A stretch of DNA of 64,000 nt from Clostridiales bacterium (lineage in GTDB: Bacteria > Bacillota > Clostridia > Peptostreptococcales > Acidaminobacteraceae): contig JAFGAC010000194.1 of NCBI GenBank assembly GCA_016933835.1, positions 186,001 through 250,000 of the forward strand, written 5' to 3'. Below, in pieces: positions 1 through 64,000 of this stretch. The stretch's first letter is position 1, and every line of letters starts with the position of its first letter. Under the pieces are notes generated by a model. It made no database searches. It saw only the letters and a list, made by a program, of their open reading frames with translations, and had not been told where the DNA came from. Position numbers and translations under genes: made by a program.

Positions 1-366
1 TCTCATGATTCCATTTGTGTATTTAACAAGTTGATGATTTGACTTTTTCATAAGACGTGCCATTTCATTTACCGAAGCATAGGAGGGAATACTGTCCATA
101 TATATTATTTCATAAATTCCAAGCCGCAATATATTTTTATCGTTTTCACGCAGTTTTGAGATTTTTATCTTGGATTGGAATTGCAACAAACTGTCAATGA
201 ACATCAGATTCTCAACTACACCATTCACAACTCGAAAAAGATAACCATGCTCTTCTCTTTTTATATTGGCAGATTCTCTGGCTAAAACTTCATTCATATA
301 TTCTTTTTTATAGGTAATAGCCGTCAAAACATTGACGGCTAATTTTCTCACATTAATTTGATTCAT
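1..366 (-). CDS. rsmB: 16S rRNA (cytosine-C5) methyltransferase RsmB, 5' part
   Basis: Partial gene; the rest lies beyond the left edge. The visible 122 residues start MNQINVRKLAVNVLTAI and match the helical NusB-like RNA-binding domain that precedes the methyltransferase domain in RsmB (Sun/RsmB family), including the region LGIYEIIYMDSIPSYASVNE. RsmB methylates C967 (E. coli numbering) of 16S rRNA using S-adenosylmethionine. The catalytic cysteines and SAM site are outside the window. The ATG lies one base after the stop of the upstream metallopeptidase gene and is preceded by an AGGAG Shine-Dalgarno sequence, so the two are co-translated. The order def-fmt-yugP-rsmB is common in Firmicutes and supports the call. 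Confidence 0.88.
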   Translation of the reverse strand, partial: MNQINVRKLAVNVLTAITYKKEYMNEVLARESANIKREEHGYLFRVVNGVVENLMFIDSLLQFQSKIKISKLRENDKNILRLGIYEIIYMDSIPSYASVNEMARLMKKSNHQLVKYTNGIMR

Positions 367-367
367 T

Positions 368-1054
368 TCATCTCCTGCTGTTTCTTATTAAAATCAATCT
401 GAAAAGCTGACCGGCAGACACTGCTGCTGCTGCAACATATGTCATTGCTGCTGCTTTTAAAACTGTTTTTGAGCCAATTATTTCTTGATCATACACTATA
501 CCCAAATCTGTAAGATTGGCAATTGCTCGAGTGCTTGCATTGAATTCAACTGGCAATGTGACAATCTGAAAAAGAAGTGCCAATGCATAAAAGAGAATTC
601 CCAAGTCAATAAGTTGAAGGATATTGAAAATAAATCCCGCAAAAACCAATATCATCATATATTTCGAACCAAATGATGCCACAGGAGCCAGCAATGAACG
701 AAAATTCAAAGGAGCATAACCTTCTGCATGCTGAATAGCATGACCTACTTCATGGGCCCCTACACTGACAGATGCAATTGAATTACCTGAATATACTGCC
801 TCAGATAAACTTACTGTTCTTGATCTCGGATCATAGTGATCCGAAAGTTTTCCAGCAATTTTCACTATTTTTACATCATTCAATCCATGCGCATCTAAAA
901 TTTTTCTAGCTGTTTCAGCACCAGTGATCCCTCTAGTATTTGGAACTTTAAGGTATCTATTAAAAGTTTTTGTCACCATGCTTTGTGCATACATCGCGTA
1001 AGCAATTAATGGCAACAAAATGATGAATCCTAAACTTGATCCGTAAAAAAACAT
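368..1054 (-). CDS. YugP-type zinc-dependent membrane metallopeptidase
   Basis: 228 residues. A HEVGH zinc motif lies at residues 101-105, with an N-terminal membrane segment (about 6-24) and hydrophobic stretches around 132-165 and 200-222. This matches the YugP family of putative neutral zinc metallopeptidases found beside fmt and rsmB in Firmicutes. The substrate is unknown; the active site is predicted to sit at the membrane. The gene begins 4 bases after the fmt stop and is followed after 1 base by rsmB, so it belongs to the priA-def-fmt-yugP-rsmB transcription unit. Family assignment is firm; function is inferred from the zinc motif only. Confidence 0.85.
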   Translation of the reverse strand: MFFYGSSLGFIILLPLIAYAMYAQSMVTKTFNRYLKVPNTRGITGAETARKILDAHGLNDVKIVKIAGKLSDHYDPRSRTVSLSEAVYSGNSIASVSVGAHEVGHAIQHAEGYAPLNFRSLLAPVASFGSKYMMILVFAGFIFNILQLIDLGILFYALALLFQIVTLPVEFNASTRAIANLTDLGIVYDQEIIGSKTVLKAAAMTYVAAAAVSAGQLFRLILIRNSRR

Positions 1055-1058
1055 AAAA

Positions 1059-1985
1059 TCACTCTCCTAATTTTAATCCTATTTCAAAATGATAACCTAG
1101 AGCAAATTGCTCGATAGACATTCTTTTACCACCAGGCAATTGCAATTCCATAATATTGATTATTTCATCTCCTGTTTGAACCCAGAAACCATTTTTATCA
1201 AATTTTACAATTGTTCCAGGCAGTTCATTCGTCTTATCTTTAATTATTTTACACCTATATACTTTGATTCTTTTTCCATCAGCAGTTGTATACGCTACTG
1301 GCCAAGGATTATAACCTTTAACTGAATTGTAAATAGTTTCAGCTGTCATAGTCCAATTAATCATCGCCATTTCTTTTTTTATAATAGGTGCATAAGTAGC
1401 TAAAGGATGATTTTGTGGAATTGGCTTAATATTTCCATAAGTCTCCAATGTTTCTTTCAATACTTCCATACCAAGCAACATTAATTGATCATGCAATTCT
1501 CCAGCATTCATTTCATCTTCAATATGAATTGATTTTTTTAAAAGAATATCTCCAGAATCAAGACCAATATCCATTTTCATCGTTGTCACACCTGTTTCTT
1601 TATACCCTCTTACAATCGCTGTATTTATAGGTGATGCACCTCTGAGTTCAGGAAGCAAACTGGCATGAACATTTATACATGCTAATTTAGGAATATCCAG
1701 AATTTCTTTGTTCAAAATCTGGCCATAAGCAATAACAATAATCATATCAGGTTTTAAATTTTTTAGAATTATTTCATATTCTTCAGTTTTTATTTTTTCT
1801 GGCTGATAGATTGGTATTTCTGGATACTTCAAAGCATATTCCTTTACAGGTGGAGGAGACAAATGTTTCCCTCTGCCTTTAGGACGATCTGGTTGAGTAA
1901 ATAAGCCAACTACTTCATGTTCTTGAATAAGAAACGCCAATGAGGGAATAGCAAATTCCGGTGTTCCCATAAAGACTATTCTCAT
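1059..1985 (-). CDS. fmt: Methionyl-tRNA formyltransferase
   Basis: 308 residues, normal length. Transfers a formyl group from 10-formyltetrahydrofolate to Met-tRNAi. The N-terminal Rossmann domain starts MRIVFMGTPEFA. The catalytic triad is visible as N105, H107 (in NVHASLLPELRGASPI) and D143. The C-terminal half from about residue 205 is the tRNA-binding OB-like domain. The ATG overlaps the last bases of def by 4 nt (ATGA type), the standard coupling of these two genes, whose products act at the start and end of the formyl-methionine cycle. Confidence 0.97.
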   Translation of the reverse strand: MRIVFMGTPEFAIPSLAFLIQEHEVVGLFTQPDRPKGRGKHLSPPPVKEYALKYPEIPIYQPEKIKTEEYEIILKNLKPDMIIVIAYGQILNKEILDIPKLACINVHASLLPELRGASPINTAIVRGYKETGVTTMKMDIGLDSGDILLKKSIHIEDEMNAGELHDQLMLLGMEVLKETLETYGNIKPIPQNHPLATYAPIIKKEMAMINWTMTAETIYNSVKGYNPWPVAYTTADGKRIKVYRCKIIKDKTNELPGTIVKFDKNGFWVQTGDEIINIMELQLPGGKRMSIEQFALGYHFEIGLKLGE

Positions 1986-2443
1986 TCTATCTCTTCCTCA
2001 TCTTCAATTTTATCAATAAAAAGAATACCGTTAATATGATCAATTTCATGACACAGAGCTCTCGCCATCAAACCTTCTCCAATCATTTCAAAAGTTTCTC
2101 CCGCTAAATTCTGTGCTTTTACTTTAACAATCAAAGGCCTTCTTACTGAGCCCGTAACATTTGGTACACTCAGACACCCTTCAATTTCAAATTGCTCTCC
2201 TTCTTCATAAATGATTTCAGGATTTACAATTACATGAGCTCCTTTTCCATCATATACATCTATGACAACTAATCTTTTTAATATTCCTATTTGGGGTGCT
2301 GCAAGTCCTACACCATCTTCTTCATACATTGTATCAATCATGTCTTTTGCCAATACTTCTAATTTTTCATCAAATTTTGTGACTTCTTTTGATATTTTTC
2401 TAAGGACAGGGTCTCCATCAATTCTAACATTTCTTAATGCCAT
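1982..2443 (-). CDS. def: Peptide deformylase
   Basis: 153 residues. Removes the formyl group from the N-terminal methionine of new proteins. All three family motifs are present: GVGLAAPQIG (44-53), EGCLSVP (88-94, metal ligand C90) and HEIDH (132-136, metal ligands H132 and H136, catalytic E133). Length fits a type 1 (gamma-proteobacterial and clostridial style) enzyme. The gene starts 10 bases after the priA stop and overlaps fmt by 4 bases. Confidence 0.97.
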   Translation of the reverse strand: MALRNVRIDGDPVLRKISKEVTKFDEKLEVLAKDMIDTMYEEDGVGLAAPQIGILKRLVVIDVYDGKGAHVIVNPEIIYEEGEQFEIEGCLSVPNVTGSVRRPLIVKVKAQNLAGETFEMIGEGLMARALCHEIDHINGILFIDKIEDEEEIE

Positions 2444-2453
2444 TTTCTTCCTC

Positions 2454-4796
2454 CTATATTAAAGTTACAGGGTCTACATCAACATTTAAATAGACACTCT
2501 GATTCTTTATTTTTTTTGATATATTACTTATTATACCCTTAATATGACTTTGGTCAACTTCTTGAAATTTAATTATAATTTGATATCTATACATTCTTTT
2601 TGCTTTTTCAAGTATAGCTGGTCCAGGTCCTATAATTTCAACATTCCAACTTATCAAATGTTTTCTTATCTCTTTTGCAATGCCACCTGCGTATTTTTCA
2701 GCTAGAGAATCATCTTGAGATGATATGATTAAATTCATTAAATGATTATAAGGAGGATATTTCAATTCCTTTCTTATACTCAGTTCATAGTCCATATATT
2801 TGTAAAAATCATGTTGCAATGCTGACAAGACAGCATAATGATCTGGGGAATAAGTTTGCACCACGACTTCTCCCATAGTATCTCCTCTGCCGCTTCTGCC
2901 CATGGCTTGAGTCAACAACTGATATGTGACTTCACTTGCATTGAAGTTGGGCACATTGAGATTGATGTCGGCAGCTAAAATTCCCACTAATGTCACATTT
3001 TTAAAATCATGGCCTTTTGCTACAATTTGAGTACCTAAAATAATATTGAATTTATTGTTTTTTATTCCATCATAAGCATCTTTTAAAGCGGTTTTTCCAC
3101 TCATGGAAGCACTATCCATTCTTATGACCTTGCTTTCAGGAAATTTAGAAATAATCATTTCTTCAATTTTTTCAGTTCCTATCCCAAAATATTTAAAATA
3201 AGTACTATTACATTCAGGGCAGGTCTTAGGTATGGATGTCTTGAATCCACATATTTTACATTCCCCATAATGCCCTCTTTTATGATATAACAAAGGCAAA
3301 TCACAATGTGGACACTTCATGACATGACCACAAGATCTACATGAGATAAATGAGGAGTACCCTTTTTTATTGATGAACAATATGACTTGCTCATTTCTAT
3401 CAAGTCGATCCTGAATTTTTCCAACCAACAAACGGCTAAAAACAGATCGATTGCCCTCGTTCAATTCTTCTCTCATATCAACAAGATAAGCAAGTGGCAT
3501 CGATTGATCATTGACCCGTTTGCTCAAATTCAAATAATGCATTTTTCCATTTATACATTGATAATACGTTTCAACAGATGGTGTCGCAGTTCCAAAAACG
3601 ACAGGTGCTTTATGATGTTCCCCTCTCAATAATGAAATATATTTAGCGTTGTAATTCGGTTGTGATTCAGATTTATAGCTGCTTGAATGTTCTTCGTCAA
3701 TTATTATCAGTCCTATTTTTTCAATAGGCGCAAATACTGCACTTCTGGCACCGATAATTATTTTAAACTTACCTGTTTTTATTTGATACCATTCATCCAT
3801 CTTTTCACTTTGATTCATTTTACTGTGATAAAATGCAACGGTTTGGCCAAATCTCTCAATAAAACGCTGCGCCATCTGAGGAACCAAGGAAATTTCTGGA
3901 ACAAGAATTAAAACAGATTTGTTTTTTTCAAGTGCTTTTTCAGCCAAATGCAAATATATTTCAGTTTTACCACTACCTGTCACGCCATGAATCAAATACG
4001 AATCATATACTTTATTTTCAATTGCGTTGCTTATAGTATTATAAACCGCTTTCTGCTCATCATTCAGTTCATGTTTGAAATCATTTTGGTTATTTTCCAT
4101 CCTATAAATGTTTTCTCTAAATACATTTGTTTCTTCAATTTCAAATATACCTTTTTTCACAAAGGAATTTATTGTTCCACTAGGTACTTTCAATTCAGAG
4201 ATTGCAATCACATCACTTGAATTTATTATAAAATGGTTTAATAGATTTTTTTGATTCACTGCATTCGATCTAATTTTATCATATTCTTCCAACAATTGGA
4301 CTTTAGTTGTTTTTAATTTTAAATATCTGATTGATTTTTCCTTTGATTTTTTCTTGTAACTCACCTTTTGAATGACTTTTCCTTCATCAATCAGTGCACC
4401 CAAAGATTTTTCGCCTGAATCCAATACTTTTTTTATTTCATCATTTTCGTATATGTACGATGTTTCAATCGAAAGTTGAGTTGCAGAAGGTATCGCAGCT
4501 TTTAGAAACCAAGAATAATTTGATAAATAATAATCTTTGAGATGCTTGATCAATTCAATCATTTCAATGTTCAAATCATAATTCTCATCAAACACTGCGT
4601 TGACACTTTTAAAATTTTTATTGAACCCATCAACTACATTGAAAACAATGCCTTCTTGAATCTTATTCGTTCTTCCAAAGGGAACTAAAACCCTCGATCC
4701 TATGTGAATCATAAATTCAAGTGATTGCTTTACATTATAAGTGTACAATTGGTCTGTTTGATTGACTGTTTTTAATAATACAACGTCTACTTGCAT
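2454..4796 (-). CDS. priA: Primosomal replication restart helicase PriA
   Basis: 780 residues. A 3'-5' superfamily 2 DNA helicase that reloads the replisome at stalled forks. Visible are the N-terminal DNA-binding domain (1-110), Walker A GVTGSGKT (271-278), DEEH (367-370), the inserted zinc-binding cysteines between about 485 and 530 (CRSCG, CPHC, CKICG, CPEC) and the C-terminal domain. The start is supported by GAGGTGAATC just before the ATG. The ribosome-binding site begins directly after the T-run of the coaBC terminator. Downstream def and fmt follow closely, as in many Firmicutes. Confidence 0.96.
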   Translation of the reverse strand: MQVDVVLLKTVNQTDQLYTYNVKQSLEFMIHIGSRVLVPFGRTNKIQEGIVFNVVDGFNKNFKSVNAVFDENYDLNIEMIELIKHLKDYYLSNYSWFLKAAIPSATQLSIETSYIYENDEIKKVLDSGEKSLGALIDEGKVIQKVSYKKKSKEKSIRYLKLKTTKVQLLEEYDKIRSNAVNQKNLLNHFIINSSDVIAISELKVPSGTINSFVKKGIFEIEETNVFRENIYRMENNQNDFKHELNDEQKAVYNTISNAIENKVYDSYLIHGVTGSGKTEIYLHLAEKALEKNKSVLILVPEISLVPQMAQRFIERFGQTVAFYHSKMNQSEKMDEWYQIKTGKFKIIIGARSAVFAPIEKIGLIIIDEEHSSSYKSESQPNYNAKYISLLRGEHHKAPVVFGTATPSVETYYQCINGKMHYLNLSKRVNDQSMPLAYLVDMREELNEGNRSVFSRLLVGKIQDRLDRNEQVILFINKKGYSSFISCRSCGHVMKCPHCDLPLLYHKRGHYGECKICGFKTSIPKTCPECNSTYFKYFGIGTEKIEEMIISKFPESKVIRMDSASMSGKTALKDAYDGIKNNKFNIILGTQIVAKGHDFKNVTLVGILAADINLNVPNFNASEVTYQLLTQAMGRSGRGDTMGEVVVQTYSPDHYAVLSALQHDFYKYMDYELSIRKELKYPPYNHLMNLIISSQDDSLAEKYAGGIAKEIRKHLISWNVEIIGPGPAILEKAKRMYRYQIIIKFQEVDQSHIKGIISNISKKIKNQSVYLNVDVDPVTLI

Positions 4797-4806
4797 GATT
4801 CACCTC

Positions 4807-4833
4807 AAAAAAATAAGAGTAGTATACTACTCT
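4807..4833 (-). terminator. Rho-independent terminator after coaBC
   Basis: Read on the minus strand, an 18-nt palindrome (AGAGTAGTATACTACTCT, 4816-4833) is followed within two bases by seven T. It overlaps the coaBC stop codon and separates coaBC from priA. Because priA follows immediately, it is probably partial or an attenuator, or priA has a promoter inside coaBC. Confidence 0.8.
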
Positions 4834-6025
4834 ATTTTAACATACTCACTATTTTTTTTATGATTTCTTTAGCAATTTCTTCTTTGCTCGCTATATCAAT
4901 CTTTTCTACATAGTCTTCACCCATAACGAAATAAACTTCATTCTGATCAGATTTAAAGCCGATAGCTTTATTGGACACATCATTAGCTACAATCATATCC
5001 GCATTTTTTCGTATCAATTTTTCTTTGGCATTATCAACAACATTATTAGTTTCAGCTGCAAAACCAATCAATAACTTATTTCCCTTTATTTTTCCAAGTT
5101 CAAAAAGAATATCTTTTGTTCTCCCAAATGCAATACTTAAATCTCCATCGACTTTTTTTATTTTTTCTGTTTCAAAATTTTTTGGTTTATAATCAAGAAC
5201 TGCAGCAGATTTTATAATAATTTCTGCCCATTCAAAATTTTCCATCACTTTATCATACATTTCTTGTGAAGTTTCAATAAACTCTACTGAAACACCATAC
5301 GGTGAGTCAATATTTACAGGTCCACTGACAAGTTTTACATTTGCACCATATCGATGTGCCATTTTTGCTATGGCATATCCCATTTTTCCAGTTGAATTAT
5401 TTGAAATAAACCTCACTGGGTCAATACGCTCAAGCGTAGGCCCAGCTGTAACTAGGACATTTTTACCTAAAAGCTCATCTTTTCTATCTATGATATCGAT
5501 AATCGCTTCGACAATATCATCAGGTGTTGCCAATTTTCCGACACCAATATCTCCACATGCCAACCTACCATCATCAGGACTGATAAAGTGCATACCCAGT
5601 CCTTTCAATTTATCCATATTTTCTTGCACTATAGTATTTTCATACATTTTCGAATTCATGGCAGGTGCTATCAATATTGGCGCCTCTGTAGCCAATACCG
5701 TCGTCGTGAGCATATCATCCGCTATACCATTGGCAATCTTACCAATGATGTTGGCAGTTGCTGGGACAATACAAAAAACATCTGCTTTTTTTGCAAGTGC
5801 TATATGTTCAATTGATGTGCTTTGCCATTGATTAAACATGTCACTGGCAACCATTCTTCCAGACATCGCCTGAAAAGTCATAGGTGAAATAAATTCCTGT
5901 GCATGCTTCGTCATAATAACATCAATTTCAAAATTCATTTTTTTAAGTTTACTGATGACATCCAGTGCTTTATAAATCGCAATTCCACCTGAGACGCCAA
6001 AAACAATTTTTTTACCTGAATACAT
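4832..6025 (-). CDS. coaBC: Bifunctional phosphopantothenoylcysteine decarboxylase / phosphopantothenate-cysteine ligase
   Basis: 397 residues. Carries out steps two and three of coenzyme A synthesis from 4'-phosphopantothenate. The N-terminal half is a flavin-dependent decarboxylase (FGVSGGIAIYKA; PAMNSKMYEN substrate clamp; ACG of the flexible lid). The C-terminal half is the CoaB ligase (VLVTAGPT, SNNSTGKMGYAIA). Upstream in-frame codons exist, but the ATG at 6025 is favoured because it follows AGGTGA and begins MYSGKKIVFGVSGG, as in the family. The start lies just after the rpoZ stop. Confidence 0.95.
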   Translation of the reverse strand: MYSGKKIVFGVSGGIAIYKALDVISKLKKMNFEIDVIMTKHAQEFISPMTFQAMSGRMVASDMFNQWQSTSIEHIALAKKADVFCIVPATANIIGKIANGIADDMLTTTVLATEAPILIAPAMNSKMYENTIVQENMDKLKGLGMHFISPDDGRLACGDIGVGKLATPDDIVEAIIDIIDRKDELLGKNVLVTAGPTLERIDPVRFISNNSTGKMGYAIAKMAHRYGANVKLVSGPVNIDSPYGVSVEFIETSQEMYDKVMENFEWAEIIIKSAAVLDYKPKNFETEKIKKVDGDLSIAFGRTKDILFELGKIKGNKLLIGFAAETNNVVDNAKEKLIRKNADMIVANDVSNKAIGFKSDQNEVYFVMGEDYVEKIDIASKEEIAKEIIKKIVSMLK

Positions 6026-6026
6026 T

Positions 6027-6230
6027 CTACTCACCTGTTTCGTCAATAACACATTTCACTTTGCCAGTATAAATTTCTTTTGCTGCAATTGAGACTGGTT
6101 TATTCAAAGTATTTATTTCTTTTAACTGCTCATTCTCCACTAATTGTCTTGCTCTTTTTGATGTTGCAATCACTAGTGAATAACGATCGTCAATTATGTC
6201 TAATAATTGATCAATTGATGGATTAACCAT
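6027..6230 (-). CDS. rpoZ: DNA-directed RNA polymerase omega subunit
   Basis: 67 residues. Starts MVNPSIDQLLDIIDDRYSLV and contains the conserved ATSKRARQL segment. Omega assists beta-prime folding and assembly of RNA polymerase. The gene overlaps the gmk stop by one base and is followed directly by coaBC; gmk-rpoZ-coaBC-priA is the standard Firmicutes order. Confidence 0.95.
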   Translation of the reverse strand: MVNPSIDQLLDIIDDRYSLVIATSKRARQLVENEQLKEINTLNKPVSIAAKEIYTGKVKCVIDETGE

Positions 6231-6844
6231 TATTCTTCCTCCTTGTACATTTTTAATATTTCTTTGACATCTGCCATAACTCTACATTTTTCAGCTTCAA
6301 TAATTGATTTAAAAGAATACACCGAATCTTCCAATACATCATTGATGATATAATAGTCGTATTTTTCAATATAACTTATTTCATTGAATGCACTCAAAAA
6401 TCTTTTTTTTAAAGTTTCATCAGTTTCTGATCCTCTACCAATAATTCTATTTTTAAGCTCAACCATCGATGGCGGAAGAATAAAAATGAAAATTCCTTCT
6501 GGATAGTTTCTCTTTACTTGAACGGCTCCTTGAAAGTCAATCTCTAAAATAACGCTGTCGCCTCTTTCAACTGCTTCTAAAACCGCTTCTTTAGGTGTTC
6601 CATAATAATGATCGTATACTTTAGCATATTCCAGGAATTTATCTTCTGCAATCATTTCTAAAAATTCTTTTTCAGTTTTGAAAAAATAATTGACTCCTTC
6701 AACTTCTGCATTTCGAGGCATTCTCGTTGTCACTGATACCGACACTTTGAAATCATCATTACTTTTTAAGGTTTCTTTGATAATCGTTCCTTTGCCAGCA
6801 CCTGAAGGGCCGCTGACAATAAACAGATTGCCTTTCCTCCGCAT
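6230..6844 (-). CDS. gmk: Guanylate kinase
   Basis: 204 residues. Phosphorylates GMP to GDP with ATP. P-loop GPSGAGKG lies at 12-19, the GMP-binding TTRMPRNAEVEGVNYFF region at about 40-56, and the lid and C-terminal helices follow. The start is preceded by AAGGGGAGA. The gene is 11 bases after yicC. In most Firmicutes the small regulator gene remA (DUF370) lies between yicC and gmk; here there is no room for it. Confidence 0.97.
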   Translation of the reverse strand: MRRKGNLFIVSGPSGAGKGTIIKETLKSNDDFKVSVSVTTRMPRNAEVEGVNYFFKTEKEFLEMIAEDKFLEYAKVYDHYYGTPKEAVLEAVERGDSVILEIDFQGAVQVKRNYPEGIFIFILPPSMVELKNRIIGRGSETDETLKKRFLSAFNEISYIEKYDYYIINDVLEDSVYSFKSIIEAEKCRVMADVKEILKMYKEEE

Positions 6845-6855
6845 ATTTTCTCCCC

Positions 6856-7737
6856 TTATTCGATATTTTGAATTTGCTCTCTAATTTTCTCGAGTTCACT
6901 TTTCATGACAACTACATAATTAGAAATATCATAATCAGGTGATTTTGACCCGACAGTATTTACTTCACGATTGATTTCTTGAAGTAAAAAATCAAGTTTT
7001 CTGCCAACCGGTTCATCTGATTTCATTAAATCGTCTAATTGTGAAAAATGTGAATCAAGACGCACCAATTCTTCATTGATGTCTTTTCTATCAGCAAAAA
7101 TAGCAATTTCCATATTGAGCTTATCTTGATCATAATCCTCTATTTGGTCTAGAAGATCATGTATCCTCTGCTCCATTTTATCCCTGTAACTCAAAGATAT
7201 CGAGGGTGCCAACAATTTGATATCATCGAGAATATGCTTTATTTTATCAGTTTTCTCTAATATATCAAGTTTTAATTTGTCTCCCTCTTTCAGTCTCATG
7301 TCTACCATTGCATCAACCGACATATTGAAAGCTTCTGTAATCGCCGCAATTGTTGTTTCTTCATTAATTTCTCTATCTTCCACAATCATCGCATCTTGAA
7401 TTCTAAGCAGCTTATTCAAATCAACTTTTTCTTTTAAATCAAAATGATCTATAATCTTTTGATATGCCTCGACATATCTTTCCAGAAGTGGCAAATCAGG
7501 TTTCACCACAACGTCTTCACGCTCTGATTTCTCAAGATTCACAAATACATCCACTTTACCCCTGCTTATTTTGCTTTTTATAATAGCTTTCATCAAGTCT
7601 TCATATGGGTTAAACTTTCTCGGCAACCGAATATTGATATCCAAGTATCTATTGTTGACGCTTTTCATTTCCACGTTCAATTTAAAATCTTCATTTTGTG
7701 TTTTTCCTTGGCCATATCCTGTCATGCTGCTAATCAT
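6856..7737 (-). CDS. yicC: YicC family endoribonuclease
   Basis: 293 residues from the chosen start. Begins MISSMTGYGQGK, the family hallmark, and ends with the conserved DUF1732 region (REVNTVGSKSPDYDISN). YicC proteins are stress-related RNases. The open frame continues 25 codons further upstream, but the ATG at 7737 has AAGGAGG at the right distance and the family start, so the longer version is rejected. It overlaps the end of dapF by 8 bases. Confidence 0.92.
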   Translation of the reverse strand: MISSMTGYGQGKTQNEDFKLNVEMKSVNNRYLDINIRLPRKFNPYEDLMKAIIKSKISRGKVDVFVNLEKSEREDVVVKPDLPLLERYVEAYQKIIDHFDLKEKVDLNKLLRIQDAMIVEDREINEETTIAAITEAFNMSVDAMVDMRLKEGDKLKLDILEKTDKIKHILDDIKLLAPSISLSYRDKMEQRIHDLLDQIEDYDQDKLNMEIAIFADRKDINEELVRLDSHFSQLDDLMKSDEPVGRKLDFLLQEINREVNTVGSKSPDYDISNYVVVMKSELEKIREQIQNIE

Positions 7738-8536
7738 AGAAATCCTCCTTAAATATGCCTTCAAATACTGTTGTAGCACCGCCTTCAAGTACCACATCCT
7801 CATTTTTATCAATATACACTTTCAATAATCCACCCGGTGCATGAACTTCAACTTCACTTGAGACTCTTCCTGTTTTAAACAGAGAAAAAACAGATGCCAG
7901 TGCACCAGTACCGCAAGCCAGTGTATTTCCAGCTCCCCGTTCCCATGTATCAATTTCAATTTCATTTACATTCAAGACTTTAACAAAGTTGACATTGGTC
8001 CCTCTATTAAAAAATTTATGATGTTCAAGAAGAGGTCCATATTTAAGCAAAGTATTTTTATCTAATTCATCCAATTCAATTGTCAAATGTGGAACGCCCA
8101 TTAAAATATAACTTCCAATGAATTCTCTGTCTGATACATCTATCTTGTCGTTAAAAAAATAGTTTTCAAAATGAGAATTATATACTGGTTTCCCCATTGC
8201 AATTCTCACTTTACTTGAATTGATGATTTTTGAATGAACTTTACCAGATAAAGTATATAGATAGAATTCATCTGAGTCAACCAAGGAATTGTTATATGCG
8301 TACATAGCCAGACAACGGGCACCATTGCCACACATTTCACCAATAGATCCATCTGAATTGTAGTATCGCATATCAACGCCACCTGATGATTTTTTGTCAA
8401 CTACCATCAATCCATCGGCACCTATAGAAAAATGTCTCCTGCAGAGAACCGAAGCCAAATGAGAATAGTCCTTGCTGACTTCATCGTGAATAATAATAAA
8501 ATCATTTCCCGCACCATGCATTTTGGTAAATTCCAT
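7730..8536 (-). CDS. dapF: Diaminopimelate epimerase
   Basis: 268 residues. Converts LL- to meso-diaminopimelate, the penultimate step of lysine synthesis and the source of the peptidoglycan cross-linking residue. Both catalytic cysteines are visible: C69 in GEMCGNGARC and C208 in ACGTGAL. It is the first gene of the leftward dapF-yicC-gmk-rpoZ-coaBC run, with AAGGAGA before the ATG. It fits the meso-DAP-type MurE encoded at 38313-39755. Confidence 0.96.
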   Translation of the reverse strand: MEFTKMHGAGNDFIIIHDEVSKDYSHLASVLCRRHFSIGADGLMVVDKKSSGGVDMRYYNSDGSIGEMCGNGARCLAMYAYNNSLVDSDEFYLYTLSGKVHSKIINSSKVRIAMGKPVYNSHFENYFFNDKIDVSDREFIGSYILMGVPHLTIELDELDKNTLLKYGPLLEHHKFFNRGTNVNFVKVLNVNEIEIDTWERGAGNTLACGTGALASVFSLFKTGRVSSEVEVHAPGGLLKVYIDKNEDVVLEGGATTVFEGIFKEDFYD

Positions 8537-8623
8537 ATATTTCTCCTTTTTGATTTATTTTATCATAAAATTAAATTAATTATATTTTTTTATGGGTACA
8601 TATTTAATTAAAGGAAGCAAAAA

Positions 8624-8632
8624 TGTTATACT
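8624..8632 (+). promoter_or_regulatory. Extended -10 promoter of the signalling operon
   Basis: TGTTATACT (TG at 8624, TATACT at 8627-8632) is an extended -10 element. It lies about 48 bases before the ATG at 8680 in the divergent gap between dapF and the lipoprotein gene. No good -35 is seen, as is usual for extended -10 promoters. It would drive the four genes 8680-13608. Confidence 0.55.
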
Positions 8633-8679
8633 AAAAACGGATAAACATTTGATTTCGTGTGTCTTTTGGGGGAATTAAA

Positions 8680-9774
8680 ATGAAAAGAAAAATCATTTTC
8701 ATCTTGCTGACTGGCCTTTCGTTGCTTACAGCTTGCCAGAAACAAGATACTCTAGTTGTAGGTATCGTCGGCAAATTTTCAGGCGCCAATTCAGATCTTG
8801 GCATCGCCATGTACAACGCTACTTCATTGGCTTTAAGTGAACTCAATAAATCCGGAAGGCATTATGAAAAGATGTACTTCGACATCTCCAACTACGAAAC
8901 ACCTGAATCCCTGTTCCAAGACATTTTGTCTAATGATTTAGATTGCATCATAGGTCCAGATACATCCTCGTATATGGAAAAAATTTATCCCTTAGTTATT
9001 GAAAATGAAATTTTGACATTCGGCACCACTTTATCTGCGGATAATCTATCAAATAAAAGCGATGTTTTTTTCAGACTTATGAATACAACAGAGGAAATGG
9101 CCATGCTAACTGTCAGCTTTGGAATTGATGGATTGAATTTAAAAAACACTTTATTTTTATATGATACCAGCAATGAAGCATTCACAAAACAATATGTAGA
9201 TTATTTTACACAGTATTCTAAGGATTTCATATCAGCAGCGGGCTTCATTCCTCTTGATATGGATTCATTCGGTGATTTAAGTGAAATACTGTTGCTTTAT
9301 GAAAATTATGACTCCATACTTTTGATCACAGATCCTATAAAAACAGGCATCACCATTCAAAAGATCAAAAGAATTTCTCCTCAAATTCCCATTTTGTTGT
9401 CAGCTTGGTCAAATTCTTCGATAACGCTAGAATATATTGGAAACAATACAGAAAATATATATGTTATTTCAAACTTTACTCCCACTAAAAAAGATTCATA
9501 TGAAATTTTTAAACAAAATTATTTTAATAGATATGAAACATATCCTACTGTTGCTTCATACTTTGGTTATGAGATGACTTATTTTATGGATTTCACTTAT
9601 CAAAATACACACTTTTCAGATATCCCTCAAACAATTGACTTTATAGATAGCCTCGACAATTACAGTGGGATATTTTCCGACTACACATTCAACGGTTACG
9701 GTGACGGAAGACATCCGCTGGTCATACAGAAGATTGAAGATGGTCAATTTGTGGAGGTGATCCAAATTGACTAA
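8680..9774 (+). CDS. LivJ-like (type 1 periplasmic-binding fold) lipoprotein
   Basis: 364 residues. The N-terminus is a lipoprotein signal (MKRKIIFILLTG) with lipobox LLTAC, so the mature protein starts at a lipid-modified cysteine outside the membrane. The rest resembles branched-chain amino acid or amide-type binding proteins (VVGIVGKFSGANSDLG, then IIGPDTSSYM, then FFRLMNTTEEMA, and the closing NGYGDGRHPLVIQKIEDG). The ATG at 8680 follows GGGGGAATT; an upstream GTG in the same frame is rejected. No permease or ATPase gene is nearby; the next gene, overlapping by 8 bases, is a sensor kinase. I infer a ligand-capturing sensor subunit rather than a transport component. The ligand is unknown. 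Confidence 0.82.
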   Translation: MKRKIIFILLTGLSLLTACQKQDTLVVGIVGKFSGANSDLGIAMYNATSLALSELNKSGRHYEKMYFDISNYETPESLFQDILSNDLDCIIGPDTSSYMEKIYPLVIENEILTFGTTLSADNLSNKSDVFFRLMNTTEEMAMLTVSFGIDGLNLKNTLFLYDTSNEAFTKQYVDYFTQYSKDFISAAGFIPLDMDSFGDLSEILLLYENYDSILLITDPIKTGITIQKIKRISPQIPILLSAWSNSSITLEYIGNNTENIYVISNFTPTKKDSYEIFKQNYFNRYETYPTVASYFGYEMTYFMDFTYQNTHFSDIPQTIDFIDSLDNYSGIFSDYTFNGYGDGRHPLVIQKIEDGQFVEVIQID

Positions 9775-11476
9775 TAAAAAAACTACTATTTTCAGATATA
9801 TAACTACTCGGATATCAATAATAATGTTAGTTATAACATTATTGATCATTGGCTCCATTTATTATTTTAATTTAAGATCCGTTGTCAATCAAACACTTTA
9901 TTCACTTAATAGTGATGTCAACTACTTTGAATATCTTACAATTGATTTTATGGAAAGAATTAACGAGACCTTCAATAACATCCTTCTTATCACAGATATT
10001 GAAAATGTTCAATTTGAAGATAATCAATTTCTTGAAAAGTTCTTGGCAGAACATGATGAAATAAGTTCATTGACAATTTTAAGCAACGATGGAAAAGTTC
10101 AATTTTCATTCCCTTTTAATAAAACATACATAGGCCTTGATTTTTCAAATTTGAATTTATATAAAAACTCTACTGCTCAAATTCAGTATTCTGACGTTGT
10201 AATCAATAATTTGACTGGCAACCATGAAGTATATCTAACCAATAAAAAACCTTTATACACACTATTGGCATCTTTTATTATTGCAGATGATTTATATGAA
10301 AAATTGGATTTACTGCAAATAGAAGAATTTGATTTGAAAATAATCGACAGAAAAAATACGGTCATGTTTTCAAGCAACAATCGTTACCTTTACAATCAAC
10401 CAAATATTGTAAAAAATACAACGATTTATTTTCAAAACAACGCTTTCCAAGTTTCAACGGTTAAAAATATTTATGGAGAAACACGTTTTTTCATTGAAAG
10501 AAAAGTTGAGCCATTGGGCTGGAGCATTAAATTCAGCGTTAATAAATCTTATTTTAATTCTTTTTACTATCCTACTTATTTAGTAATTGCTTTTATAAGT
10601 ATACTCCTTTTCACATTTATGCTTGCGTTTGTGTATTATTTCAAATTTAAAATAAACAGCCCACTTATTTATCTCAATCATCATTTTGATCAAATTTCAG
10701 AAAAAAAACAGATTCCATTCAATCCACCTGAGAGCTCTTTGATAGAACTCAATGAATTATATGACCATTATGAGAGAATGCATACTAATATCATCGACAG
10801 AGAAAGAGAGCTGAATCAATTTGTTTACATTGCATCTCATGATCTGCAGGAACCACTCAGGATGATTTCAAGCTATATAAAAATACTTGAAATGGAGTAT
10901 TTTCAGGAACTTGATGATGAAGGAAAGAAATATTTCAAATATGTCGTAGATGGTGCTGTAAGAATGAAGACATTGATACAGGATTTACTGCTTTATTCAA
11001 GAGCCGGTGCTGAATATCAAATAAAATCTGTTGACCTCAATACACTTTTTTCGGAAATCATTGAAGAAATGAATATTTCTATCAGTGAAAGCGATGCAAA
11101 CATATCAATAACTCAACTTCCAGTAATAAAAGGAGATAAGGACCGACTGACCCAATTGTTTATGAACCTTTTAAGCAATTCCATAAAATACAGGAAAATA
11201 GACTGCCCATTGACTATAAAAATATATTATGACAATAAAAATAATGAGCTCATCATTCAAGACAACGGCATCGGAGTGGATGAAAAATATTTGGAGGATA
11301 TATTCCTTCCATTTAAGAAATTGCACTCATCAAGTGATTATAGAGGAACAGGAATCGGTCTTGCTATCTGTTCTAAAGTAGCCATTAATCATGGCTGGAA
11401 AATTTATGCGGCATCTTCAGTAGAAGGCGGTTTGATGATTAAAATAAATTTGAACAACAAGGAGGAAAAAAAGTGA
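9767..11476 (+). CDS. Membrane sensor histidine kinase with extracytoplasmic sensor domain
   Basis: 569 residues. TM1 is about 14-34, an extracytoplasmic region about 35-268 (Cache-like by arrangement, not proven), TM2 about 270-292, then a short linker. HisKA follows with the phospho-acceptor H358 in ASHDLQEPLR, then HATPase with N-box NLLSNSIKY (467-475), G1 DNGIGV (499-504) and G2 GTGIGLA (527-533). The HDLQEPLR kinase core is the type found in phytochrome-like kinases, which pair with Rcp1-like receivers; such a receiver is the next gene. The start codon is TTG, supported by GGAGGTGATCC just upstream and by overlap with the preceding stop. It probably senses the liganded lipoprotein. Confidence 0.9.
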   Translation: MTNKKTTIFRYITTRISIIMLVITLLIIGSIYYFNLRSVVNQTLYSLNSDVNYFEYLTIDFMERINETFNNILLITDIENVQFEDNQFLEKFLAEHDEISSLTILSNDGKVQFSFPFNKTYIGLDFSNLNLYKNSTAQIQYSDVVINNLTGNHEVYLTNKKPLYTLLASFIIADDLYEKLDLLQIEEFDLKIIDRKNTVMFSSNNRYLYNQPNIVKNTTIYFQNNAFQVSTVKNIYGETRFFIERKVEPLGWSIKFSVNKSYFNSFYYPTYLVIAFISILLFTFMLAFVYYFKFKINSPLIYLNHHFDQISEKKQIPFNPPESSLIELNELYDHYERMHTNIIDRERELNQFVYIASHDLQEPLRMISSYIKILEMEYFQELDDEGKKYFKYVVDGAVRMKTLIQDLLLYSRAGAEYQIKSVDLNTLFSEIIEEMNISISESDANISITQLPVIKGDKDRLTQLFMNLLSNSIKYRKIDCPLTIKIYYDNKNNELIIQDNGIGVDEKYLEDIFLPFKKLHSSSDYRGTGIGLAICSKVAINHGWKIYAASSVEGGLMIKINLNNKEEKK

Positions 11477-11916
11477 CTAAGAAAAAAATCAATATACTGC
11501 TTATTGAGGATAATCCTGGCGATGTCGACCTTATTTTATACACTTTCAAAAAAAATAGGATCAACAATGAAATAAAAGCCATCACTAGCGGCGAAGAAGC
11601 GCTTGATTTTATATTCAAAAGAAACAATTACGAAAATGCTCTAAGCCCTGACTTGATTATTCTTGATATCAATCTTCCTAAAATCAGCGGCCTTGAAATA
11701 TTAAAAGAGATAAAATCACATTCTGAAACTAAAATGATCCCTACTATCATTCTTACAACGTCCAAATCGGAAATGGATATTCTTACTGCCTATGAAAACT
11801 TTGCAAGTGCCTACGTCGTGAAACCTGTAGAAATTGAAGAGTTCATAGAAACAATTGCTAAACTTGATAACTTCTGGCTTGATATAGTGAAATTACCAAA
11901 TAATAGAGAGAAATAA
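11473..11916 (+). CDS. Rcp1-like single-domain response regulator
   Basis: 147 residues, one receiver domain only. Acidic pocket E12/D13, phospho-acceptor D65 (IILDINLP), T95/T96 and K117 (VVKP) are all present, so it should accept phosphate. The insertion between beta2 and beta3 (FKRNNYENALSPD) is typical of Rcp1-type receivers that partner HDLQEPLR kinases. The GTG start overlaps the kinase stop in GTGA, with GGAGG upstream, so translation is coupled. There is no output domain; it may relay to the next protein or act by protein contact. Confidence 0.9.
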   Translation: MTKKKINILLIEDNPGDVDLILYTFKKNRINNEIKAITSGEEALDFIFKRNNYENALSPDLIILDINLPKISGLEILKEIKSHSETKMIPTIILTTSKSEMDILTAYENFASAYVVKPVEIEEFIETIAKLDNFWLDIVKLPNNREK

Positions 11917-11931
11917 TAAGGGAGTCTTAAT

Positions 11932-13608
11932 ATGACAACAATGAATATTTTAATAATTGAAGATTTGATATCAGACCAAGATCTTCTGCTTTATCATCTA
12001 AACAGAATAAAAACATTTCACACAAAAGCAAACATTTCAGAGACAATGAAATCAGCGGAAGAGGCATTGAAAACTTCTCATTATGATGCCATTCTACTGG
12101 ATCTGAACTTGCCGGATTCAAGTGCAATCAATACATTGAACAAAATCCTGAAAACATACAGAAATATTCCAACAATTATCATGACCACTTCAGATCCTGA
12201 ACTGGAGAAACAGGCTATTCAACTAGGAGCCCAAGATTTCCTCGATAAACATCATCTTGATAGTAGAATACTTGAAAAATCGATTTTATTTTCCATAGAG
12301 AGGCAAAAATTTATGGAGAATTTACTCAATCTGTCTTTTATAGACCCTATAACAAATCAATATAATTTCAAATTTCTGATGGAAACCTACAATAATATTT
12401 ATCGCAACATTCCGAAAGATTTTATATTAAGTTTATATCTAATAGACATCAGAAATTTTAATGAATTCAATTTGTCTTTCGGCCATGAATTGGGTGATGC
12501 TCTCCTTACAGATATAGGCATCAAGCTCAAAAACATCCCATACAATCATTACTTCTTTTTGGCACGGGGGTCCGGCACTCAATATTATCTCTTGACTATT
12601 CAAAATTATGTTGATTTAAAATCTGAAATTACTTCGTCTAAATTGACTGAATCACTTATGAAAGATTTTAAATGTGCTGACAATTTTGTTCATATCAATT
12701 TCAAAATTACTCGCACTGATGTCTTCAGTCACAAAACTACCCTTCATGATTTGATCAACGAATGTGAATTTGCGTTGCATGAAATTAAATTAAACGATGA
12801 TATTCATTATAATATCTATCATCCAGAACTCAACAAAAGATTAAATAGAAAAAGGCTCATAGGTAAACATTTATCAAAATCAATAGAAAAAAATGAGCTT
12901 TATCTCGTCTACCAACCTGTCGTCAATATTGAGAATGAAAACATTGATTTTTGTGAAACCCGTATACGTTGGAATTGCAAAGATTTAGGTTTTCCTGTAT
13001 ATCCAGATGAATTCATTCCAATAGCTGAAGAAACTGGTTTCATAAAAAATATAGGCTTATTTGTAATAAGTACCGCCATTGACAATTATGAATTTTTTAA
13101 AAAACATTCTATAATTGTTTCAATCAATTTATCAGTCAATGAACTTGACCAAAAGGATTTTGCCCAAAATGTAATCGATCTCTTTGAACTTTCCGTTGCT
13201 TTACCTCAACAATATGTCTTTGAAATAACTGAACACACACAATTCATAGACAGTTTAAATGTTCACAGAAATATCTATCAGTTGATTGAGTATGGTTTCA
13301 CTTTCTCCATTGATGATTTTGGAACTGGTTATTCAACATTTCAGCAGATTGCAAGGTTCAGTGGCAGCATCATCAAAATAGACAAAAGCTTTATTCAAGA
13401 TATTGAAATAGACAATTACAATAAAGCTATCATTTCTGCCATCGCAAACATGGGAAAAACACTTGGCATAACTGTTGTTGCAGAAGGTGTTGAAACCTTA
13501 TCGCAGCTAAATGCACTTCGCACAATGAATATTAATTATATTCAAGGATATTATTTCTATAAGCCAATGGTATTTGAAAATTTAAAAAATATAAAAGAGT
13601 CTGTCTAG
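11932..13608 (+). CDS. Response regulator: receiver - degenerate GGDEF - EAL c-di-GMP phosphodiesterase
   Basis: 558 residues. Receiver about 1-125 with D57 (ILLDLNLP) and K106. GGDEF-like domain about 135-300 in which the signature is replaced by GSGTQ (213-217), so no cyclase activity is expected. EAL domain about 305-555 with E342 (ETRIRW in place of EALLRW), N399, E431, D461/D462 (DDFGTGYS), K482, E521 and Q538 all in place, so c-di-GMP hydrolysis is likely. The gene starts 15 bases after the receiver gene, with GGGAG before the ATG. As the last gene of the operon it is the likely output: phosphorylation would adjust the c-di-GMP level. Domain assignment is firm; activity is inferred from residues. 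Confidence 0.9.
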   Translation: MTTMNILIIEDLISDQDLLLYHLNRIKTFHTKANISETMKSAEEALKTSHYDAILLDLNLPDSSAINTLNKILKTYRNIPTIIMTTSDPELEKQAIQLGAQDFLDKHHLDSRILEKSILFSIERQKFMENLLNLSFIDPITNQYNFKFLMETYNNIYRNIPKDFILSLYLIDIRNFNEFNLSFGHELGDALLTDIGIKLKNIPYNHYFFLARGSGTQYYLLTIQNYVDLKSEITSSKLTESLMKDFKCADNFVHINFKITRTDVFSHKTTLHDLINECEFALHEIKLNDDIHYNIYHPELNKRLNRKRLIGKHLSKSIEKNELYLVYQPVVNIENENIDFCETRIRWNCKDLGFPVYPDEFIPIAEETGFIKNIGLFVISTAIDNYEFFKKHSIIVSINLSVNELDQKDFAQNVIDLFELSVALPQQYVFEITEHTQFIDSLNVHRNIYQLIEYGFTFSIDDFGTGYSTFQQIARFSGSIIKIDKSFIQDIEIDNYNKAIISAIANMGKTLGITVVAEGVETLSQLNALRTMNINYIQGYYFYKPMVFENLKNIKESV

Positions 13609-13616
13609 ATTATAAA

Positions 13617-13672
13617 ATGATTCCCCTTAAGTGGATTTTGCTTATTTGCCTTGTATTTTTGAGGGGAATCAT
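13617..13672. repeat. 14-bp inverted repeat with 28-nt spacer after the EAL gene
   Basis: The left arm at 13617-13630 (ATGATTCCCCTTAA) pairs with the right arm at 13659-13672, giving 13 Watson-Crick pairs and one G-T pair. No T-run follows on either strand, so it is a poor Rho-independent terminator. It could still end or stabilise the upstream transcript. No second copy was noticed in the window. Confidence 0.55.
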
Positions 13673-13676
13673 ATCA

Positions 13677-13706
13677 TTGTTGGATAGTCTCTTTTTATGT
13701 TATAAT
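13677..13706 (+). promoter_or_regulatory. Promoter of rqcH
   Basis: TTGTTG (13677-13682), an 18-base spacer and TATAAT (13701-13706), with TG at the extended -10 position. It lies 22 bases before the rqcH start codon. Confidence 0.7.
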
Positions 13707-13728
13707 TGTATCTATTGAGGTGATTCAT

Positions 13729-15441
13729 ATGGCTTTCGATGGCCTAATACTAAAACATACAATCGAAGAACTCCGTGAAAATATAATACATTCAAAAATA
13801 GACAAAATATTCCAGCCTGAAGAAGATGAAATCCATATTCAATTCAGAAACAAGCTGAGATTAAAATTTTCAATCAATGCATCTATGCCTTATTTGACTT
13901 TGACGAAGCAAAAAAAAATCAACCCGCAGAGCCCTCCAAATTTTCTTATACTATTGAGAAAATATTTGACAGGTGCTGTATTGACCCATATTGAACAATC
14001 GGGCATGGACCGTATTGTTTTTTTCACTTTTTTCAGTCGCAATGAAATGGGCGATGATATCGAATTGAAACTCATTTATGAACTGATGGGAAAACATTCA
14101 AACTTAATAATGGTCAATCATGAAGACATCATCATTGATAGTTTGAAAAGGGTTCCACCCTATATGAGTCATGTCAGACAGATTTTACCCAATTTGAAAT
14201 ACTTTCAAATTGAAAATGATCAATTGGATATTCAAAATATCCCATTTGATTTATTCAATGAATCCATTTCTGATAAAAACGAAAAAATATTTAAAGTTCT
14301 TTATCAGGTATTTGAAGGTTTCAGTCCTTCATTGACTAAAGAACTGATATCGCGATGCAATATTGATCCAAATGAAAATGCACTTAATCTAAATGTTTCA
14401 CAAAAAAACATTTTATACATGACTCTCATCGATTTAAATGTCGAAGATTATTATATTTTCTTGGATAATGACGGCTTTTATAAAGATTTTCATATAAAAA
14501 ATTTGAAAGTTTACAATTCATTTACTACAAAGAGCAGCATTTTGGAACTGATTGATGACTTTTATAACAATAAAGATGTACAACTTCATATCAAACAAAA
14601 ATCGACTGACTTAAGAAAACTCGTTGAAAATAGAATAAAACGTGTTGAAAATAAAATAGAGGGTCTTCAAAAGGAACTTGCTGAATCTCTTGAATCCGAA
14701 GCTTTTAAGATTAAAGGTGAATTGATTCTTTCCAATATCTATCAAATTCAAAGTGGTATGGAAAGCATTACTGTCTACAATTACTATTCAGAGAATGATT
14801 TGTTGATTGAACTCGATCCTCAAAAAACACCTCAGGAAAACTCTCAGCTTTATTATCAAAAATATAACAAGATGAAAACTGCAAAGATCTATATTGAAAA
14901 TCAACTTAAAGTGTCCAAGGATGAATTTGACTATCTTCAATCCATTATGACATCAATTGACAATACGCTTGACAATGATAACTTGGAATTGATCAAGGAT
15001 GAATTGATTTCAGAGGGTTATTTGAAAAAAAAAGGATTTAAAAAATCAAAAAAAATTATATCAAAACCTAACGAATACATTTCAAATACAGGATTCATAA
15101 TATCTGTAGGTAAAAACAACAAGGAAAATGATATTTTGACATTTAAAAAATCCAGCAACAGTGATTTGTGGTTTCACACTAAAAACATTCCGGGATCACA
15201 TGTTGTAATAAGTACTCAAGGTAAGGAACCTGACAATGAAACTATAGTGCTTGCTGCAGAATTGGCGGCATTTAACAGTAAATCCAAATATTCTTCTACA
15301 GTTCCAGTTGATTTCACTGAAATACGGCATGTAAAAAAACCAAGCGGTGCAAAACCGGGATTTGTAAACTATTTTCATCAAAAAACAATTTATGTTACAC
15401 CAAATGAAGAAAAAATCAACCAACATAAAAAAGAAGTCTAA
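13729..15441 (+). CDS. rqcH: Rqc2 homologue RqcH (NFACT family)
   Basis: 570 residues. Bacterial ribosome quality control factor that binds stalled 50S-peptidyl-tRNA complexes and directs C-terminal alanine tailing; older annotations call it fibronectin-binding protein. The NFACT-N domain starts MAFDGLILKHTIEELR, helix-rich coiled coil arms lie around 300-430, and the NFACT-R domain has DLWFHTKNIPGSHVVI near 490. The start at 13729 follows GAGGTGATTC; a GTG three codons upstream lies inside that ribosome-binding site and is rejected. It is a single-gene unit with its own promoter and terminator. Confidence 0.93.
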   Translation: MAFDGLILKHTIEELRENIIHSKIDKIFQPEEDEIHIQFRNKLRLKFSINASMPYLTLTKQKKINPQSPPNFLILLRKYLTGAVLTHIEQSGMDRIVFFTFFSRNEMGDDIELKLIYELMGKHSNLIMVNHEDIIIDSLKRVPPYMSHVRQILPNLKYFQIENDQLDIQNIPFDLFNESISDKNEKIFKVLYQVFEGFSPSLTKELISRCNIDPNENALNLNVSQKNILYMTLIDLNVEDYYIFLDNDGFYKDFHIKNLKVYNSFTTKSSILELIDDFYNNKDVQLHIKQKSTDLRKLVENRIKRVENKIEGLQKELAESLESEAFKIKGELILSNIYQIQSGMESITVYNYYSENDLLIELDPQKTPQENSQLYYQKYNKMKTAKIYIENQLKVSKDEFDYLQSIMTSIDNTLDNDNLELIKDELISEGYLKKKGFKKSKKIISKPNEYISNTGFIISVGKNNKENDILTFKKSSNSDLWFHTKNIPGSHVVISTQGKEPDNETIVLAAELAAFNSKSKYSSTVPVDFTEIRHVKKPSGAKPGFVNYFHQKTIYVTPNEEKINQHKKEV

Positions 15442-15455
15442 TAGACTTCTTTTTT
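15431..15455. terminator. Bidirectional terminator between rqcH and pyrR
   Basis: The 9-bp stem AAGAAGTCT / AGACTTCTT with a 3-nt loop is followed by four further T on the plus strand and, read on the minus strand, by a T-run as well. It serves both convergent genes and overlaps the rqcH stop codon. Confidence 0.88.
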
Positions 15456-15457
15456 AA

Positions 15458-16919
<1,462 letters not shown>

Positions 16920-16936
16920 TTGCATTCTCCTAAAAT

Positions 16937-16961
16937 GATAGCTGGGATTTTCCCAGCTATC
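16937..16961 (-). terminator. Hairpin between ileS and rluD
   Basis: GATAGCTGGG / CCCAGCTATC form a perfect 10-bp stem with a 5-nt loop, 9 bases after the ileS stop. On the minus strand only ATTTT follows, so it is a weak terminator or a processing or stability element that lowers rluD-pyrR expression relative to ileS. Confidence 0.6.
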
Positions 16962-16969
16962 TCTAATTA

Positions 16970-19900
16970 CTATATTCTCTCGAGGAATATTTTTGTATCA
17001 TGTCCATTTAAATTATGTTCTTCATAATTATGATCTTCAAGTGCATTTATTTCAACAGCCAATGTCTCATCCTTGATGTATTCATCAAATGTTCTGATCG
17101 CTTTTGTCAATTCATCAGATGATTCAAAGTAAATTTTTATGTGGTCAGCAACCTCGAAATCATTGCTCTTTCTCATCTGCTGTACTCTGGAAATGAATTC
17201 TCTTGCATACCCTTCATTGACTAGCTCTTCAGTCAAAGTCGTATCCAAAATGATAAAAACATTGTTTTCCATTTGTACAGTAAATCCTTCTTTTGATTCA
17301 ATATTGACAACCAATTGATCATTGGTTAATTCGATTGTCTTTTCGTCACTCAGCACAATTGAAACTTTTTCACCCTTATTGAATTTATCAACAACTTCGC
17401 TTGGATCTAATGTCGCAAGCACTTTAGAGAACAAACCCATGTCTTTTCCTAAGATTGGTCCTAATTCTCTAAAATTCGGTTTTAAACTGAAGTTCATATA
17501 TTCATTTACATTATCAATGAATCCAACTTCTTTTACATTTAACTCTTCCATTAATAATGGCGACAAGTCTTCTATCATTTCTTTGTTTTTTCCATCAATG
17601 TAAACCTTTTGAATCGGTTGTCTTACCTTGATTTTAACAGATTCTCTCGCTGCCCTTCCAAGCCCTACAAGAGTTCTGACCAAATCCATTCTATTTTCAA
17701 TCTTTTCATTGATCAGACTTTCATCAACCACTGGATACTTCGCTAGATGAACTGACTTATCTCCAGTAAGATTTCTATAAATTTCTTCCGAAATATAAGG
17801 CGTAAACGGAGCAATCAATTTAGAAATATCAACTAAAACTTCATAGGTTGTATTGTAGACTGATTTTTTATCCTGATCCATTTCTGTGCTCCAGAATCTT
17901 CTTCGGCTTCTTCTGATATACCAATTAGATAAATCTTCATTGACAAAATCTTGGATTTTTCTCACTGCTTTTGTCAAATCATATTCATTCAAATCACTCG
18001 TTACATTTTTTATCAAACTGCTCAGCTTAGATAATACCCATTGGTCAAGTTCTGGTCTTTCTTTTGGTTGAACATAAAAATCAGTTGCCTTCACATTATC
18101 CATGTTTGCATACATTGTAAAGAAATTATAAACATTTTGAAGTGTTCTGAAGAATTTACTGTTTACTTCTTTAAGTCCTTCTTCATCAAACTTGGTCGGT
18201 GCCCATGCAGGTGAAACATAATTAAGATACCATCTGACAACATCAGCGCCATAGCGGTCGAACAGATCAAATGAATCTACTGTATTGCCTTTTGTTTTCG
18301 ACATTTTCTTTCCATCTTTATCTAATAGCAAATCATTTACCAATACGTTCTTATATGGTGATTTACCTGTAACAAAAGTAGAAATTGCCAATAATGAATA
18401 GAACCAGCCGCGTGTCTGATCAATTCCTTCACAAATATAGTCTGCAGGAAATAATTGATCAAAATCTTCTTTGTGTTCAAATGGGTAGTGATATTGGGCA
18501 AAAGGCATTGCTCCTGAGTCAAACCAAACGTCAATAACTTCAGGTACTCTTGTCATGATCCCACCGCATTTGTCACATTTCAAATGAACATCATCAACAT
18601 ACGGTCTGTGAAGTTCAATCGTTTCATCAATTGATTCAATCGCTCTCTCGGTCAATTCTTTAATAGATCCCACTGAAGCCTTATGACCACATTCACATCT
18701 CCAGATATTTAGAGGAGTTCCCCAATATCTATTTCTTGAAATCGCCCAATCATTTAAATTTTCAAGCCAATTTCCAAATCTCTTTTCACCGACATATTCT
18801 GGATACCAATTGACTGTTTTATTGTTTTCAATCAATTTATCTTTAAGTTTTGTAATTTCAATATACCAGCTTGGCTTTGCAGAATAAAGAAGTGGTGTCT
18901 TACATCTCCAGCAATGAGGATAATTATGTTCCATTTTTTGCTTTTTATATAATTTTCCTTCTTCTCTCAACCATTGAACAATTTCAGGATCTGCATCAAT
19001 GACAAATGTTCCTTTCCAAGGTGTTTCAGTATATTTACCATCTTCATCTACTGGTTGAGGAACAGGTAAATCATATTTTCTTCCAGTATGGTAATCATCT
19101 TCACCAAAAGCAGGTGCCGTATGCACAATACCTGTTCCGTCTCCAGTTGTTACATAATCTCCTAGTGTAACAAAGAAAGCTTTTTTATCTATTTTTAGGA
19201 ATGGCATCAATTGCTCATATTCCACGTATTCTAATTCTGCCCCTAAAAATTCATCGATAACTTCATAATCATCAGACAATACTTCCTTTGCAAGATTTTT
19301 TTCAAGAATATAAGTTGTCCCATTTTCCACAACTCTCAAATACGTTTCTTTAGGATTAACAGTCAATGCGACGTTTGAAGCAAGCGTCCATGGTGTTGTT
19401 GTCCATACTAGGAAATACTCATCTCTGTCTTTTCTTTTAAATTTAACATAAACTGTTTCTGTTTTTACTTCCTGATAGCCGAGTGCAACTTCATGTGATG
19501 CCAGCCCTGTTCCGCAACGTGCACAATATGGCAGAATTTTATGACCTTCATAAACATATCCTTCTTCAAAAAACTTGTTGAGGATCCACCATACTGATTC
19601 TATATATTCATTGCTTAGAGTAATATAAGGATCATCCATATCAACTAAATATGCCATTCTTTCTGTTTGTTCACGCCATGCCGCTTCATATACAAACACA
19701 GAATCACGACATTGTTTATTAAAAGCTTCAATACCATATTTCTCTATATCTTGTTTATTGGATAATTTCAATTTTTTCTCTACTTCAATTTCAACTGGCA
19801 ATCCATGTGTATCCCAACCTGCTTTTCTTTTTACTTGAAAGCCTTCCATTGTTTTAAATCGACAGACTGAGTCCTTCAATGATCTTGCAACTACATGATG

Positions 19901-20065
19901 CAGTCCCGGACGACCATTTGCTGTAGGAGGACCGTCATAAAACACAAAATTGGGTCCATCTTTTCTTGTCTCTACACTTTGATGCAATAAATCAATCTCT
20001 TTCCAGTAAATCGAAAATTCCTGTTCTCTTTCTTTATTGCTTTTTTTATTTAATTCTTTATACAT
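16970..20065 (-). CDS. ileS: Isoleucyl-tRNA synthetase, long (type 2-like) form
   Basis: 1031 residues from MYKELNKKS. Class I synthetase charging tRNA-Ile. It has PPTANGRPGLHHVVAR at the HIGH position, a CP1 editing domain (VWTTTPWTLASN), zinc-type cysteine pairs (CWRCKTP, CECGH, CDKC), KMSKTKGN at the KMSKS position and an anticodon-binding C-terminal region. The length and the altered HIGH and KMSKS segments resemble the IleS2 group, which is often mupirocin-tolerant; that property is inferred from group membership. The frame is open 30 codons further upstream, into the T-box antiterminator, and that extension is rejected. Expression is controlled by the T-box leader at 20066-20325. Confidence 0.95.
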   Translation of the reverse strand: MYKELNKKSNKEREQEFSIYWKEIDLLHQSVETRKDGPNFVFYDGPPTANGRPGLHHVVARSLKDSVCRFKTMEGFQVKRKAGWDTHGLPVEIEVEKKLKLSNKQDIEKYGIEAFNKQCRDSVFVYEAAWREQTERMAYLVDMDDPYITLSNEYIESVWWILNKFFEEGYVYEGHKILPYCARCGTGLASHEVALGYQEVKTETVYVKFKRKDRDEYFLVWTTTPWTLASNVALTVNPKETYLRVVENGTTYILEKNLAKEVLSDDYEVIDEFLGAELEYVEYEQLMPFLKIDKKAFFVTLGDYVTTGDGTGIVHTAPAFGEDDYHTGRKYDLPVPQPVDEDGKYTETPWKGTFVIDADPEIVQWLREEGKLYKKQKMEHNYPHCWRCKTPLLYSAKPSWYIEITKLKDKLIENNKTVNWYPEYVGEKRFGNWLENLNDWAISRNRYWGTPLNIWRCECGHKASVGSIKELTERAIESIDETIELHRPYVDDVHLKCDKCGGIMTRVPEVIDVWFDSGAMPFAQYHYPFEHKEDFDQLFPADYICEGIDQTRGWFYSLLAISTFVTGKSPYKNVLVNDLLLDKDGKKMSKTKGNTVDSFDLFDRYGADVVRWYLNYVSPAWAPTKFDEEGLKEVNSKFFRTLQNVYNFFTMYANMDNVKATDFYVQPKERPELDQWVLSKLSSLIKNVTSDLNEYDLTKAVRKIQDFVNEDLSNWYIRRSRRRFWSTEMDQDKKSVYNTTYEVLVDISKLIAPFTPYISEEIYRNLTGDKSVHLAKYPVVDESLINEKIENRMDLVRTLVGLGRAARESVKIKVRQPIQKVYIDGKNKEMIEDLSPLLMEELNVKEVGFIDNVNEYMNFSLKPNFRELGPILGKDMGLFSKVLATLDPSEVVDKFNKGEKVSIVLSDEKTIELTNDQLVVNIESKEGFTVQMENNVFIILDTTLTEELVNEGYAREFISRVQQMRKSNDFEVADHIKIYFESSDELTKAIRTFDEYIKDETLAVEINALEDHNYEEHNLNGHDTKIFLERI

Positions 20066-20325
20066 TCCTTCACCCCTTATAATAAATAAAAAATCCCTAT
20101 ACATACGTATAGGGACGAATTTTCTCCGCGGTACCACCCTGCTTATTGAAAGCACAATCTCTTCATGATTGGATAACGGTCATCAACCGGTATTTGCTAC
20201 TTGCTTTCACAAAACTGCTCAGGAGTGATTTTCATACTTTTAAACTATCGATTTCCACCTGCCATCGACTCTCTAAAAAATTTAAATTGTACTATTCTTC
20301 TCCATCAAAGCATTTACTGAATTTA
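20066..20325 (-). ncRNA. T-box riboswitch leader of ileS (specifier AUC)
   Basis: On the minus strand the conserved T-box sequence AGGGTGGTACCGCGG lies at 20126-20140. It is followed by a terminator stem (20094-20102 with 20107-20115) and a T-run. Upstream, the segment AATCACTCCTGAG places an isoleucine AUC codon at 20227-20229, in the usual specifier position of Stem I, and GATGGAGAAGAA lies near the 5' end. Uncharged tRNA-Ile should stabilise the antiterminator and switch on ileS. Boundaries are approximate; the 5' end is inferred from the promoter. Confidence 0.95.
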
Positions 20326-20331
20326 TAAAAG

Positions 20332-20360
20332 ATTATATCTAATATTACTACATTCGTCAA
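20332..20360 (-). promoter_or_regulatory. Promoter of the ileS T-box transcript
   Basis: Near-consensus on the minus strand: TTGACG (20360-20355), a 17-base spacer and TATAAT (20337-20332). It begins directly after the ylmH stop codon, so ileS-rluD-pyrR has its own start inside the long leftward cluster. Confidence 0.9.
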
Positions 20361-21113
20361 CTAGTAAAAGAGATGTACCTTCACTTGTGTATTTCCTTTT
20401 TTTGTTGTTCCTATTAATTCAATCAATTGAAATCTGCCATGACCTCTAAGAGAAACAATATCTCCTATATTGAGGTCTTTTTTATAATTTTCAGTTATGA
20501 TATGATTCCTTTTTACTTTATTGTTTTTAAAATACTGCTGAACATCACTTCTACTGAGATTGAAAACCTTAGATAAGATTAAATCGAATCTCAATGAATT
20601 TCCAGTAACCATTTTTTCTTTATAATTCGGTTTAAAATCGCTGATTTGATTATAAAGAACTTCCTCAATTGATATCCGCGAGTTTTTAATTCTAAGTAAA
20701 TATGTTTTTATGAACTCTACCATTTTATCAATGGCCATCATATACACAATATTCTCTTTTACAAATATATCGCCAATTTTTTCTCTTTTGATACCTAGAT
20801 TCAAAACTGCTCCCAAAACATCACGATGTGTAATGACAGTTTGATCTAAAATAGTCATTTTTAGGACTTTTATCGGGATATCTTTTTCGCTTATTGACAT
20901 ATAACTAGGGTAAACAGCGAGAATTGCATATTCACAATACAGGTTGAGTTGAATTTTTTTTATGATAAATGAATCTTCAATCAATTTCTTATTCAATTCA
21001 GTCCATAAAGCAGGTAATACAAAATCCGTAAATGCAATCATATGATTATCGATTGAGCGCTCAATCATATCTTCAATATGGCTAAGTGCAATTTTCTCTT
21101 CTTTTCCTAACAT
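20361..21113 (-). CDS. ylmH: YlmH-like S4-domain RNA-binding protein
   Basis: 250 residues. The C-terminal S4 domain from about residue 178 has the pattern RFDLILSKVFNLSRSDVQQY. The N-terminal part fits YlmH (TDFVLPALW, then VLGAVLNLGIKREKIGDI). YlmH proteins bind ribosomal complexes and have been linked to rescue of stalled 50S subunits. The ATG directly follows the yggT stop (TAAATG); no strong ribosome-binding site is seen, so translation is probably coupled. Its place after sepF and yggT is conserved. Confidence 0.88.
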   Translation of the reverse strand: MLGKEEKIALSHIEDMIERSIDNHMIAFTDFVLPALWTELNKKLIEDSFIIKKIQLNLYCEYAILAVYPSYMSISEKDIPIKVLKMTILDQTVITHRDVLGAVLNLGIKREKIGDIFVKENIVYMMAIDKMVEFIKTYLLRIKNSRISIEEVLYNQISDFKPNYKEKMVTGNSLRFDLILSKVFNLSRSDVQQYFKNNKVKRNHIITENYKKDLNIGDIVSLRGHGRFQLIELIGTTKKGNTQVKVHLFY

Positions 21114-21371
21114 TTATAAAGAAAATATCAAATTTGCTATGAATTGAATCACTAGCAAAGCCAATATTGGTGAAAAATCCAGAGTGCCTCCGATACCCAC
21201 TTTTTTTAGAAGTTCTCTAAATGGTGCCAATATAGGTTCAGTTATCTGGTAAATAAAAACTACAATTGGATTAGTATAATCTTTTACAAACCAAGACATC
21301 AGCACACGACCTAAAATCAGTAGATTAATCACTCGTACGAAATAGTACACTGCCACTTTAATAATTGTCAT
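21114..21371 (-). CDS. yggT: YggT/YlmG family membrane protein
   Basis: 85 residues with two hydrophobic segments (about 5-25 and 62-83) and the family core RVLMSWF, then ITEPILAPFRELL, then IGGTLDFSPILALLVI. YggT/YlmG proteins occur next to sepF across Gram-positives and cyanobacteria; a role in division or nucleoid distribution has been suggested. It lies between sepF (12-base gap) and ylmH. Confidence 0.9.
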   Translation of the reverse strand: MTIIKVAVYYFVRVINLLILGRVLMSWFVKDYTNPIVVFIYQITEPILAPFRELLKKVGIGGTLDFSPILALLVIQFIANLIFSL

Positions 21372-21383
21372 TTTAACACATCC

Positions 21384-21857
21384 TTATTCCATTTCATAAT
21401 CTGTTGGCACAGTATTTTTTAAATTTCCTGAAATATCAACATTCTCAGGTGCCAAAAGAAATATATTTTTAGAAACTTTAAATATTTTTCCGTTCAAAGC
21501 ATATAATGCTCCCGAACAAAAATCAAAAACTTTTCGTGCAATTTCAATATCCAACGATTCTAGATTGATAATCACTGGCTTTCTATTTTTCAAATTATTT
21601 ACTACATTTGCAGATTCATTGAAATCTTCGGGTTTAATAATTGTTACATTGAATTTACTTGAATCTCTATCCATCGAATTCACCTTTGGCTCATCATAAA
21701 ATTTTTTGTTTAAAAAAAGGTTTTGAGCATCTTCAGTCTTTAAACTTTCATTTTCAATTTTAGTAATTTCTTCATTTTCTATATCATTTTCTACCTCGTC
21801 AGAGTCATCATCCAGACCCATAAAAAATTTAATTTTATTAACAAATTTATCAGCCAT
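21384..21857 (-). CDS. sepF: Cell division protein SepF
   Basis: 157 residues. It has an N-terminal amphipathic membrane-binding helix (MADKFVNKIKFFMGL), an acidic variable linker (about 16-65) and a C-terminal SepF core (VTIIKPEDF, then NLKNRKPVIINLESL, then DFCSGALYAL, then FLLAPENV). SepF bundles FtsZ filaments and tethers them to the membrane. It is flanked by yggS and yggT, the classic ylm arrangement downstream of ftsZ. Confidence 0.95.
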   Translation of the reverse strand: MADKFVNKIKFFMGLDDDSDEVENDIENEEITKIENESLKTEDAQNLFLNKKFYDEPKVNSMDRDSSKFNVTIIKPEDFNESANVVNNLKNRKPVIINLESLDIEIARKVFDFCSGALYALNGKIFKVSKNIFLLAPENVDISGNLKNTVPTDYEME

Positions 21858-21867
21858 AATCTACCTC

Positions 21868-22566
21868 CTATTTAGAATAATCTCTTTCACCATATATGCC
21901 AGTGCCAATACGAATCAGATTTGCTCCTTCTTCAATGGCAATCATATAATCATTTGTCATACCCATAGATAAATAATCCATCTGTATATTATTATACTCA
22001 TTATCTTTCAAGTCTTCAAAAATTTCTTTCATTTTTTTAAATATCCATCGAGTATCTTCTGGATTTTCTAAATATGGCGCCATAGTCATAAGTCCTCTGA
22101 CTCTGATATTGGCCATATTACTTATAGATAATAGTAAAGTATCTAAGGCATCACGATCAATTCCAAACTTAGTTTCTTCATTTGAAATATTGAGTTGAAT
22201 CAGAATATCCATGACTTTTCCAATTCCCAAAGCCCTATTATTTATCTCCATCGCCAATCTTTCTGAATCAACAGAGTGAATCAAATCAACTTTGTCAATA
22301 ATATACTTGACTTTATTTCTTTGCAAGTGTCCTATCAAATGCCATTTTACTTTTTTTGTGATCAAATCAAATTTTCTTTGTACTTCTTGAGGTTTGTTTT
22401 CTCCAATATCAGTTATGTCGTATTTTAAAGATTCATTGACAATGGCATCATCAATTGTCTTAGTGACGGCAATCAATGTCACATCATTTGGATTTCTATT
22501 GACTTTTTCACAAGCAATTTTAATATTTTTTCTTACTTCTTCCAAATTGTCTCTAATGTTTTCCAT
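21868..22566 (-). CDS. PLP homeostasis protein YggS/YlmE
   Basis: 232 residues. Single-domain alanine-racemase-fold protein that binds pyridoxal phosphate; the lysine is in the segment LIAVTKTIDD, and IGENKPQEVQRKF, then WHLIGHLQRNK, then GLMTMAPY are the family motifs. It controls free PLP and keto-acid or amino-acid balance. The start at 22566 follows AAGGAAGG; the GTG two codons upstream lies in that site and is rejected. Spacing to sepF is 10 bases. Confidence 0.93.
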   Translation of the reverse strand: MENIRDNLEEVRKNIKIACEKVNRNPNDVTLIAVTKTIDDAIVNESLKYDITDIGENKPQEVQRKFDLITKKVKWHLIGHLQRNKVKYIIDKVDLIHSVDSERLAMEINNRALGIGKVMDILIQLNISNEETKFGIDRDALDTLLLSISNMANIRVRGLMTMAPYLENPEDTRWIFKKMKEIFEDLKDNEYNNIQMDYLSMGMTNDYMIAIEEGANLIRIGTGIYGERDYSK

Positions 22567-22580
22567 AAGCACCTTCCTTA

Positions 22581-23786
22581 TTAATTTGTTAGATACTTCT
22601 CTCCATCCCTCAATACTTCATCATAAAGTTTAACAGTTGAAACTCTCTCAGACTTATCATTGACTAGCTTTGTAAAATAATCACTTACAACAATTGCATA
22701 CTCTTCATCATATCCAATTACCTTTACTGGCCTAAAAGTAGCTTTATTGTTAACATTTAAAACATAGACACCATAATCGCCGTCTACTTTGACAAGTGAA
22801 TTCTTTTCTATTTTAAGCCCTTTATAATTGCTTGGATTAAGTTTTGCACTTACTTTTCGATTTTTTTGATAATCGTTGATCAAGTAGTTCATATCCATCA
22901 GTAATGCCAACTTATCACCTTGATCAAAAATATCAATTACTTCTCCTGTTACATGTTCGTTATTAATTTCAATTTGAGTTACTTTTCCTATTTCAAAAAA
23001 ATCCTGATATTCTTTATCAATAATAGCAATCAATTCCCAGTGATTGCTATTGACGACTTTGTAAATAATATCGCCATCAGAAGCATATTGTGTGGAATAA
23101 TTTTCAGGTTCAATAGATTGCTTTGCAAAAATATTAAAATCAATTTGTTGAAGCTTTTGATTTTGAAGAATATTTTCATACCCATCAATATAATAACTGA
23201 TTATTCCTGATTCAGGAGATAAAAGTTCAGTCAAATTATTGTCTTTTGACTCTGATATTATAATTTTATCTGATTCAGGCGACTCAAGTCCACTTAATCT
23301 ATCTTTCTTATCCAGTTTCAATTCAAGCTCATCTTTTATCTTGAATATTTCAGAATATTTCTTATCAGAAATCATATATTTTATCTTATTGAATAAAAAT
23401 GCAATATCATAATCAAGATCTTCCATATTAATTTCAACATTAACATCTAATTTGTTTGTTACTTCATTCTGTTTATCATTAGGATTTATTTCACTCCTCT
23501 GTATTTGTGCAATCAATTGATTTTTTTTAATCTTTTCTCCTTCAGCAATAAAATATTGAACGAGCCCACTGCTATTGGTTCTGACAACAATTTCATCTCT
23601 GATAATAAAAGCATCCGCATCGATAAAAACATCAATATTCCCATTGCTCAATGGATACGAAGGGTCATTTATGAACAATTCTTTTTTATACGCAAAATAT
23701 CCTAGTGCAGTTAAAAAAACTGCAAAAATCAAAATTCTGGTTATTATTTTTCTTCTCTTTTTCACTTTATCACCACATTCATCCAT
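22581..23786 (-). CDS. HlyD-like membrane-fusion-type protein of the ylm cluster
   Basis: About 401 residues. One N-terminal membrane segment (IITRILIFAVFLTALGYFA) is followed by a lipoyl-like segment (SSGLVQYFIAEGEKIKKNQL), a charged helical middle and C-terminal beta-rich repeats. This resembles HlyD/RND membrane fusion proteins, yet no exporter gene is adjacent. Similar proteins accompany yggS-sepF in other Clostridia, so a role at the envelope or septum is possible but not shown. The start is uncertain: the ATG at 23786 lies one base after the gpsA stop but has no clear ribosome-binding site. A GTG at 23765 has GGTGAT upstream and is an alternative. Confidence 0.72.
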   Translation of the reverse strand: MDECGDKVKKRRKIITRILIFAVFLTALGYFAYKKELFINDPSYPLSNGNIDVFIDADAFIIRDEIVVRTNSSGLVQYFIAEGEKIKKNQLIAQIQRSEINPNDKQNEVTNKLDVNVEINMEDLDYDIAFLFNKIKYMISDKKYSEIFKIKDELELKLDKKDRLSGLESPESDKIIISESKDNNLTELLSPESGIISYYIDGYENILQNQKLQQIDFNIFAKQSIEPENYSTQYASDGDIIYKVVNSNHWELIAIIDKEYQDFFEIGKVTQIEINNEHVTGEVIDIFDQGDKLALLMDMNYLINDYQKNRKVSAKLNPSNYKGLKIEKNSLVKVDGDYGVYVLNVNNKATFRPVKVIGYDEEYAIVVSDYFTKLVNDKSERVSTVKLYDEVLRDGEKYLTN

Positions 23787-23787
23787 G

Positions 23788-24795
23788 TTACCAATTGTGA
23801 TTATTTTCCATCTCATGCTTCGATTCTCTTTCCATCAATCGAATGACAGAATCATTTGGATCTTTGTTTTCATAGAGAACTCTATAAAGTTCTTTTGTAA
23901 TTGGTGCATCAACACCCAATTTCATTGATAGATCATAGGCAGATTTCACAGTGTAGATTCCCTCTACAACCATTCCAATTTCGTGGATTGCAGCATCTAC
24001 TGATTTCCCTTGGCCAATTAAAATACCACATCTTCTATTTCTCGAATGCATACTGGTACAAGTCACAATAAGATCTCCTATTCCAGAAAGTCCTCTAAAA
24101 GTTTCCTGAGATGCTCCCATAGCTTTACCTAAAACAGCAATTTCATTTATACCTCTAGTCATCAATGCAGCTTTTGTATTATCACCATAACCTAAGCCAT
24201 CTGTAATTCCAGCACCCAGTGCAATGATATTTTTTAATGCACCACCTATTTCAACTCCAATGACATCTGGATTAGTATAAATCCTCAAAAATTTGGATGC
24301 GAAATTATCTTGGATCAGTTGAGCAGATGCCATATTTTTTGAAGCAGCCACTAAAGTTGTTGGCAATTTTTTAGCTACTTCTTCAGCATGTGATGGTCCC
24401 GAAAGAACAACATAGCTATTATTTGGCAAATACTCTTCTACAATTTGTGAAATCGTTTTTAAAGATCCAATTTCAATCCCTTTAGCAAGATTGACAATTA
24501 ATTGATTTTCATCTACGAATTGGTTTACTGAATCAAGAACTTCCCTTACTGATTGAGACGCAACCGCAAGAATAATAATCTCCTTGCCAAAAATTGCTTC
24601 TTCATAATCATTCGTCAAAAAAATTCTTTTATCAATTTCTACATCTTTTAAGTATTTTTCACTAACGCGTGATTTTTTAACTTTTTCAACGTACTCTTTA
24701 TTTCTTCCATAAATAGTTATTTCATGACCTAATTCATTCAGCAAAATTGAAAGACCCGTTCCCCAACTTCCAAATCCCAACACACCGATTTTCAT
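23788..24795 (-). CDS. gpsA: NAD(P)H-dependent glycerol-3-phosphate dehydrogenase
   Basis: 335 residues. Reduces dihydroxyacetone phosphate to sn-glycerol 3-phosphate for phospholipid synthesis. It has the N-terminal dinucleotide site GVLGFGSWGTGLS, VVLSGPSHAEEV, GGALKNIIALGAGI with the catalytic lysine, and GLSGIGDLIVTC in the C-terminal domain. The order der-gpsA is typical of Firmicutes. The gene begins 12 bases after der. Confidence 0.97.
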   Translation of the reverse strand: MKIGVLGFGSWGTGLSILLNELGHEITIYGRNKEYVEKVKKSRVSEKYLKDVEIDKRIFLTNDYEEAIFGKEIIILAVASQSVREVLDSVNQFVDENQLIVNLAKGIEIGSLKTISQIVEEYLPNNSYVVLSGPSHAEEVAKKLPTTLVAASKNMASAQLIQDNFASKFLRIYTNPDVIGVEIGGALKNIIALGAGITDGLGYGDNTKAALMTRGINEIAVLGKAMGASQETFRGLSGIGDLIVTCTSMHSRNRRCGILIGQGKSVDAAIHEIGMVVEGIYTVKSAYDLSMKLGVDAPITKELYRVLYENKDPNDSVIRLMERESKHEMENNHNW

Positions 24796-24807
24796 AATAT
24801 CACTCCA

Positions 24808-26124
24808 TTAATCTTTTTTATCTCTAACCATCATTCTAATAGGTGTTCCTTCAAAATTAAATCGATCTCTCAATTTATTTTCTAGATATCTTAGATACGA
24901 AAAATGCATCAAATTTGAATCATTGACAAAAACAATAAATGTTGGCGGTTTTATAGAAACCTGCGTGATGTAATATACTTTCAAACGCTTTCCTTTATCC
25001 GAAGGAGGTTGATTAAGCATAATTGCCTCATTTATAATATCATTAAGCAATCCAGTCGACGCTCTAAACGTCTGATTTTGATGAACATAATCAATCATTT
25101 CGATTATTTGTTTTATTCTTTGTCCTGTCAATGCAGATACAAAAACAAGTGGTGCGTAGCTAAGAAATGCCAATTCATTTTTAATGTTTTTTACATATTC
25201 ATTGTAAGTTGAATTATCTTTTTCAATCATATCCCATTTATTCACAACTATGATGACGCCTTTTCCTGCTTCATGTGCATAACCTACTATTCTCTTATCC
25301 TGCTCAGTTACGCCTTCTTCAGCATCAATGACAATCATACTTATATCACTATGTTCAATTGATGCGAGACTTCTTAAAATCGAATATCTCTCAACATTTT
25401 CGTATACATTCTTTCTTCTACGAATCCCTGCTGTATCAATGAATCTATAAAATTTACCATCAATCTCAATTTCAGTGTCTATCGATTCACGTGTTGTCCC
25501 TGCAATAGGACTTACTATGACTCTTTCTTCACCAAAAATTTTATTGAGAAGTGATGATTTTCCAACATTAGGTTTTCCTATAATTGCCACTTTTACAGTT
25601 TCTTCATCTTCTGTTTCTGTATCATCTGCTGGAAACTTATCACAAACTTCATCAAGAAGATCTCCTAAGTTAAGTCCATTTGAAGCTGAGATAGGAATTG
25701 GTTCTCCAAGACCCAAAGTATAAAAATCATAAAAAGTATCAGGAACATCTGCTCTATCTGATTTATTGACTGCGATTATTATTGGTTTTTTTGCAACTCT
25801 CAACATTTGAGAAATTTCCTCATCTGCTGCTGTAACACCATCTTTGGCATCAACTAAAAATATTATGACATCTGCTAATTCTATAGCGACTTCTGCCTGC
25901 TTTTTCATTTGAGTTATGATGATATCTTTTGAATCTGGTTCAAGTCCACCCGTGTCAATCATGGTGAATTTTTTATTCAACCATTCCCCTTCAGCATAGA
26001 CGCGGTCTCTTGTTACTCCTGGATAATCTTCTACAATAGAAATTCTTCTACCAGCAATTTTATTAAATAATGTTGATTTTCCAACATTAGGTCTACCTAC
26101 GATTGCTAAAATCGGCTTACTCAT
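24808..26124 (-). CDS. der: Ribosome biogenesis GTPase Der (EngA)
   Basis: 438 residues with two tandem GTPase domains: GRPNVGKST at 10-18 with DTGG and NKSD, and a second G domain with GKPNVGKSS, DTAGIRR and NKWD. A KH-like C-terminal domain follows (KPPTFIVFVND). Der acts in late assembly of the 50S subunit. It overlaps the upstream radical SAM gene by 4 bases (ATGA), so the two are translationally coupled. Confidence 0.97.
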   Translation of the reverse strand: MSKPILAIVGRPNVGKSTLFNKIAGRRISIVEDYPGVTRDRVYAEGEWLNKKFTMIDTGGLEPDSKDIIITQMKKQAEVAIELADVIIFLVDAKDGVTAADEEISQMLRVAKKPIIIAVNKSDRADVPDTFYDFYTLGLGEPIPISASNGLNLGDLLDEVCDKFPADDTETEDEETVKVAIIGKPNVGKSSLLNKIFGEERVIVSPIAGTTRESIDTEIEIDGKFYRFIDTAGIRRRKNVYENVERYSILRSLASIEHSDISMIVIDAEEGVTEQDKRIVGYAHEAGKGVIIVVNKWDMIEKDNSTYNEYVKNIKNELAFLSYAPLVFVSALTGQRIKQIIEMIDYVHQNQTFRASTGLLNDIINEAIMLNQPPSDKGKRLKVYYITQVSIKPPTFIVFVNDSNLMHFSYLRYLENKLRDRFNFEGTPIRMMVRDKKD

Positions 26125-27428
26125 CTACTCATCTCCTCTAATATTTGAAGAAATAATTTCCCTTCAACAGGTACTTTAATAATCTTCGCTTTTATTTTCT
26201 CGCTTATTTCTCCAATATTCATGTCATCTAAAAAAACGTCTTCATCTGCCTTGAACATCACATCAGGCAATAATAATGCATCGTATATTGAAACATCTTC
26301 TAACTGATCAATAATATCTTGCGCAGTAATCAAACCACTCACAGTTATCTTTTCTCCAAAAAAATCATTTCTAATCGCTTTTACATCAATTGATAAATTT
26401 TTATTGTGATATACTATGTCCTCAACTAATTCCTTCAAATATTTTTCTGCCAAGAGACCGGTAACCATCAAATATTTACCATTGAGTTTATTTGTGACCA
26501 TAGAATTAATTATATCAGTTTGAAATTTTCTCATAAGTCCTATTCCATCTTCAAGTTGCACAAAACCCTCGTAAGTATCATATTCTGGAAGTGGATATTC
26601 AGCGTTTACATAAAATTCATCCGATAAAAAGGCAAATCTTGTCCCAAGTTTTTTAAGCATTTTTGATTGAATATTTTCAATCTGAACAATTGATTGATAT
26701 GATGATTCTTTTGTAAAAGGATTTAGCTGAAAAAGCCCTTCTCTGTGTTTTGATATGCCCACTGGCACTATAGCTACCGATTGAACTTGTGGATATAACA
26801 TTGCTAAATCCTCAATAGTTCTATCAAGATGCTCTTGATCATTAATTCCCGGCATTAATACAATTTGTGCATTCATAGTAATATTTCCTGATGCCAAAAT
26901 ACGCATTTTATCGAGTATATCACCTGCAAATCTATTATTTAATATTTCGACTCTCAACTTCGGATTGCTTGTATGTACTGAAATATTAATAGGGCTGATA
27001 TGGTATTTTACTATCCGGTCCAATTGTTCATAACTGACATTTGTCAATGTGACAAAATTACCCTGCATAAATGAAAGTCGTGAATCGTCATCTTTAAAAT
27101 AAAGTGTCTCTCTCATTCCCTTGGGCAGTTGATCAACAAAACAGAAGACACATTGATTAGAACAACGCTTTGCATCATCTAATAATGGATTTTCAAAAGA
27201 AAGCCCTATTTCATCGTCAAAATCCTTTTCAATCTCAAAAATAGTCTGCTCATTATTCACATGATTTTCTATTAAAAGTTCAATCTCCTCATCAGAAGTC
27301 AAATAAAGATAGTCAATAATGTCAACGATTGGCTGTCCATTAATACTGATTAAAAAATCACCTGCTGTAATACCTAATTCTTCTGCAATACTATTTTCTT
27401 GAATTTTTGTAATTTTAAATTTTTTCAT
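26121..27428 (-). CDS. PDZ-radical SAM-DUF512 protein
   Basis: 435 residues. An N-terminal PDZ-like domain (about 1-70; ITAGDFLISINGQPI) is followed by a radical SAM core with C89-x3-C93-x2-C96 (CSNQCVFCFVDQLPKGMR) and a C-terminal DUF512 domain. This is the TIGR03279-type family found almost always next to der in Firmicutes and cyanobacteria. The cysteines should bind a [4Fe-4S] cluster that cleaves SAM. The substrate is unknown. Family assignment is firm, function open. Confidence 0.92.
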   Translation of the reverse strand: MKKFKITKIQENSIAEELGITAGDFLISINGQPIVDIIDYLYLTSDEEIELLIENHVNNEQTIFEIEKDFDDEIGLSFENPLLDDAKRCSNQCVFCFVDQLPKGMRETLYFKDDDSRLSFMQGNFVTLTNVSYEQLDRIVKYHISPINISVHTSNPKLRVEILNNRFAGDILDKMRILASGNITMNAQIVLMPGINDQEHLDRTIEDLAMLYPQVQSVAIVPVGISKHREGLFQLNPFTKESSYQSIVQIENIQSKMLKKLGTRFAFLSDEFYVNAEYPLPEYDTYEGFVQLEDGIGLMRKFQTDIINSMVTNKLNGKYLMVTGLLAEKYLKELVEDIVYHNKNLSIDVKAIRNDFFGEKITVSGLITAQDIIDQLEDVSIYDALLLPDVMFKADEDVFLDDMNIGEISEKIKAKIIKVPVEGKLFLQILEEMSR

Positions 27429-27436
27429 AATTACCT

Positions 27437-28207
27437 CTAATCTAACATTATAAAGCCAGCCATTCTTCCTGATTCCGCACCTTGACGTCTATAGGAAAAA
27501 AATCTATCAGCTTCTTTGTATGTGCAATGGCCGGATAATTCAATGTTTTTTTCTAATATTCCATTATTGATCAACATGTCCCTGTTGCTATTGACCATGT
27601 CAAAATATGTTATTCCTTCTTTATGATAAATGTAATTTGTAAAAAAAGAACGATCTTCAAAATTATCTAAAAAATCATCACTGACCGCATAATAGTGAGG
27701 ACTTATATTTGGACCAATTCCCACCAGAATATTTTCTTTTTTACTGCCATACAATTCAACAAATGCTTCGATCATTTTGACACCAATTTTTTTTTCGGTG
27801 CCTTTCCAACCAGAATGAGCAATTCCTATAACCTTTTTTGCAGGATCGTAGAAATATAAAGGTGTACAATCAGCATAGAAAGTCATCAGGTTAACACCTC
27901 GAATATTAGTTATAAATCCATCTGTATCTTCAAATACTTTAAATTCATCTACAGAATCTATTTTAGCTATATGATTAGAATGCGTCTGATGCGTTGCTAT
28001 CGACTTGTTTTTATCAATAGCCAGGGCGTCAAAGAAAATCTCATAATTTTCTAGAACATGTTCTCTTTTATCAGGTGCATAAATTCCAAAATTCAAACTT
28101 CTATAACCACCTTGACTGACACCACCATTTATTGTCGTAAACCCATGTTTTGTTGTTATATTAGTAAACTTTAAAATTTCTAAATTTTTATAAAATTGAC
28201 TTTTCAT
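27437..28207 (-). CDS. pgeF: PgeF/YlmD peptidoglycan editing or purine nucleoside phosphorylase family protein
   Basis: 256 residues. YfiH/laccase-domain family with metal ligands in HQTHSNHI, ADCTPLYFYD and HSGWKGT. Members have been described both as peptidoglycan-editing factors (removing wrongly incorporated amino acids from UDP-MurNAc precursors) and as adenosine-active enzymes; the sequence alone does not decide. The ATG overlaps the nrdR stop by one base (TAATG), with GAAGGA upstream. The position near ftsZ and the ylm genes is conserved. Confidence 0.9.
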   Translation of the reverse strand: MKSQFYKNLEILKFTNITTKHGFTTINGGVSQGGYRSLNFGIYAPDKREHVLENYEIFFDALAIDKNKSIATHQTHSNHIAKIDSVDEFKVFEDTDGFITNIRGVNLMTFYADCTPLYFYDPAKKVIGIAHSGWKGTEKKIGVKMIEAFVELYGSKKENILVGIGPNISPHYYAVSDDFLDNFEDRSFFTNYIYHKEGITYFDMVNSNRDMLINNGILEKNIELSGHCTYKEADRFFSYRRQGAESGRMAGFIMLD

Positions 28208-28674
28208 TAATTTTCCTTCTTCTCATCCAACATTTTAGTTAATTCATTGATAAAGGAATTTAAATCTTTAAATTGTCTATAGACAGATGCAAATCTCACA
28301 TAAGCTACTTCATCTAACAATTTAAGTTCTTCCATTAATAATTCACCTATTTTTGCTGATGGAATTTCTCTTTCCATACTATTGATTAAATTTTGTTCAA
28401 TACGGTCTGCAACAGATTCCATTTGATCAATGGAAATTGGACGTTTTTCACAAGCTCTGATTAAACCATTTATTATTTTAGTTCTATTGAAAGATTCACG
28501 TGTGCCATCTTTTTTTACAACGATTAAATTGACTTCTTCAACACGTTCATATGTCGTATAACGCTTATTGCAATCAATGCACTCACGTCTTCTTCTAATG
28601 ACATTCCCTTCTTCAGTAGGTCTTGAATCAATAACTTTTGATTCTTCATAACCACAGTAAGGACATTTCATCAT
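28207..28674 (-). CDS. nrdR: Transcriptional repressor NrdR
   Basis: 155 residues. N-terminal zinc ribbon ([18 protein letters not shown], then CIDC) followed by an ATP-cone domain ([20 protein letters not shown]). It senses ATP/dATP and represses ribonucleotide reductase genes through NrdR boxes. GAGGAG precedes two consecutive ATG codons at 28674 and 28671; either could start. No nrd genes are in the window. The short ATP-cone protein is next to ftsZ, where spore-formers usually carry spoIIGA, sigE and sigG. Confidence 0.95.
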
Positions 28675-28686
28675 TATCAACTCCTC

Positions 28687-28712
28687 AAAAAATTAAGGCC
28701 AAAATGGCCTTA
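28687..28712 (-). terminator. Terminator after ftsZ
   Basis: On the minus strand TAAGGCC pairs with GGCCTTA around a 5-nt loop, followed by A and six T. The stem includes the ftsZ stop codon. The stem is short (7 bp), so read-through into nrdR is likely. Confidence 0.72.
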
Positions 28713-29840
28713 TCGTCTAATTAAAAACGGTGGTCTATCTAAATCCTGGTCATCATCTTCATCAAGTGAACCCAAATCCAAATCTAAATCCAAGGATTTT
28801 TTTTCAAAAATATCAGGCACTTCAATTTCATCCCTATTATTTATAATAATAGCTTTTCCGTCTTCTCCAAATAAATTCTTTGGTTTGTCATGATCAAATC
28901 GTGTTGCAATTACAGTTATTTTTAGTTCATCGCCAATTTTTTCATCTATTACTGCACCAAATATTATTTCAGCATCTTCACTGACACTTTCAGTAATCAA
29001 TTGAACAGCTTCATTCACCTCATGAATACCTAAATTTTCTCCACCTGTTACATTTACTAAGACACCATTGGCACCTTGAATTGTAGTTTCCAATAAGGGA
29101 CTATGTATTGCCTGCTTTGCAGCTTCCATAGCACGATTGTCACCAGTCGCCTTTCCAGTTCCCATATGTGCAATACCGCTGCCAGTCATTATAGTTTGAA
29201 TATCTGCAAAATCAAGGTTAATCAATCCATCAATTGCAATTAAATCTGAAATGCCTTGAACGCCTTGTCTCAGAACATCATCAGCCACTCTAAAAGCTTC
29301 AACAATTGAAGTTTTTCTTTCTACAATTTCCAATAATTTATCATTTGGAATAGCTAAAAGTGTATCAACACTAGCTTTTAATCGCTCTATGCCCAATTCT
29401 GCATTTTTCATTCTTTTTTTACCTTCAAAAGTAAATGGCTTCGTAATAACACCAACTGTTAAAATCCCCATTTCTTTTGCAATTTCAGCAATGATAGGTG
29501 CTGCTCCAGTCCCAGTTCCTCCACCCATTCCCGCTGTTATAAAAAGCATATCTGTATCAACCAAAAATTGTTGAATTTTTTCTTTACTTTCCAAGGCTGA
29601 TTGTTCACCTACTTCGGGTTTGGCACCTGCACCCAATCCTTTTGTAATACTTTCTCCAATTTGAATCTTCAACTCTGCCTTAGAGGAATGCAAATCTTGT
29701 TGATCTGTATTGATTGCAATAAATTTAACACCTTTCAACTGATGTTCAATCATGCGGTTAACTGCATTATTGCCACCACCACCAATTCCTACAACTTTTA
29801 TTTGTGCAAATAAATTATTATCAGTATCGAATTCTATCAC
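28710..29840 (-). CDS. ftsZ: Cell division GTPase FtsZ
   Basis: 376 residues. Tubulin-like GTPase that forms the Z ring. Visible are [14 protein letters not shown] at the N-terminus, the tubulin signature [13 protein letters not shown], the T7-loop region, a variable acidic linker near 350-365 and a C-terminal peptide DRPPFLIRR that would bind SepF and FtsA. No FtsA gene is seen here; SepF is encoded downstream. The start is GTG, preceded by GGGAGG. An 89-base gap separates it from sbp, leaving room for its own promoter, though none is clear. Confidence 0.97.
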
Positions 29841-29929
29841 TGAATTTTCCTCCCTTTGAATCTATATTAAAAACTGCTAATCATAAATTTCTTTACCTTA
29901 TCATAACATAATTTTGAAAGAAAAACATC

Positions 29930-30262
29930 TTACATTCTTTTAAACATATATCTTCGAATAATGGAAAAGTTTTGAAAAAGTCTCGTTCCAAATACAAAAA
30001 TAGCTGCATAATAAAGAGGCACACCCAATTGATCACCTATATAGGCAAGTGACAGTGCCAATATGGAATTCCCAAAAAAACCCGACACAAAAATAACCGA
30101 GTCGAATTTTCCTTCTAGATTACCTCTAATCCCTCCAAACAGGGAGTCGATTGCAGCTAAAATCGCTACAGACAAATAAATGCTGAAAGCGCCTGATATA
30201 TTTATTGGAATAAAATACCCCAATAAAACACCAACTAAAATTCCAATAATTGCTATAATCAT
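29930..30262 (-). CDS. sbp: Small basic protein Sbp (DUF1290)
   Basis: 110 residues with three hydrophobic segments (about 1-20, 25-43 and 58-100) and the family core AAIDSLFGGIRGNLEGKFDS. Sbp lies between ylxX/W-type genes and ftsZ in Firmicutes; its biochemical role is unknown. It starts 1 base after the upstream DUF881 gene, which suggests co-expression. Confidence 0.9.
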   Translation of the reverse strand: MIIAIIGILVGVLLGYFIPINISGAFSIYLSVAILAAIDSLFGGIRGNLEGKFDSVIFVSGFFGNSILALSLAYIGDQLGVPLYYAAIFVFGTRLFQNFSIIRRYMFKRM

Positions 30263-30263
30263 A

Positions 30264-30983
30264 TCAGTTCTCCTTCGTTTTCATATATTCAAAATCGCGA
30301 TAGCCTTCGAATCCAGGTATTTCCAGATAAATACTTGTATTTACTTCTAGAAATAGTCCCCATTGTTTTAGAATATATCCATATTTATCAGGTGCATTCA
30401 CTGCTGCTTCTAAATATGTCCTATTACCAATCGCCTCTATAATAAAAGGTTGCGAATACAATTCATCATTAATTCTGATAGTGGGACCGTTACATACAAT
30501 TTCCGTAAAATGCGGAATGACTCTTTGACCATTGACCGCTATTGCTTCTGCACCCGCACTGACTAAATCATCTATAAGCGCCTGAATATCCAAATCATGT
30601 ACCAGTAGATTATTTGGATTTTCGTCATCCAAAAGTTGACGCTCACTGTCAGTAAAAATAATAACCACTCCCGGACCTGAAAGCGCCTCAACTCCCGATA
30701 TCTTACCGTATATTTCAATATCTTCAATTAAGACTGATTCAATATTACCCGTTTCTTCAATTGCAGATTCATAATTTATGATTTGATCATTCAAACTATT
30801 TATTTTATCTTTTAATTTTTGATTTTCAAAATTTTGACTGTCAATTCTATTTGTTAAAGTTTCAATATCTCTAAATGAGACATATTTCATACCCGTTTGA
30901 GCTATTTTATATTGCATTACTATAAGAAATCCAAGAATAACCAAAAGAATGAAAATTGTTTTTTGAGGTTTCTTTTTAAACAC
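30264..30983 (-). CDS. DUF881 protein, second copy
   Basis: 239 residues. N-terminal membrane anchor (TIFILLVILGFLIVMQYKIA), a coiled-coil segment about 38-75 (NRIDSQNFENQKLKDKINSL) and the extracytoplasmic DUF881 domain (GPGVVIIFTDS, then LVHDLDIQALIDDLVSAGAEAIAVNGQRV). These YlxX/YlxW-like proteins sit between ftsQ and ftsZ and have a topology like small divisome proteins. The start is GTG with AGGTG upstream. It is paralogous to the gene at 30992-31714, showing an old tandem duplication that is common in this phylum. Confidence 0.9.
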   Translation of the reverse strand: MFKKKPQKTIFILLVILGFLIVMQYKIAQTGMKYVSFRDIETLTNRIDSQNFENQKLKDKINSLNDQIINYESAIEETGNIESVLIEDIEIYGKISGVEALSGPGVVIIFTDSERQLLDDENPNNLLVHDLDIQALIDDLVSAGAEAIAVNGQRVIPHFTEIVCNGPTIRINDELYSQPFIIEAIGNRTYLEAAVNAPDKYGYILKQWGLFLEVNTSIYLEIPGFEGYRDFEYMKTKEN

Positions 30984-30991
30984 GATATCAC

Positions 30992-31714
30992 CTATTTCTT
31001 AAGGATCTTGGCATAATTGAAATCAACAATTCCATTGTATTTAAGAATTTCAATATTATCTGATTTTTTCACTTCAACAAAATATCCCATATTTCGTAAA
31101 GTTGAAGCAATCCCAAATATTTGATTGAGTGCACCATCTAAAGTATCTTTATTTCCAATCGCTTTAATGATGAACGGAGGATATTTTGGCACCTTATTGA
31201 TAACAAGTGCACTTCCTGCAGTTCTGATTTCGCTGATGCTGATAATTCTTTCATCATTGATGGAAATTGCCTCAGCGCCTGCAGCATTTAGCTCATTTAT
31301 CAATATATTAATTAAATCATATTCATAAATAATATTGACATCTGCCGTTGTATTGCTTTCATTGACAGGATTGTCCAATATGACTTGTATACCTTGTCCT
31401 GAAACATCTAAAAATCCGCCAAAAAGTTTGTACCTTTCAAGATCAACAGTCAATCCTTTAATCATAGCATTATCACTTGAAGCATCATTTTCAATTTCTT
31501 GAAGCTTCGTTTGAAGCTGATTTATCTCCATTAAAAGTTTATCTCTTTCACCAATGACAGTTTCATATGCACGGCTTAATTCTATGGATCTTGTTAAAGG
31601 ATTTGAGCCCTCTAAATAATTGCCTTGTACAACTTTCAATTGTATTGATATGATTAAACCTAGCACAATACTTATAAATCCTATCAATAAATAATTTTTG
31701 TTTTTTACTTTCAT
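30992..31714 (-). CDS. DUF881 protein, first copy
   Basis: 240 residues. Membrane anchor at about 8-26 (LLIGFISIVLGLIISIQL), coiled coil about 47-80, DUF881 core with GQGIQVILDNPV and LINELNAAGAEAISINDERI. Same architecture as the next gene, 8 bases downstream. Function unknown; genomic place and topology suggest envelope or division work. Confidence 0.9.
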   Translation of the reverse strand: MKVKNKNYLLIGFISIVLGLIISIQLKVVQGNYLEGSNPLTRSIELSRAYETVIGERDKLLMEINQLQTKLQEIENDASSDNAMIKGLTVDLERYKLFGGFLDVSGQGIQVILDNPVNESNTTADVNIIYEYDLINILINELNAAGAEAISINDERIISISEIRTAGSALVINKVPKYPPFIIKAIGNKDTLDGALNQIFGIASTLRNMGYFVEVKKSDNIEILKYNGIVDFNYAKILKK

Positions 31715-31723
31715 GAATTTCTC

Positions 31724-32431
31724 CTAATTGAATGGCTTGTACAGTGGAAGTCCATCTGTACTTACATCAATAACTCCTTTAGCAATATCTGATTTTATTA
31801 AATCTAAATAAATATTATAAAATGCGTTAAATCTATTTTCAATATTTTTTCCATCTCCGAAATTCACATAAAAATCACTATAGATTTTTAATAGTATCTT
31901 ATTATCCTCAATCTGTATAGATGGAAGAAAGTTTAAATCTGAAATTTTAATCAACTGAACTAATTCTATTGATGATTCCATTATTGATTCATTAAATACT
32001 TGAATTTTGTTTCCTAAATTAAAATTTTCAACTTCCAAACCATAAATCGCCATCAAACCAGCTTCATTTTGATTAGCAGATAGCGCATAGTGATTTTGGT
32101 CAATATTGATAAAATAATTTGAATAGTAAATAGATAGTATCGCTTTCCTTACAGTATAATCAATTGTAATCCTATCAGGATAAATTTTTTCAACAGTTGC
32201 AGTTTTTATCATCGGATGTCTCTCAAGATTCTCTTTAACCATATTGACATCTATAAATAATAAATTAGTATTTTTCTTTATTTTTGAATATTCAAGAATT
32301 TCAAATTCAGATATTTCTTGATCTCCAAATATATCAACAATTTTCAATTTAAAATAATCCGAATTAAAAACGAAGAAGCTAATTGACCCAAGAAGCATTA
32401 AAAAAATTATCAAAACTACTATTTTTTTCAT
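31724..32431 (-). CDS. ftsQ: Cell division protein FtsQ/DivIB
   Basis: 235 residues from the preferred start. Short cytoplasmic tail, membrane segment (IVVLIIFLMLLGSISFFVF), then a POTRA domain (VDIFGDQEISEFEILEYS, then PMIKTATVEKIYPDRI) and a beta domain. Part of the FtsQ-FtsL-DivIC subcomplex. An ATG four codons earlier overlaps the murG stop (TAATG), but GAGGGTG lies correctly for the ATG at 32431. Confidence 0.9.
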   Translation of the reverse strand: MKKIVVLIIFLMLLGSISFFVFNSDYFKLKIVDIFGDQEISEFEILEYSKIKKNTNLLFIDVNMVKENLERHPMIKTATVEKIYPDRITIDYTVRKAILSIYYSNYFINIDQNHYALSANQNEAGLMAIYGLEVENFNLGNKIQVFNESIMESSIELVQLIKISDLNFLPSIQIEDNKILLKIYSDFYVNFGDGKNIENRFNAFYNIYLDLIKSDIAKGVIDVSTDGLPLYKPFN

Positions 32432-32442
32432 GGACACCCTCA

Positions 32443-33528
32443 TTAAAACATTTTCAAAATCTCATCTGCAATAATATTTCCAGCATTATGTAATAAGACT
32501 TTAATGGAATTTTCCGACATTTCTTCTAAAAGTTTGTCATTATCAAGCAAACTGTTCAATTGAAAATTTATGAAATTTATATCAATATTATTTTCATCAA
32601 CAATAATTGCTGCTTTTGATCTTTCAAAAGCTTTTGCATTTTCCATTTGATGATTGTTTGCAACATTTGGTGAAGGCAGTAAAATGGATGGAATCCCTAA
32701 AGTTGATATTTCAGCCAAGGTTATCGCTCCACTTCTAGCTATCACAATATCTGCAGCACTCATATAAAGAGGCATATCCTCAATATACTCTAAAAATTTA
32801 AGATTATCCGGTAAATCAGTTCTTGATTTAAATGATTCATAATATCTATTACCCGTCGCATGGTAAAAAACAACATTTTCCCTATGAGAAAGTAATTTTG
32901 CCAATTCAACAACCAAATTATTAATCTTTTGAGCCCCACCCGAACCACCAAAAGAAAGAATCATTTTCTTATCTGTAATACCCATTTGTATTTTTGATTC
33001 TTTTTTATCGATGTGCTTAAATTCATCTCTCACAGGATTGCCACTGAGAAAAATTTTTTCGCGCTTTATTTTAAAATAATCCAATGAATCTGGAAAACTC
33101 ACAAATATTTTAGTCACATATCGACTCAAAAATTTATTAGCTACACCAGGATAAGCATTTTGTTCATGGATAAATATTGGTATTTTTTTAATTGCCGCAA
33201 CAAAAAGTATAGGAAAACTTACATATCCCCCAGTTCCTAAAACAAAAGCTGGCCTATATTTATTCAATATTTTATTTGCATCGAACAAGCTTTTAATCAG
33301 CAGGAAAATATTTTTAATCGTATGCCATCCTATTTTTCTATTAAGCCCTTCAATGTTGATTTTTTCAAATACAATATTTTTTTTTGGAACAATTCTGCTT
33401 TCAATTCCACGTTCAGTTCCTACATATAAGACTTCTGTTGAAGGTTCTTTGAGTTTCAAAGATTCAATTATCGCCAACGCAGGATAGACATGTCCACCAG
33501 TTCCTCCACCAGTTACTATTACTCTCAC
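32443..33528 (-). CDS. murG: UDP-GlcNAc:lipid I N-acetylglucosaminyltransferase MurG
   Basis: 361 residues. Makes lipid II on the inner face of the membrane. The N-terminal GGGTGGHVYPALAI loop, GGYVSFP and the C-terminal donor-binding GGSGGAQKIN and ARSGAITLAEI are present. The GTG at 33528 is chosen: it overlaps the ftsW stop (GTGA) and has AGGAGGAG upstream. A TTG six codons earlier is rejected. Confidence 0.96.
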   Translation of the reverse strand: MRVIVTGGGTGGHVYPALAIIESLKLKEPSTEVLYVGTERGIESRIVPKKNIVFEKINIEGLNRKIGWHTIKNIFLLIKSLFDANKILNKYRPAFVLGTGGYVSFPILFVAAIKKIPIFIHEQNAYPGVANKFLSRYVTKIFVSFPDSLDYFKIKREKIFLSGNPVRDEFKHIDKKESKIQMGITDKKMILSFGGSGGAQKINNLVVELAKLLSHRENVVFYHATGNRYYESFKSRTDLPDNLKFLEYIEDMPLYMSAADIVIARSGAITLAEISTLGIPSILLPSPNVANNHQMENAKAFERSKAAIIVDENNIDINFINFQLNSLLDNDKLLEEMSENSIKVLLHNAGNIIADEILKMF

Positions 33529-34634
33529 AGTTTCTCCTCCTGACAATCAATGTATTTTGAAATATTTAAAAGTATTCCCATGGAACCCATCAAAATAACT
33601 AAACTTGTTCCTCCAAAACTTATAAAGGGCAATGGCATACCTGTTACGGGCAATAATGAAGTAGATACACCAATATTGATAATCGTTTGAATCGCTACTA
33701 AAAAAGTAATACCATAGGCCAGTAACTTGCCAAACATATCATTTGTTTTCTTCGCAATATTAAAACCTCTATAAATTAAAATAATAAAAACACTCATTAA
33801 TAGCAAGGTCCCGATAAATCCAAATTCTTCACCTAATGTCGCAACAATAAAATCATTTTGAGGTTCAGGAATATACAATTTATTTTGTGTGCTTTGACCC
33901 AGTCCTACTCCAAATAAACCCCCTGATCCTAACGCATAAAGCGAATTGACTATTTGCCATCCAGAACCCATGGGATCTGCAAAAGGATCCAAAAATGTCA
34001 AAAATCGTTGCATCCGATATGTTGATTCTGCAATAAAGTACCAACCTGCAACAATAGCAACACTTATCATTGGCAGAAAGTAAATAAATTTAGTTCCAGC
34101 TATATACATCATAGATAAGGCCAGTGTAACAATAACTGCAGTCGTTGAATAATCAGGTTGTTTTAATATAAGTGCTGCAATAATTGCAATCACAAGCAAA
34201 TAAGGTTTAAACAAATCTGAGAACTTATCAATTTCATATTTCTTGCTGCTTAGCATTTGTGCAAAAAAAATAATCATGGCTATTTTTGCCAACTCCGACG
34301 GCATAAACTGATGACCCGCTAGGGTAAGCCATCTTTGTGCACCATTATATACATCTCCCATTATCAATGTCATACCTAAGAATACAGTAGATACAATTGT
34401 TAACGGCCATGAAACTACTTTGTATATTCTATAAGGCACATTTGATGCGATAAACATAGCTATCAGACCAATTGCTCCCCATAATAATTCTTTTTTGAGA
34501 AAATGAAATTTATCATGCCATTTATTCAAAGCATAATAATATGATGCGCTAAATACCATTGTGATTCCAATTGCAAGAAGGATCAAAATCATAAACAATA
34601 AAATATAATCAATAGTTCCTTTTTTCATTTTCAT
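33525..34634 (-). CDS. ftsW: SEDS peptidoglycan polymerase FtsW/SpoVE
   Basis: 369 residues with about ten membrane segments. SEDS-family signatures include QRWLTLAGHQFMPSELAKI near the middle and LPVTGMPLPFISFGGTS near the C-terminus. Polymerises lipid II together with the class B PBP encoded at 39742-41718. The ATG overlaps the murD stop (ATGA). Whether it should be called FtsW or SpoVE cannot be decided; the dcw location and the missing sporulation genes favour FtsW. Confidence 0.93.
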   Translation of the reverse strand: MKMKKGTIDYILLFMILILLAIGITMVFSASYYYALNKWHDKFHFLKKELLWGAIGLIAMFIASNVPYRIYKVVSWPLTIVSTVFLGMTLIMGDVYNGAQRWLTLAGHQFMPSELAKIAMIIFFAQMLSSKKYEIDKFSDLFKPYLLVIAIIAALILKQPDYSTTAVIVTLALSMMYIAGTKFIYFLPMISVAIVAGWYFIAESTYRMQRFLTFLDPFADPMGSGWQIVNSLYALGSGGLFGVGLGQSTQNKLYIPEPQNDFIVATLGEEFGFIGTLLLMSVFIILIYRGFNIAKKTNDMFGKLLAYGITFLVAIQTIINIGVSTSLLPVTGMPLPFISFGGTSLVILMGSMGILLNISKYIDCQEEKL

Positions 34635-35968
34635 CCCAACTTTTCAACAATTTCTTTAAAGTGACTTCCTCTTACTTCGAAATTCGGATACATATCCCAA
34701 CTTGCACATGCAGGAGAAAGCAGTATTGCATACCCATCTTCGGAAACATTTATTGCTTCAGCAACAGCTTCTTCAAGATTTTCAACGATTTTTATCCGTG
34801 AAAAACCATTTTTCATAGAAGTATCCGCAATGATATATTTAGTTTCTCCATATAATACCATATATTTTATATTTTTCGAAAAAGTTTGTATCATTTGATT
34901 GAAATCCGAACCTTTATCCATCCCACCAGCAATCAAAACTGTCGGTTGATTCATGGATTCTATTGCTTTTATAGTTGCATCAGGATTTGTAGCTTTAGAA
35001 TCATTGATGAATACTCTTCCGAATTTTTTTTTGAAAATTTCCAATCTATGCTCTACACCTTTAAAATCCATAACAGAACGTCTTATATGAGTGACGGGAA
35101 TTCCTGAAAGAAAGGCCATACTGACGGCAGCGAGAACATTCTCGACATTATGAAGCCCAGGTATAAAAATCTCTTCTAGGTCCATTATTTTAGTGATTTG
35201 ATCTTGCATAGAAATAAAAATCGAATCGTTTTCTATAAATGCTCCATTTTTCAATTTTTTCTTTCTTGAAAAGTAAAAATTTTTAGGATTTTCAGAATCA
35301 AAATTCCTTAGAATTTCATCATCATAATTCAGTACTCTATAACCTTCTGAATCTTGATTTTCGTATATCCTGAATTTAGTCTCAATATAGTTCTGCATTG
35401 TTTTATGCCTATTGAGATGGTCTGGTGTTATATTCAGAATTGCCCCAATTTTCACTTTAAAGGTATCTATCGTCTCAAGTTGAAAACTGCTGAGTTCCGT
35501 AATGAAATATGTAAACTCTTTTGATATTGCTGTTTTTTCAATTGCAGGAACCCCTATATTTCCAACCAACTCCACATTTTTAAAATAAGATTTAAATATT
35601 TCATATACTAATGTTGTTGTAGTCGTTTTCCCATTGGTTCCTGTAATACCAATGAAAACACCATTTGCAAGCAAGTAAGCCAACTCTATTTCTCCTAAAA
35701 TTTTAATTCCTTTATTTTTTACTGTTTCAATAATTTCAATATCTAGAGATATACCAGGACTGACTGCAATAAAATCATAGTCATAAGTTACAGGGAATCT
35801 ATTGAAATAAGCATTCCTGGCATATTGCTCTATTATTTCTATTTTTTCAATCTCGTCACTATTCTTGCCATCATATACATCTACAATATTGCCTAATTCA
35901 GACAGTACTTTAAGCATTGCCATCCCAGATTTACCAAGACCTATTACAAGTATCGACTTATTTTTCAT
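34631..35968 (-). CDS. murD: UDP-N-acetylmuramoylalanine-D-glutamate ligase
   Basis: 445 residues. Adds D-Glu to UDP-MurNAc-L-Ala. N-terminal Rossmann-like domain (ILVIGLGKSGMA), ATP loop GITGTNGKTTTT, central NITPDHLNRH and the C-terminal FINDSKATNPDAT. Located 10 bases after mraY and coupled to ftsW. Confidence 0.97.
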   Translation of the reverse strand: MKNKSILVIGLGKSGMAMLKVLSELGNIVDVYDGKNSDEIEKIEIIEQYARNAYFNRFPVTYDYDFIAVSPGISLDIEIIETVKNKGIKILGEIELAYLLANGVFIGITGTNGKTTTTTLVYEIFKSYFKNVELVGNIGVPAIEKTAISKEFTYFITELSSFQLETIDTFKVKIGAILNITPDHLNRHKTMQNYIETKFRIYENQDSEGYRVLNYDDEILRNFDSENPKNFYFSRKKKLKNGAFIENDSIFISMQDQITKIMDLEEIFIPGLHNVENVLAAVSMAFLSGIPVTHIRRSVMDFKGVEHRLEIFKKKFGRVFINDSKATNPDATIKAIESMNQPTVLIAGGMDKGSDFNQMIQTFSKNIKYMVLYGETKYIIADTSMKNGFSRIKIVENLEEAVAEAINVSEDGYAILLSPACASWDMYPNFEVRGSHFKEIVEKLG

Positions 35969-35977
35969 AATTTTCTC

Positions 35978-36919
35978 CTAATATATTATTATTCCAATAA
36001 TTGAAAGCAATAAGCCAACCAGCCAAAAAATCCGAACAATTTTCTTCTCGGACCAAGCACTTAATTCAAAATGATGATGCAATGGACTCATTTTAAATAC
36101 TCTTTTTCCAGTTAATTTAAATGATGTCACTTGAATAACGACAGACAGTGTTTCCATTACAAAAACACCCCCTACAATTATAGTAAATAATGGTGTTCCA
36201 GTAAGCAAGGCCAAGCCCCCAATAAATCCACCAATCGCCAAACTGCCAGTATCACCCATAAAAACCTTAGCTGGATACTTGTTAAAATATAAGAATCCTA
36301 CTAAAGCAAAGATAAAAATCAAAGAAATATTCATTAAATTTGAGTCGTTGATTATATAAGCCACTGCAGCAAAAAAAATCATGGAAGCTATGCTTAGTCC
36401 ACTTGCAAGTCCATCCAATCCATCTGTTAGATTTACACTATTGACGATCGAAACTAAAAACAGCATCGTAAATGGATAATACCATAACCCTAAATGAATT
36501 TTCACTTGTGTAAAGGGAATCAATATATCATTGCCAATATCATAAGTAATATACGCAACAATAAGTGAGAACAATACTTGCATCGCCATTTTCTGATAAG
36601 CTCTGAGTCCAAGATTTCTTTTTAGCACCACTTTTATGTAGTCATCAACAAAACCTATTGTTGCAAATAATAGAAAACTGATAATGACCGTATAGTAAGG
36701 TGTTTTGAGAAATCCGCCTATTATAAATGATACAAGAACTGCCACTATAAACATGATCCCTCCCATTGTCGGAGTGCCTTGTTTCATAAGATGGCTTTGT
36801 GGTCCAACTTCTCTTATGGTTTGACCGAATTTTAGTTTGTTTAAAAAAGGAATAAAGACCGGACCCATCAATAAAACTACTACAAGCGACATTAAAATCG
36901 CAAAATTGTTGACATTCAT
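35978..36919 (-). CDS. mraY: Phospho-N-acetylmuramoyl-pentapeptide transferase
   Basis: 313 residues, ten predicted membrane helices. Makes lipid I from UDP-MurNAc-pentapeptide and undecaprenyl phosphate. The conserved aspartates appear in FVDDYIKV and NSVNLTDGLDGLA, and the HHHFE motif near the C-terminus (MSPLHHHFELSAWSE) is intact. The start follows AAGGTGAGG. Confidence 0.97.
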   Translation of the reverse strand: MNVNNFAILMSLVVVLLMGPVFIPFLNKLKFGQTIREVGPQSHLMKQGTPTMGGIMFIVAVLVSFIIGGFLKTPYYTVIISFLLFATIGFVDDYIKVVLKRNLGLRAYQKMAMQVLFSLIVAYITYDIGNDILIPFTQVKIHLGLWYYPFTMLFLVSIVNSVNLTDGLDGLASGLSIASMIFFAAVAYIINDSNLMNISLIFIFALVGFLYFNKYPAKVFMGDTGSLAIGGFIGGLALLTGTPLFTIIVGGVFVMETLSVVIQVTSFKLTGKRVFKMSPLHHHFELSAWSEKKIVRIFWLVGLLLSIIGIIIY

Positions 36920-36933
36920 CTATAACCTCACCT

Positions 36934-38313
36934 TTATATTTTATTAAGAATCGTTTCCATCGCCATTCCTCTGGATCCTTTTATCAAAAGAACATCTCCT
37001 GATTTGAGAAAATCATTCAATAAAGAAGCAGCTTGATCAAAATTATGAATATGTCTCACTTTTTTTTCATCAAACCCTCTTTCAATAAGTCTAATGCCTA
37101 TATGCTTTGCCATTGATCCTATTGTAATACATAAATCTACGTTATCCAAATTTATGTATTCAGCAACTTGACGATGTCCATCTATTGCAAATTCACCCAT
37201 CTCAAACATATCTCCAAGAAAAACAACTTTTCGTTTACCGACAATATTATCAATCATTTCAAGACTGCTTTTCATGGAATCAGGGCTTGCATTATATGCG
37301 TCATTGATAATCAAATAACCTTTAGGGCTCATTTCTAAGCTCAATCTCATTTTCTCACCGGAATATGCACAAATTGCCTTTTGAATAAGTTGATCATCTA
37401 TTCCCAGCAATTTCCCTGCAATTACTCCGTTTGCACTGTTAAGAACATTATGTTTCCCAGGTATGCTCAATTCAATTTTTATGTTATCTATCATATAGTT
37501 ATGGCAATAGTTGGTATCTGATTCTACATTTGTAATCTGAAAATCAACCTCATTATCATATCCATAATCAATTTTTCTGTAATCTGAATTTTCATTATAT
37601 GATTTTCTTAAAAGAGTATCTTCTCCATTTAAAATAAGAATATTGTCTTTTGTAAAATAATTTACTATCTCCATTTTTGCCTTTAATATACCCTCTCTTG
37701 AACCAAAATTTTCTATATGGCTTGATCCAATGTTAGTAATAATTGCAATATCGGGTTTAGCAATTTCAACTAATCGATCAATTTCTCCAAAATGATTCAT
37801 ACCCATTTCAAGTACAAAAACTTGAGTATCCTCATCGCTATTCAATATAGTTAGAGGCATCCCAATATGATTATTGAAATTCCCCTTTGTTTTTACTGTA
37901 TTAAATTTCTGACTAAGTACTTGGAAAACAAAATCCTTACTTGTTGTTTTTCCTGTCGAACCTGTAACTGCAATCACAATTGCATTTGATTCTTCAATAA
38001 TATATTTTGCAAGCTCTTGCAAAGCATTTAAAGTATCTTCAACAAGTATAAGTGGTAAATCCTTTAATAATTCCCTATATTTCATAAAATAATCTATTGA
38101 GCAAAAAGAGAATTGCGCACCTTTTTGAAAAGACTCCACTATAAATTCATGCCCATCAAATCTATCGCCGACTATCGGCATGAAAATACTTTGAGACTTT
38201 ATTTGCCTAGAATCAATAGCAATTAGATTTGTATCAAATATCAAATCATGCGTCATATTATTCAGTTTTAGATCAAGTCTTTCAATAATATCATTCAATA
38301 AAATTTTTTTCAC
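36934..38313 (-). CDS. murF: UDP-MurNAc-tripeptide-D-Ala-D-Ala ligase
   Basis: 459 residues. Adds D-Ala-D-Ala to complete the pentapeptide precursor. ATP loop AVTGSTGKTTSK, GNFNNHIGMPLT, EMGMNHFGEI and NDAYNASPDSM are family motifs. The start is GTG, overlapping the murE stop (TAGTG), with GAAGGGGAAG upstream. Confidence 0.96.
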   Translation of the reverse strand: MKKILLNDIIERLDLKLNNMTHDLIFDTNLIAIDSRQIKSQSIFMPIVGDRFDGHEFIVESFQKGAQFSFCSIDYFMKYRELLKDLPLILVEDTLNALQELAKYIIEESNAIVIAVTGSTGKTTSKDFVFQVLSQKFNTVKTKGNFNNHIGMPLTILNSDEDTQVFVLEMGMNHFGEIDRLVEIAKPDIAIITNIGSSHIENFGSREGILKAKMEIVNYFTKDNILILNGEDTLLRKSYNENSDYRKIDYGYDNEVDFQITNVESDTNYCHNYMIDNIKIELSIPGKHNVLNSANGVIAGKLLGIDDQLIQKAICAYSGEKMRLSLEMSPKGYLIINDAYNASPDSMKSSLEMIDNIVGKRKVVFLGDMFEMGEFAIDGHRQVAEYINLDNVDLCITIGSMAKHIGIRLIERGFDEKKVRHIHNFDQAASLLNDFLKSGDVLLIKGSRGMAMETILNKI

Positions 38314-39755
38314 TATTTCTTCCCCTTCAAATAGGCTAGTGCAACTTCTGAATCACTGAAATGAATTACTTCCTCTCCAATGATTTGATAGGTCTCATGT
38401 CCTTTTCCTGCGATAATAATTGTATCGCCAGGAGATGCTATTTCAATACTTTTTTCAATTGCAGTTTTTCTATCTAAAACGACTTCATATTTTTGAGAAT
38501 TACTCGGTATTCCTTTAACAATATCCTCCAAAATCATTTTTGGATCTTCATTTCGAGGATTATCACTTGTTATAATAGTAAAATCGGCTATTTCATCAGA
38601 AATTTTTCCCATTTTAGGTCTCTTATCCTTATCTCTGTTTCCACCGCAACCAAAAACACTAATCAATTTTCCTTTAGTAAATGATTTCCCAATATTTAAA
38701 ACATTTTTCAACGCATCAGGTGTATGTGCATAATCAACAAAAATATTGATTCCTATTTTATTTGCAACCACTTCAAGTCTTCCACTTACAGGTTTTATCG
38801 AATGAATCGCATTAAGTATCTCCTGTATATCGAACCCTATCATCACAAGACTTGCAATTGCTGCCAATGTATTAAGAATATAAATATCACCAAAAAAAGG
38901 CGTTTTTATTTCATACTTATTTTCTTTATACGTCAATTCAAACAATGTGCCTTCTCTAGATGTATTTAACAATTTACCATAAAAATCCGCTTTCAAATCA
39001 ATAAGACTATATGTATAAGATTTATCTTTAAATTCATTATACAATTTTTTTCCATATGCATCATCATAATTAATTAAACACTTTTTTGAAATTTTAAACA
39101 ATTTTCTTTTTTCATTAAAATAAGATTCCATATTTTTGTGATAATCCAAATGATCCTGTGTAAGATTTGTAAAAACTCCTACATCAAAATTAATATCATT
39201 GACTCTGGATAAACTGAGAGCATGTGAAGATACTTCCATAACGGCATATTGAATTTTATTGAAAATCATTTCAGTAAACAATTCATTCAATTCCAATGAT
39301 TCAGGTGTTGTCGATTTAGAATCTACAATCTTATCTCCTATCAAATTTTGAATAGTTCCAATCAAGCCGCTCTCTAAATTCATTCCTTCAAGAATATTGC
39401 GTATTATATACGTTATAGATGTCTTTCCATTTGTTCCTGTTACACCTATCACATTAATTTTATCTGTTGGATTTTTATAAAAATTCTTACTGATGATCGA
39501 GAGTGCTTTTCTTGCATCATCAACTTTTATTTGCTTATATTCTGTTGGCAACGATTCTTGCACAATTACAGCAACAGCACCTTTTTTCAATGCTTGCTCG
39601 ATATATTGATGCCCATCTACTTTGAATCCTTTGATGGCGACAAAAATAAAACCTTTTGAAACTTTGCGGGAATCATAAGCAATCCCTTGAATTTCAATAT
39701 CCTCTTCTATTTCTCCTTGAAAATCCAGACCGCTCAAAACATCAATCAATTTCAT
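38313..39755 (-). CDS. murE: UDP-MurNAc-tripeptide synthetase, meso-DAP type
   Basis: 480 residues. Adds the third stem-peptide residue. ATP loop GVTGTNGKTS, STTPESLEL, and DNPRNEDP near the C-terminus. The DNPR motif marks enzymes that use meso-diaminopimelate rather than lysine, in line with dapF in this window. The ATG at 39755 is preferred because AGGTGG lies 6 bases upstream; the ATG two codons earlier abuts it. It overlaps the pbp gene by 14 bases. Confidence 0.96.
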   Translation of the reverse strand: MKLIDVLSGLDFQGEIEEDIEIQGIAYDSRKVSKGFIFVAIKGFKVDGHQYIEQALKKGAVAVIVQESLPTEYKQIKVDDARKALSIISKNFYKNPTDKINVIGVTGTNGKTSITYIIRNILEGMNLESGLIGTIQNLIGDKIVDSKSTTPESLELNELFTEMIFNKIQYAVMEVSSHALSLSRVNDINFDVGVFTNLTQDHLDYHKNMESYFNEKRKLFKISKKCLINYDDAYGKKLYNEFKDKSYTYSLIDLKADFYGKLLNTSREGTLFELTYKENKYEIKTPFFGDIYILNTLAAIASLVMIGFDIQEILNAIHSIKPVSGRLEVVANKIGINIFVDYAHTPDALKNVLNIGKSFTKGKLISVFGCGGNRDKDKRPKMGKISDEIADFTIITSDNPRNEDPKMILEDIVKGIPSNSQKYEVVLDRKTAIEKSIEIASPGDTIIIAGKGHETYQIIGEEVIHFSDSEVALAYLKGKK

Positions 39756-41718
39756 TTTCATCCACCTTTTTAACTTTTATAATGATAAGTGCTGACTCTT
39801 GAACCATTTTTCCTGCTTTTGGATATTGATCTTCTATAATAAATTTATCATCAATCGCTTCTACTGATGTCGCACTGAGATTCAAATTCAATGCATTTGC
39901 TTTTCTCACAACTTCTGAATATTGTAGCCCAATAAAGTTTGGAACTTCAATGTTTTCTTCAGACGATTCAAGCTGTGGTGATACACCAAGATACCTAAAT
40001 GTATTCTCTAGAACATCTTTTGCTACAGGTGCCGCTATAACTGAACCAAACGAACTGAAACTTGATTCATCAATAATAATCAAAACAGCAACTTCTGGAT
40101 CTTCCACAGGTCCTATACCGGCAAAGGAAGAATACGCCAAGGAATCACTATATGTTCCATCAATTATTTTTTGGCTTGTACCAGTCTTGCCACCGATTCT
40201 GATTCCTGCAATTTGTGCATTTGAACCAGAACCATTATCTACAACCGACTCCATCATCAATCTCATTTCAATGGAAGTCTTTTCACTGATTACTTGACTT
40301 ATAGCTTCAGGTTCAAATTCATCTATTATATTGCCATTATCATCAGTAATTTCTTTTATTATATAAGGTTGCATCATTAATCCATTATTGGCAATCGCAC
40401 CAATCATTCGAATCATCTGTAGTGGTGTCACCGATATCCCTTGACCAAAACTCATAATAGCCGCTTCAACATTGTTCAATGTTTTTAAAGGGATCAACAA
40501 TGGACTAGCTTCCGCAGGAAGCCCTATTCCAGTTTTTTCGCCAAAACCAAAGTCATCGACATACTTATAGAAAGTTTCTTTTCCCAACATGATTTCCGTT
40601 TCCATAAAAACTGGATTGCAACTATTTTCAAGACCCTCAGTCAATGTTTCTTCACCATGAGGATGTGCATGAGACCAGCAATTGATTTTAATGCCATCAA
40701 CAACCAAATAGCCCTTTGCATTAAACATTGTATAAGGTGTCACAACATTCTCTTCAAGACCTGCTGAAGCAGTTACCAGTTTAAATATGCTTCCTGGTTC
40801 ATAAAGGTCACTCACAACCGGATTCCGCCACATTTGAGACCAGAAATTCACTTTTTCAATATTTTCCATATTTTCAAGATCAACATCATAGTATTCAGCA
40901 TTAGCTTCTCTAGGTTGGTTTAAATTGTAATCCGGCTTAGTTGCCATCGCTAAGATTTCACCTGTTTTAGTATTCATTACAATTCCATATACCGATTTTG
41001 GTTCATTGTCCCTATAAGCATCTTCCAATGCGTTTTCTAAATAATGTTGAATCACCTGATCAATTGTCAACACAACATTGTATCCATCGATTGGTTGATA
41101 TTCTTTATCCGTTCCAAATGCAAGCTGTCTCCCGCTTGCATCCGTGCTAATCAGATATTTTCCGGGAATCCCTGTCATGACATCATTGAAGGATTGTTCG
41201 ATTCCAGCAATTCCGATATTGTCAAGAGATGTATGTCCAATCACATGTGCAGCAAAATTATCATATGGATACACTCTCTGAATATCATCGGTAATCCATA
41301 CTCCCTTTAACTGTAAATTTTGTATGGCATCTGCTGTTTCCTTATTCAACCCTCTTTTGATGTTAAAAAGAGTAGTTTCATCATCTATTTTACTATATAT
41401 ATCTTCTTTATTTAGTTTAGTCACATTGTCTATACTTTCAATTGTAGATTCCAAATCATCAATTTCAGTAGGTCTTGCCCAAATAGTAAATGTCTTTATG
41501 CTGAAAGCTAATTTATTACCATTTCTGTCCAGGATAGACCCTCTCATGGCCGGAATAGGAATATCTCTTGTTCTCTGCATCGTTGCCAGTGTTTGATACT
41601 CTTCGGAATTGATTACTTGCACATAAAAAAGTCTCATTATTAAAACAAAAAAAATAAGACTTACGACAATTAACAAGAAAGTAAGTCTTTTATTTCCCTT
41701 TATCAGCTTTTTATTCAT
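39742..41718 (-). CDS. Class B penicillin-binding protein (FtsI/SpoVD type) with PASTA domain
   Basis: 658 residues. N-terminal membrane anchor (13-34), pedestal or dimerisation domain (about 50-215), transpeptidase with S310-x-x-K313 (PGSIFK), SCN and KTGT, and one C-terminal PASTA domain (about 593-653; VPNFIGLQYSEVVRKA). It cross-links septal peptidoglycan with the SEDS partner FtsW. A PASTA tail is typical of SpoVD and of PBP2x-like division PBPs; with no sporulation genes here I read it as the division enzyme. Confidence 0.93.
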   Translation of the reverse strand: MNKKLIKGNKRLTFLLIVVSLIFFVLIMRLFYVQVINSEEYQTLATMQRTRDIPIPAMRGSILDRNGNKLAFSIKTFTIWARPTEIDDLESTIESIDNVTKLNKEDIYSKIDDETTLFNIKRGLNKETADAIQNLQLKGVWITDDIQRVYPYDNFAAHVIGHTSLDNIGIAGIEQSFNDVMTGIPGKYLISTDASGRQLAFGTDKEYQPIDGYNVVLTIDQVIQHYLENALEDAYRDNEPKSVYGIVMNTKTGEILAMATKPDYNLNQPREANAEYYDVDLENMENIEKVNFWSQMWRNPVVSDLYEPGSIFKLVTASAGLEENVVTPYTMFNAKGYLVVDGIKINCWSHAHPHGEETLTEGLENSCNPVFMETEIMLGKETFYKYVDDFGFGEKTGIGLPAEASPLLIPLKTLNNVEAAIMSFGQGISVTPLQMIRMIGAIANNGLMMQPYIIKEITDDNGNIIDEFEPEAISQVISEKTSIEMRLMMESVVDNGSGSNAQIAGIRIGGKTGTSQKIIDGTYSDSLAYSSFAGIGPVEDPEVAVLIIIDESSFSSFGSVIAAPVAKDVLENTFRYLGVSPQLESSEENIEVPNFIGLQYSEVVRKANALNLNLSATSVEAIDDKFIIEDQYPKAGKMVQESALIIIKVKKVDENEID

Positions 41719-41727
41719 GGTTTCCCC

Positions 41728-42237
41728 CTAATTCCAAATCGACTCTATTATTGAAGCAACAAAATTCTTTTCTTTTGTCACATTGCCATTGATAACTATA
41801 GCACTATTATCTACTAATTCATCAACATTTTCAATATTCAAAGCATAATTTGTTTGGGATCCAATATAGATCGTTTGATAATCCTGAGGATACTGCATCT
41901 CTAATTTATTGATTGCATATTCTTCAATATTATCAAGGCTCATGGATGATTCAATTTGCAATTTCAACTCTTCGACTTGAATAGATAATGATTCAATTTC
42001 TTGTTTTAAAGCAAAGTTATTGTATTTAATTTCATTTATTTCTGCATAACGAATGAGTAGATATGCCATCGATCCAAAAACAAGAAGTATCATCAAGCCC
42101 GCCAATAATCTATTGATCATACTTGCCTTAGTCTTTTTTATTTCATGATTTTGTTTTAATTTTCTGGATTTTATTAAAATCTCCTGTTGCATCATTTCAT
42201 CATAGTTATATGTAGCATAATGATCAAACGTAGACAT
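41728..42237 (-). CDS. ftsL: FtsL-like septum protein
   Basis: 169 residues. Cytoplasmic head of about 50 residues, one membrane segment (INRLLAGLMILLVFGSMAYLLI) and an extracellular coiled coil (EIKYNNFALKQEIESLSIQVEEL). This is the FtsL/DivIC topology, and the place between rsmH and the pbp gene is where ftsL lies. Sequence identity is low in this family, so the call rests on position and topology. The start at 42237 follows GGGGGGAAT; the frame is open 18 codons further into rsmH. Confidence 0.82.
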   Translation of the reverse strand: MSTFDHYATYNYDEMMQQEILIKSRKLKQNHEIKKTKASMINRLLAGLMILLVFGSMAYLLIRYAEINEIKYNNFALKQEIESLSIQVEELKLQIESSMSLDNIEEYAINKLEMQYPQDYQTIYIGSQTNYALNIENVDELVDNSAIVINGNVTKEKNFVASIIESIWN

Positions 42238-42259
42238 CCGGATTCCCCCCCTGATAATC

Positions 42260-43192
42260 TTAAAGTTTTTCTGCAATTCTAAGTTTTGCACTTCTTGAAC
42301 GCGGATTAAATTCCAATTCCTTCATGCTAGGCACTATAGGCTTTCTTGTAATTATTTTTACTTGTGCCCTGTGATCACAAATGCAAATTGGATATTCTGG
42401 TGGACAAATACAATCCAATGCCAAATCCCTAAAAGTATTCTTCACTAATCTGTCTTCAAGTGAATGAAAAGTGATAATGGCGATCCGTCCACCTTTTTTT
42501 AATTTTCCTACTGCATCCTTTATTGTATTCTCGATTATCCCAAGTTCATTGTTTACTTCAATTCGAATGGCTTGAAAAGTTCTTTTAGCTGGATGTGGTC
42601 CATCTTTTCTTGCACCTTTAGGCACTGCTTTCTTTATGATAGAAACCAATTCAAAAGTAGTTTCTATAGGTTTAATTTCTCTTTCATTGACAATAAATTC
42701 AGCAATTCTATAATGCCAATTATCCTCACCATATTCTTTTATTATTCTGTCCAATTCTTCAAATGAGTACTCATTGACTACTTCAAATGCAGTTAACGAT
42801 TGTTCACTATTCATTCGCATATCAAGTTCTGCATCGTAATTATAAGAAAATCCTCTCTCAGGTGTATCTAATTGATATGACGAAACCCCTAAATCAAGTA
42901 ATACACCATCCACTTCTTCATATTCAAGATTATCAAGCACCTCTTTTATATGAGAGAAATTTGAATGCACCAAAATAAATTTACCTGAAAATTCAACAAG
43001 TTTTTGTCTAGCAAATTTTAATGCATCTTGATCTTGATCTATGCCAATCAATAATCCATCATTCAGTTTTTTTATTATTTCTATCGAGTGTCCTGCACCA
43101 CCTAGTGTGCCATCGATATAAACGCCATCTGGTTTGATATTTAATCCTTCAAGAACTTCATTCAACATGACGCTATAATGGTTAAATTCCAT
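42260..43192 (-). CDS. rsmH: 16S rRNA (cytosine-N4) methyltransferase RsmH (MraW)
   Basis: 310 residues. Methylates C1402 of 16S rRNA at N4. [13 protein letters not shown] opens the protein, the SAM site is [11 protein letters not shown], and [27 protein letters not shown] and [14 protein letters not shown] are diagnostic. It follows mraZ by 9 bases, the normal head of the dcw cluster. Confidence 0.97.
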
Positions 43193-43201
43193 AATTCACC
43201 T

Positions 43202-43633
43202 CTAAATCCCTAAATCTGACATATGTTCAGCAATTTCATCATAACTGATATTATCCGGATCTTTATAACGATCCCATTCTTCTTGGCTCCATATTTCAAC
43301 ACGTGTTCCCACGCCTATGATCATAATTTCCTTCTCTATTTTAGAATGCTCTCTTAAATTTTGTGGTATTAAAATTCTGCCTTGCTTATCAAGTGAACAT
43401 TCTGTCGCACCTGCAAAAAACAATCTTACAAAAGCTCTTGCATTTTTATTAGTTAAAGGCAAAGCTTTTAACTTTTCTTCGAATATTTTCCATTCGTTAT
43501 CTGGAAAGCAGAACAAAGAATTATCCAATCCTTTTGTCAAAAAGAATTTATCTCCTAATCCTTCCCTGAATTTTGATGGAATATTTATTCTGCCTTTTAT
43601 ATCTAAATTGTGTTGGTATTCGCCAATAAACAT
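43202..43633 (-). CDS. mraZ: Transcriptional regulator MraZ
   Basis: 143 residues. Two AbrB-like MraZ repeats: [21 protein letters not shown] at the N-terminus and [19 protein letters not shown] around 75-95, each with the DxKGR core. MraZ binds tandem repeats upstream of its own gene and controls the dcw cluster. The start at 43633 follows GAAGGTG; the frame extends 11 codons upstream, through part of the operator, and that extension is rejected. Confidence 0.95.
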
Positions 43634-43660
43634 ATTTTCACCTTCGTTAGGGATATTACC

Positions 43661-43687
43661 CCACAATCCTCCACTTTAAACCACTTT
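43661..43687 (-). promoter_or_regulatory. Putative MraZ operator (three 10-nt direct repeats)
   Basis: Read on the minus strand, AAAGTGGTTT, AAAGTGGAGG and ATTGTGGGGT follow one another without a gap; GTGG recurs at 43684-43681, 43674-43671 and 43664-43661, exactly 10 bases apart. Published MraZ sites are short G-rich direct repeats spaced by about one helical turn, and in Mollicutes have an AAAGTG core. The site lies 28-54 bases before the mraZ start codon. Confidence 0.8.
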
Positions 43688-43804
43688 TTATTCTTTTTCG
43701 ACAAAAAAAAAGAAAACCCTTTATTTTTTTTAAAAAATTTTAGGATTTCCTAATAAATTTCAATTAATTTTTGATCACTTTCATATTTTTAAGGCAGAAA
43801 AAAT

Positions 43805-44551
43805 TTATTGATTTCCTTTAACCCTTTCCATTCTTTTTCTAACATACAAAATAACGCCACTAAATATTATAATCGTCACAATACTGATAACCTGTGCCAT
43901 CCTGAAAGAGCCCAGCATCAAACTATCGGTCCTCATACCTTCAATGAAAAAACGACCAATAGAGTAAAGGATACCATAGAGCAAAAATCCTTCACCATCG
44001 AACTTTCTTCTAGGCAAGTACCACAGTAAAACACCAAAGACCATCAAATTCCACAATGATTCATAAAGAAAAGTGGGATGCACTTTTATACCATCAACCA
44101 TTATACCCCATGGAAGATCTGTAGGCCCTCCATGAGCTTCACCATTGGCAAAATTTCCCCATCGACCAATTGCTTGTCCTAATATAAGTCCTGGAGCTGC
44201 GATATCAGCCAATTCATAAAAATTTATTTTCTTTATTTTAGTAAAAATATACCCACTTATCAATCCAAATATTATGCCTCCATGAATTGCCATACCTCCT
44301 CCTCTAAAATTCAATATTTGTGAAGGATTCGCACTGTAATAGCCCCAATTGAAAACAACATAATACAATCTCGATCCTAAGACCGAAAATATTAATACTA
44401 TCAGCAAAAGATCATATAAATCGTTCTCCTTATAACCTTTTTTCTTTGCTAAATGCATCATGACCATACTTCCTGACAACATGGCTAAAGCCATCAATAT
44501 ACCGTACCACCTAATACTGATACCAAATATTTCTATTGCTACCGGATTCAT
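43805..44551 (-). CDS. lgt: Prolipoprotein diacylglyceryl transferase
   Basis: 248 residues, about seven membrane segments. Transfers diacylglycerol to the lipobox cysteine of prelipoproteins, needed for the lipoproteins encoded at 8680 and 56024. Conserved GGMAIHGG, the Lgt signature GRWGNFANGEAHGGPT and HPTFLYES are intact. It lies 17 bases after the M16 peptidase gene and about 170 bases before mraZ; that gap holds the MraZ repeats and AT-rich sequence, with no clear strong terminator. Confidence 0.97.
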   Translation of the reverse strand: MNPVAIEIFGISIRWYGILMALAMLSGSMVMMHLAKKKGYKENDLYDLLLIVLIFSVLGSRLYYVVFNWGYYSANPSQILNFRGGGMAIHGGIIFGLISGYIFTKIKKINFYELADIAAPGLILGQAIGRWGNFANGEAHGGPTDLPWGIMVDGIKVHPTFLYESLWNLMVFGVLLWYLPRRKFDGEGFLLYGILYSIGRFFIEGMRTDSLMLGSFRMAQVISIVTIIIFSGVILYVRKRMERVKGNQ

Positions 44552-44568
44552 TCTTTCACACTCCTATA

Positions 44569-45843
44569 TTATATTACTTTTGATAAAGTTATTTTATTTT
44601 CCATATCGAACTTAAAAGCATTATTAACTTCTTCTTCTGAGATACTTTCAACTATACTGAGAAAATTCAAAAAATTAATGCCTTTTATATAATAATTAAT
44701 GAAAGTATTTGAAATATATTGAATGGAATTAAAAGAGCTGATATATCTTCCAATTATTTTTCTCTTAATTCGTATAAAACTGTCAGATTGAATGCCTTCG
44801 GCATTGAATTTATCAATTTCTTGAAGTATTTTGCTACTGACAGTATCAGAATCATTGGATTCTCCTCCAAAATTAAAATACGAATAACCTAGACCGTAGC
44901 TGTATTCATATCCAAACGTCCCATTAATCAGTCCGTTTTCGTAATTGATGTTATAAAATTCACTACTTTTGCCAAACATGTAATCTAGCGCTATTCTATT
45001 GATCATTGATTTTTTAAAATTCTTTTCATCTAAAGAAGCCTCATCTCCTTTAATGAAAAAATTGAACATTGGTATAGGAACTCCCATTTTCATTTCTACT
45101 AAAGCCTTATTTACTTCTTTTTTTTCATTTTTAAGAATTATTTTTCCATTCCCTTTTTTGTTTAAGTATGCTTCCGGAAGAATATCAAGCACATGCTTTT
45201 TTATCGATTCAAATTCAAAATCACCAATTAGAAACAATGTCATATTGTCAGGTGTATAAAAAGTGTCATATGCTTTCATCAAATCTTTTGGGAAAGAATT
45301 TCTGACAGATGCTTCATCCCCTGCAATATCTTCTCTTATAGGATGATTTTCATACATGGCGTTGAGTCCATTGAAATAAACTCTCCAATTGGGATCATCA
45401 TCATACATTTTGATTTCTTGAACAATAATACCTTTTTCTTTTTCTACATTTTCATCATTGATATGTGGTGTCGTTACAAAGTCTATCAATATTTTAAGTG
45501 CTGACTCAAAATTATTGACAGTTGAAAAATAATAGACAGTTGAGGCAAAATTTGTGTAGGCATTTACATTAGCACCCAATCGGGCAAATTGAGAAAAAAT
45601 ATCTCCTTCTTCATCTTCAAATATCTTATGTTCTAAAAAGTGTGCAATTCCCATGGGTAATTTAATCTCATTTCCTGACTCATCGATAAATTCATTATAT
45701 AAAGCACCATATTTAGTAGTGAAATAAGCATATTTTTTCATATAATCTTTTTTTGGATAAATAAATATATCTAAACCAGATGGATGAGGAATATGAAATA
45801 TTTTTTCATCTAATTTCGCATCATAAATTTCATTGATTTTCAT
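44569..45843 (-). CDS. M16 family zinc peptidase (YmfH-like, catalytic subunit)
   Basis: 424 residues. The inverted zinc motif HFLEH appears in GIAHFLEHKIFEDE, and the downstream glutamate is in IVQEIKMYDDDPNW. Architecture is the two-half M16B fold. The partner gene immediately upstream lacks the zinc motif, so this is the active member of a YmfF/YmfH-type pair. Such pairs may act as heterodimeric oligopeptidases; the substrate is unknown. The two genes overlap by 14 bases. Confidence 0.88.
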   Translation of the reverse strand: MKINEIYDAKLDEKIFHIPHPSGLDIFIYPKKDYMKKYAYFTTKYGALYNEFIDESGNEIKLPMGIAHFLEHKIFEDEEGDIFSQFARLGANVNAYTNFASTVYYFSTVNNFESALKILIDFVTTPHINDENVEKEKGIIVQEIKMYDDDPNWRVYFNGLNAMYENHPIREDIAGDEASVRNSFPKDLMKAYDTFYTPDNMTLFLIGDFEFESIKKHVLDILPEAYLNKKGNGKIILKNEKKEVNKALVEMKMGVPIPMFNFFIKGDEASLDEKNFKKSMINRIALDYMFGKSSEFYNINYENGLINGTFGYEYSYGLGYSYFNFGGESNDSDTVSSKILQEIDKFNAEGIQSDSFIRIKRKIIGRYISSFNSIQYISNTFINYYIKGINFLNFLSIVESISEEEVNNAFKFDMENKITLSKVI

Positions 45844-47119
45844 TCAGCTCATCTCCTTTGATAAAATGCACGGTATCGAGTATAAATTTATTTCCTGCTT
45901 CCATAATTTCTTCTTTTGTCACATTCATCACTTCATCTATAATTCTATTTTCATTGTATTCAGATCCTGTCAATTCTCTAGAATAGTAGTAATTTATAAA
46001 AGAATTTGGGTAATCTGTCAATGACTTGACACTTGAAACCAATACTTCTTTTGCAACATTGATGTCATCTTCTGTAAATTCTCCTCGTTTTAATTTATCA
46101 ACTTCCTCAACAATCAATTTTAAAGTTCTATCATAATTTTCTATTTCAATTCCAGAAGCGATCAGCATAACCGATTTAAATTTTTCTATTTTTGAAAATA
46201 TATAATAGCATAGGCTCTCTTTTTCACGAATGTTTCTGAAAAGAGTCGAATTACCTCCGCCACCTAAAATTGTCGCAAATAAAACAGCTGGTTCGTATAA
46301 AGGATCGTCATATCTGATATGAGTTCTGAATCCGAGTGTCAGCTTTCCCTGATTGACGTTCATTTTCTCACTGACATATTTAACTTCTTTTTCTTCTTCA
46401 CAAAACTGTTGACAAGGAATTTCAACAACTTCTGCTGGAATCACATCTGAAAAATTTTTAATGACAAGCTTATGGATCTCATCAAAATCCATATCACCAA
46501 TAGTTAATATGTCAATCGGTGATGATTTTAAAATCTCAGTAAAATATGAATAAACTTCTTCATTCTCTAAGCTTTTTACTGTTTCTACACTGCCATAATG
46601 GTAGACTGAAAACGCTTCTTTTTCACACATTATTTCGATACATCGATCGACTGCATATGTTATTTTATCATTGACCCTCGAATTTATTTCCTCAATTAAT
46701 TTTAATTTTTCCTGCTCAAAAAATTCAGAATTGAATGAATTGCCATCATGATAGACATTGAAAACTGCCTCTTTTAAAAATTTCATTGATTCTTGTAAAA
46801 TATTTTCACTTTCCACCAATCGCTTATTTGGAAACTGAATTTTGCAATGCATAGTGATTTTTTCTCCATATTTAACAACATCACTTATAAAAACCGCCCC
46901 ATACATTTCATCCAGTTTATCATTGAATAATTTTGCGCTTTTGTATTTCATTGAACCTCGTGTCAGTAAACGGCTTATTAGTGCAAGTTGTGATGCTTCT
47001 TTATCATTTAAAGGTCTCAATAAAAAAAGCCCTATCAAGTCCGTTTTAAACTTTTTGCTTTTAACTACCCTTATTTTAAAATTCTGTGTTATTTCATATT
47101 TTTCTATACCTTCAATCAT
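45830..47119 (-). CDS. M16 family peptidase-like protein (YmfF-like, non-catalytic subunit)
   Basis: 429 residues. M16 fold with LLTRGSMKYKSAKLFNDKLDE at the place where HxxEH would be, so it cannot bind the catalytic zinc. The C-terminal half keeps ATILGGGGNSTLFRNIREKE, the substrate-chamber signature. It probably forms a heterodimer with the next gene product. First gene of the long leftward cluster, with AGGAGG before the ATG; a TATAAT-like element at 47149-47154 (minus) is a possible -10 but lacks a good -35. Confidence 0.86.
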   Translation of the reverse strand: MIEGIEKYEITQNFKIRVVKSKKFKTDLIGLFLLRPLNDKEASQLALISRLLTRGSMKYKSAKLFNDKLDEMYGAVFISDVVKYGEKITMHCKIQFPNKRLVESENILQESMKFLKEAVFNVYHDGNSFNSEFFEQEKLKLIEEINSRVNDKITYAVDRCIEIMCEKEAFSVYHYGSVETVKSLENEEVYSYFTEILKSSPIDILTIGDMDFDEIHKLVIKNFSDVIPAEVVEIPCQQFCEEEKEVKYVSEKMNVNQGKLTLGFRTHIRYDDPLYEPAVLFATILGGGGNSTLFRNIREKESLCYYIFSKIEKFKSVMLIASGIEIENYDRTLKLIVEEVDKLKRGEFTEDDINVAKEVLVSSVKSLTDYPNSFINYYYSRELTGSEYNENRIIDEVMNVTKEEIMEAGNKFILDTVHFIKGDELNENQ

Positions 47120-47168
47120 TCATTTACCTCCTAATCGTTACTAATCTTATTATAGCTTAATATAGAGG

Positions 47169-47197
47169 TTGATAAAAGCATTGACTTATCTTATAAT
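47169..47197 (+). promoter_or_regulatory. Promoter of ychF
   Basis: TTGATA (47169-47174), a 17-base spacer and TATAAT (47192-47197), 38 bases before the ychF ATG. Confidence 0.88.
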
Positions 47198-47235
47198 ACA
47201 TTTGATAAGGAACTAAGAATGGAGAGGAGCTTCAA

Positions 47236-48324
47236 ATGAAACTTGGTATAGTTGGACTTCCTAATGTAGGAAAAAGTACACTATTTAATGCAATAACAAA
47301 GGCAGGTGCAGAAAGTGCTAATTATCCTTTTTGTACAATCGAGCCAAATGTAGGGGTCGTTGCAGTACCTGATCCCAGACTAGAAGTTTTGGAAAAAATG
47401 TATAATTCAAAACGAAAAATATATGCTGCCATTGAATTTTATGACATTGCAGGTCTTGTAAAGGGTGCATCAAAAGGTGAAGGATTAGGCAATCAATTTT
47501 TAGGTCACATCAGAGAAGTGGCTTCTATTGTTCATGTTGTCAGATGTTTTGACGATGACAATGTCGTTCATGTTGAAGGAAAAATTGATCCTATCAGTGA
47601 TATTGAAACAATTAATCTTGAATTGATATTTTCTGATCAAGAATTGATTGAGAAAAGAATTCAAAAAACTCAAAAATCTTTAAAAAATGATAAATCCTTC
47701 CAATCTCAGCTGGATATTTTGCTGAAAATAAAAGAACATCTTGAAGAAGGCAAACCAGCAAGAATTATATCTTTCGACGACAGTGAACTTGAGTTTGTTA
47801 AGAGTCTCTACCTGTTGACATTCAAACCCATTATTTATGTGGCTAATGTATCAGAAGAAAATGTAACAAATTATGAAAATCCCTATTATTTAAAAGTGAA
47901 AGAATACGCTGAAAATGAAAAAGCTGAAGTAGTTATCATTTCTGCGCAAGTTGAGCAAGAAATTGCTGAACTTGATGATGCAGACAAATCTGAATTTTTA
48001 AATGACCTAGGTCTTAAAGAATCAGGATTGGATAAACTAGTTCATGCTGGCTATCATTTATTGGATCTCATCAGTTTCTTAACTGCAGGCGAACAGGAAA
48101 TTAGAGCATGGACAATCAGACGAGGCACAAAAACTCCACAAGCTGCCGGGAAAATACATTCTGATATTGAAAAAGGATTTATTCGCGCAGAAACAATTCA
48201 CTATGATGATTTAGTGGCTGCAGGTTCAATGGCTTCAGCAAAAGAAAAAGGTGTTTTGAGATTAGAAGGTAAAGAATATATTGTCAAAGACGGCGATATA
48301 ATCAATTTCAGATTCAACGTATAA
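47236..48324 (+). CDS. ychF: Redox-sensitive translation-associated ATPase YchF
   Basis: 362 residues. Obg-family P-loop protein with GLPNVGKSTLFNA (6-18), PFCTIEPNVG in switch I, DIAGLVKGASKGEGLGNQFL, and a C-terminal TGS domain (TAGEQEIRAWTIRRGTKTPQAAGKIH). Unlike other Obg proteins it prefers ATP, because the G4 motif is altered (NVSEEN here in place of NKxD). It binds ribosomes and proteasome or antioxidant partners in other species. Single-gene unit with its own promoter and terminator; GGAGAGGAG precedes the ATG. Confidence 0.96.
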   Translation: MKLGIVGLPNVGKSTLFNAITKAGAESANYPFCTIEPNVGVVAVPDPRLEVLEKMYNSKRKIYAAIEFYDIAGLVKGASKGEGLGNQFLGHIREVASIVHVVRCFDDDNVVHVEGKIDPISDIETINLELIFSDQELIEKRIQKTQKSLKNDKSFQSQLDILLKIKEHLEEGKPARIISFDDSELEFVKSLYLLTFKPIIYVANVSEENVTNYENPYYLKVKEYAENEKAEVVIISAQVEQEIAELDDADKSEFLNDLGLKESGLDKLVHAGYHLLDLISFLTAGEQEIRAWTIRRGTKTPQAAGKIHSDIEKGFIRAETIHYDDLVAAGSMASAKEKGVLRLEGKEYIVKDGDIINFRFNV

Positions 48325-48353
48325 ATAGAACTACACATTTTAAGACATATGAA

Positions 48354-48398
48354 AACCCACTAGTCTGTGATTTCAACAGTTTGGTGGGTTCTTTTTTT
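48354..48398 (+). terminator. Terminator after ychF
   Basis: AACCCAC (48354-48360) pairs with GTGGGTT (48384-48390), followed by C and seven T. The loop is long (23 nt) and can pair partly. It lies 30 bases after the ychF stop. Confidence 0.8.
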
Positions 48399-48565
48399 GT
48401 CGCTATTCTGTTTTAGGTGTAACGTGGGTTTAGTAGGTGTTTAAATTACTATTCCCACTCTATGCCGATACCTTTTTATGTCCTTTAACACGTTGGAAAT
48501 ACCACGTTAATTTTATTTTTAACTAGATTCTATGAGCATTTTTGTAACTACTCTGAATAATAGTA
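48399..48565. other. Non-coding remnant with a guaA-type attachment-core match
   Basis: No gene is seen. TAACGTGG (48420-48427) is repeated in inverted form as CCACGTTA (48502-48509). Read on the minus strand, GAGTGGGAATA at 48460-48450 equals the conserved last codons of guaA (EWE-stop), a known integration site of genomic islands, but no guaA coding sequence precedes it. Together with the mobile-element pieces to the right, this may be a leftover island end. The interpretation is speculative. Confidence 0.3.
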
Positions 48566-48960
48566 TCAATTTAGTATCGCTCTCGCTAATATAACCTTTA
48601 TAAAGGTTACTAATTCTACTAGACGCGAACGTAAATCAACGTCATGATCCTCGCAGAAGTCTTGTAACCAATAATAGTCACGGTCAAAGCTTCTGTCTTC
48701 ATGATATCGTCTAAGGACTCTACTAATCCTAGACTTAAACTCCATTGGTTTAGACATGGTTGCTGATATCTTATCAAATTCAGCTTTGAAATCATCACAG
48801 TTAATCTCAGATTTTAGATACTTCAAGAATAGCAATTCATAGAAAGTGAACGGAACTACATCATCTATCAATTCTTTGACCAGCGTTTCATGTGGTCCGC
48901 CATCTTTTGTATCATCTGAAACAAATGCTTCAATACCAATAACACTCGCCAAAGCTATAG
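48566..48960 (-). pseudogene. 5'-truncated gene of unknown function cut by an IS end
   Basis: About 130 codons remain. The frame runs ALASVIGIEAFVSDD, then PFTFYELLFLKYLKSE, then FKSRISRVLRRYHEDRSFDR, and ends LARAILN. Reading upstream, it continues without a start codon of quality straight into the terminal repeat of the IS fragment at about 48961, where it meets a stop. A TTG at 48952 could serve as a start but has no ribosome-binding site. I do not recognise the family; the C-terminal part is rich in charged residues and helix-like. Most likely the 3' end of a larger gene lost to the insertion. Confidence 0.55.
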
Positions 48961-49389
48961 AATGTCAACAGAAAACTAGACAACTTTCTTAAGGTGTAAA
49001 AATTTGTAAGTTGCTGGTGGTAAATATCCTAAGGAAGAATGTAATCTTATATTGTTGTACCAATTAACATAATCAAATAATTCTAACTTCAGTTGATCTA
49101 ATGATTCAAACACTTCTGGATAAACAAATTCAACTTTGAAAGTTTTAAATGTTGCCTCAGCTACTGCATTATCATAGGGACAACCTTTGTGACTTAATGA
49201 TCTTGAGATATTAAAAGTATTCAGTAGATTGTCAATTGTATGATTTTTGAATTCATTTCCTCTGTCGGTGTGAAATATTCTGATGTTTTTAAGATTGCTT
49301 TTGATTAATGCAAAGGCCTCATGTACAAGAGCTGATGTTTTGTGTCGACCGGCACTATGACCTATTATTTCACGATTATATATATGGAT
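48961..49389 (-). mobile_element. IS3-family fragment A: right end and 3' part of orfB
   Basis: The terminal repeat at about 48963-48996 (TGTCAACAG, then CTAGACAA, then TTAAGGTG) is followed inward by the C-terminal part of an IS3-type transposase read on the minus strand. The element is cut at about 49388, where fragment B begins. The 5' part (orfA, N-terminal orfB, left end) is missing. Confidence 0.85.
48976..49389 (-). pseudogene. IS3-family transposase OrfB, C-terminal fragment
   Basis: About 137 codons. Starts abruptly IHIYNREIIGHSAGRHK and continues RIFHTDRGNEFKNH (second catalytic Asp), CPYDNAVAEATFKTFK (catalytic Glu) and VNWYNNIRLHSSLGYLPP, ending KFLHLKKVV. This is the C-terminal half of the rve integrase core; the first catalytic Asp is lost. 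No start codon; a stop in frame lies right at the junction with fragment B. Confidence 0.88.
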
Positions 49390-49600
49390 AGACTACACTA
49401 AGTTAGACAATTTTTTTAAGGTGACATAGAATAAACTATAACCCTTAAGGAGAATGAAAATGATAACAAAACTACCAAAACAAATTTTCACATATGAGTT
49501 CAAAAATCAAATGGCTCAACGATATTTAAATGGAAAAACGAAAGCTGCAATCTTAAAAGAATACGATTTAAAGCCATCTGTATTTGTCAACTGAAAAATG
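49390..49600 (+). mobile_element. IS3-family fragment B: left end and 5' part of orfA
   Basis: The terminal repeat at about 49390-49425 (ACTACACTAAG, then TTAGACAA, then TTAAGGTG) matches that of fragment A at roughly 26 of 34 positions by eye. It points in the same inward direction, so the two pieces are opposite ends of related elements lying in opposite orientation. The right part of this copy is missing; its right boundary is uncertain (about 49594-49700). Confidence 0.78.
49460..49594 (+). pseudogene. IS3-family OrfA, N-terminal fragment
   Basis: 44 codons from ATG, with AAGGAG at 7 bases. MITKLPKQIFTYEFKNQMA opens a helix-turn-helix (RYLNGKTKAAILKEYDLKPS) typical of IS3/IS150 OrfA, then the frame hits a TGA after FVN. 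Normal OrfA is about 90-110 residues, so the C-terminal zipper is lost or frame-shifted; the following 100 bases hold no further recognisable transposase sequence. Confidence 0.75.
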
Positions 49601-49705
49601 CTCCGCTTATTAATGCTTTTAGCTCGAGTAAACTCAATTGACAAAGAACAGCAACTCAAATATACTCTATCAACACCATAAAACACGACATTCAGATTCA
49701 ACATT

Positions 49706-49734
49706 AAAAAATAGCCACTCTTTTGAGTGGCTAT
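49706..49734 (-). terminator. Terminator of the opp-pcm gene run
   Basis: On the minus strand ATAGCCACTC pairs perfectly with GAGTGGCTAT around a 4-nt loop and is followed by a T-run. The stem overlaps the pcm stop codon. Confidence 0.92.
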
Positions 49735-50297
49735 ACTAATTTTACAAATCTAACTGAAATATCATTTTGATAACTTATTCGACCATCAATATCTTTTGTA
49801 ACAAAAACAAGTCTTTGCCAAATTTCACCAACTGGAATAATCATCTTACCCAGTGGTGCTAATTGTTCAATAAGCATTTCTGGAATATTTCCTGCTGCAG
49901 CTGTCACAATTATTCTGTCAAACGGTGATTTTTCAATCCATCCAAATGATCCATTCCCAAGTTTATATTCAATATTATCAAAACCCATTGCTGAAAGTCT
50001 TTTTTTAGCTTTTAGATACAATGGTTCAATAATTTCAACAGTATATAGTTCCTTGGAAAATTTTGCAAGAAAAGCACTTTGATAACCACTTCCCGTTCCA
50101 ATTTCCAACACTTTATGTTCACTGTCAATATCCAAATTAATCGTCATATAAAGTACTAAAGACGATTGTGATATCGTTTGACCATAACCGATAGGAAAAG
50201 GTGAATCGACATGAGCATACATTTTATTTTCCTCCATGAAAAGTGAACGATCAAGTTTATTGTAATAAGAAATGATGTCTTCTTTATCAATTTTCAT
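49731..50297 (-). CDS. pcm: Protein-L-isoaspartate O-methyltransferase family protein
   Basis: 188 residues from the preferred start. SAM-binding VLEIGTGSGYQSAFLAKF, then FDRIIVTAAAGNIPEMLIEQLAPLGKMIIPVG, both diagnostic of Pcm, which methylates isoaspartyl residues in damaged proteins. GYGQTISQ of the N-terminal region is also present. The ATG at 50297 has GGTGAT upstream; the open frame runs 14 codons further and is rejected. Confidence 0.92.
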   Translation of the reverse strand: MKIDKEDIISYYNKLDRSLFMEENKMYAHVDSPFPIGYGQTISQSSLVLYMTINLDIDSEHKVLEIGTGSGYQSAFLAKFSKELYTVEIIEPLYLKAKKRLSAMGFDNIEYKLGNGSFGWIEKSPFDRIIVTAAAGNIPEMLIEQLAPLGKMIIPVGEIWQRLVFVTKDIDGRISYQNDISVRFVKLV

Positions 50298-50352
50298 CTT
50301 TATCACCAGTATATATATACCCTTTTGTCTTATTCCCAATAATACTATCTTT

Positions 50353-50580
50353 CTAATGAAGAAATTTTGATGCCATGATCAAAAACGCAACAACAATCAG
50401 TATAACTGTTAAAAACCAACGTGTTTTTCTTATTTTATCTGAATCAATCGGTTGATACATAGGTTCTAGTTTCCCTCCACAGTATGGACATTCCATCATA
50501 TGATCTAATACATCCTGGTGACAATGAGGACAACTGACTATATATTTATCAAATTTACTTTTATATGGTTTTTTATCCAT
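50353..50580 (-). CDS. Small zinc-ribbon membrane protein
   Basis: 75 residues. Two CxxC pairs (CPHCHQDV and CPYCGG) form a zinc ribbon at about 17-36, then a linker and one C-terminal membrane segment (WFLTVILIVVAFLIMASKF). No family name is recognised. It lies between pcm and another small membrane protein gene, 11 bases apart, downstream of oppF; probably co-transcribed. Confidence 0.75.
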   Translation of the reverse strand: MDKKPYKSKFDKYIVSCPHCHQDVLDHMMECPYCGGKLEPMYQPIDSDKIRKTRWFLTVILIVVAFLIMASKFLH

Positions 50581-50591
50581 CTATTCACCCC

Positions 50592-50843
50592 TTAATATGC
50601 TAACCATATTTGTGTGGAAAACAAGATGAACATTCCAAATGCGACAACAAACACTAATCCTATAACAAGACCTGCCATTAAAGCACTCCTCATGATTTCC
50701 ATTGTTTCTTTTTTAGTAAGTGGTGGCAAGGTACTGCTTGAATTTTCAATGTTTTTTCTATTTTCAACCTGCCATGGCGCTCCGTCAAAATTCATATCTG
50801 CTATTACCCATTCATCATCTATAAAATCTTTTTTCTTTTTCAT
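50592..50843 (-). CDS. Small membrane protein of unknown function
   Basis: 83 residues. A hydrophilic acidic N-terminus (MKKKKDFIDDEWVIADMNFD) followed by one or two membrane segments (AGLVIGLVFVVAFGMFILFS). Not recognised. The tight arrangement with the zinc-ribbon gene suggests they work together. It starts 49 bases after oppF, with AGGACTG-type sequence upstream; the start is moderately certain. Confidence 0.65.
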   Translation of the reverse strand: MKKKKDFIDDEWVIADMNFDGAPWQVENRKNIENSSSTLPPLTKKETMEIMRSALMAGLVIGLVFVVAFGMFILFSTQIWLAY

Positions 50844-50892
50844 CCAAATCAGTCCTCACAAAAAACATTATTTTATTTTAATTCCAATATTT

Positions 50893-51924
50893 TTATGTTT
50901 GTTTTTTATGGTAGAGATGACACGCTGTCATATGCCCATTTTCAACTTCAACCATTTCAGGTATCTCTACTTTACAAATATCCATACAATAATTGCATCT
51001 TGTGTGAAATTTACATCCTGAAGGAGGATTTGCCGGCGAAGGAATGCTTCCTTCTAATATGATTCGTTCAGTTTTTATTTCAGGATCTGAAACTGGAATT
51101 GCACTAAAAAGTGCTTTTGTATAAGGATGTAACGGATTTGAAAAAATAGTCTCTTTATCTGAATATTCGACTAGATTCCCAAGGTACATTACACCAACAG
51201 TATCCGATATATATTCAACAACTGAAAGATCATGAGAAATAAAAAGATATGTCAAGTTGTATTTATCTTGCAACTCTTTAAGCAAATTGATAATTTGAGC
51301 TTGTATAGAAACATCAAGAGCTGAAACAGGTTCATCACATACAATGAAATCAGGATTCAATGCAAGTGCTCTGGCAATACATATTCTCTGCCTTTGGCCT
51401 CCTGAAAATTCATGCGGATAGCGTTCTTTATGATAGACTTGAAGCCCACAATCCAGCATGATTTGAGAGATGTAATCGTCATATTTATCAGCCGATATCA
51501 ATTTATTGTCTCTAACTGCTTCACCTATTATTTCACCTACAGGCATTCTTGGAGAAAGACTAGAATATGGATCTTGAAAAATGATTTGAATTTTCGGTCT
51601 TATTTTTCTCAATTCTTTTCTATTAAGTTCATGGATATCTATTCCTTCAAAAAAAATTTTACCTTCTGTTTTATCTGTTAATTTTAAAATTGTTTTTCCA
51701 ATAGTAGTTTTTCCACATCCTGATTCACCAACAAGCCCCATTGTAGTTCCTCTTTTAATGTTAAAACTTACATCATCTACCGCTTTGACATTTGCTTTCA
51801 CTTTAGCAAATAGTCCAGAAGAAACCGGATAATATTTTTTTAAATTTTTGACTTCTATAACATAATCTTCAACTTCATTTTTGTGCTTATAAATATTTGG
51901 AATACCATTCGCTCGTTCAGTCAT
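50893..51924 (-). CDS. oppF: Oligopeptide ABC transporter ATPase OppF
   Basis: 343 residues. Walker A GESGCGKTT, signature FSGGQRQR, Walker B VCDEPVSALD, H-loop LFISHDLS. The C-terminal oligopeptide domain has cysteines in CKFHTRCNYCMDIC and ACH, a pattern that binds an Fe-S cluster in related proteins. The start at 51924 follows GAGGAGG; a longer frame inside oppD is rejected. It overlaps oppD by 8 bases. Confidence 0.95.
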   Translation of the reverse strand: MTERANGIPNIYKHKNEVEDYVIEVKNLKKYYPVSSGLFAKVKANVKAVDDVSFNIKRGTTMGLVGESGCGKTTIGKTILKLTDKTEGKIFFEGIDIHELNRKELRKIRPKIQIIFQDPYSSLSPRMPVGEIIGEAVRDNKLISADKYDDYISQIMLDCGLQVYHKERYPHEFSGGQRQRICIARALALNPDFIVCDEPVSALDVSIQAQIINLLKELQDKYNLTYLFISHDLSVVEYISDTVGVMYLGNLVEYSDKETIFSNPLHPYTKALFSAIPVSDPEIKTERIILEGSIPSPANPPSGCKFHTRCNYCMDICKVEIPEMVEVENGHMTACHLYHKKQT

Positions 51925-53122
51925 GTTTTTCCTCCTCGCTGTCAAGATAGTGATAACAAGCCACCATATGAGTATCTGACACATAAATTTCAGGCGGATA
52001 TGCACCATTGCACTTCTTCATCGAGCGATTGCATCGATCTTTGAAATAACAATAATCTGGCATGTCGACTGGATTAGGAACCGATCCTGGTATACTGTAT
52101 AGTTTACCGGCCTTTAATCCTCCAATTTTAGGGCGACTTGCCATTAAGCCGACTGTATAAGGATGCAATGGATTATGAAAAATTTCTTTGGCTGTTCCCT
52201 TTTCAATCACTTTACCCGCATACATGACTACAACGAAATCTGCCATTTCAGCAATAACACCTAAATCGTGTGTAATAAGCATAATACTGCTGTTAATTTT
52301 ATTTTTCAAGTTTCTGAGCAGATCCATAATTTGTGCTTGTATTGTTACATCAAGTGCTGTTGTAGGTTCATCAGCAATAATAAGTTTAGGATCACAAGAT
52401 AGCGCCATGGCAATCATGACTCTTTGGCGCATTCCACCAGAAAGTTCATGCGGAAACATTTTATAAACACCTTCTGAGTTGGCAATTCCCACCATATCGA
52501 GCATTTCAATTGTTCTATTTTTTATTTTCTCTTTACTCATTCCATGATTATGAAGTTCTATTACTTCATCAACTTGCAAGCCAATTCTAAAAACTGGATT
52601 TAAGCTGGTCATAGGTTCTTGGAAAATCATCGAAATTTCATTTCCTCTAATTTGCTGCATTTTTTCATTAGGTATTTTTGCCAAATCATAAATATATTCA
52701 TCAAAATCAAATCTTATTTGACCTTCGACAATCTGACCTTGAGGTCTCTGAACTAATTGCATGATTGAAAGACTAGTCACTGATTTCCCACATCCAGATT
52801 CACCTACTATTCCAACCGTTTTACCTTTTGGTACATCAAAAGTCACTCCACTGACTGATTTTACTATTCCTATGTCTGTGAAAAAATATGTATGAAGGTT
52901 TTCAACTTCCATCAGGTTATCGTTATTTTTCATGATAGTTGTATATTCATCAACCGAAACATTCTTTCTTTCTCTTGTTTTTTCAAATTCATCAGTTGTT
53001 TTTCGATTCTCTCTAGAAATACGTCTGACTTCTTTAGCTGTTAGATAATTCACGTTTTTTTTCTCTTGATTTGTATCTTCTTTACCTAAAACTTTCATCA
53101 GGTTCCAATTATTTTTTTTCAT
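51917..53122 (-). CDS. oppD: Oligopeptide ABC transporter ATPase OppD, with N-terminal extension
   Basis: 401 residues. Walker A GESGCGKSV, signature LSGGMRQR, Walker B IADEPTTALD, H-loop ITHDLG, and a cysteine-rich C-terminus (CYFKDRCNRSMKKC). Compared with usual OppD (about 330-350 residues) it has about 65 extra charged N-terminal residues (VNYLTAKEVRRISRENRKTT). The extension is supported by TAGGTG at the upstream ATG and by no ribosome-binding site at the internal methionine (52933). Confidence 0.94.
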   Translation of the reverse strand: MKKNNWNLMKVLGKEDTNQEKKNVNYLTAKEVRRISRENRKTTDEFEKTRERKNVSVDEYTTIMKNNDNLMEVENLHTYFFTDIGIVKSVSGVTFDVPKGKTVGIVGESGCGKSVTSLSIMQLVQRPQGQIVEGQIRFDFDEYIYDLAKIPNEKMQQIRGNEISMIFQEPMTSLNPVFRIGLQVDEVIELHNHGMSKEKIKNRTIEMLDMVGIANSEGVYKMFPHELSGGMRQRVMIAMALSCDPKLIIADEPTTALDVTIQAQIMDLLRNLKNKINSSIMLITHDLGVIAEMADFVVVMYAGKVIEKGTAKEIFHNPLHPYTVGLMASRPKIGGLKAGKLYSIPGSVPNPVDMPDYCYFKDRCNRSMKKCNGAYPPEIYVSDTHMVACYHYLDSEEEKHD

Positions 53123-53129
53123 GTTTCAC

Positions 53130-54956
53130 CTACCGTTTCATCTTAGGATCAAAAGCATCCCGTAAACCATCACCGACAAAGTTGAATCCAAGAACTGTTA
53201 AAAGTATCAACATTCCTGCGGGTATCCATACAAACCAGAAATTTGTCATTTCATATGCTGTAGTAACTCCACTGATGATATTCCCCCACGAAGCATATGG
53301 AAACTTAACACCTAGACCTAAAAAACTCAATGTCGATTCGTAGAGAATAATTCCGCCTAGACCTAGTGATGCCAATACAATCAACTGTGGTATAACATTG
53401 GGAATCAGATGTTTGAAAATCCTTCTGGAAACACTTAAACCAGTTGCTTCTGCAGCCAACATGAATTCTTGTTCTCGCAAGGAAAGAATTTGACCTCTGA
53501 CCATCCTCGCAATTCCTGGCCAACTCATAATTCCTAAAATCAACATTAAATAGTAAATTCTTATTTTTGGATCTACTTCAAGAGAGTCCATGACTGAACC
53601 AATGATAATCATCAATGGTAGAAACGGAATGCAATTAAATACATCGACAATACGCATGATGAACATGTCTATCCATTTTCCAAAATAACCAGCGATTCCT
53701 CCCATTATAACGCCTAGTATTGTCTCTAAAAGCACTACGATGAAACCGATTACAAGAGAAATTCTCCCTCCATACATTAACCTTGTTAAAACATCCATTC
53801 CATGTTTATCGGTCCCTAACCAATGTTGATAAGAAGGCTTTTCATGCATAGAAATCAAATGGGTCTTTGTCTCTGTTTTAATGGTATAGACATTATTGAG
53901 TCTACTGATTGTATATTCCACATCATTTCCGTCTTCATCCGGATATATGAACATATCCTTTTCATCTGAAATCGCTCTTTCCATTTCCTCTTTAAATTGA
54001 ATACTCAGAAATACATCTTGTGATATAGGCTGAATAGCTAATTGTGATATCAATGCATATTCTTCTTTCCCGCCCGAAGTCACCTTATAGACAACTGCCA
54101 TATTATCATCTTCATTTAATTCATATCTATTTCCTTCTAACTCAAAAGTATTTAAATTTGAATTTCGTAAAGTATCCTCCAAAATATATTTGAATTCATA
54201 TCCTAAATTTGTATTCGGATTTGCTGGTTCAGTTATCAATAAAGATTCAAAAGCAACGTTTACCGATTCACCCAGAATATAATCTCTTCCATTTTGCGTT
54301 AGAACATAAAAATTATTTTGATAATAAAACTGAAAACTGCCATTTATGAGTGCATTTTTAATTAATTCATTTAAATTTTCATCGATATTAAAATCAGCAA
54401 AAGGTGTAACTCCCATAATTCCTCTTATATAAGTAATTTGAGCAACTGAATTCAATCTAAAGACTTTATAAAAGTCTTTTCCGACTTCTGATATATAATA
54501 ATTTTCATCCTTATATGTAAAAGTGTTTTCGCCTTTATTTCTTGATAATATAAAATTAGAATGCATATTCGGGTTATATTCCATATTTTCAGCAACAGAA
54601 TATCTGAATTCTTCATTTAATGTTACACTTGCATATTCTTTTGACATTGTTCCAATATATTTAAAAACCTCTGTTTCCCCATATGGTGTAATCAATCCAC
54701 CAACGAAGGAGAATAAAAACATAAATACAGTTATGATTAAACCTATTATCGCCAATTGATTTCTGATAAATCTTTTTATAACTAGCATACCTGGTGATAA
54801 TACTTTAATTCTTTGAACATCGGATAAATCCTTTGTTAAATTCGCTTCACTTTCAATTATATTTTCATCGATTTTTATTTCTTTCAGATTATTTGGTGAT
54901 TCCAAGCTGTCCACTTTATCGATAGGGACTTCATTCCTTCCATTGCTGCTATTCAT
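53130..54956 (-). CDS. oppC: Oligopeptide ABC permease OppC with a large extracytoplasmic insertion
   Basis: 608 residues, nearly twice the usual 290-340. A cytoplasmic N-terminus of about 65 residues is followed by TM1 (69-89), then about 280 extra residues (94-376). The normal OppC core then begins at HWLGTDKHGMDVLTRLMYGG and carries the EAA loop around AAEATGLSVSRRIFKHLIPN. The insertion should face outward. Within it, short aromatic beta-like units recur (TFTYKDENYYISEVG, SFQFYYQNNFYVLTQNG, TFELEGNRYELNED, DVEYTISRLNNVYTIKT), spaced roughly 60-75 residues. It may contact the likewise enlarged OppA. Confidence 0.9.
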   Translation of the reverse strand: MNSSNGRNEVPIDKVDSLESPNNLKEIKIDENIIESEANLTKDLSDVQRIKVLSPGMLVIKRFIRNQLAIIGLIITVFMFLFSFVGGLITPYGETEVFKYIGTMSKEYASVTLNEEFRYSVAENMEYNPNMHSNFILSRNKGENTFTYKDENYYISEVGKDFYKVFRLNSVAQITYIRGIMGVTPFADFNIDENLNELIKNALINGSFQFYYQNNFYVLTQNGRDYILGESVNVAFESLLITEPANPNTNLGYEFKYILEDTLRNSNLNTFELEGNRYELNEDDNMAVVYKVTSGGKEEYALISQLAIQPISQDVFLSIQFKEEMERAISDEKDMFIYPDEDGNDVEYTISRLNNVYTIKTETKTHLISMHEKPSYQHWLGTDKHGMDVLTRLMYGGRISLVIGFIVVLLETILGVIMGGIAGYFGKWIDMFIMRIVDVFNCIPFLPLMIIIGSVMDSLEVDPKIRIYYLMLILGIMSWPGIARMVRGQILSLREQEFMLAAEATGLSVSRRIFKHLIPNVIPQLIVLASLGLGGIILYESTLSFLGLGVKFPYASWGNIISGVTTAYEMTNFWFVWIPAGMLILLTVLGFNFVGDGLRDAFDPKMKR

Positions 54957-54969
54957 AATAAGTCCCCCC

Positions 54970-55956
54970 CTAACTTACTCTGACTCTTGGATCTACAACT
55001 GCATAAAGAATATCTGCAATCAAAGTTCCTAGAAGCGTAAGTATTGCCATAAAAACCATGTAAAACATTGTAAAAGGAATATCACCACTTACCATGGCCA
55101 AATAAGCTGTATAACCTATTCCTGGTATCTGAAACAAAGTTTCCGTAATCAATGCACCTGCAAAAAGACCAGGAAGAGATCCTCCGAGTATTGTTACAAG
55201 TGGAATTAAAGTATTTCTAAAAGCATGATAATTTATTACCTTTTTTTCAGAAAGTCCCTTGGCTCTAGCTGTCCTAATATAATCTGAATTAAGTACCTCA
55301 AGCATATTTGTTCTTGTATATCTCATCAAACTTCCAATACTGATAATTGTCAATGTCATTATCGGCAAAATATAGTGTATCGCAATATCAAGATATTGAT
55401 TTGCAGTGCTTAATAGTTCATAATATCGTCCTACCATTCCATAGAGCGGCAGCCAACCCAACCAAACGGAAAATATCAATTTGAGTATTGTAGCAAAGAA
55501 AAACGTAGGCAATGAAATGCCCAACAACGCTATGACAGTTATTGAATAATCTGTTCTGCTATACTGCTTTCTTGCCGCTAAAATTCCAAGAGGAATAGCG
55601 ATTATTATTTCAAGTATAAACGAAATTGCTCCTAATATGAAAGAGTACCAAATAACTTGAGAAAACTTTTGAATAACCGGTATATTGAATTGCCAAGAAT
55701 CGCCAAAATCTCCCTTTATAGCACTTTTGAACCATTGCATATAACCAAGTAAAATCCCTTTATCCATTCCATAGTTCGCATTCAATTGTGCAAGCCATTC
55801 TGAATAACTCTTTGCCCCTGGTAGTTGAGAAAGCATTCTTGCTTGATTTTCAACATAAGATGTAGGAATACTTCTCATGATTGTATAAATTATTAAAGAT
55901 ACAACGAACAACAAAGCTACTGTAATTGCAAGCCTTTTGAGCACATATCGTCTCAT
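54970..55956 (-). CDS. oppB: Oligopeptide ABC permease OppB
   Basis: 328 residues, six membrane segments, normal length. The EAA loop DYIRTARAKGLSEKKVINYH precedes LIPLVTILGGSLPGLFAGALITE, typical of OppB/DppB. It forms the channel with OppC. The gene starts 24 bases after the hairpin that separates it from oppA. Confidence 0.95.
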   Translation of the reverse strand: MRRYVLKRLAITVALLFVVSLIIYTIMRSIPTSYVENQARMLSQLPGAKSYSEWLAQLNANYGMDKGILLGYMQWFKSAIKGDFGDSWQFNIPVIQKFSQVIWYSFILGAISFILEIIIAIPLGILAARKQYSRTDYSITVIALLGISLPTFFFATILKLIFSVWLGWLPLYGMVGRYYELLSTANQYLDIAIHYILPIMTLTIISIGSLMRYTRTNMLEVLNSDYIRTARAKGLSEKKVINYHAFRNTLIPLVTILGGSLPGLFAGALITETLFQIPGIGYTAYLAMVSGDIPFTMFYMVFMAILTLLGTLIADILYAVVDPRVRVS

Positions 55957-55980
55957 ATTCCACCTCTTCTCAATAAAATT

Positions 55981-56010
55981 AAATGAACCCGCTAAAATGC
56001 GGGTTCATTT
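55981..56010 (-). terminator. Hairpin between oppA and oppBCDF
   Basis: A perfect 12-bp stem (AAATGAACCCGC with GCGGGTTCATTT, 6-nt loop) begins 14 bases after the oppA stop; AATTTTATT follows on the minus strand. It probably ends or protects most oppA mRNA, so the binding protein is made in excess over the permease and ATPases. Confidence 0.78.
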
Positions 56011-56023
56011 AAACCTTTATATT

Positions 56024-58357
56024 TTAGTTCATCTTTATAAGTTCGATGTCATTCATCCATACCCAATAAGTAGTGATATCAGGTGTAACAGTGCTCATAT
56101 TTACTCTTTCAGTACTGAATATAACAAGATTTTGTCTCTGATAGTTAGGAACTTCTACGCCCCAATCTAAAATAATATCTAGAGCTTGTTTATATGTCGC
56201 TTTTCTAAATGATTGATCTGAACTTTGTCTTGCATCCATAATCAACTTATCAAGTTCTGGATCTGCAATATTGTAGCTATTGCTGTCAGTTCCACCTAAG
56301 CCGATGCCGTTTGAACTATGGTATACCTGATACATATCAGGATCTAATGTAGATCCCCAAGCTGCAGTCCACATTACATGTGTATTTGAATCTATTGAAT
56401 CCCAAAGTACGTTTGTATCTGATGGATCATTAATTGTCAAAGTAATTCCCAATTTAGCCAATGCTTCTCGCGAATCAGTCAACATTGCAAATGCAGGATG
56501 CTCTCCTGTACCATCTCCTGGTACAATTACTTCATACTCAAGACTTGCTCCTTCAGGAGCAGCTGTAAACATGCCTGTTGTTTCATCAAATGTATAACCT
56601 GCGGCGATAAAGAAACCTTTTGCAGCTTCAAGTGCAGCTGCGTATTTATCATCTGCTATCATGTCCGATGTATATATAGGATTTCCATCTACATCTTTCG
56701 AAAATGCAATTTCATATCCTGCATCCGCTTTTTGAGGAGCTGCCCATGAAGTATTTGAAATAGGGTAATTAATAACCATTGCAGCATCACCATAATAACT
56801 GTCAATTGATACATCTCTGTAAACAGCATAAATTGTCGCAAATGCTTTTCGAAGATTCTTACTGGCTTCAGAACTGATATCCCCCGCTACATTTACATTC
56901 ACTGCGTTGATTCCAATATAACCATAACCCAGATTATTAACTGAACTAGCAGTAATAACATCTCCAACTGTTTCATTATTTGAATTGAATGCTTTCAATT
57001 CTTCAAATTTCGCAACAGATCCTGATGGATTGGCAATATCTATTTCACCTGTTCCAACACCGGCAATCATTTCACCATCTGTCGTTTCTTTCAATTGTAA
57101 GTATTTTGTTTCTGGTTCTCCTTTATAATAATTCTCATTTGCTTCATAATATACAATTTTGTCTTCATATTTTATAAATTTATAAGGTCCTGCACCCATT
57201 GGTTGTGATGTTTTAGATTCAACAATAGAAAGATCTCCACGAGTGAAACCAAACATATTATTATCATAATCATACATTGTTGCATCACCATAATAATGCA
57301 TAGGAGCAACATCTATTCCACAAATACTGTATACAGCAGGTGCTTCAAAACCTCTTACTTTAACTTCAACTTCTGTCTGGCTCAGCTTTTTTATACCTTC
57401 AATTGCAGGTACTTCAAGACCTTCTGAAGAAGCCAATTTATTTGATAATAAAATTTCTCCAACGCCACCTTCAATATCAGGTTGGAAATAACTTTCACTT
57501 CCGCCGTAATTTACACTTAACATTTTCCAATCAGAACCATACTGTGCTAAAATATCATTTAATACTTGTGTTTCATCTTCAACTGTATATGAATCATAAT
57601 TTTCATCTAAGTTATAGAACATTGCATATAAATCCTTAGGAATAGGATGCATTTCTGTATAACTTGCCCATCCATCATCACCATAAAGACTCTTAACCCA
57701 ATCTAACTCTGAAACTAAAACGTCAGATACAAAGCCTTCTATGAAAGCTTGTGAATCTTCCCCTGGATTATCCAGTTCAGCTGCAAGTTCTTCAGCAGAA
57801 ACTGAAAGCACTTCAGCCATAGAATTATTCATGCGGTAATTAGTCATTCCTAGAATGTCATATGAATACAATGTAGATGATCCTGTATAAGTAGGATCAG
57901 ATAGTACATAATATGAGAAAATAATATCATCAGCATCTACAGTTTCACCATCACTGAATTTTACATCATCTCTAATTTTAATGTTATATGTAGTAATATC
58001 TGATGTTTCATCATAATCAACTTTGATATCAGAAATACCGTTATAAAAATAATCAACTCCATTGTAGGCAACAGTTTCACCTTCAATAGAATTATAAATA
58101 ATACCTCCTGATCGATCTGTTTTTAAAAGATTTACTTGTGTTAATGTTGAAGCGTCTATATCATAAGCAGTAGACGCAAAGAATGGACTGAATTTCTCAC
58201 TGAAAGCTGAGTATCCAACAACAAGTGGCGTGTTATTGACAACTTCTTCAACTGGAGTTTCTGTCTCAATATCACCTGTCACTTCTTCTTTGGGAGCACA
58301 ACCCGCTATAGACACAACAAGTGTCAATAACAATAATAATACCAACAATTTTTTCAT
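56024..58357 (-). CDS. oppA: Oligopeptide-binding lipoprotein OppA, enlarged
   Basis: 777 residues, against about 540-600 in typical OppA. Lipoprotein signal (MKKLLVLLLLLTLVVSIAGC, lipobox IAGC). SBP_bac_5 features include YNIKIRDDVKFSDGETVDADDIIFSY, MGAGPYKFIKY and the C-terminal YKQALDIILDWGVEVPNYQRQN. The extra length lies mainly in the first half (about 190-340). GGGGGGA precedes the ATG. First gene of the opp operon; no confident promoter was found in the AT-rich upstream region. Confidence 0.93.
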   Translation of the reverse strand: MKKLLVLLLLLTLVVSIAGCAPKEEVTGDIETETPVEEVVNNTPLVVGYSAFSEKFSPFFASTAYDIDASTLTQVNLLKTDRSGGIIYNSIEGETVAYNGVDYFYNGISDIKVDYDETSDITTYNIKIRDDVKFSDGETVDADDIIFSYYVLSDPTYTGSSTLYSYDILGMTNYRMNNSMAEVLSVSAEELAAELDNPGEDSQAFIEGFVSDVLVSELDWVKSLYGDDGWASYTEMHPIPKDLYAMFYNLDENYDSYTVEDETQVLNDILAQYGSDWKMLSVNYGGSESYFQPDIEGGVGEILLSNKLASSEGLEVPAIEGIKKLSQTEVEVKVRGFEAPAVYSICGIDVAPMHYYGDATMYDYDNNMFGFTRGDLSIVESKTSQPMGAGPYKFIKYEDKIVYYEANENYYKGEPETKYLQLKETTDGEMIAGVGTGEIDIANPSGSVAKFEELKAFNSNNETVGDVITASSVNNLGYGYIGINAVNVNVAGDISSEASKNLRKAFATIYAVYRDVSIDSYYGDAAMVINYPISNTSWAAPQKADAGYEIAFSKDVDGNPIYTSDMIADDKYAAALEAAKGFFIAAGYTFDETTGMFTAAPEGASLEYEVIVPGDGTGEHPAFAMLTDSREALAKLGITLTINDPSDTNVLWDSIDSNTHVMWTAAWGSTLDPDMYQVYHSSNGIGLGGTDSNSYNIADPELDKLIMDARQSSDQSFRKATYKQALDIILDWGVEVPNYQRQNLVIFSTERVNMSTVTPDITTYWVWMNDIELIKMN

Positions 58358-58656
58358 AATTTCCCCCCCTAATTTATCTATAAAGAGTTATCACTTTTAA
58401 CTGATGACCTCCTCTTTATTTACACATCATTTTTTAATCATATTCAAAAAATATAATTAAAAGTTGTTTCTTAAATACATTTTAACTTAAATAAACCAAA
58501 TATTCAAAATATTCCAAATTTAATTTAATGATTTTAAAATAAGCTCCATTATAAATTTATACTGAATACTTTATTTAGATTAATTTACCCTAGTCCATCC
58601 CAAATAAACAGCGTTTTATACAATCAGTCATTATAATAAGTAAATACAATTTTTTA
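58358..58656. other. Divergent AT-rich intergenic region
   Basis: About 300 bases between oppA (minus) and the YgjV-like gene (plus). It holds the oppA ribosome-binding site and a short inverted repeat near the oppA end (TAAAGAG around 58381 with CTCTTTA around 58412). Several A/T-only stretches resemble -10 boxes, without a convincing promoter for oppA. No ORF or RNA gene is seen. Confidence 0.5.
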
Positions 58657-58684
58657 TTGCAATTGTTTTTATTTTTGTTATACT
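58657..58684 (+). promoter_or_regulatory. Promoter of the YgjV-like gene
   Basis: TTGCAA (58657-58662), a 16-base spacer and TATACT (58679-58684), 29 bases before the ATG. Confidence 0.65.
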
Positions 58685-58713
58685 GAATGATGTGCTTCAA
58701 AGGAGGAAAAATT

Positions 58714-59340
58714 ATGTTAATCAATTATTTAGAATGGTTTGGCTATATGGCATCATTTATAGTTTTAATTTCAATTGTCATGAGTTCTATCATAAAATTG
58801 AGATGGATCAATTTGATTGGTTCATTGATGTTTGCTGTATATGGATATTTTATCGGATCTCTACCCGTTACCTTCATGAATTTAGGTATTGCTGCAGTAA
58901 ATATCATGTATCTTATAAAAATATACAATTCAAAGGAGTATTTTCAAATTCTTTCTATTTCGAAAGAATCAAAATATTTTAATTATCTGATTAAATTCTA
59001 CAAAGATGATTTGATTGAACAATTCGATGAAAAGAATTTTATATTTGATGATAATACGATTGGCCTCTATATCTTAAGAGACATGGTCCCAGCCGGTGTA
59101 TATTTAGCTGAAAAAATCGACGATACAACATTGGAAGTAATATTAGACTTTGCAATTCCAGCATATCGTGACTTCAAAATAGGAAAATTCATTTATGAGC
59201 AAAATAAAGACTATTTCTTAAATCAGGGTTTCAATACTTTTATTGCTGAAGCAAAAACAGAAAAGCATCAGCGTTACTTGTTGAAAATGGATTTTAAATA
59301 TACAGACAATGGATTTTACGAAAAGAAACTTGTAAGTTAA
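58714..59340 (+). CDS. YgjV-like membrane protein with GNAT-like C-terminal domain
   Basis: 208 residues. The N-terminal 75 residues form three short membrane helices (YMASFIVLISIVMSSIIKL, then INLIGSLMFAVYGYFIGS, then TFMNLGIAAVNIMYLI), as in YgjV family proteins. The rest is soluble; near its end FIYEQNKDYFLNQGFNTFIAE followed by HQRYLLKMDFKYT resembles the last part of a GNAT acetyltransferase. The start at 58714 follows AAAGGAGG; an ATG nine codons earlier is rejected. Function unknown. It is a single-gene unit between a clear promoter and a long hairpin. Confidence 0.75.
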   Translation: MLINYLEWFGYMASFIVLISIVMSSIIKLRWINLIGSLMFAVYGYFIGSLPVTFMNLGIAAVNIMYLIKIYNSKEYFQILSISKESKYFNYLIKFYKDDLIEQFDEKNFIFDDNTIGLYILRDMVPAGVYLAEKIDDTTLEVILDFAIPAYRDFKIGKFIYEQNKDYFLNQGFNTFIAEAKTEKHQRYLLKMDFKYTDNGFYEKKLVS

Positions 59341-59348
59341 TCCATGAA

Positions 59349-59397
59349 AGACATAAAAGAGAATTGATATCTTTGATATTAATTCTCTTTTATGTCT
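59349..59397 (+). terminator. Long hairpin after the YgjV-like gene
   Basis: A 17-bp perfect stem (outer arm AGACATAAAAGAGAATT, 59349-59365, with 59381-59397) extends to about 23 bp with one mismatch and a 3-nt loop. No T-run follows closely, so it may act as a factor-independent terminator only weakly, or as an mRNA 3' stabiliser. Confidence 0.6.
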
Positions 59398-59495
59398 ACT
59401 GTTTTATATTTTATTCATACAAGTATAACATTTGAGATTTTAATCCTTTATTTGTTATTTTGTTTTTTATACAATAAATATAGGACGGTGATCAA

Positions 59496-60299
59496 ATGGC
59501 AATATATAAATTACATGGATATTTAAAAAAGACACTATGGGGAAGCGAAAATTGGTTGCTTTCATCAAATCCTTCTATTACTTCATCTATTGAAACCGAA
59601 AACGGTCTGGTAAATATCAACACTGTTTTTCATGAAGAACTCCCTGTGCTCATAAAATTAATTGAAGTTACCGACAAACTTTCTATTCAAGTTCATCCAA
59701 ATGATTCAACTGCTAAAAGTCATGGTTATTTAAATGGAAAGACGGAGTCATGGTTTATTCTGGAGAATCAGGCTGATTCTGAAATTTTACTTAATTTTAA
59801 ACCTTTAACTGATAATCAACATATTGTCAATTCTTTAAATAATGGCACCATTGAAAGATTATGCGGAAGATATATTCCTTCAAAAAACAACTTCATCCAT
59901 ATACCTTCTGGTACAATTCACAGCATTCTTGGAAATTTGAAACTGTTGGAAATACAACAAAATAGTGATATTACTTATCGCTTATACGATTGGAATCGCG
60001 GTCGCAATCTTGATATTGAAAAAGGATTGGAATCTATAGACATTTCACAAAAAGGAATTATAATTGATTCTTTTGAATCATTTGAGTCTGATTATTATAC
60101 TGTTAAAAAATATTCTACTACTGATAATATTATTTTAAAACATCATTCAGAATTCATGTATTTTTTTATTATTGATGGAGAACTAAAAATCAACGACAAA
60201 TTATTTATTACTAACGAAAGTGGTCTATCCTGTCAGGAATCGTCGCTTAATTTTAAAGGAGTTGGAACATTTTTAATTGTTGAATTTAATTATGAATAA
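59496..60299 (+). CDS. manA: Class I mannose-6-phosphate isomerase
   Basis: 267 residues, a short version without the C-terminal extension of many ManA proteins. Zinc-site motifs are QVHPND, KTESWFIL and FIHIPSGTIHSI. It interconverts mannose 6-phosphate and fructose 6-phosphate, linking mannose to glycolysis or supplying mannose for glycans. GGTGAT precedes the ATG. The gene stands alone and converges on the ABC transporter operon to its right. Substrate is inferred from the family. Confidence 0.9.
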   Translation: MAIYKLHGYLKKTLWGSENWLLSSNPSITSSIETENGLVNINTVFHEELPVLIKLIEVTDKLSIQVHPNDSTAKSHGYLNGKTESWFILENQADSEILLNFKPLTDNQHIVNSLNNGTIERLCGRYIPSKNNFIHIPSGTIHSILGNLKLLEIQQNSDITYRLYDWNRGRNLDIEKGLESIDISQKGIIIDSFESFESDYYTVKKYSTTDNIILKHHSEFMYFFIIDGELKINDKLFITNESGLSCQESSLNFKGVGTFLIVEFNYE

Positions 60300-60303
60300 T
60301 TAT

Positions 60304-60328
60304 AAAAAAAGACAGCCTAGGCTGTCTT
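60304..60328 (-). terminator. Terminator of the Fbp/Afu-type ABC operon
   Basis: The perfect palindrome AAGACAGCCTAGGCTGTCTT (60309-60328) is followed on the minus strand by a T-run (60310-60304) and includes the ATPase stop codon. It also lies just after manA and may stop that gene too, though the plus-strand T-run is poor. Confidence 0.85.
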
Positions 60329-61394
60329 AAAAAATATGAATCGATCTTTCATCAAATCCAAATTTTAAAATTTCATTTTCTTTATATGTTTTCTTGCCGA
60401 ATGGATTATGGTTATTAATCTGTACTATTTTACCATTAAAATCAACCTCATATTCTTGATTGTCACCCATGTAAACACTTTTGGTCACCAAAGCGTCAAA
60501 ATCATCTTTATCAATAGTTATCCCTTCTGGGCGTACCAAGATTCTAACTTTCTGCCTTGCTTCATACACTTTATCAACATTCACGGTATATTCTTTATCA
60601 TAAATATTTATTTTTACAATACCTTCATTATATTCTATAATTTCAGCATCTAATATATTTGCTGCACCAATAAAATTTGCAACAAATTCATTAATAGGCT
60701 TCTGATAAATCTCTTGTGGTGTTCCTATTTGCTCAATGATTCCTTTATTCATAACAACAACTTTATCTGATAAACTCATTGCTTCTTCTTGATCATGCGT
60801 TACATAAATAGAGGTGATCCCTACTTTCTGCTGAATTTTTCTAATTTCATATCTCATATGCAATCTAAGTTTAGCATCTAAATTTGATAAAGGCTCATCG
60901 AACAATAAAACTCCCGGTTCCATAACAAGTGCTCTGGCTAAAGAAACTCTTTGCTGCTGACCACCTGACATTTGTGAAGGCACTCTATAAATCATGTCTT
61001 CCATTTTCATTAAATCTAAAATTTTATTAACTCTTTCACTTACCTCACTCTTTGATTTTTTTTGTATTTTTAATCCATATGCAACATTATTGTAAACATC
61101 CATATGTGGAAATAATGCATAATTTTGAAACACTAATGCTGTGTCTCTCTTATCTGGTGTTAAATTATCAACAATCTGATTTCCTATTAAAATTTCACCA
61201 CTTGAGGGTGTTTCAAATCCTGCAATCATTCTTAGAGTTGTTGTTTTCCCACAGCCAGAAGGTCCTAAAAGAGTAATGAACTCTCCTGGATTAACCTCTA
61301 AATTTATATTATCTACAGCAACAACTTCTTTCCCATCCTGAGTCAGAAATTTTTTCGTAAGATTTTTTAATACGACACCTTTCGCTTCTTTCAT
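60327..61394 (-). CDS. ABC transporter ATPase (FbpC/PotA/AfuC type)
   Basis: 355 residues. Walker A GPSGCGKTT, signature MSGGQQQR, Walker B LLFDEPLSNLD, H-loop VTHDQ, and a C-terminal TOBE domain (ILVRPEGITI). Energises import together with the two genes upstream. The subfamily covers Fe(III), 2-aminoethylphosphonate, spermidine and sugar-phosphate importers, so the substrate is not fixed by this protein. It is 9 bases after the permease gene. Confidence 0.92.
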   Translation of the reverse strand: MKEAKGVVLKNLTKKFLTQDGKEVVAVDNINLEVNPGEFITLLGPSGCGKTTTLRMIAGFETPSSGEILIGNQIVDNLTPDKRDTALVFQNYALFPHMDVYNNVAYGLKIQKKSKSEVSERVNKILDLMKMEDMIYRVPSQMSGGQQQRVSLARALVMEPGVLLFDEPLSNLDAKLRLHMRYEIRKIQQKVGITSIYVTHDQEEAMSLSDKVVVMNKGIIEQIGTPQEIYQKPINEFVANFIGAANILDAEIIEYNEGIVKINIYDKEYTVNVDKVYEARQKVRILVRPEGITIDKDDFDALVTKSVYMGDNQEYEVDFNGKIVQINNHNPFGKKTYKENEILKFGFDERSIHIF

Positions 61395-61403
61395 ATTGCC
61401 CTC

Positions 61404-63104
61404 CTAAATTTCAAAATCACCTTGACTTGCTCCTAGTCTAGAAAGCAGCATCTTCATAATCCAAATAGCTACTGTAACAATCAATATCAAAATTGTTGAA
61501 TAGGCCGAAGCAACACCAATTCTACCCACATCAACTTGAGATAATATCGCAACGGTCAACATATTGTATTTTGCTGATACTAAAAATATGACTGTACTGA
61601 CTAATGTCATACTCCGAACAAAACCTGTAACTAATCCACTGAAAAAAGCTGGTCTTATCATAGGCAATGTCACTGAAGTAAATACTTTCGCACTTGATGC
61701 ACCTAAATCATGTGCTGCTTCTTCAATAGAAGGATCAATCTGTTGTAGTGATGCAATACCAGATCGTATACCTACGGGCATTGTTCTCATAATAAATGCG
61801 ATTACAAGAATTATCCCTGTTCCTGTCAAAACTAACGGTTTTTGATTGTATGTAATTACATAACCTAATCCAATAACAGTTCCTGGAATAGCGATTGATA
61901 ACATCGAAGTGAATTCAATAAAATTCTTACCTATAAATTCCCTTCTTACAACTAGAAAAGCAATAATCATTGCAAGAATACCAGTAATAGGAGTTGAAAT
62001 CAACGCCAGCATTGTAGTATCTTTTATAGGTTCTAATCCAACATCAAAAACATATTTATAATGACTTAATGAAAGGGAATAATCAATCCCCCAAAGTTTT
62101 ACAAACGACCCCAATGGAACAAGTGCATATACTAAACCAACTAAAAAAGTAATGAATAAGTTAAAATAATAAATTGGCCTGATTATATGCTTATCTGTTA
62201 TAAGTTCTCTCGCACGAGATACTTTCCCTGTTACTGTAATATATGATTTCTTTCCTACAAAATATTTTTGAATCATAAACAAAGATATTGATATCATCAA
62301 AAGAATCACTGCTAGTACAGTTCCCCCGCCGATATCATAATTTCCAATACCTTGGAGATACACTTGAACAGCTAATGTAGTATAATTACCTCCAATCACC
62401 ATTGGATTCCCAAAATCTGCAACAGTTTGAATAAAAACAAGAAGAAATGCATTTGCAAGACCAGGTACCATAAGTGGAAGTGTTATAGTCTTAAATACAT
62501 TCCACCTTGAAGCACCCAAATCTCTTGCCGCTTCCTCAACTGAAGGATCGATCTTCTGCAATAGCCCAACAAGCAAAAGAAATGCAATTGGGAAAAATGT
62601 CAAGACCTGTACAAAAACTAAGCCTTTAAACCCATATACATTTGTATTTGTCCACCCCAATAAACCGTTAGTTATTAATCCTTTTCTTCCAAACAACAAA
62701 ATTGTAGAAAGTGCAATAACAAATGGAGGTGAAACAATTGGTAAGATTGCAATTGCATTGAAAATTTTCTTATTAGGTAATTTTAAATAAGCATTTGAAT
62801 AAGCAAAAATAAATCCAATAATAGTCGATATAATTGCAACTGTGAAGCCTAATACTATCGTATTCCTTAAAATTTCTAGATTACTCGGTAACGTAAACGC
62901 TTTTTCATAATGTGTTAATGTAAAATTTCCTTGAAGCATAAAACTCTCTCTAAGAATTTTATACAATGGATATATAATAAATAATGAAAGTGCTGTAATT
63001 ACAAATAATATCGTCATCATCATTATAGGATCACGAGTGGTTTTAGTTAATTTCTGCTTAAAGTGATGCCATCGTGCTTTAAAAGTGATTTTATTTTTTT
63101 TCAT
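61404..63104 (-). CDS. ABC transporter permease, fused double unit (FbpB/AfuB type)
   Basis: 566 residues, about twelve membrane helices. Two internal permease halves each carry an EAA loop: EEAARDLGASRWNVF in the first and EEAAHDLGASSAKVF in the second, both followed by a TLP motif. This fused layout is typical of Fe(III) and related importers of the FbpB/AfuB group. AGGAGTGAG precedes the ATG. A perfect 30-nt palindrome lies between it and the binding-protein gene. Confidence 0.92.
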   Translation of the reverse strand: MKKNKITFKARWHHFKQKLTKTTRDPIMMMTILFVITALSLFIIYPLYKILRESFMLQGNFTLTHYEKAFTLPSNLEILRNTIVLGFTVAIISTIIGFIFAYSNAYLKLPNKKIFNAIAILPIVSPPFVIALSTILLFGRKGLITNGLLGWTNTNVYGFKGLVFVQVLTFFPIAFLLLVGLLQKIDPSVEEAARDLGASRWNVFKTITLPLMVPGLANAFLLVFIQTVADFGNPMVIGGNYTTLAVQVYLQGIGNYDIGGGTVLAVILLMISISLFMIQKYFVGKKSYITVTGKVSRARELITDKHIIRPIYYFNLFITFLVGLVYALVPLGSFVKLWGIDYSLSLSHYKYVFDVGLEPIKDTTMLALISTPITGILAMIIAFLVVRREFIGKNFIEFTSMLSIAIPGTVIGLGYVITYNQKPLVLTGTGIILVIAFIMRTMPVGIRSGIASLQQIDPSIEEAAHDLGASSAKVFTSVTLPMIRPAFFSGLVTGFVRSMTLVSTVIFLVSAKYNMLTVAILSQVDVGRIGVASAYSTILILIVTVAIWIMKMLLSRLGASQGDFEI

Positions 63105-63123
63105 CTTACACTCACTCCTATAT

Positions 63124-63153
63124 AAAATCCATAGGAAATTTCCTATGGATTTT
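63124..63153. repeat. Perfect 30-nt palindrome between binding protein and permease genes
   Basis: The left half AAAATCCATAGGAAA (63124-63138) is followed immediately by its exact complement. In the minus-strand mRNA it forms a hairpin just after the binding-protein stop at 63158. The T-run is stronger on the plus strand. Likely an intercistronic stability or partial termination element that raises binding-protein level. Confidence 0.7.
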
Positions 63154-63157
63154 TTTT

Positions 63158-64000
63158 CTACTCTGTAGGTATTGTTGTTTTAGTCATTTCTAAAAACTTT
63201 TCTACATTTGCAGTTCTATTATTTCCAGCCCAAACAAAATCATAATCGATTAACTTTGTGCCTTCAATTGGTTTTGCTTGTTCAGGGTTTTCAGCACCAG
63301 GTTTTGTATGGAACTGATAAGATCCCACTGTTTGTCCAAGTTCTTGTGCTTCTTTAGTAAGTGCCCAGTCAACAAACATTTTTGCAGCTTCTTGGTCTGG
63401 TCCGTTTGCTAAAATTGCAACTGCACCTATTTCGTATCCAGTTCCTTCAGACGGAGCAGAAATTACTATGTCTTTATATCCTTCTTCTTTATATTTAATA
63501 GCGTCATGTAAAAAAGTAACACCTATTCCTGCTTCTCCCATACCAATCATTCTGCCAGGAGCAGTACCTGATTTAGTATATTGTCTAACTTGCTCATTTA
63601 ATTTTTGCATGTATGCATAGCCTTCTTCTTCTCCCATTAATTGAAGAACTGTTGCTAGCATTGTGTACGCTGTTCCTGAAGAACCAGGATGAGCTGTGAC
63701 AAATTCATTCTTAAATTCTGGTTTTAATAAATCTGCCCACGATTGAGGCATTTCCAAACCATTTGCATCTAACCATTCTTGATTTCCAACAAATCCAAGG
63801 TATCCTACATAAATACCAGTCCAATAGCCTTCAGGATCTTTAAATTGCGCATCGATATCCAAAGATTCTGGAGAAATATAAGGAACTACTAAACCTTCAG
63901 CTTTTGCAGCTATAAATGCATCCGCAGGTCCACCATACCAAACTGAAGCTGTCATATTATCTTTTTCAGCTCTAATTCTTGCTAAAGTTTCTCCACTGCT
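63158..64000 (-). CDS. ABC transporter substrate-binding protein (FbpA/AfuA type), C-terminal part
   Basis: Partial: 280 codons, the frame running off the right edge (first visible residues SSGETLARIRAEKDNMTAS). Extracellular solute-binding protein of the FbpA/AfuA group: SVWYGGPADAFIAAKAEGL, ELMGEE-like helix, SAPSEGTGYEIGAVAILANG and KMFVDWALTKEAQELG. The paired tyrosines that bind ferric iron in FbpA are not visible in the expected C-terminal region, so iron is uncertain. The signal peptide and start are outside the window. Confidence 0.88.
   Translation of the reverse strand, partial: SSGETLARIRAEKDNMTASVWYGGPADAFIAAKAEGLVVPYISPESLDIDAQFKDPEGYWTGIYVGYLGFVGNQEWLDANGLEMPQSWADLLKPEFKNEFVTAHPGSSGTAYTMLATVLQLMGEEEGYAYMQKLNEQVRQYTKSGTAPGRMIGMGEAGIGVTFLHDAIKYKEEGYKDIVISAPSEGTGYEIGAVAILANGPDQEAAKMFVDWALTKEAQELGQTVGSYQFHTKPGAENPEQAKPIEGTKLIDYDFVWAGNNRTANVEKFLEMTKTTIPTE

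Follow-up and report, generated by a model that had tools for sequence, protein, structure and literature searches.

A transporter-free LivJ-like lipoprotein family linked to double-Cache receptors, and a clostridial cassette that may couple one member to c-di-GMP

The strongest and most general result of this analysis lies outside the window, as we call the 64,000-nucleotide stretch of a Clostridiales genome that was analysed: it is the conserved pairing of LivJ-like lipoproteins with membrane receptors that have a double Cache ectodomain. Inside the window, a lipoprotein gene is followed by genes for a histidine kinase, a stand-alone receiver and a receiver-GGDEF-EAL protein, and the four products probably make up a three-component sensor with c-di-GMP output.

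All four genes were found on the forward strand where the initial annotation had located them. The first (8680..9774) encodes a solute-binding protein of LivJ fold of 364 aa; the second (9767..11476), a membrane histidine kinase of 569 aa, composed of a transmembrane segment (TM1), a double-Cache-type ectodomain, TM2, a short linker and the HisKA and HATPase domains; the third (11473..11916), an Rcp1-type stand-alone receiver of 147 aa (REC1); and the fourth (11932..13608), a protein of 558 aa with a receiver (REC), a degenerate GGDEF and an EAL domain. The lipoprotein starts at ATG 8680 behind GGGGG, the GTG at 8659 merely lengthening the open reading frame mechanically. The kinase starts at TTG 9767, overlapping the lipoprotein stop by 8 nt, with GGAGGTGAT upstream inside the lipoprotein gene, where its Shine-Dalgarno sequence is located, and REC1 starts at GTG 11473 behind AAGGAGG, overlapping the kinase stop by 4 nt. 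The translational coupling proposed earlier for the set agrees with these two overlaps; at the last junction, ATG 11932 follows REC1 after a gap of 15 nt, which is close without being an overlap. The four genes form a tight operon, flanked by the divergent dapF upstream and the gene of an NFACT protein downstream. The leader (8590..8679, forward strand), divergent from dapF, contains a possible TATACT -10 element near 8627 and the GGGGG ribosome-binding site; a sigma-70 scan gave no match in it. Behind the last gene, a hairpin at 13617..13672 on the forward strand (15 pairs with a long loop, RNA fold -25.8 kcal/mol, z -3.5) is the likely transcript end of the cassette; a T-run directly behind it is absent and a simple terminator scan was negative. 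An Rfam search found nothing within the cassette. Elsewhere in the window, a T-box leader on the reverse strand (20108-20317, Rfam 136.7 bits) overlaps the start of, and reads into, a 1061-aa open reading frame (16970-20155).

We propose that the lipoprotein, anchored outside the membrane, would bind a small molecule, probably a carboxylate other than a standard α-amino acid, and that, loaded or empty, it would dock on the double Cache ectodomain of the kinase and set the kinase activity. The kinase would phosphorylate the receiver of the REC-GGDEF-EAL protein as well as REC1, which may take up surplus phosphate as a sink, act as a buffer or provide a second output. In the REC-GGDEF-EAL protein, phosphorylation might alter the rate at which the EAL domain hydrolyses c-di-GMP, the degenerate GGDEF domain being a putative regulatory module. 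The proteins reading the change in c-di-GMP would be a flagellar PilZ protein of YcgR type and a cellulose synthase with a PilZ domain. The ligand may in this way bias the cell between swimming and cellulose production. A relay from lipoprotein through kinase to phosphodiesterase had been put forward in the initial annotation, and the genomic context (linkage, a recurring relay and effectors) supports it.

The kinase has two transmembrane segments (8-37 and 265-294), with the ectodomain between them (residues ~40-262), and retains its H-box (SHDLQEPL at 357) and its N, G1 and G2 boxes. In Pfam it matches HisKA (2.1e-12) and HATPase (1.6e-19), and weakly dCache_1 (0.0035, below the cut-off); its core matches the histidine kinase 8f71 (2.6e-36) and bacteriophytochromes (1e-19 to 1e-17). 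The ectodomain model, which is of low confidence (pLDDT 50), matches KinD and other tandem Cache domains, and in a leave-one-out comparison the ectodomain scores 67.7 bits (4.4e-20) with the Cache-receptor profile. By these comparisons the sensor is clearly a Cache domain and, by homology, a double one, though divergent. Ordinary Cache receptors score 101-116 bits with the partner-receptor profile, above the window kinase, so the partnership of lipoprotein and kinase rests on gene order and on the clade of the lipoprotein. A placement of the kinase within the partner-receptor subfamily was dropped on account of the same score.

The phosphorylation residues are retained in both receivers. REC1 (Response_reg, 1.7e-19) has its phospho-Asp in LDINLP and keeps the acidic pair, Thr and Lys; RCP1, RcpA and RcpB are among its closest solved relatives (1e-27 to 1e-25), which, with the bacteriophytochrome matches of the kinase, bears out the Rcp1-like receiver and phytochrome-type kinase core noted at the outset. 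The last protein shows all three of the domains ascribed to it (Pfam EAL 7.8e-61, REC 7e-13, GGDEF 3.2e-10). Its GGDEF motif reads GSGTQ in place of the GG(D/E)EF cyclase signature, and by motif the domain is predicted to be dead. The GGDEF-EAL part aligns over 118-552 with the phosphodiesterase DosP (4e-44), and the aligned EAL residues comprise YQP, the E of ETR, the Arg, the N of INLS, the E of EITE and DDFGTG, as well as the K of IKIDK, the E of AEGVE and the Q of IQGY. The protein is predicted to break down c-di-GMP. Nevertheless, the EAL motif reads ETR (ETRIR) where ExLxR is expected, with Glu and Arg kept and Leu replaced by Arg, whereas all comparators that cover the motif have Leu in third position and none shows ETR. 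This replacement of EAL/EVL could mean that hydrolysis is lost, in which case the same sensor would act on an EAL protein serving as a phosphorylation-gated c-di-GMP receptor or adaptor, as the likewise degenerate GGDEF domain might also suggest. We consider this unlikely, given that the remaining catalytic and metal residues align with DosP and that the leading Glu, which known dead EALs such as LapD do not keep, is retained.

A change in c-di-GMP has plausible readers in the host genome, at flagella and cellulose. The genome has 23 GGDEF genes and four EAL genes, one of the latter divided between two frames. It encodes two PilZ proteins, namely a YcgR-type protein (PilZNR + PilZ), whose gene is flanked by those of a MinD/FlhG-like ATPase and of a FliA/WhiG sigma factor, and a cellulose synthase with a PilZ domain. 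The coding sequence of one GGDEF-EAL protein of this genome, at locus L123 (C82:15670-16909), is broken across two frames, which is either a recent pseudogene or an assembly error.

The cassette was, most simply, gained as one unit in the lineage of the window. Compared with eight related genomes, a segment of approximately 8580..13690 is missing from the dapF-NFACT intergenic region of the relatives, in which dapF and NFACT are directly adjacent, ~150-204 nt apart (G001, G002, G004, G032, G033, G038, G039 and G040). In the nearest relative, G004, whose dapF and NFACT are 62% and 63% identical to those of the window, the intergenic region shares a promoter-like box, TTTTTATG.TATAATTG, with the window just before NFACT (~13692-13708). 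The empty site in the relatives and the box kept in G004 suggest that the whole transcription unit was gained together. The surroundings of the cassette showed neither a mobile-element gene nor a clear target duplication, and nothing in its GC content points to a foreign origin. Other genes occupy the dapF-NFACT interval in a further genome, G028, among them one for a 765-aa protein with repeated SSNGNLTPEEIEKLI units (L167:8798-11095, reverse strand).

The lipoprotein has a lipobox (LTAC, Cys19) and matches Peripla_BP_6 (E=2.5e-12, 47.6 bits, cut-off 31.7); the closest folds to its AF2 model (pLDDT 79, pTM 0.82) are LivJ 4gnr and LivK 3td9. No transporter genes were found near the cassette, and its earlier description as a LivJ-like lipoprotein without a transporter therefore holds. 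It shares fold and Pfam family with the branched-chain amino-acid binding proteins LivJ and LivK, but has neither the LivH/LivM permease and ATPases nor the acidic residue of a LivJ-type transport protein. The clade signature consists of Trp243, Asn56, Asn165, Asp128 and Asp342, all present in the window protein. Trp243 occurs in 38 of 38 aligned members (33 receptor-linked rows and 5 receptor-less or convergent rows) and in none of 22 transport LivJ proteins, which have Gly, Thr or Ala there instead. Just before this position, 21 of the 22 transport proteins have Asp, and proteins of the signalling kind mostly have Ala, Leu, Thr or Met. The window lipoprotein has Ala, the acidic residue of the transport type being lost, and the exchange is equally visible when HMMER aligns the protein to 4gnr and 3td9. 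We take this region to correspond to the part of the E. coli Leu/Ile/Val protein in which a glutamate holds the α-ammonium group. Ser96, Thr117 and Ser119, at the Ser/Thr positions of the carboxylate site, are retained. From the lost acidic site and these retained residues, we infer a ligand that has a carboxylate and is probably not a standard α-amino acid.

In a maximum-likelihood tree, the signalling and transport kinds split at 99/96, with the LivH-linked relatives on the opposite side of this branch from the kind of the window lipoprotein. The window protein has a long branch (2.62) that attaches near the split, on a side that depends on rooting, so that its assignment to the signalling kind is carried by the profile scores (208 bits for the signalling kind versus 123 bits for the transport kind, leave-one-out) and by the residue signature. 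On these two grounds, the window lipoprotein is grouped with LivJ homologues of Bacillota that are separate from the transport proteins. Several relatives (L036, L043, L048, L049 and others) are without the lipobox Cys and seemingly keep an N-terminal membrane anchor.

Relatives were sought in 41 family, 395 order, 391 class and 399 phylum genomes, these sets overlapping, and lipoproteins were found at 20-27% identity; a plasmid search gave matches at 20-22% only. As a single query, the lipoprotein found no relative in the genome contig collection, and an alignment of three lipoproteins found 16 loci there, eight of them useful. Two kinds can be told apart by neighbourhood: proteins resembling the LivJ of this genome, mostly followed by LivH, and proteins resembling the window lipoprotein, followed by a membrane receptor. 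Homologues beside permease genes had been named in the initial annotation as the pattern that would speak against a sensory role, and the proposal withstood this check. A LivH-type permease is present in the lipoprotein operon in none of the 36 loci, and a receptor adjoins the lipoprotein in 31 of them (the window and 30 others), about nine of which are close relatives (Acetobacterium and kin), making the independent cases fewer; L041 is a convergent case. Five loci (L034, L037, L040, L042 and L046) are without a receptor. Two of these, L040 and L046, were considered as transport operons and rejected, since no permease was seen and the nearby ABC ATPase is of MalK type and accompanied by a PucR regulator. 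As for the co-occurrence of all four genes in other Clostridia, it is the lipoprotein-receptor pair that recurs without LivH, whereas the exact four-gene set is found only in this genome, with no orthologous cassette in the family, order, class and phylum sets or the genome contigs.

By Pfam and profile searches, the receptor neighbours typically share the double Cache ectodomain and differ in their outputs. These are a HisKA or HisKA_2 kinase (L033, L036, L043-L045, L050, L081, L097, L100, L101), a hybrid kinase (L035, L038, L039, L096), HD-GYP (L047) or GGDEF-EAL (L048, L049, L079, L080, and the Acetobacterium-type L093, L095 and L104-L111), and a c-di-GMP enzyme is involved in ~21 of the 31 receptor-linked loci, about two thirds. 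In L096, L100 and L101, the kinase is paired with a receiver-GGDEF-HD-GYP protein, which by domain content is the logic of the window with another predicted phosphodiesterase, HD-GYP in place of EAL. L038 and L039 have a receiver-GGDEF-HD-GYP protein and a further kinase, L038 also a single receiver. Four tandem lipoprotein paralogues precede a single double-Cache kinase in L036 (6037-10579, reverse strand), and three do so in L081 (6185-9600, reverse strand), which suggests several ligands feeding one receptor. In Acetobacterium, a gene of ~334 aa lies close behind the pair of lipoprotein and dCache-GGDEF-EAL protein (L095:10372-11373, where it overlaps; L105:9553-10557), with equivalents in L104, L106-L108, L110 and L093; it is PdxA-like in the two cases tested, L105 included, which hints at a sugar-acid ligand.

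Reciprocally, the ectodomain profile was searched in the 41 family genomes and gave 16 matches of at least 170 bits, the next match having 123 bits. Fourteen of the 16 adjoin a lipoprotein, twelve of these 14 having built the profile; of the four outside it, L038 and L039 adjoin a lipoprotein and L126 and L127 do not. Six weaker matches were checked, none with a lipoprotein neighbour. The genome of L127 carries an unlinked lipoprotein (L040) with an in-frame stop. The distances of lipoproteins and ectodomains are correlated (Mantel r 0.67 over the full set, 0.34 once the window and near-copies are left out), and shared ancestry accounts for part of this correlation.

The double Cache domain might sense the ligand directly, the lipoprotein being a co-regulated scavenger or ligand buffer without any contact with the kinase; small-molecule binding is common in Cache domains, and the subfamily receptors L126 (5240-7198) and L127 (4068-5966) stand without a lipoprotein. 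However, the linkage holds in distant taxa and with widely differing outputs, the divergence of the two partners being correlated, and the RxWY amino-acid motif is absent from all 23 receptors. Binding has been shown for a known pair of such neighbours (PMC10384115), and direct sensing by the kinase seems to us quite improbable. That the lipoprotein is an orphan transport subunit of a LivHMGF permease encoded elsewhere, its place beside the kinase being coincidental, is suggested by its fold and by the one LivJ-LivH locus elsewhere in the genome, but it is extremely improbable, since the only other Peripla_BP_6 gene is the true LivJ next to that LivH, LivH-type permeases are absent from the operons of the clade members, transport LivJ proteins lie across the 99/96 branch with a different ligand site, and the cassette genes overlap and were apparently gained jointly at one site.

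A three-component sensor with c-di-GMP output, as we propose, combines features of several known systems. The kinase core and REC1 are of the Cph1-Rcp1 type, with a membrane Cache sensor in place of a phytochrome, and the GGDEF-EAL half is similar to that of DosP, with REC in place of the heme PAS. LuxP-LuxQ and TorT-TorS each have a binding protein that docks on the kinase ectodomain, as proposed here, but the binding-protein families are others, the kinases are hybrid and the outputs are transcriptional or sRNA-based. MbaA of Vibrio is itself a membrane GGDEF-EAL protein, and its partner NspS belongs to a different binding-protein family. The likeness of NspS-MbaA (Sobe et al. 2017) to the cassette, as the system is referred to in PMC11113362, is that a transporter-free binding protein controls a c-di-GMP phosphodiesterase. 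The Acetobacterium relatives, with their lipoprotein and dCache-GGDEF-EAL protein, share the direct layout of NspS-MbaA, whereas the window inserts a phosphorelay. XylFII-LytS, which serves clostridial xylose sensing, has a transcriptional output and differs in binding-protein family and ectodomain. As in the cassette, a dedicated extracellular binding protein is paired with a sensor kinase; the XylFII-LytS complex contains two copies of each, as cited in PMC10384115. Closest is CuaDSR of Ruminiclostridium cellulolyticum, a clostridial three-component system with a lipoprotein binding protein, a two-TM histidine kinase and a response regulator in the same gene order, in which CuaD binds CuaS by contacting the kinase ectodomain (PMC10384115). 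CuaDSR differs in its cellobiose binding protein, an ectodomain without a predicted domain, a transcriptional output and a linked cellobiose transporter; the cassette has a LivJ fold, a Cache ectodomain, two receivers, a predicted c-di-GMP output and no transporter. The designation as a new system was therefore too strong, binding-protein-assisted three-component systems being already established in clostridia (PMC10384115), as is the activation of kinases, c-di-GMP enzymes and chemoreceptors by binding proteins in general (PMC11113362, PMC9602780); gene neighbours make up 10 of 11 characterised binding-protein/kinase pairs (PMC11113362). What is new is the dedicated lipoprotein-receptor family: no description of the Trp-bearing LivJ-like lipoproteins or their Cache partners was found in the open-access literature.

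On balance, we lean towards the view that transporter-free LivJ-derived lipoproteins across Bacillota are detachable ligand-binding subunits of double-Cache receptors whose outputs are freely swapped and mostly feed c-di-GMP, with some receptors stacking three or four lipoproteins and the window representing a divergent phosphorelay version gained as one cassette. Stacked lipoproteins on one receptor, if real, would amount to combinatorial sensing. Most Cache-type kinases and c-di-GMP enzymes are without a known signal, for which mediation by binding proteins has been proposed as a partial explanation (PMC12415202, PMC11113362). A family that can be recognised by a single signature residue and a fixed gene order would show which lipoprotein to co-purify with which receptor, and mediation by such lipoproteins could explain failed screens of receptor domains alone.
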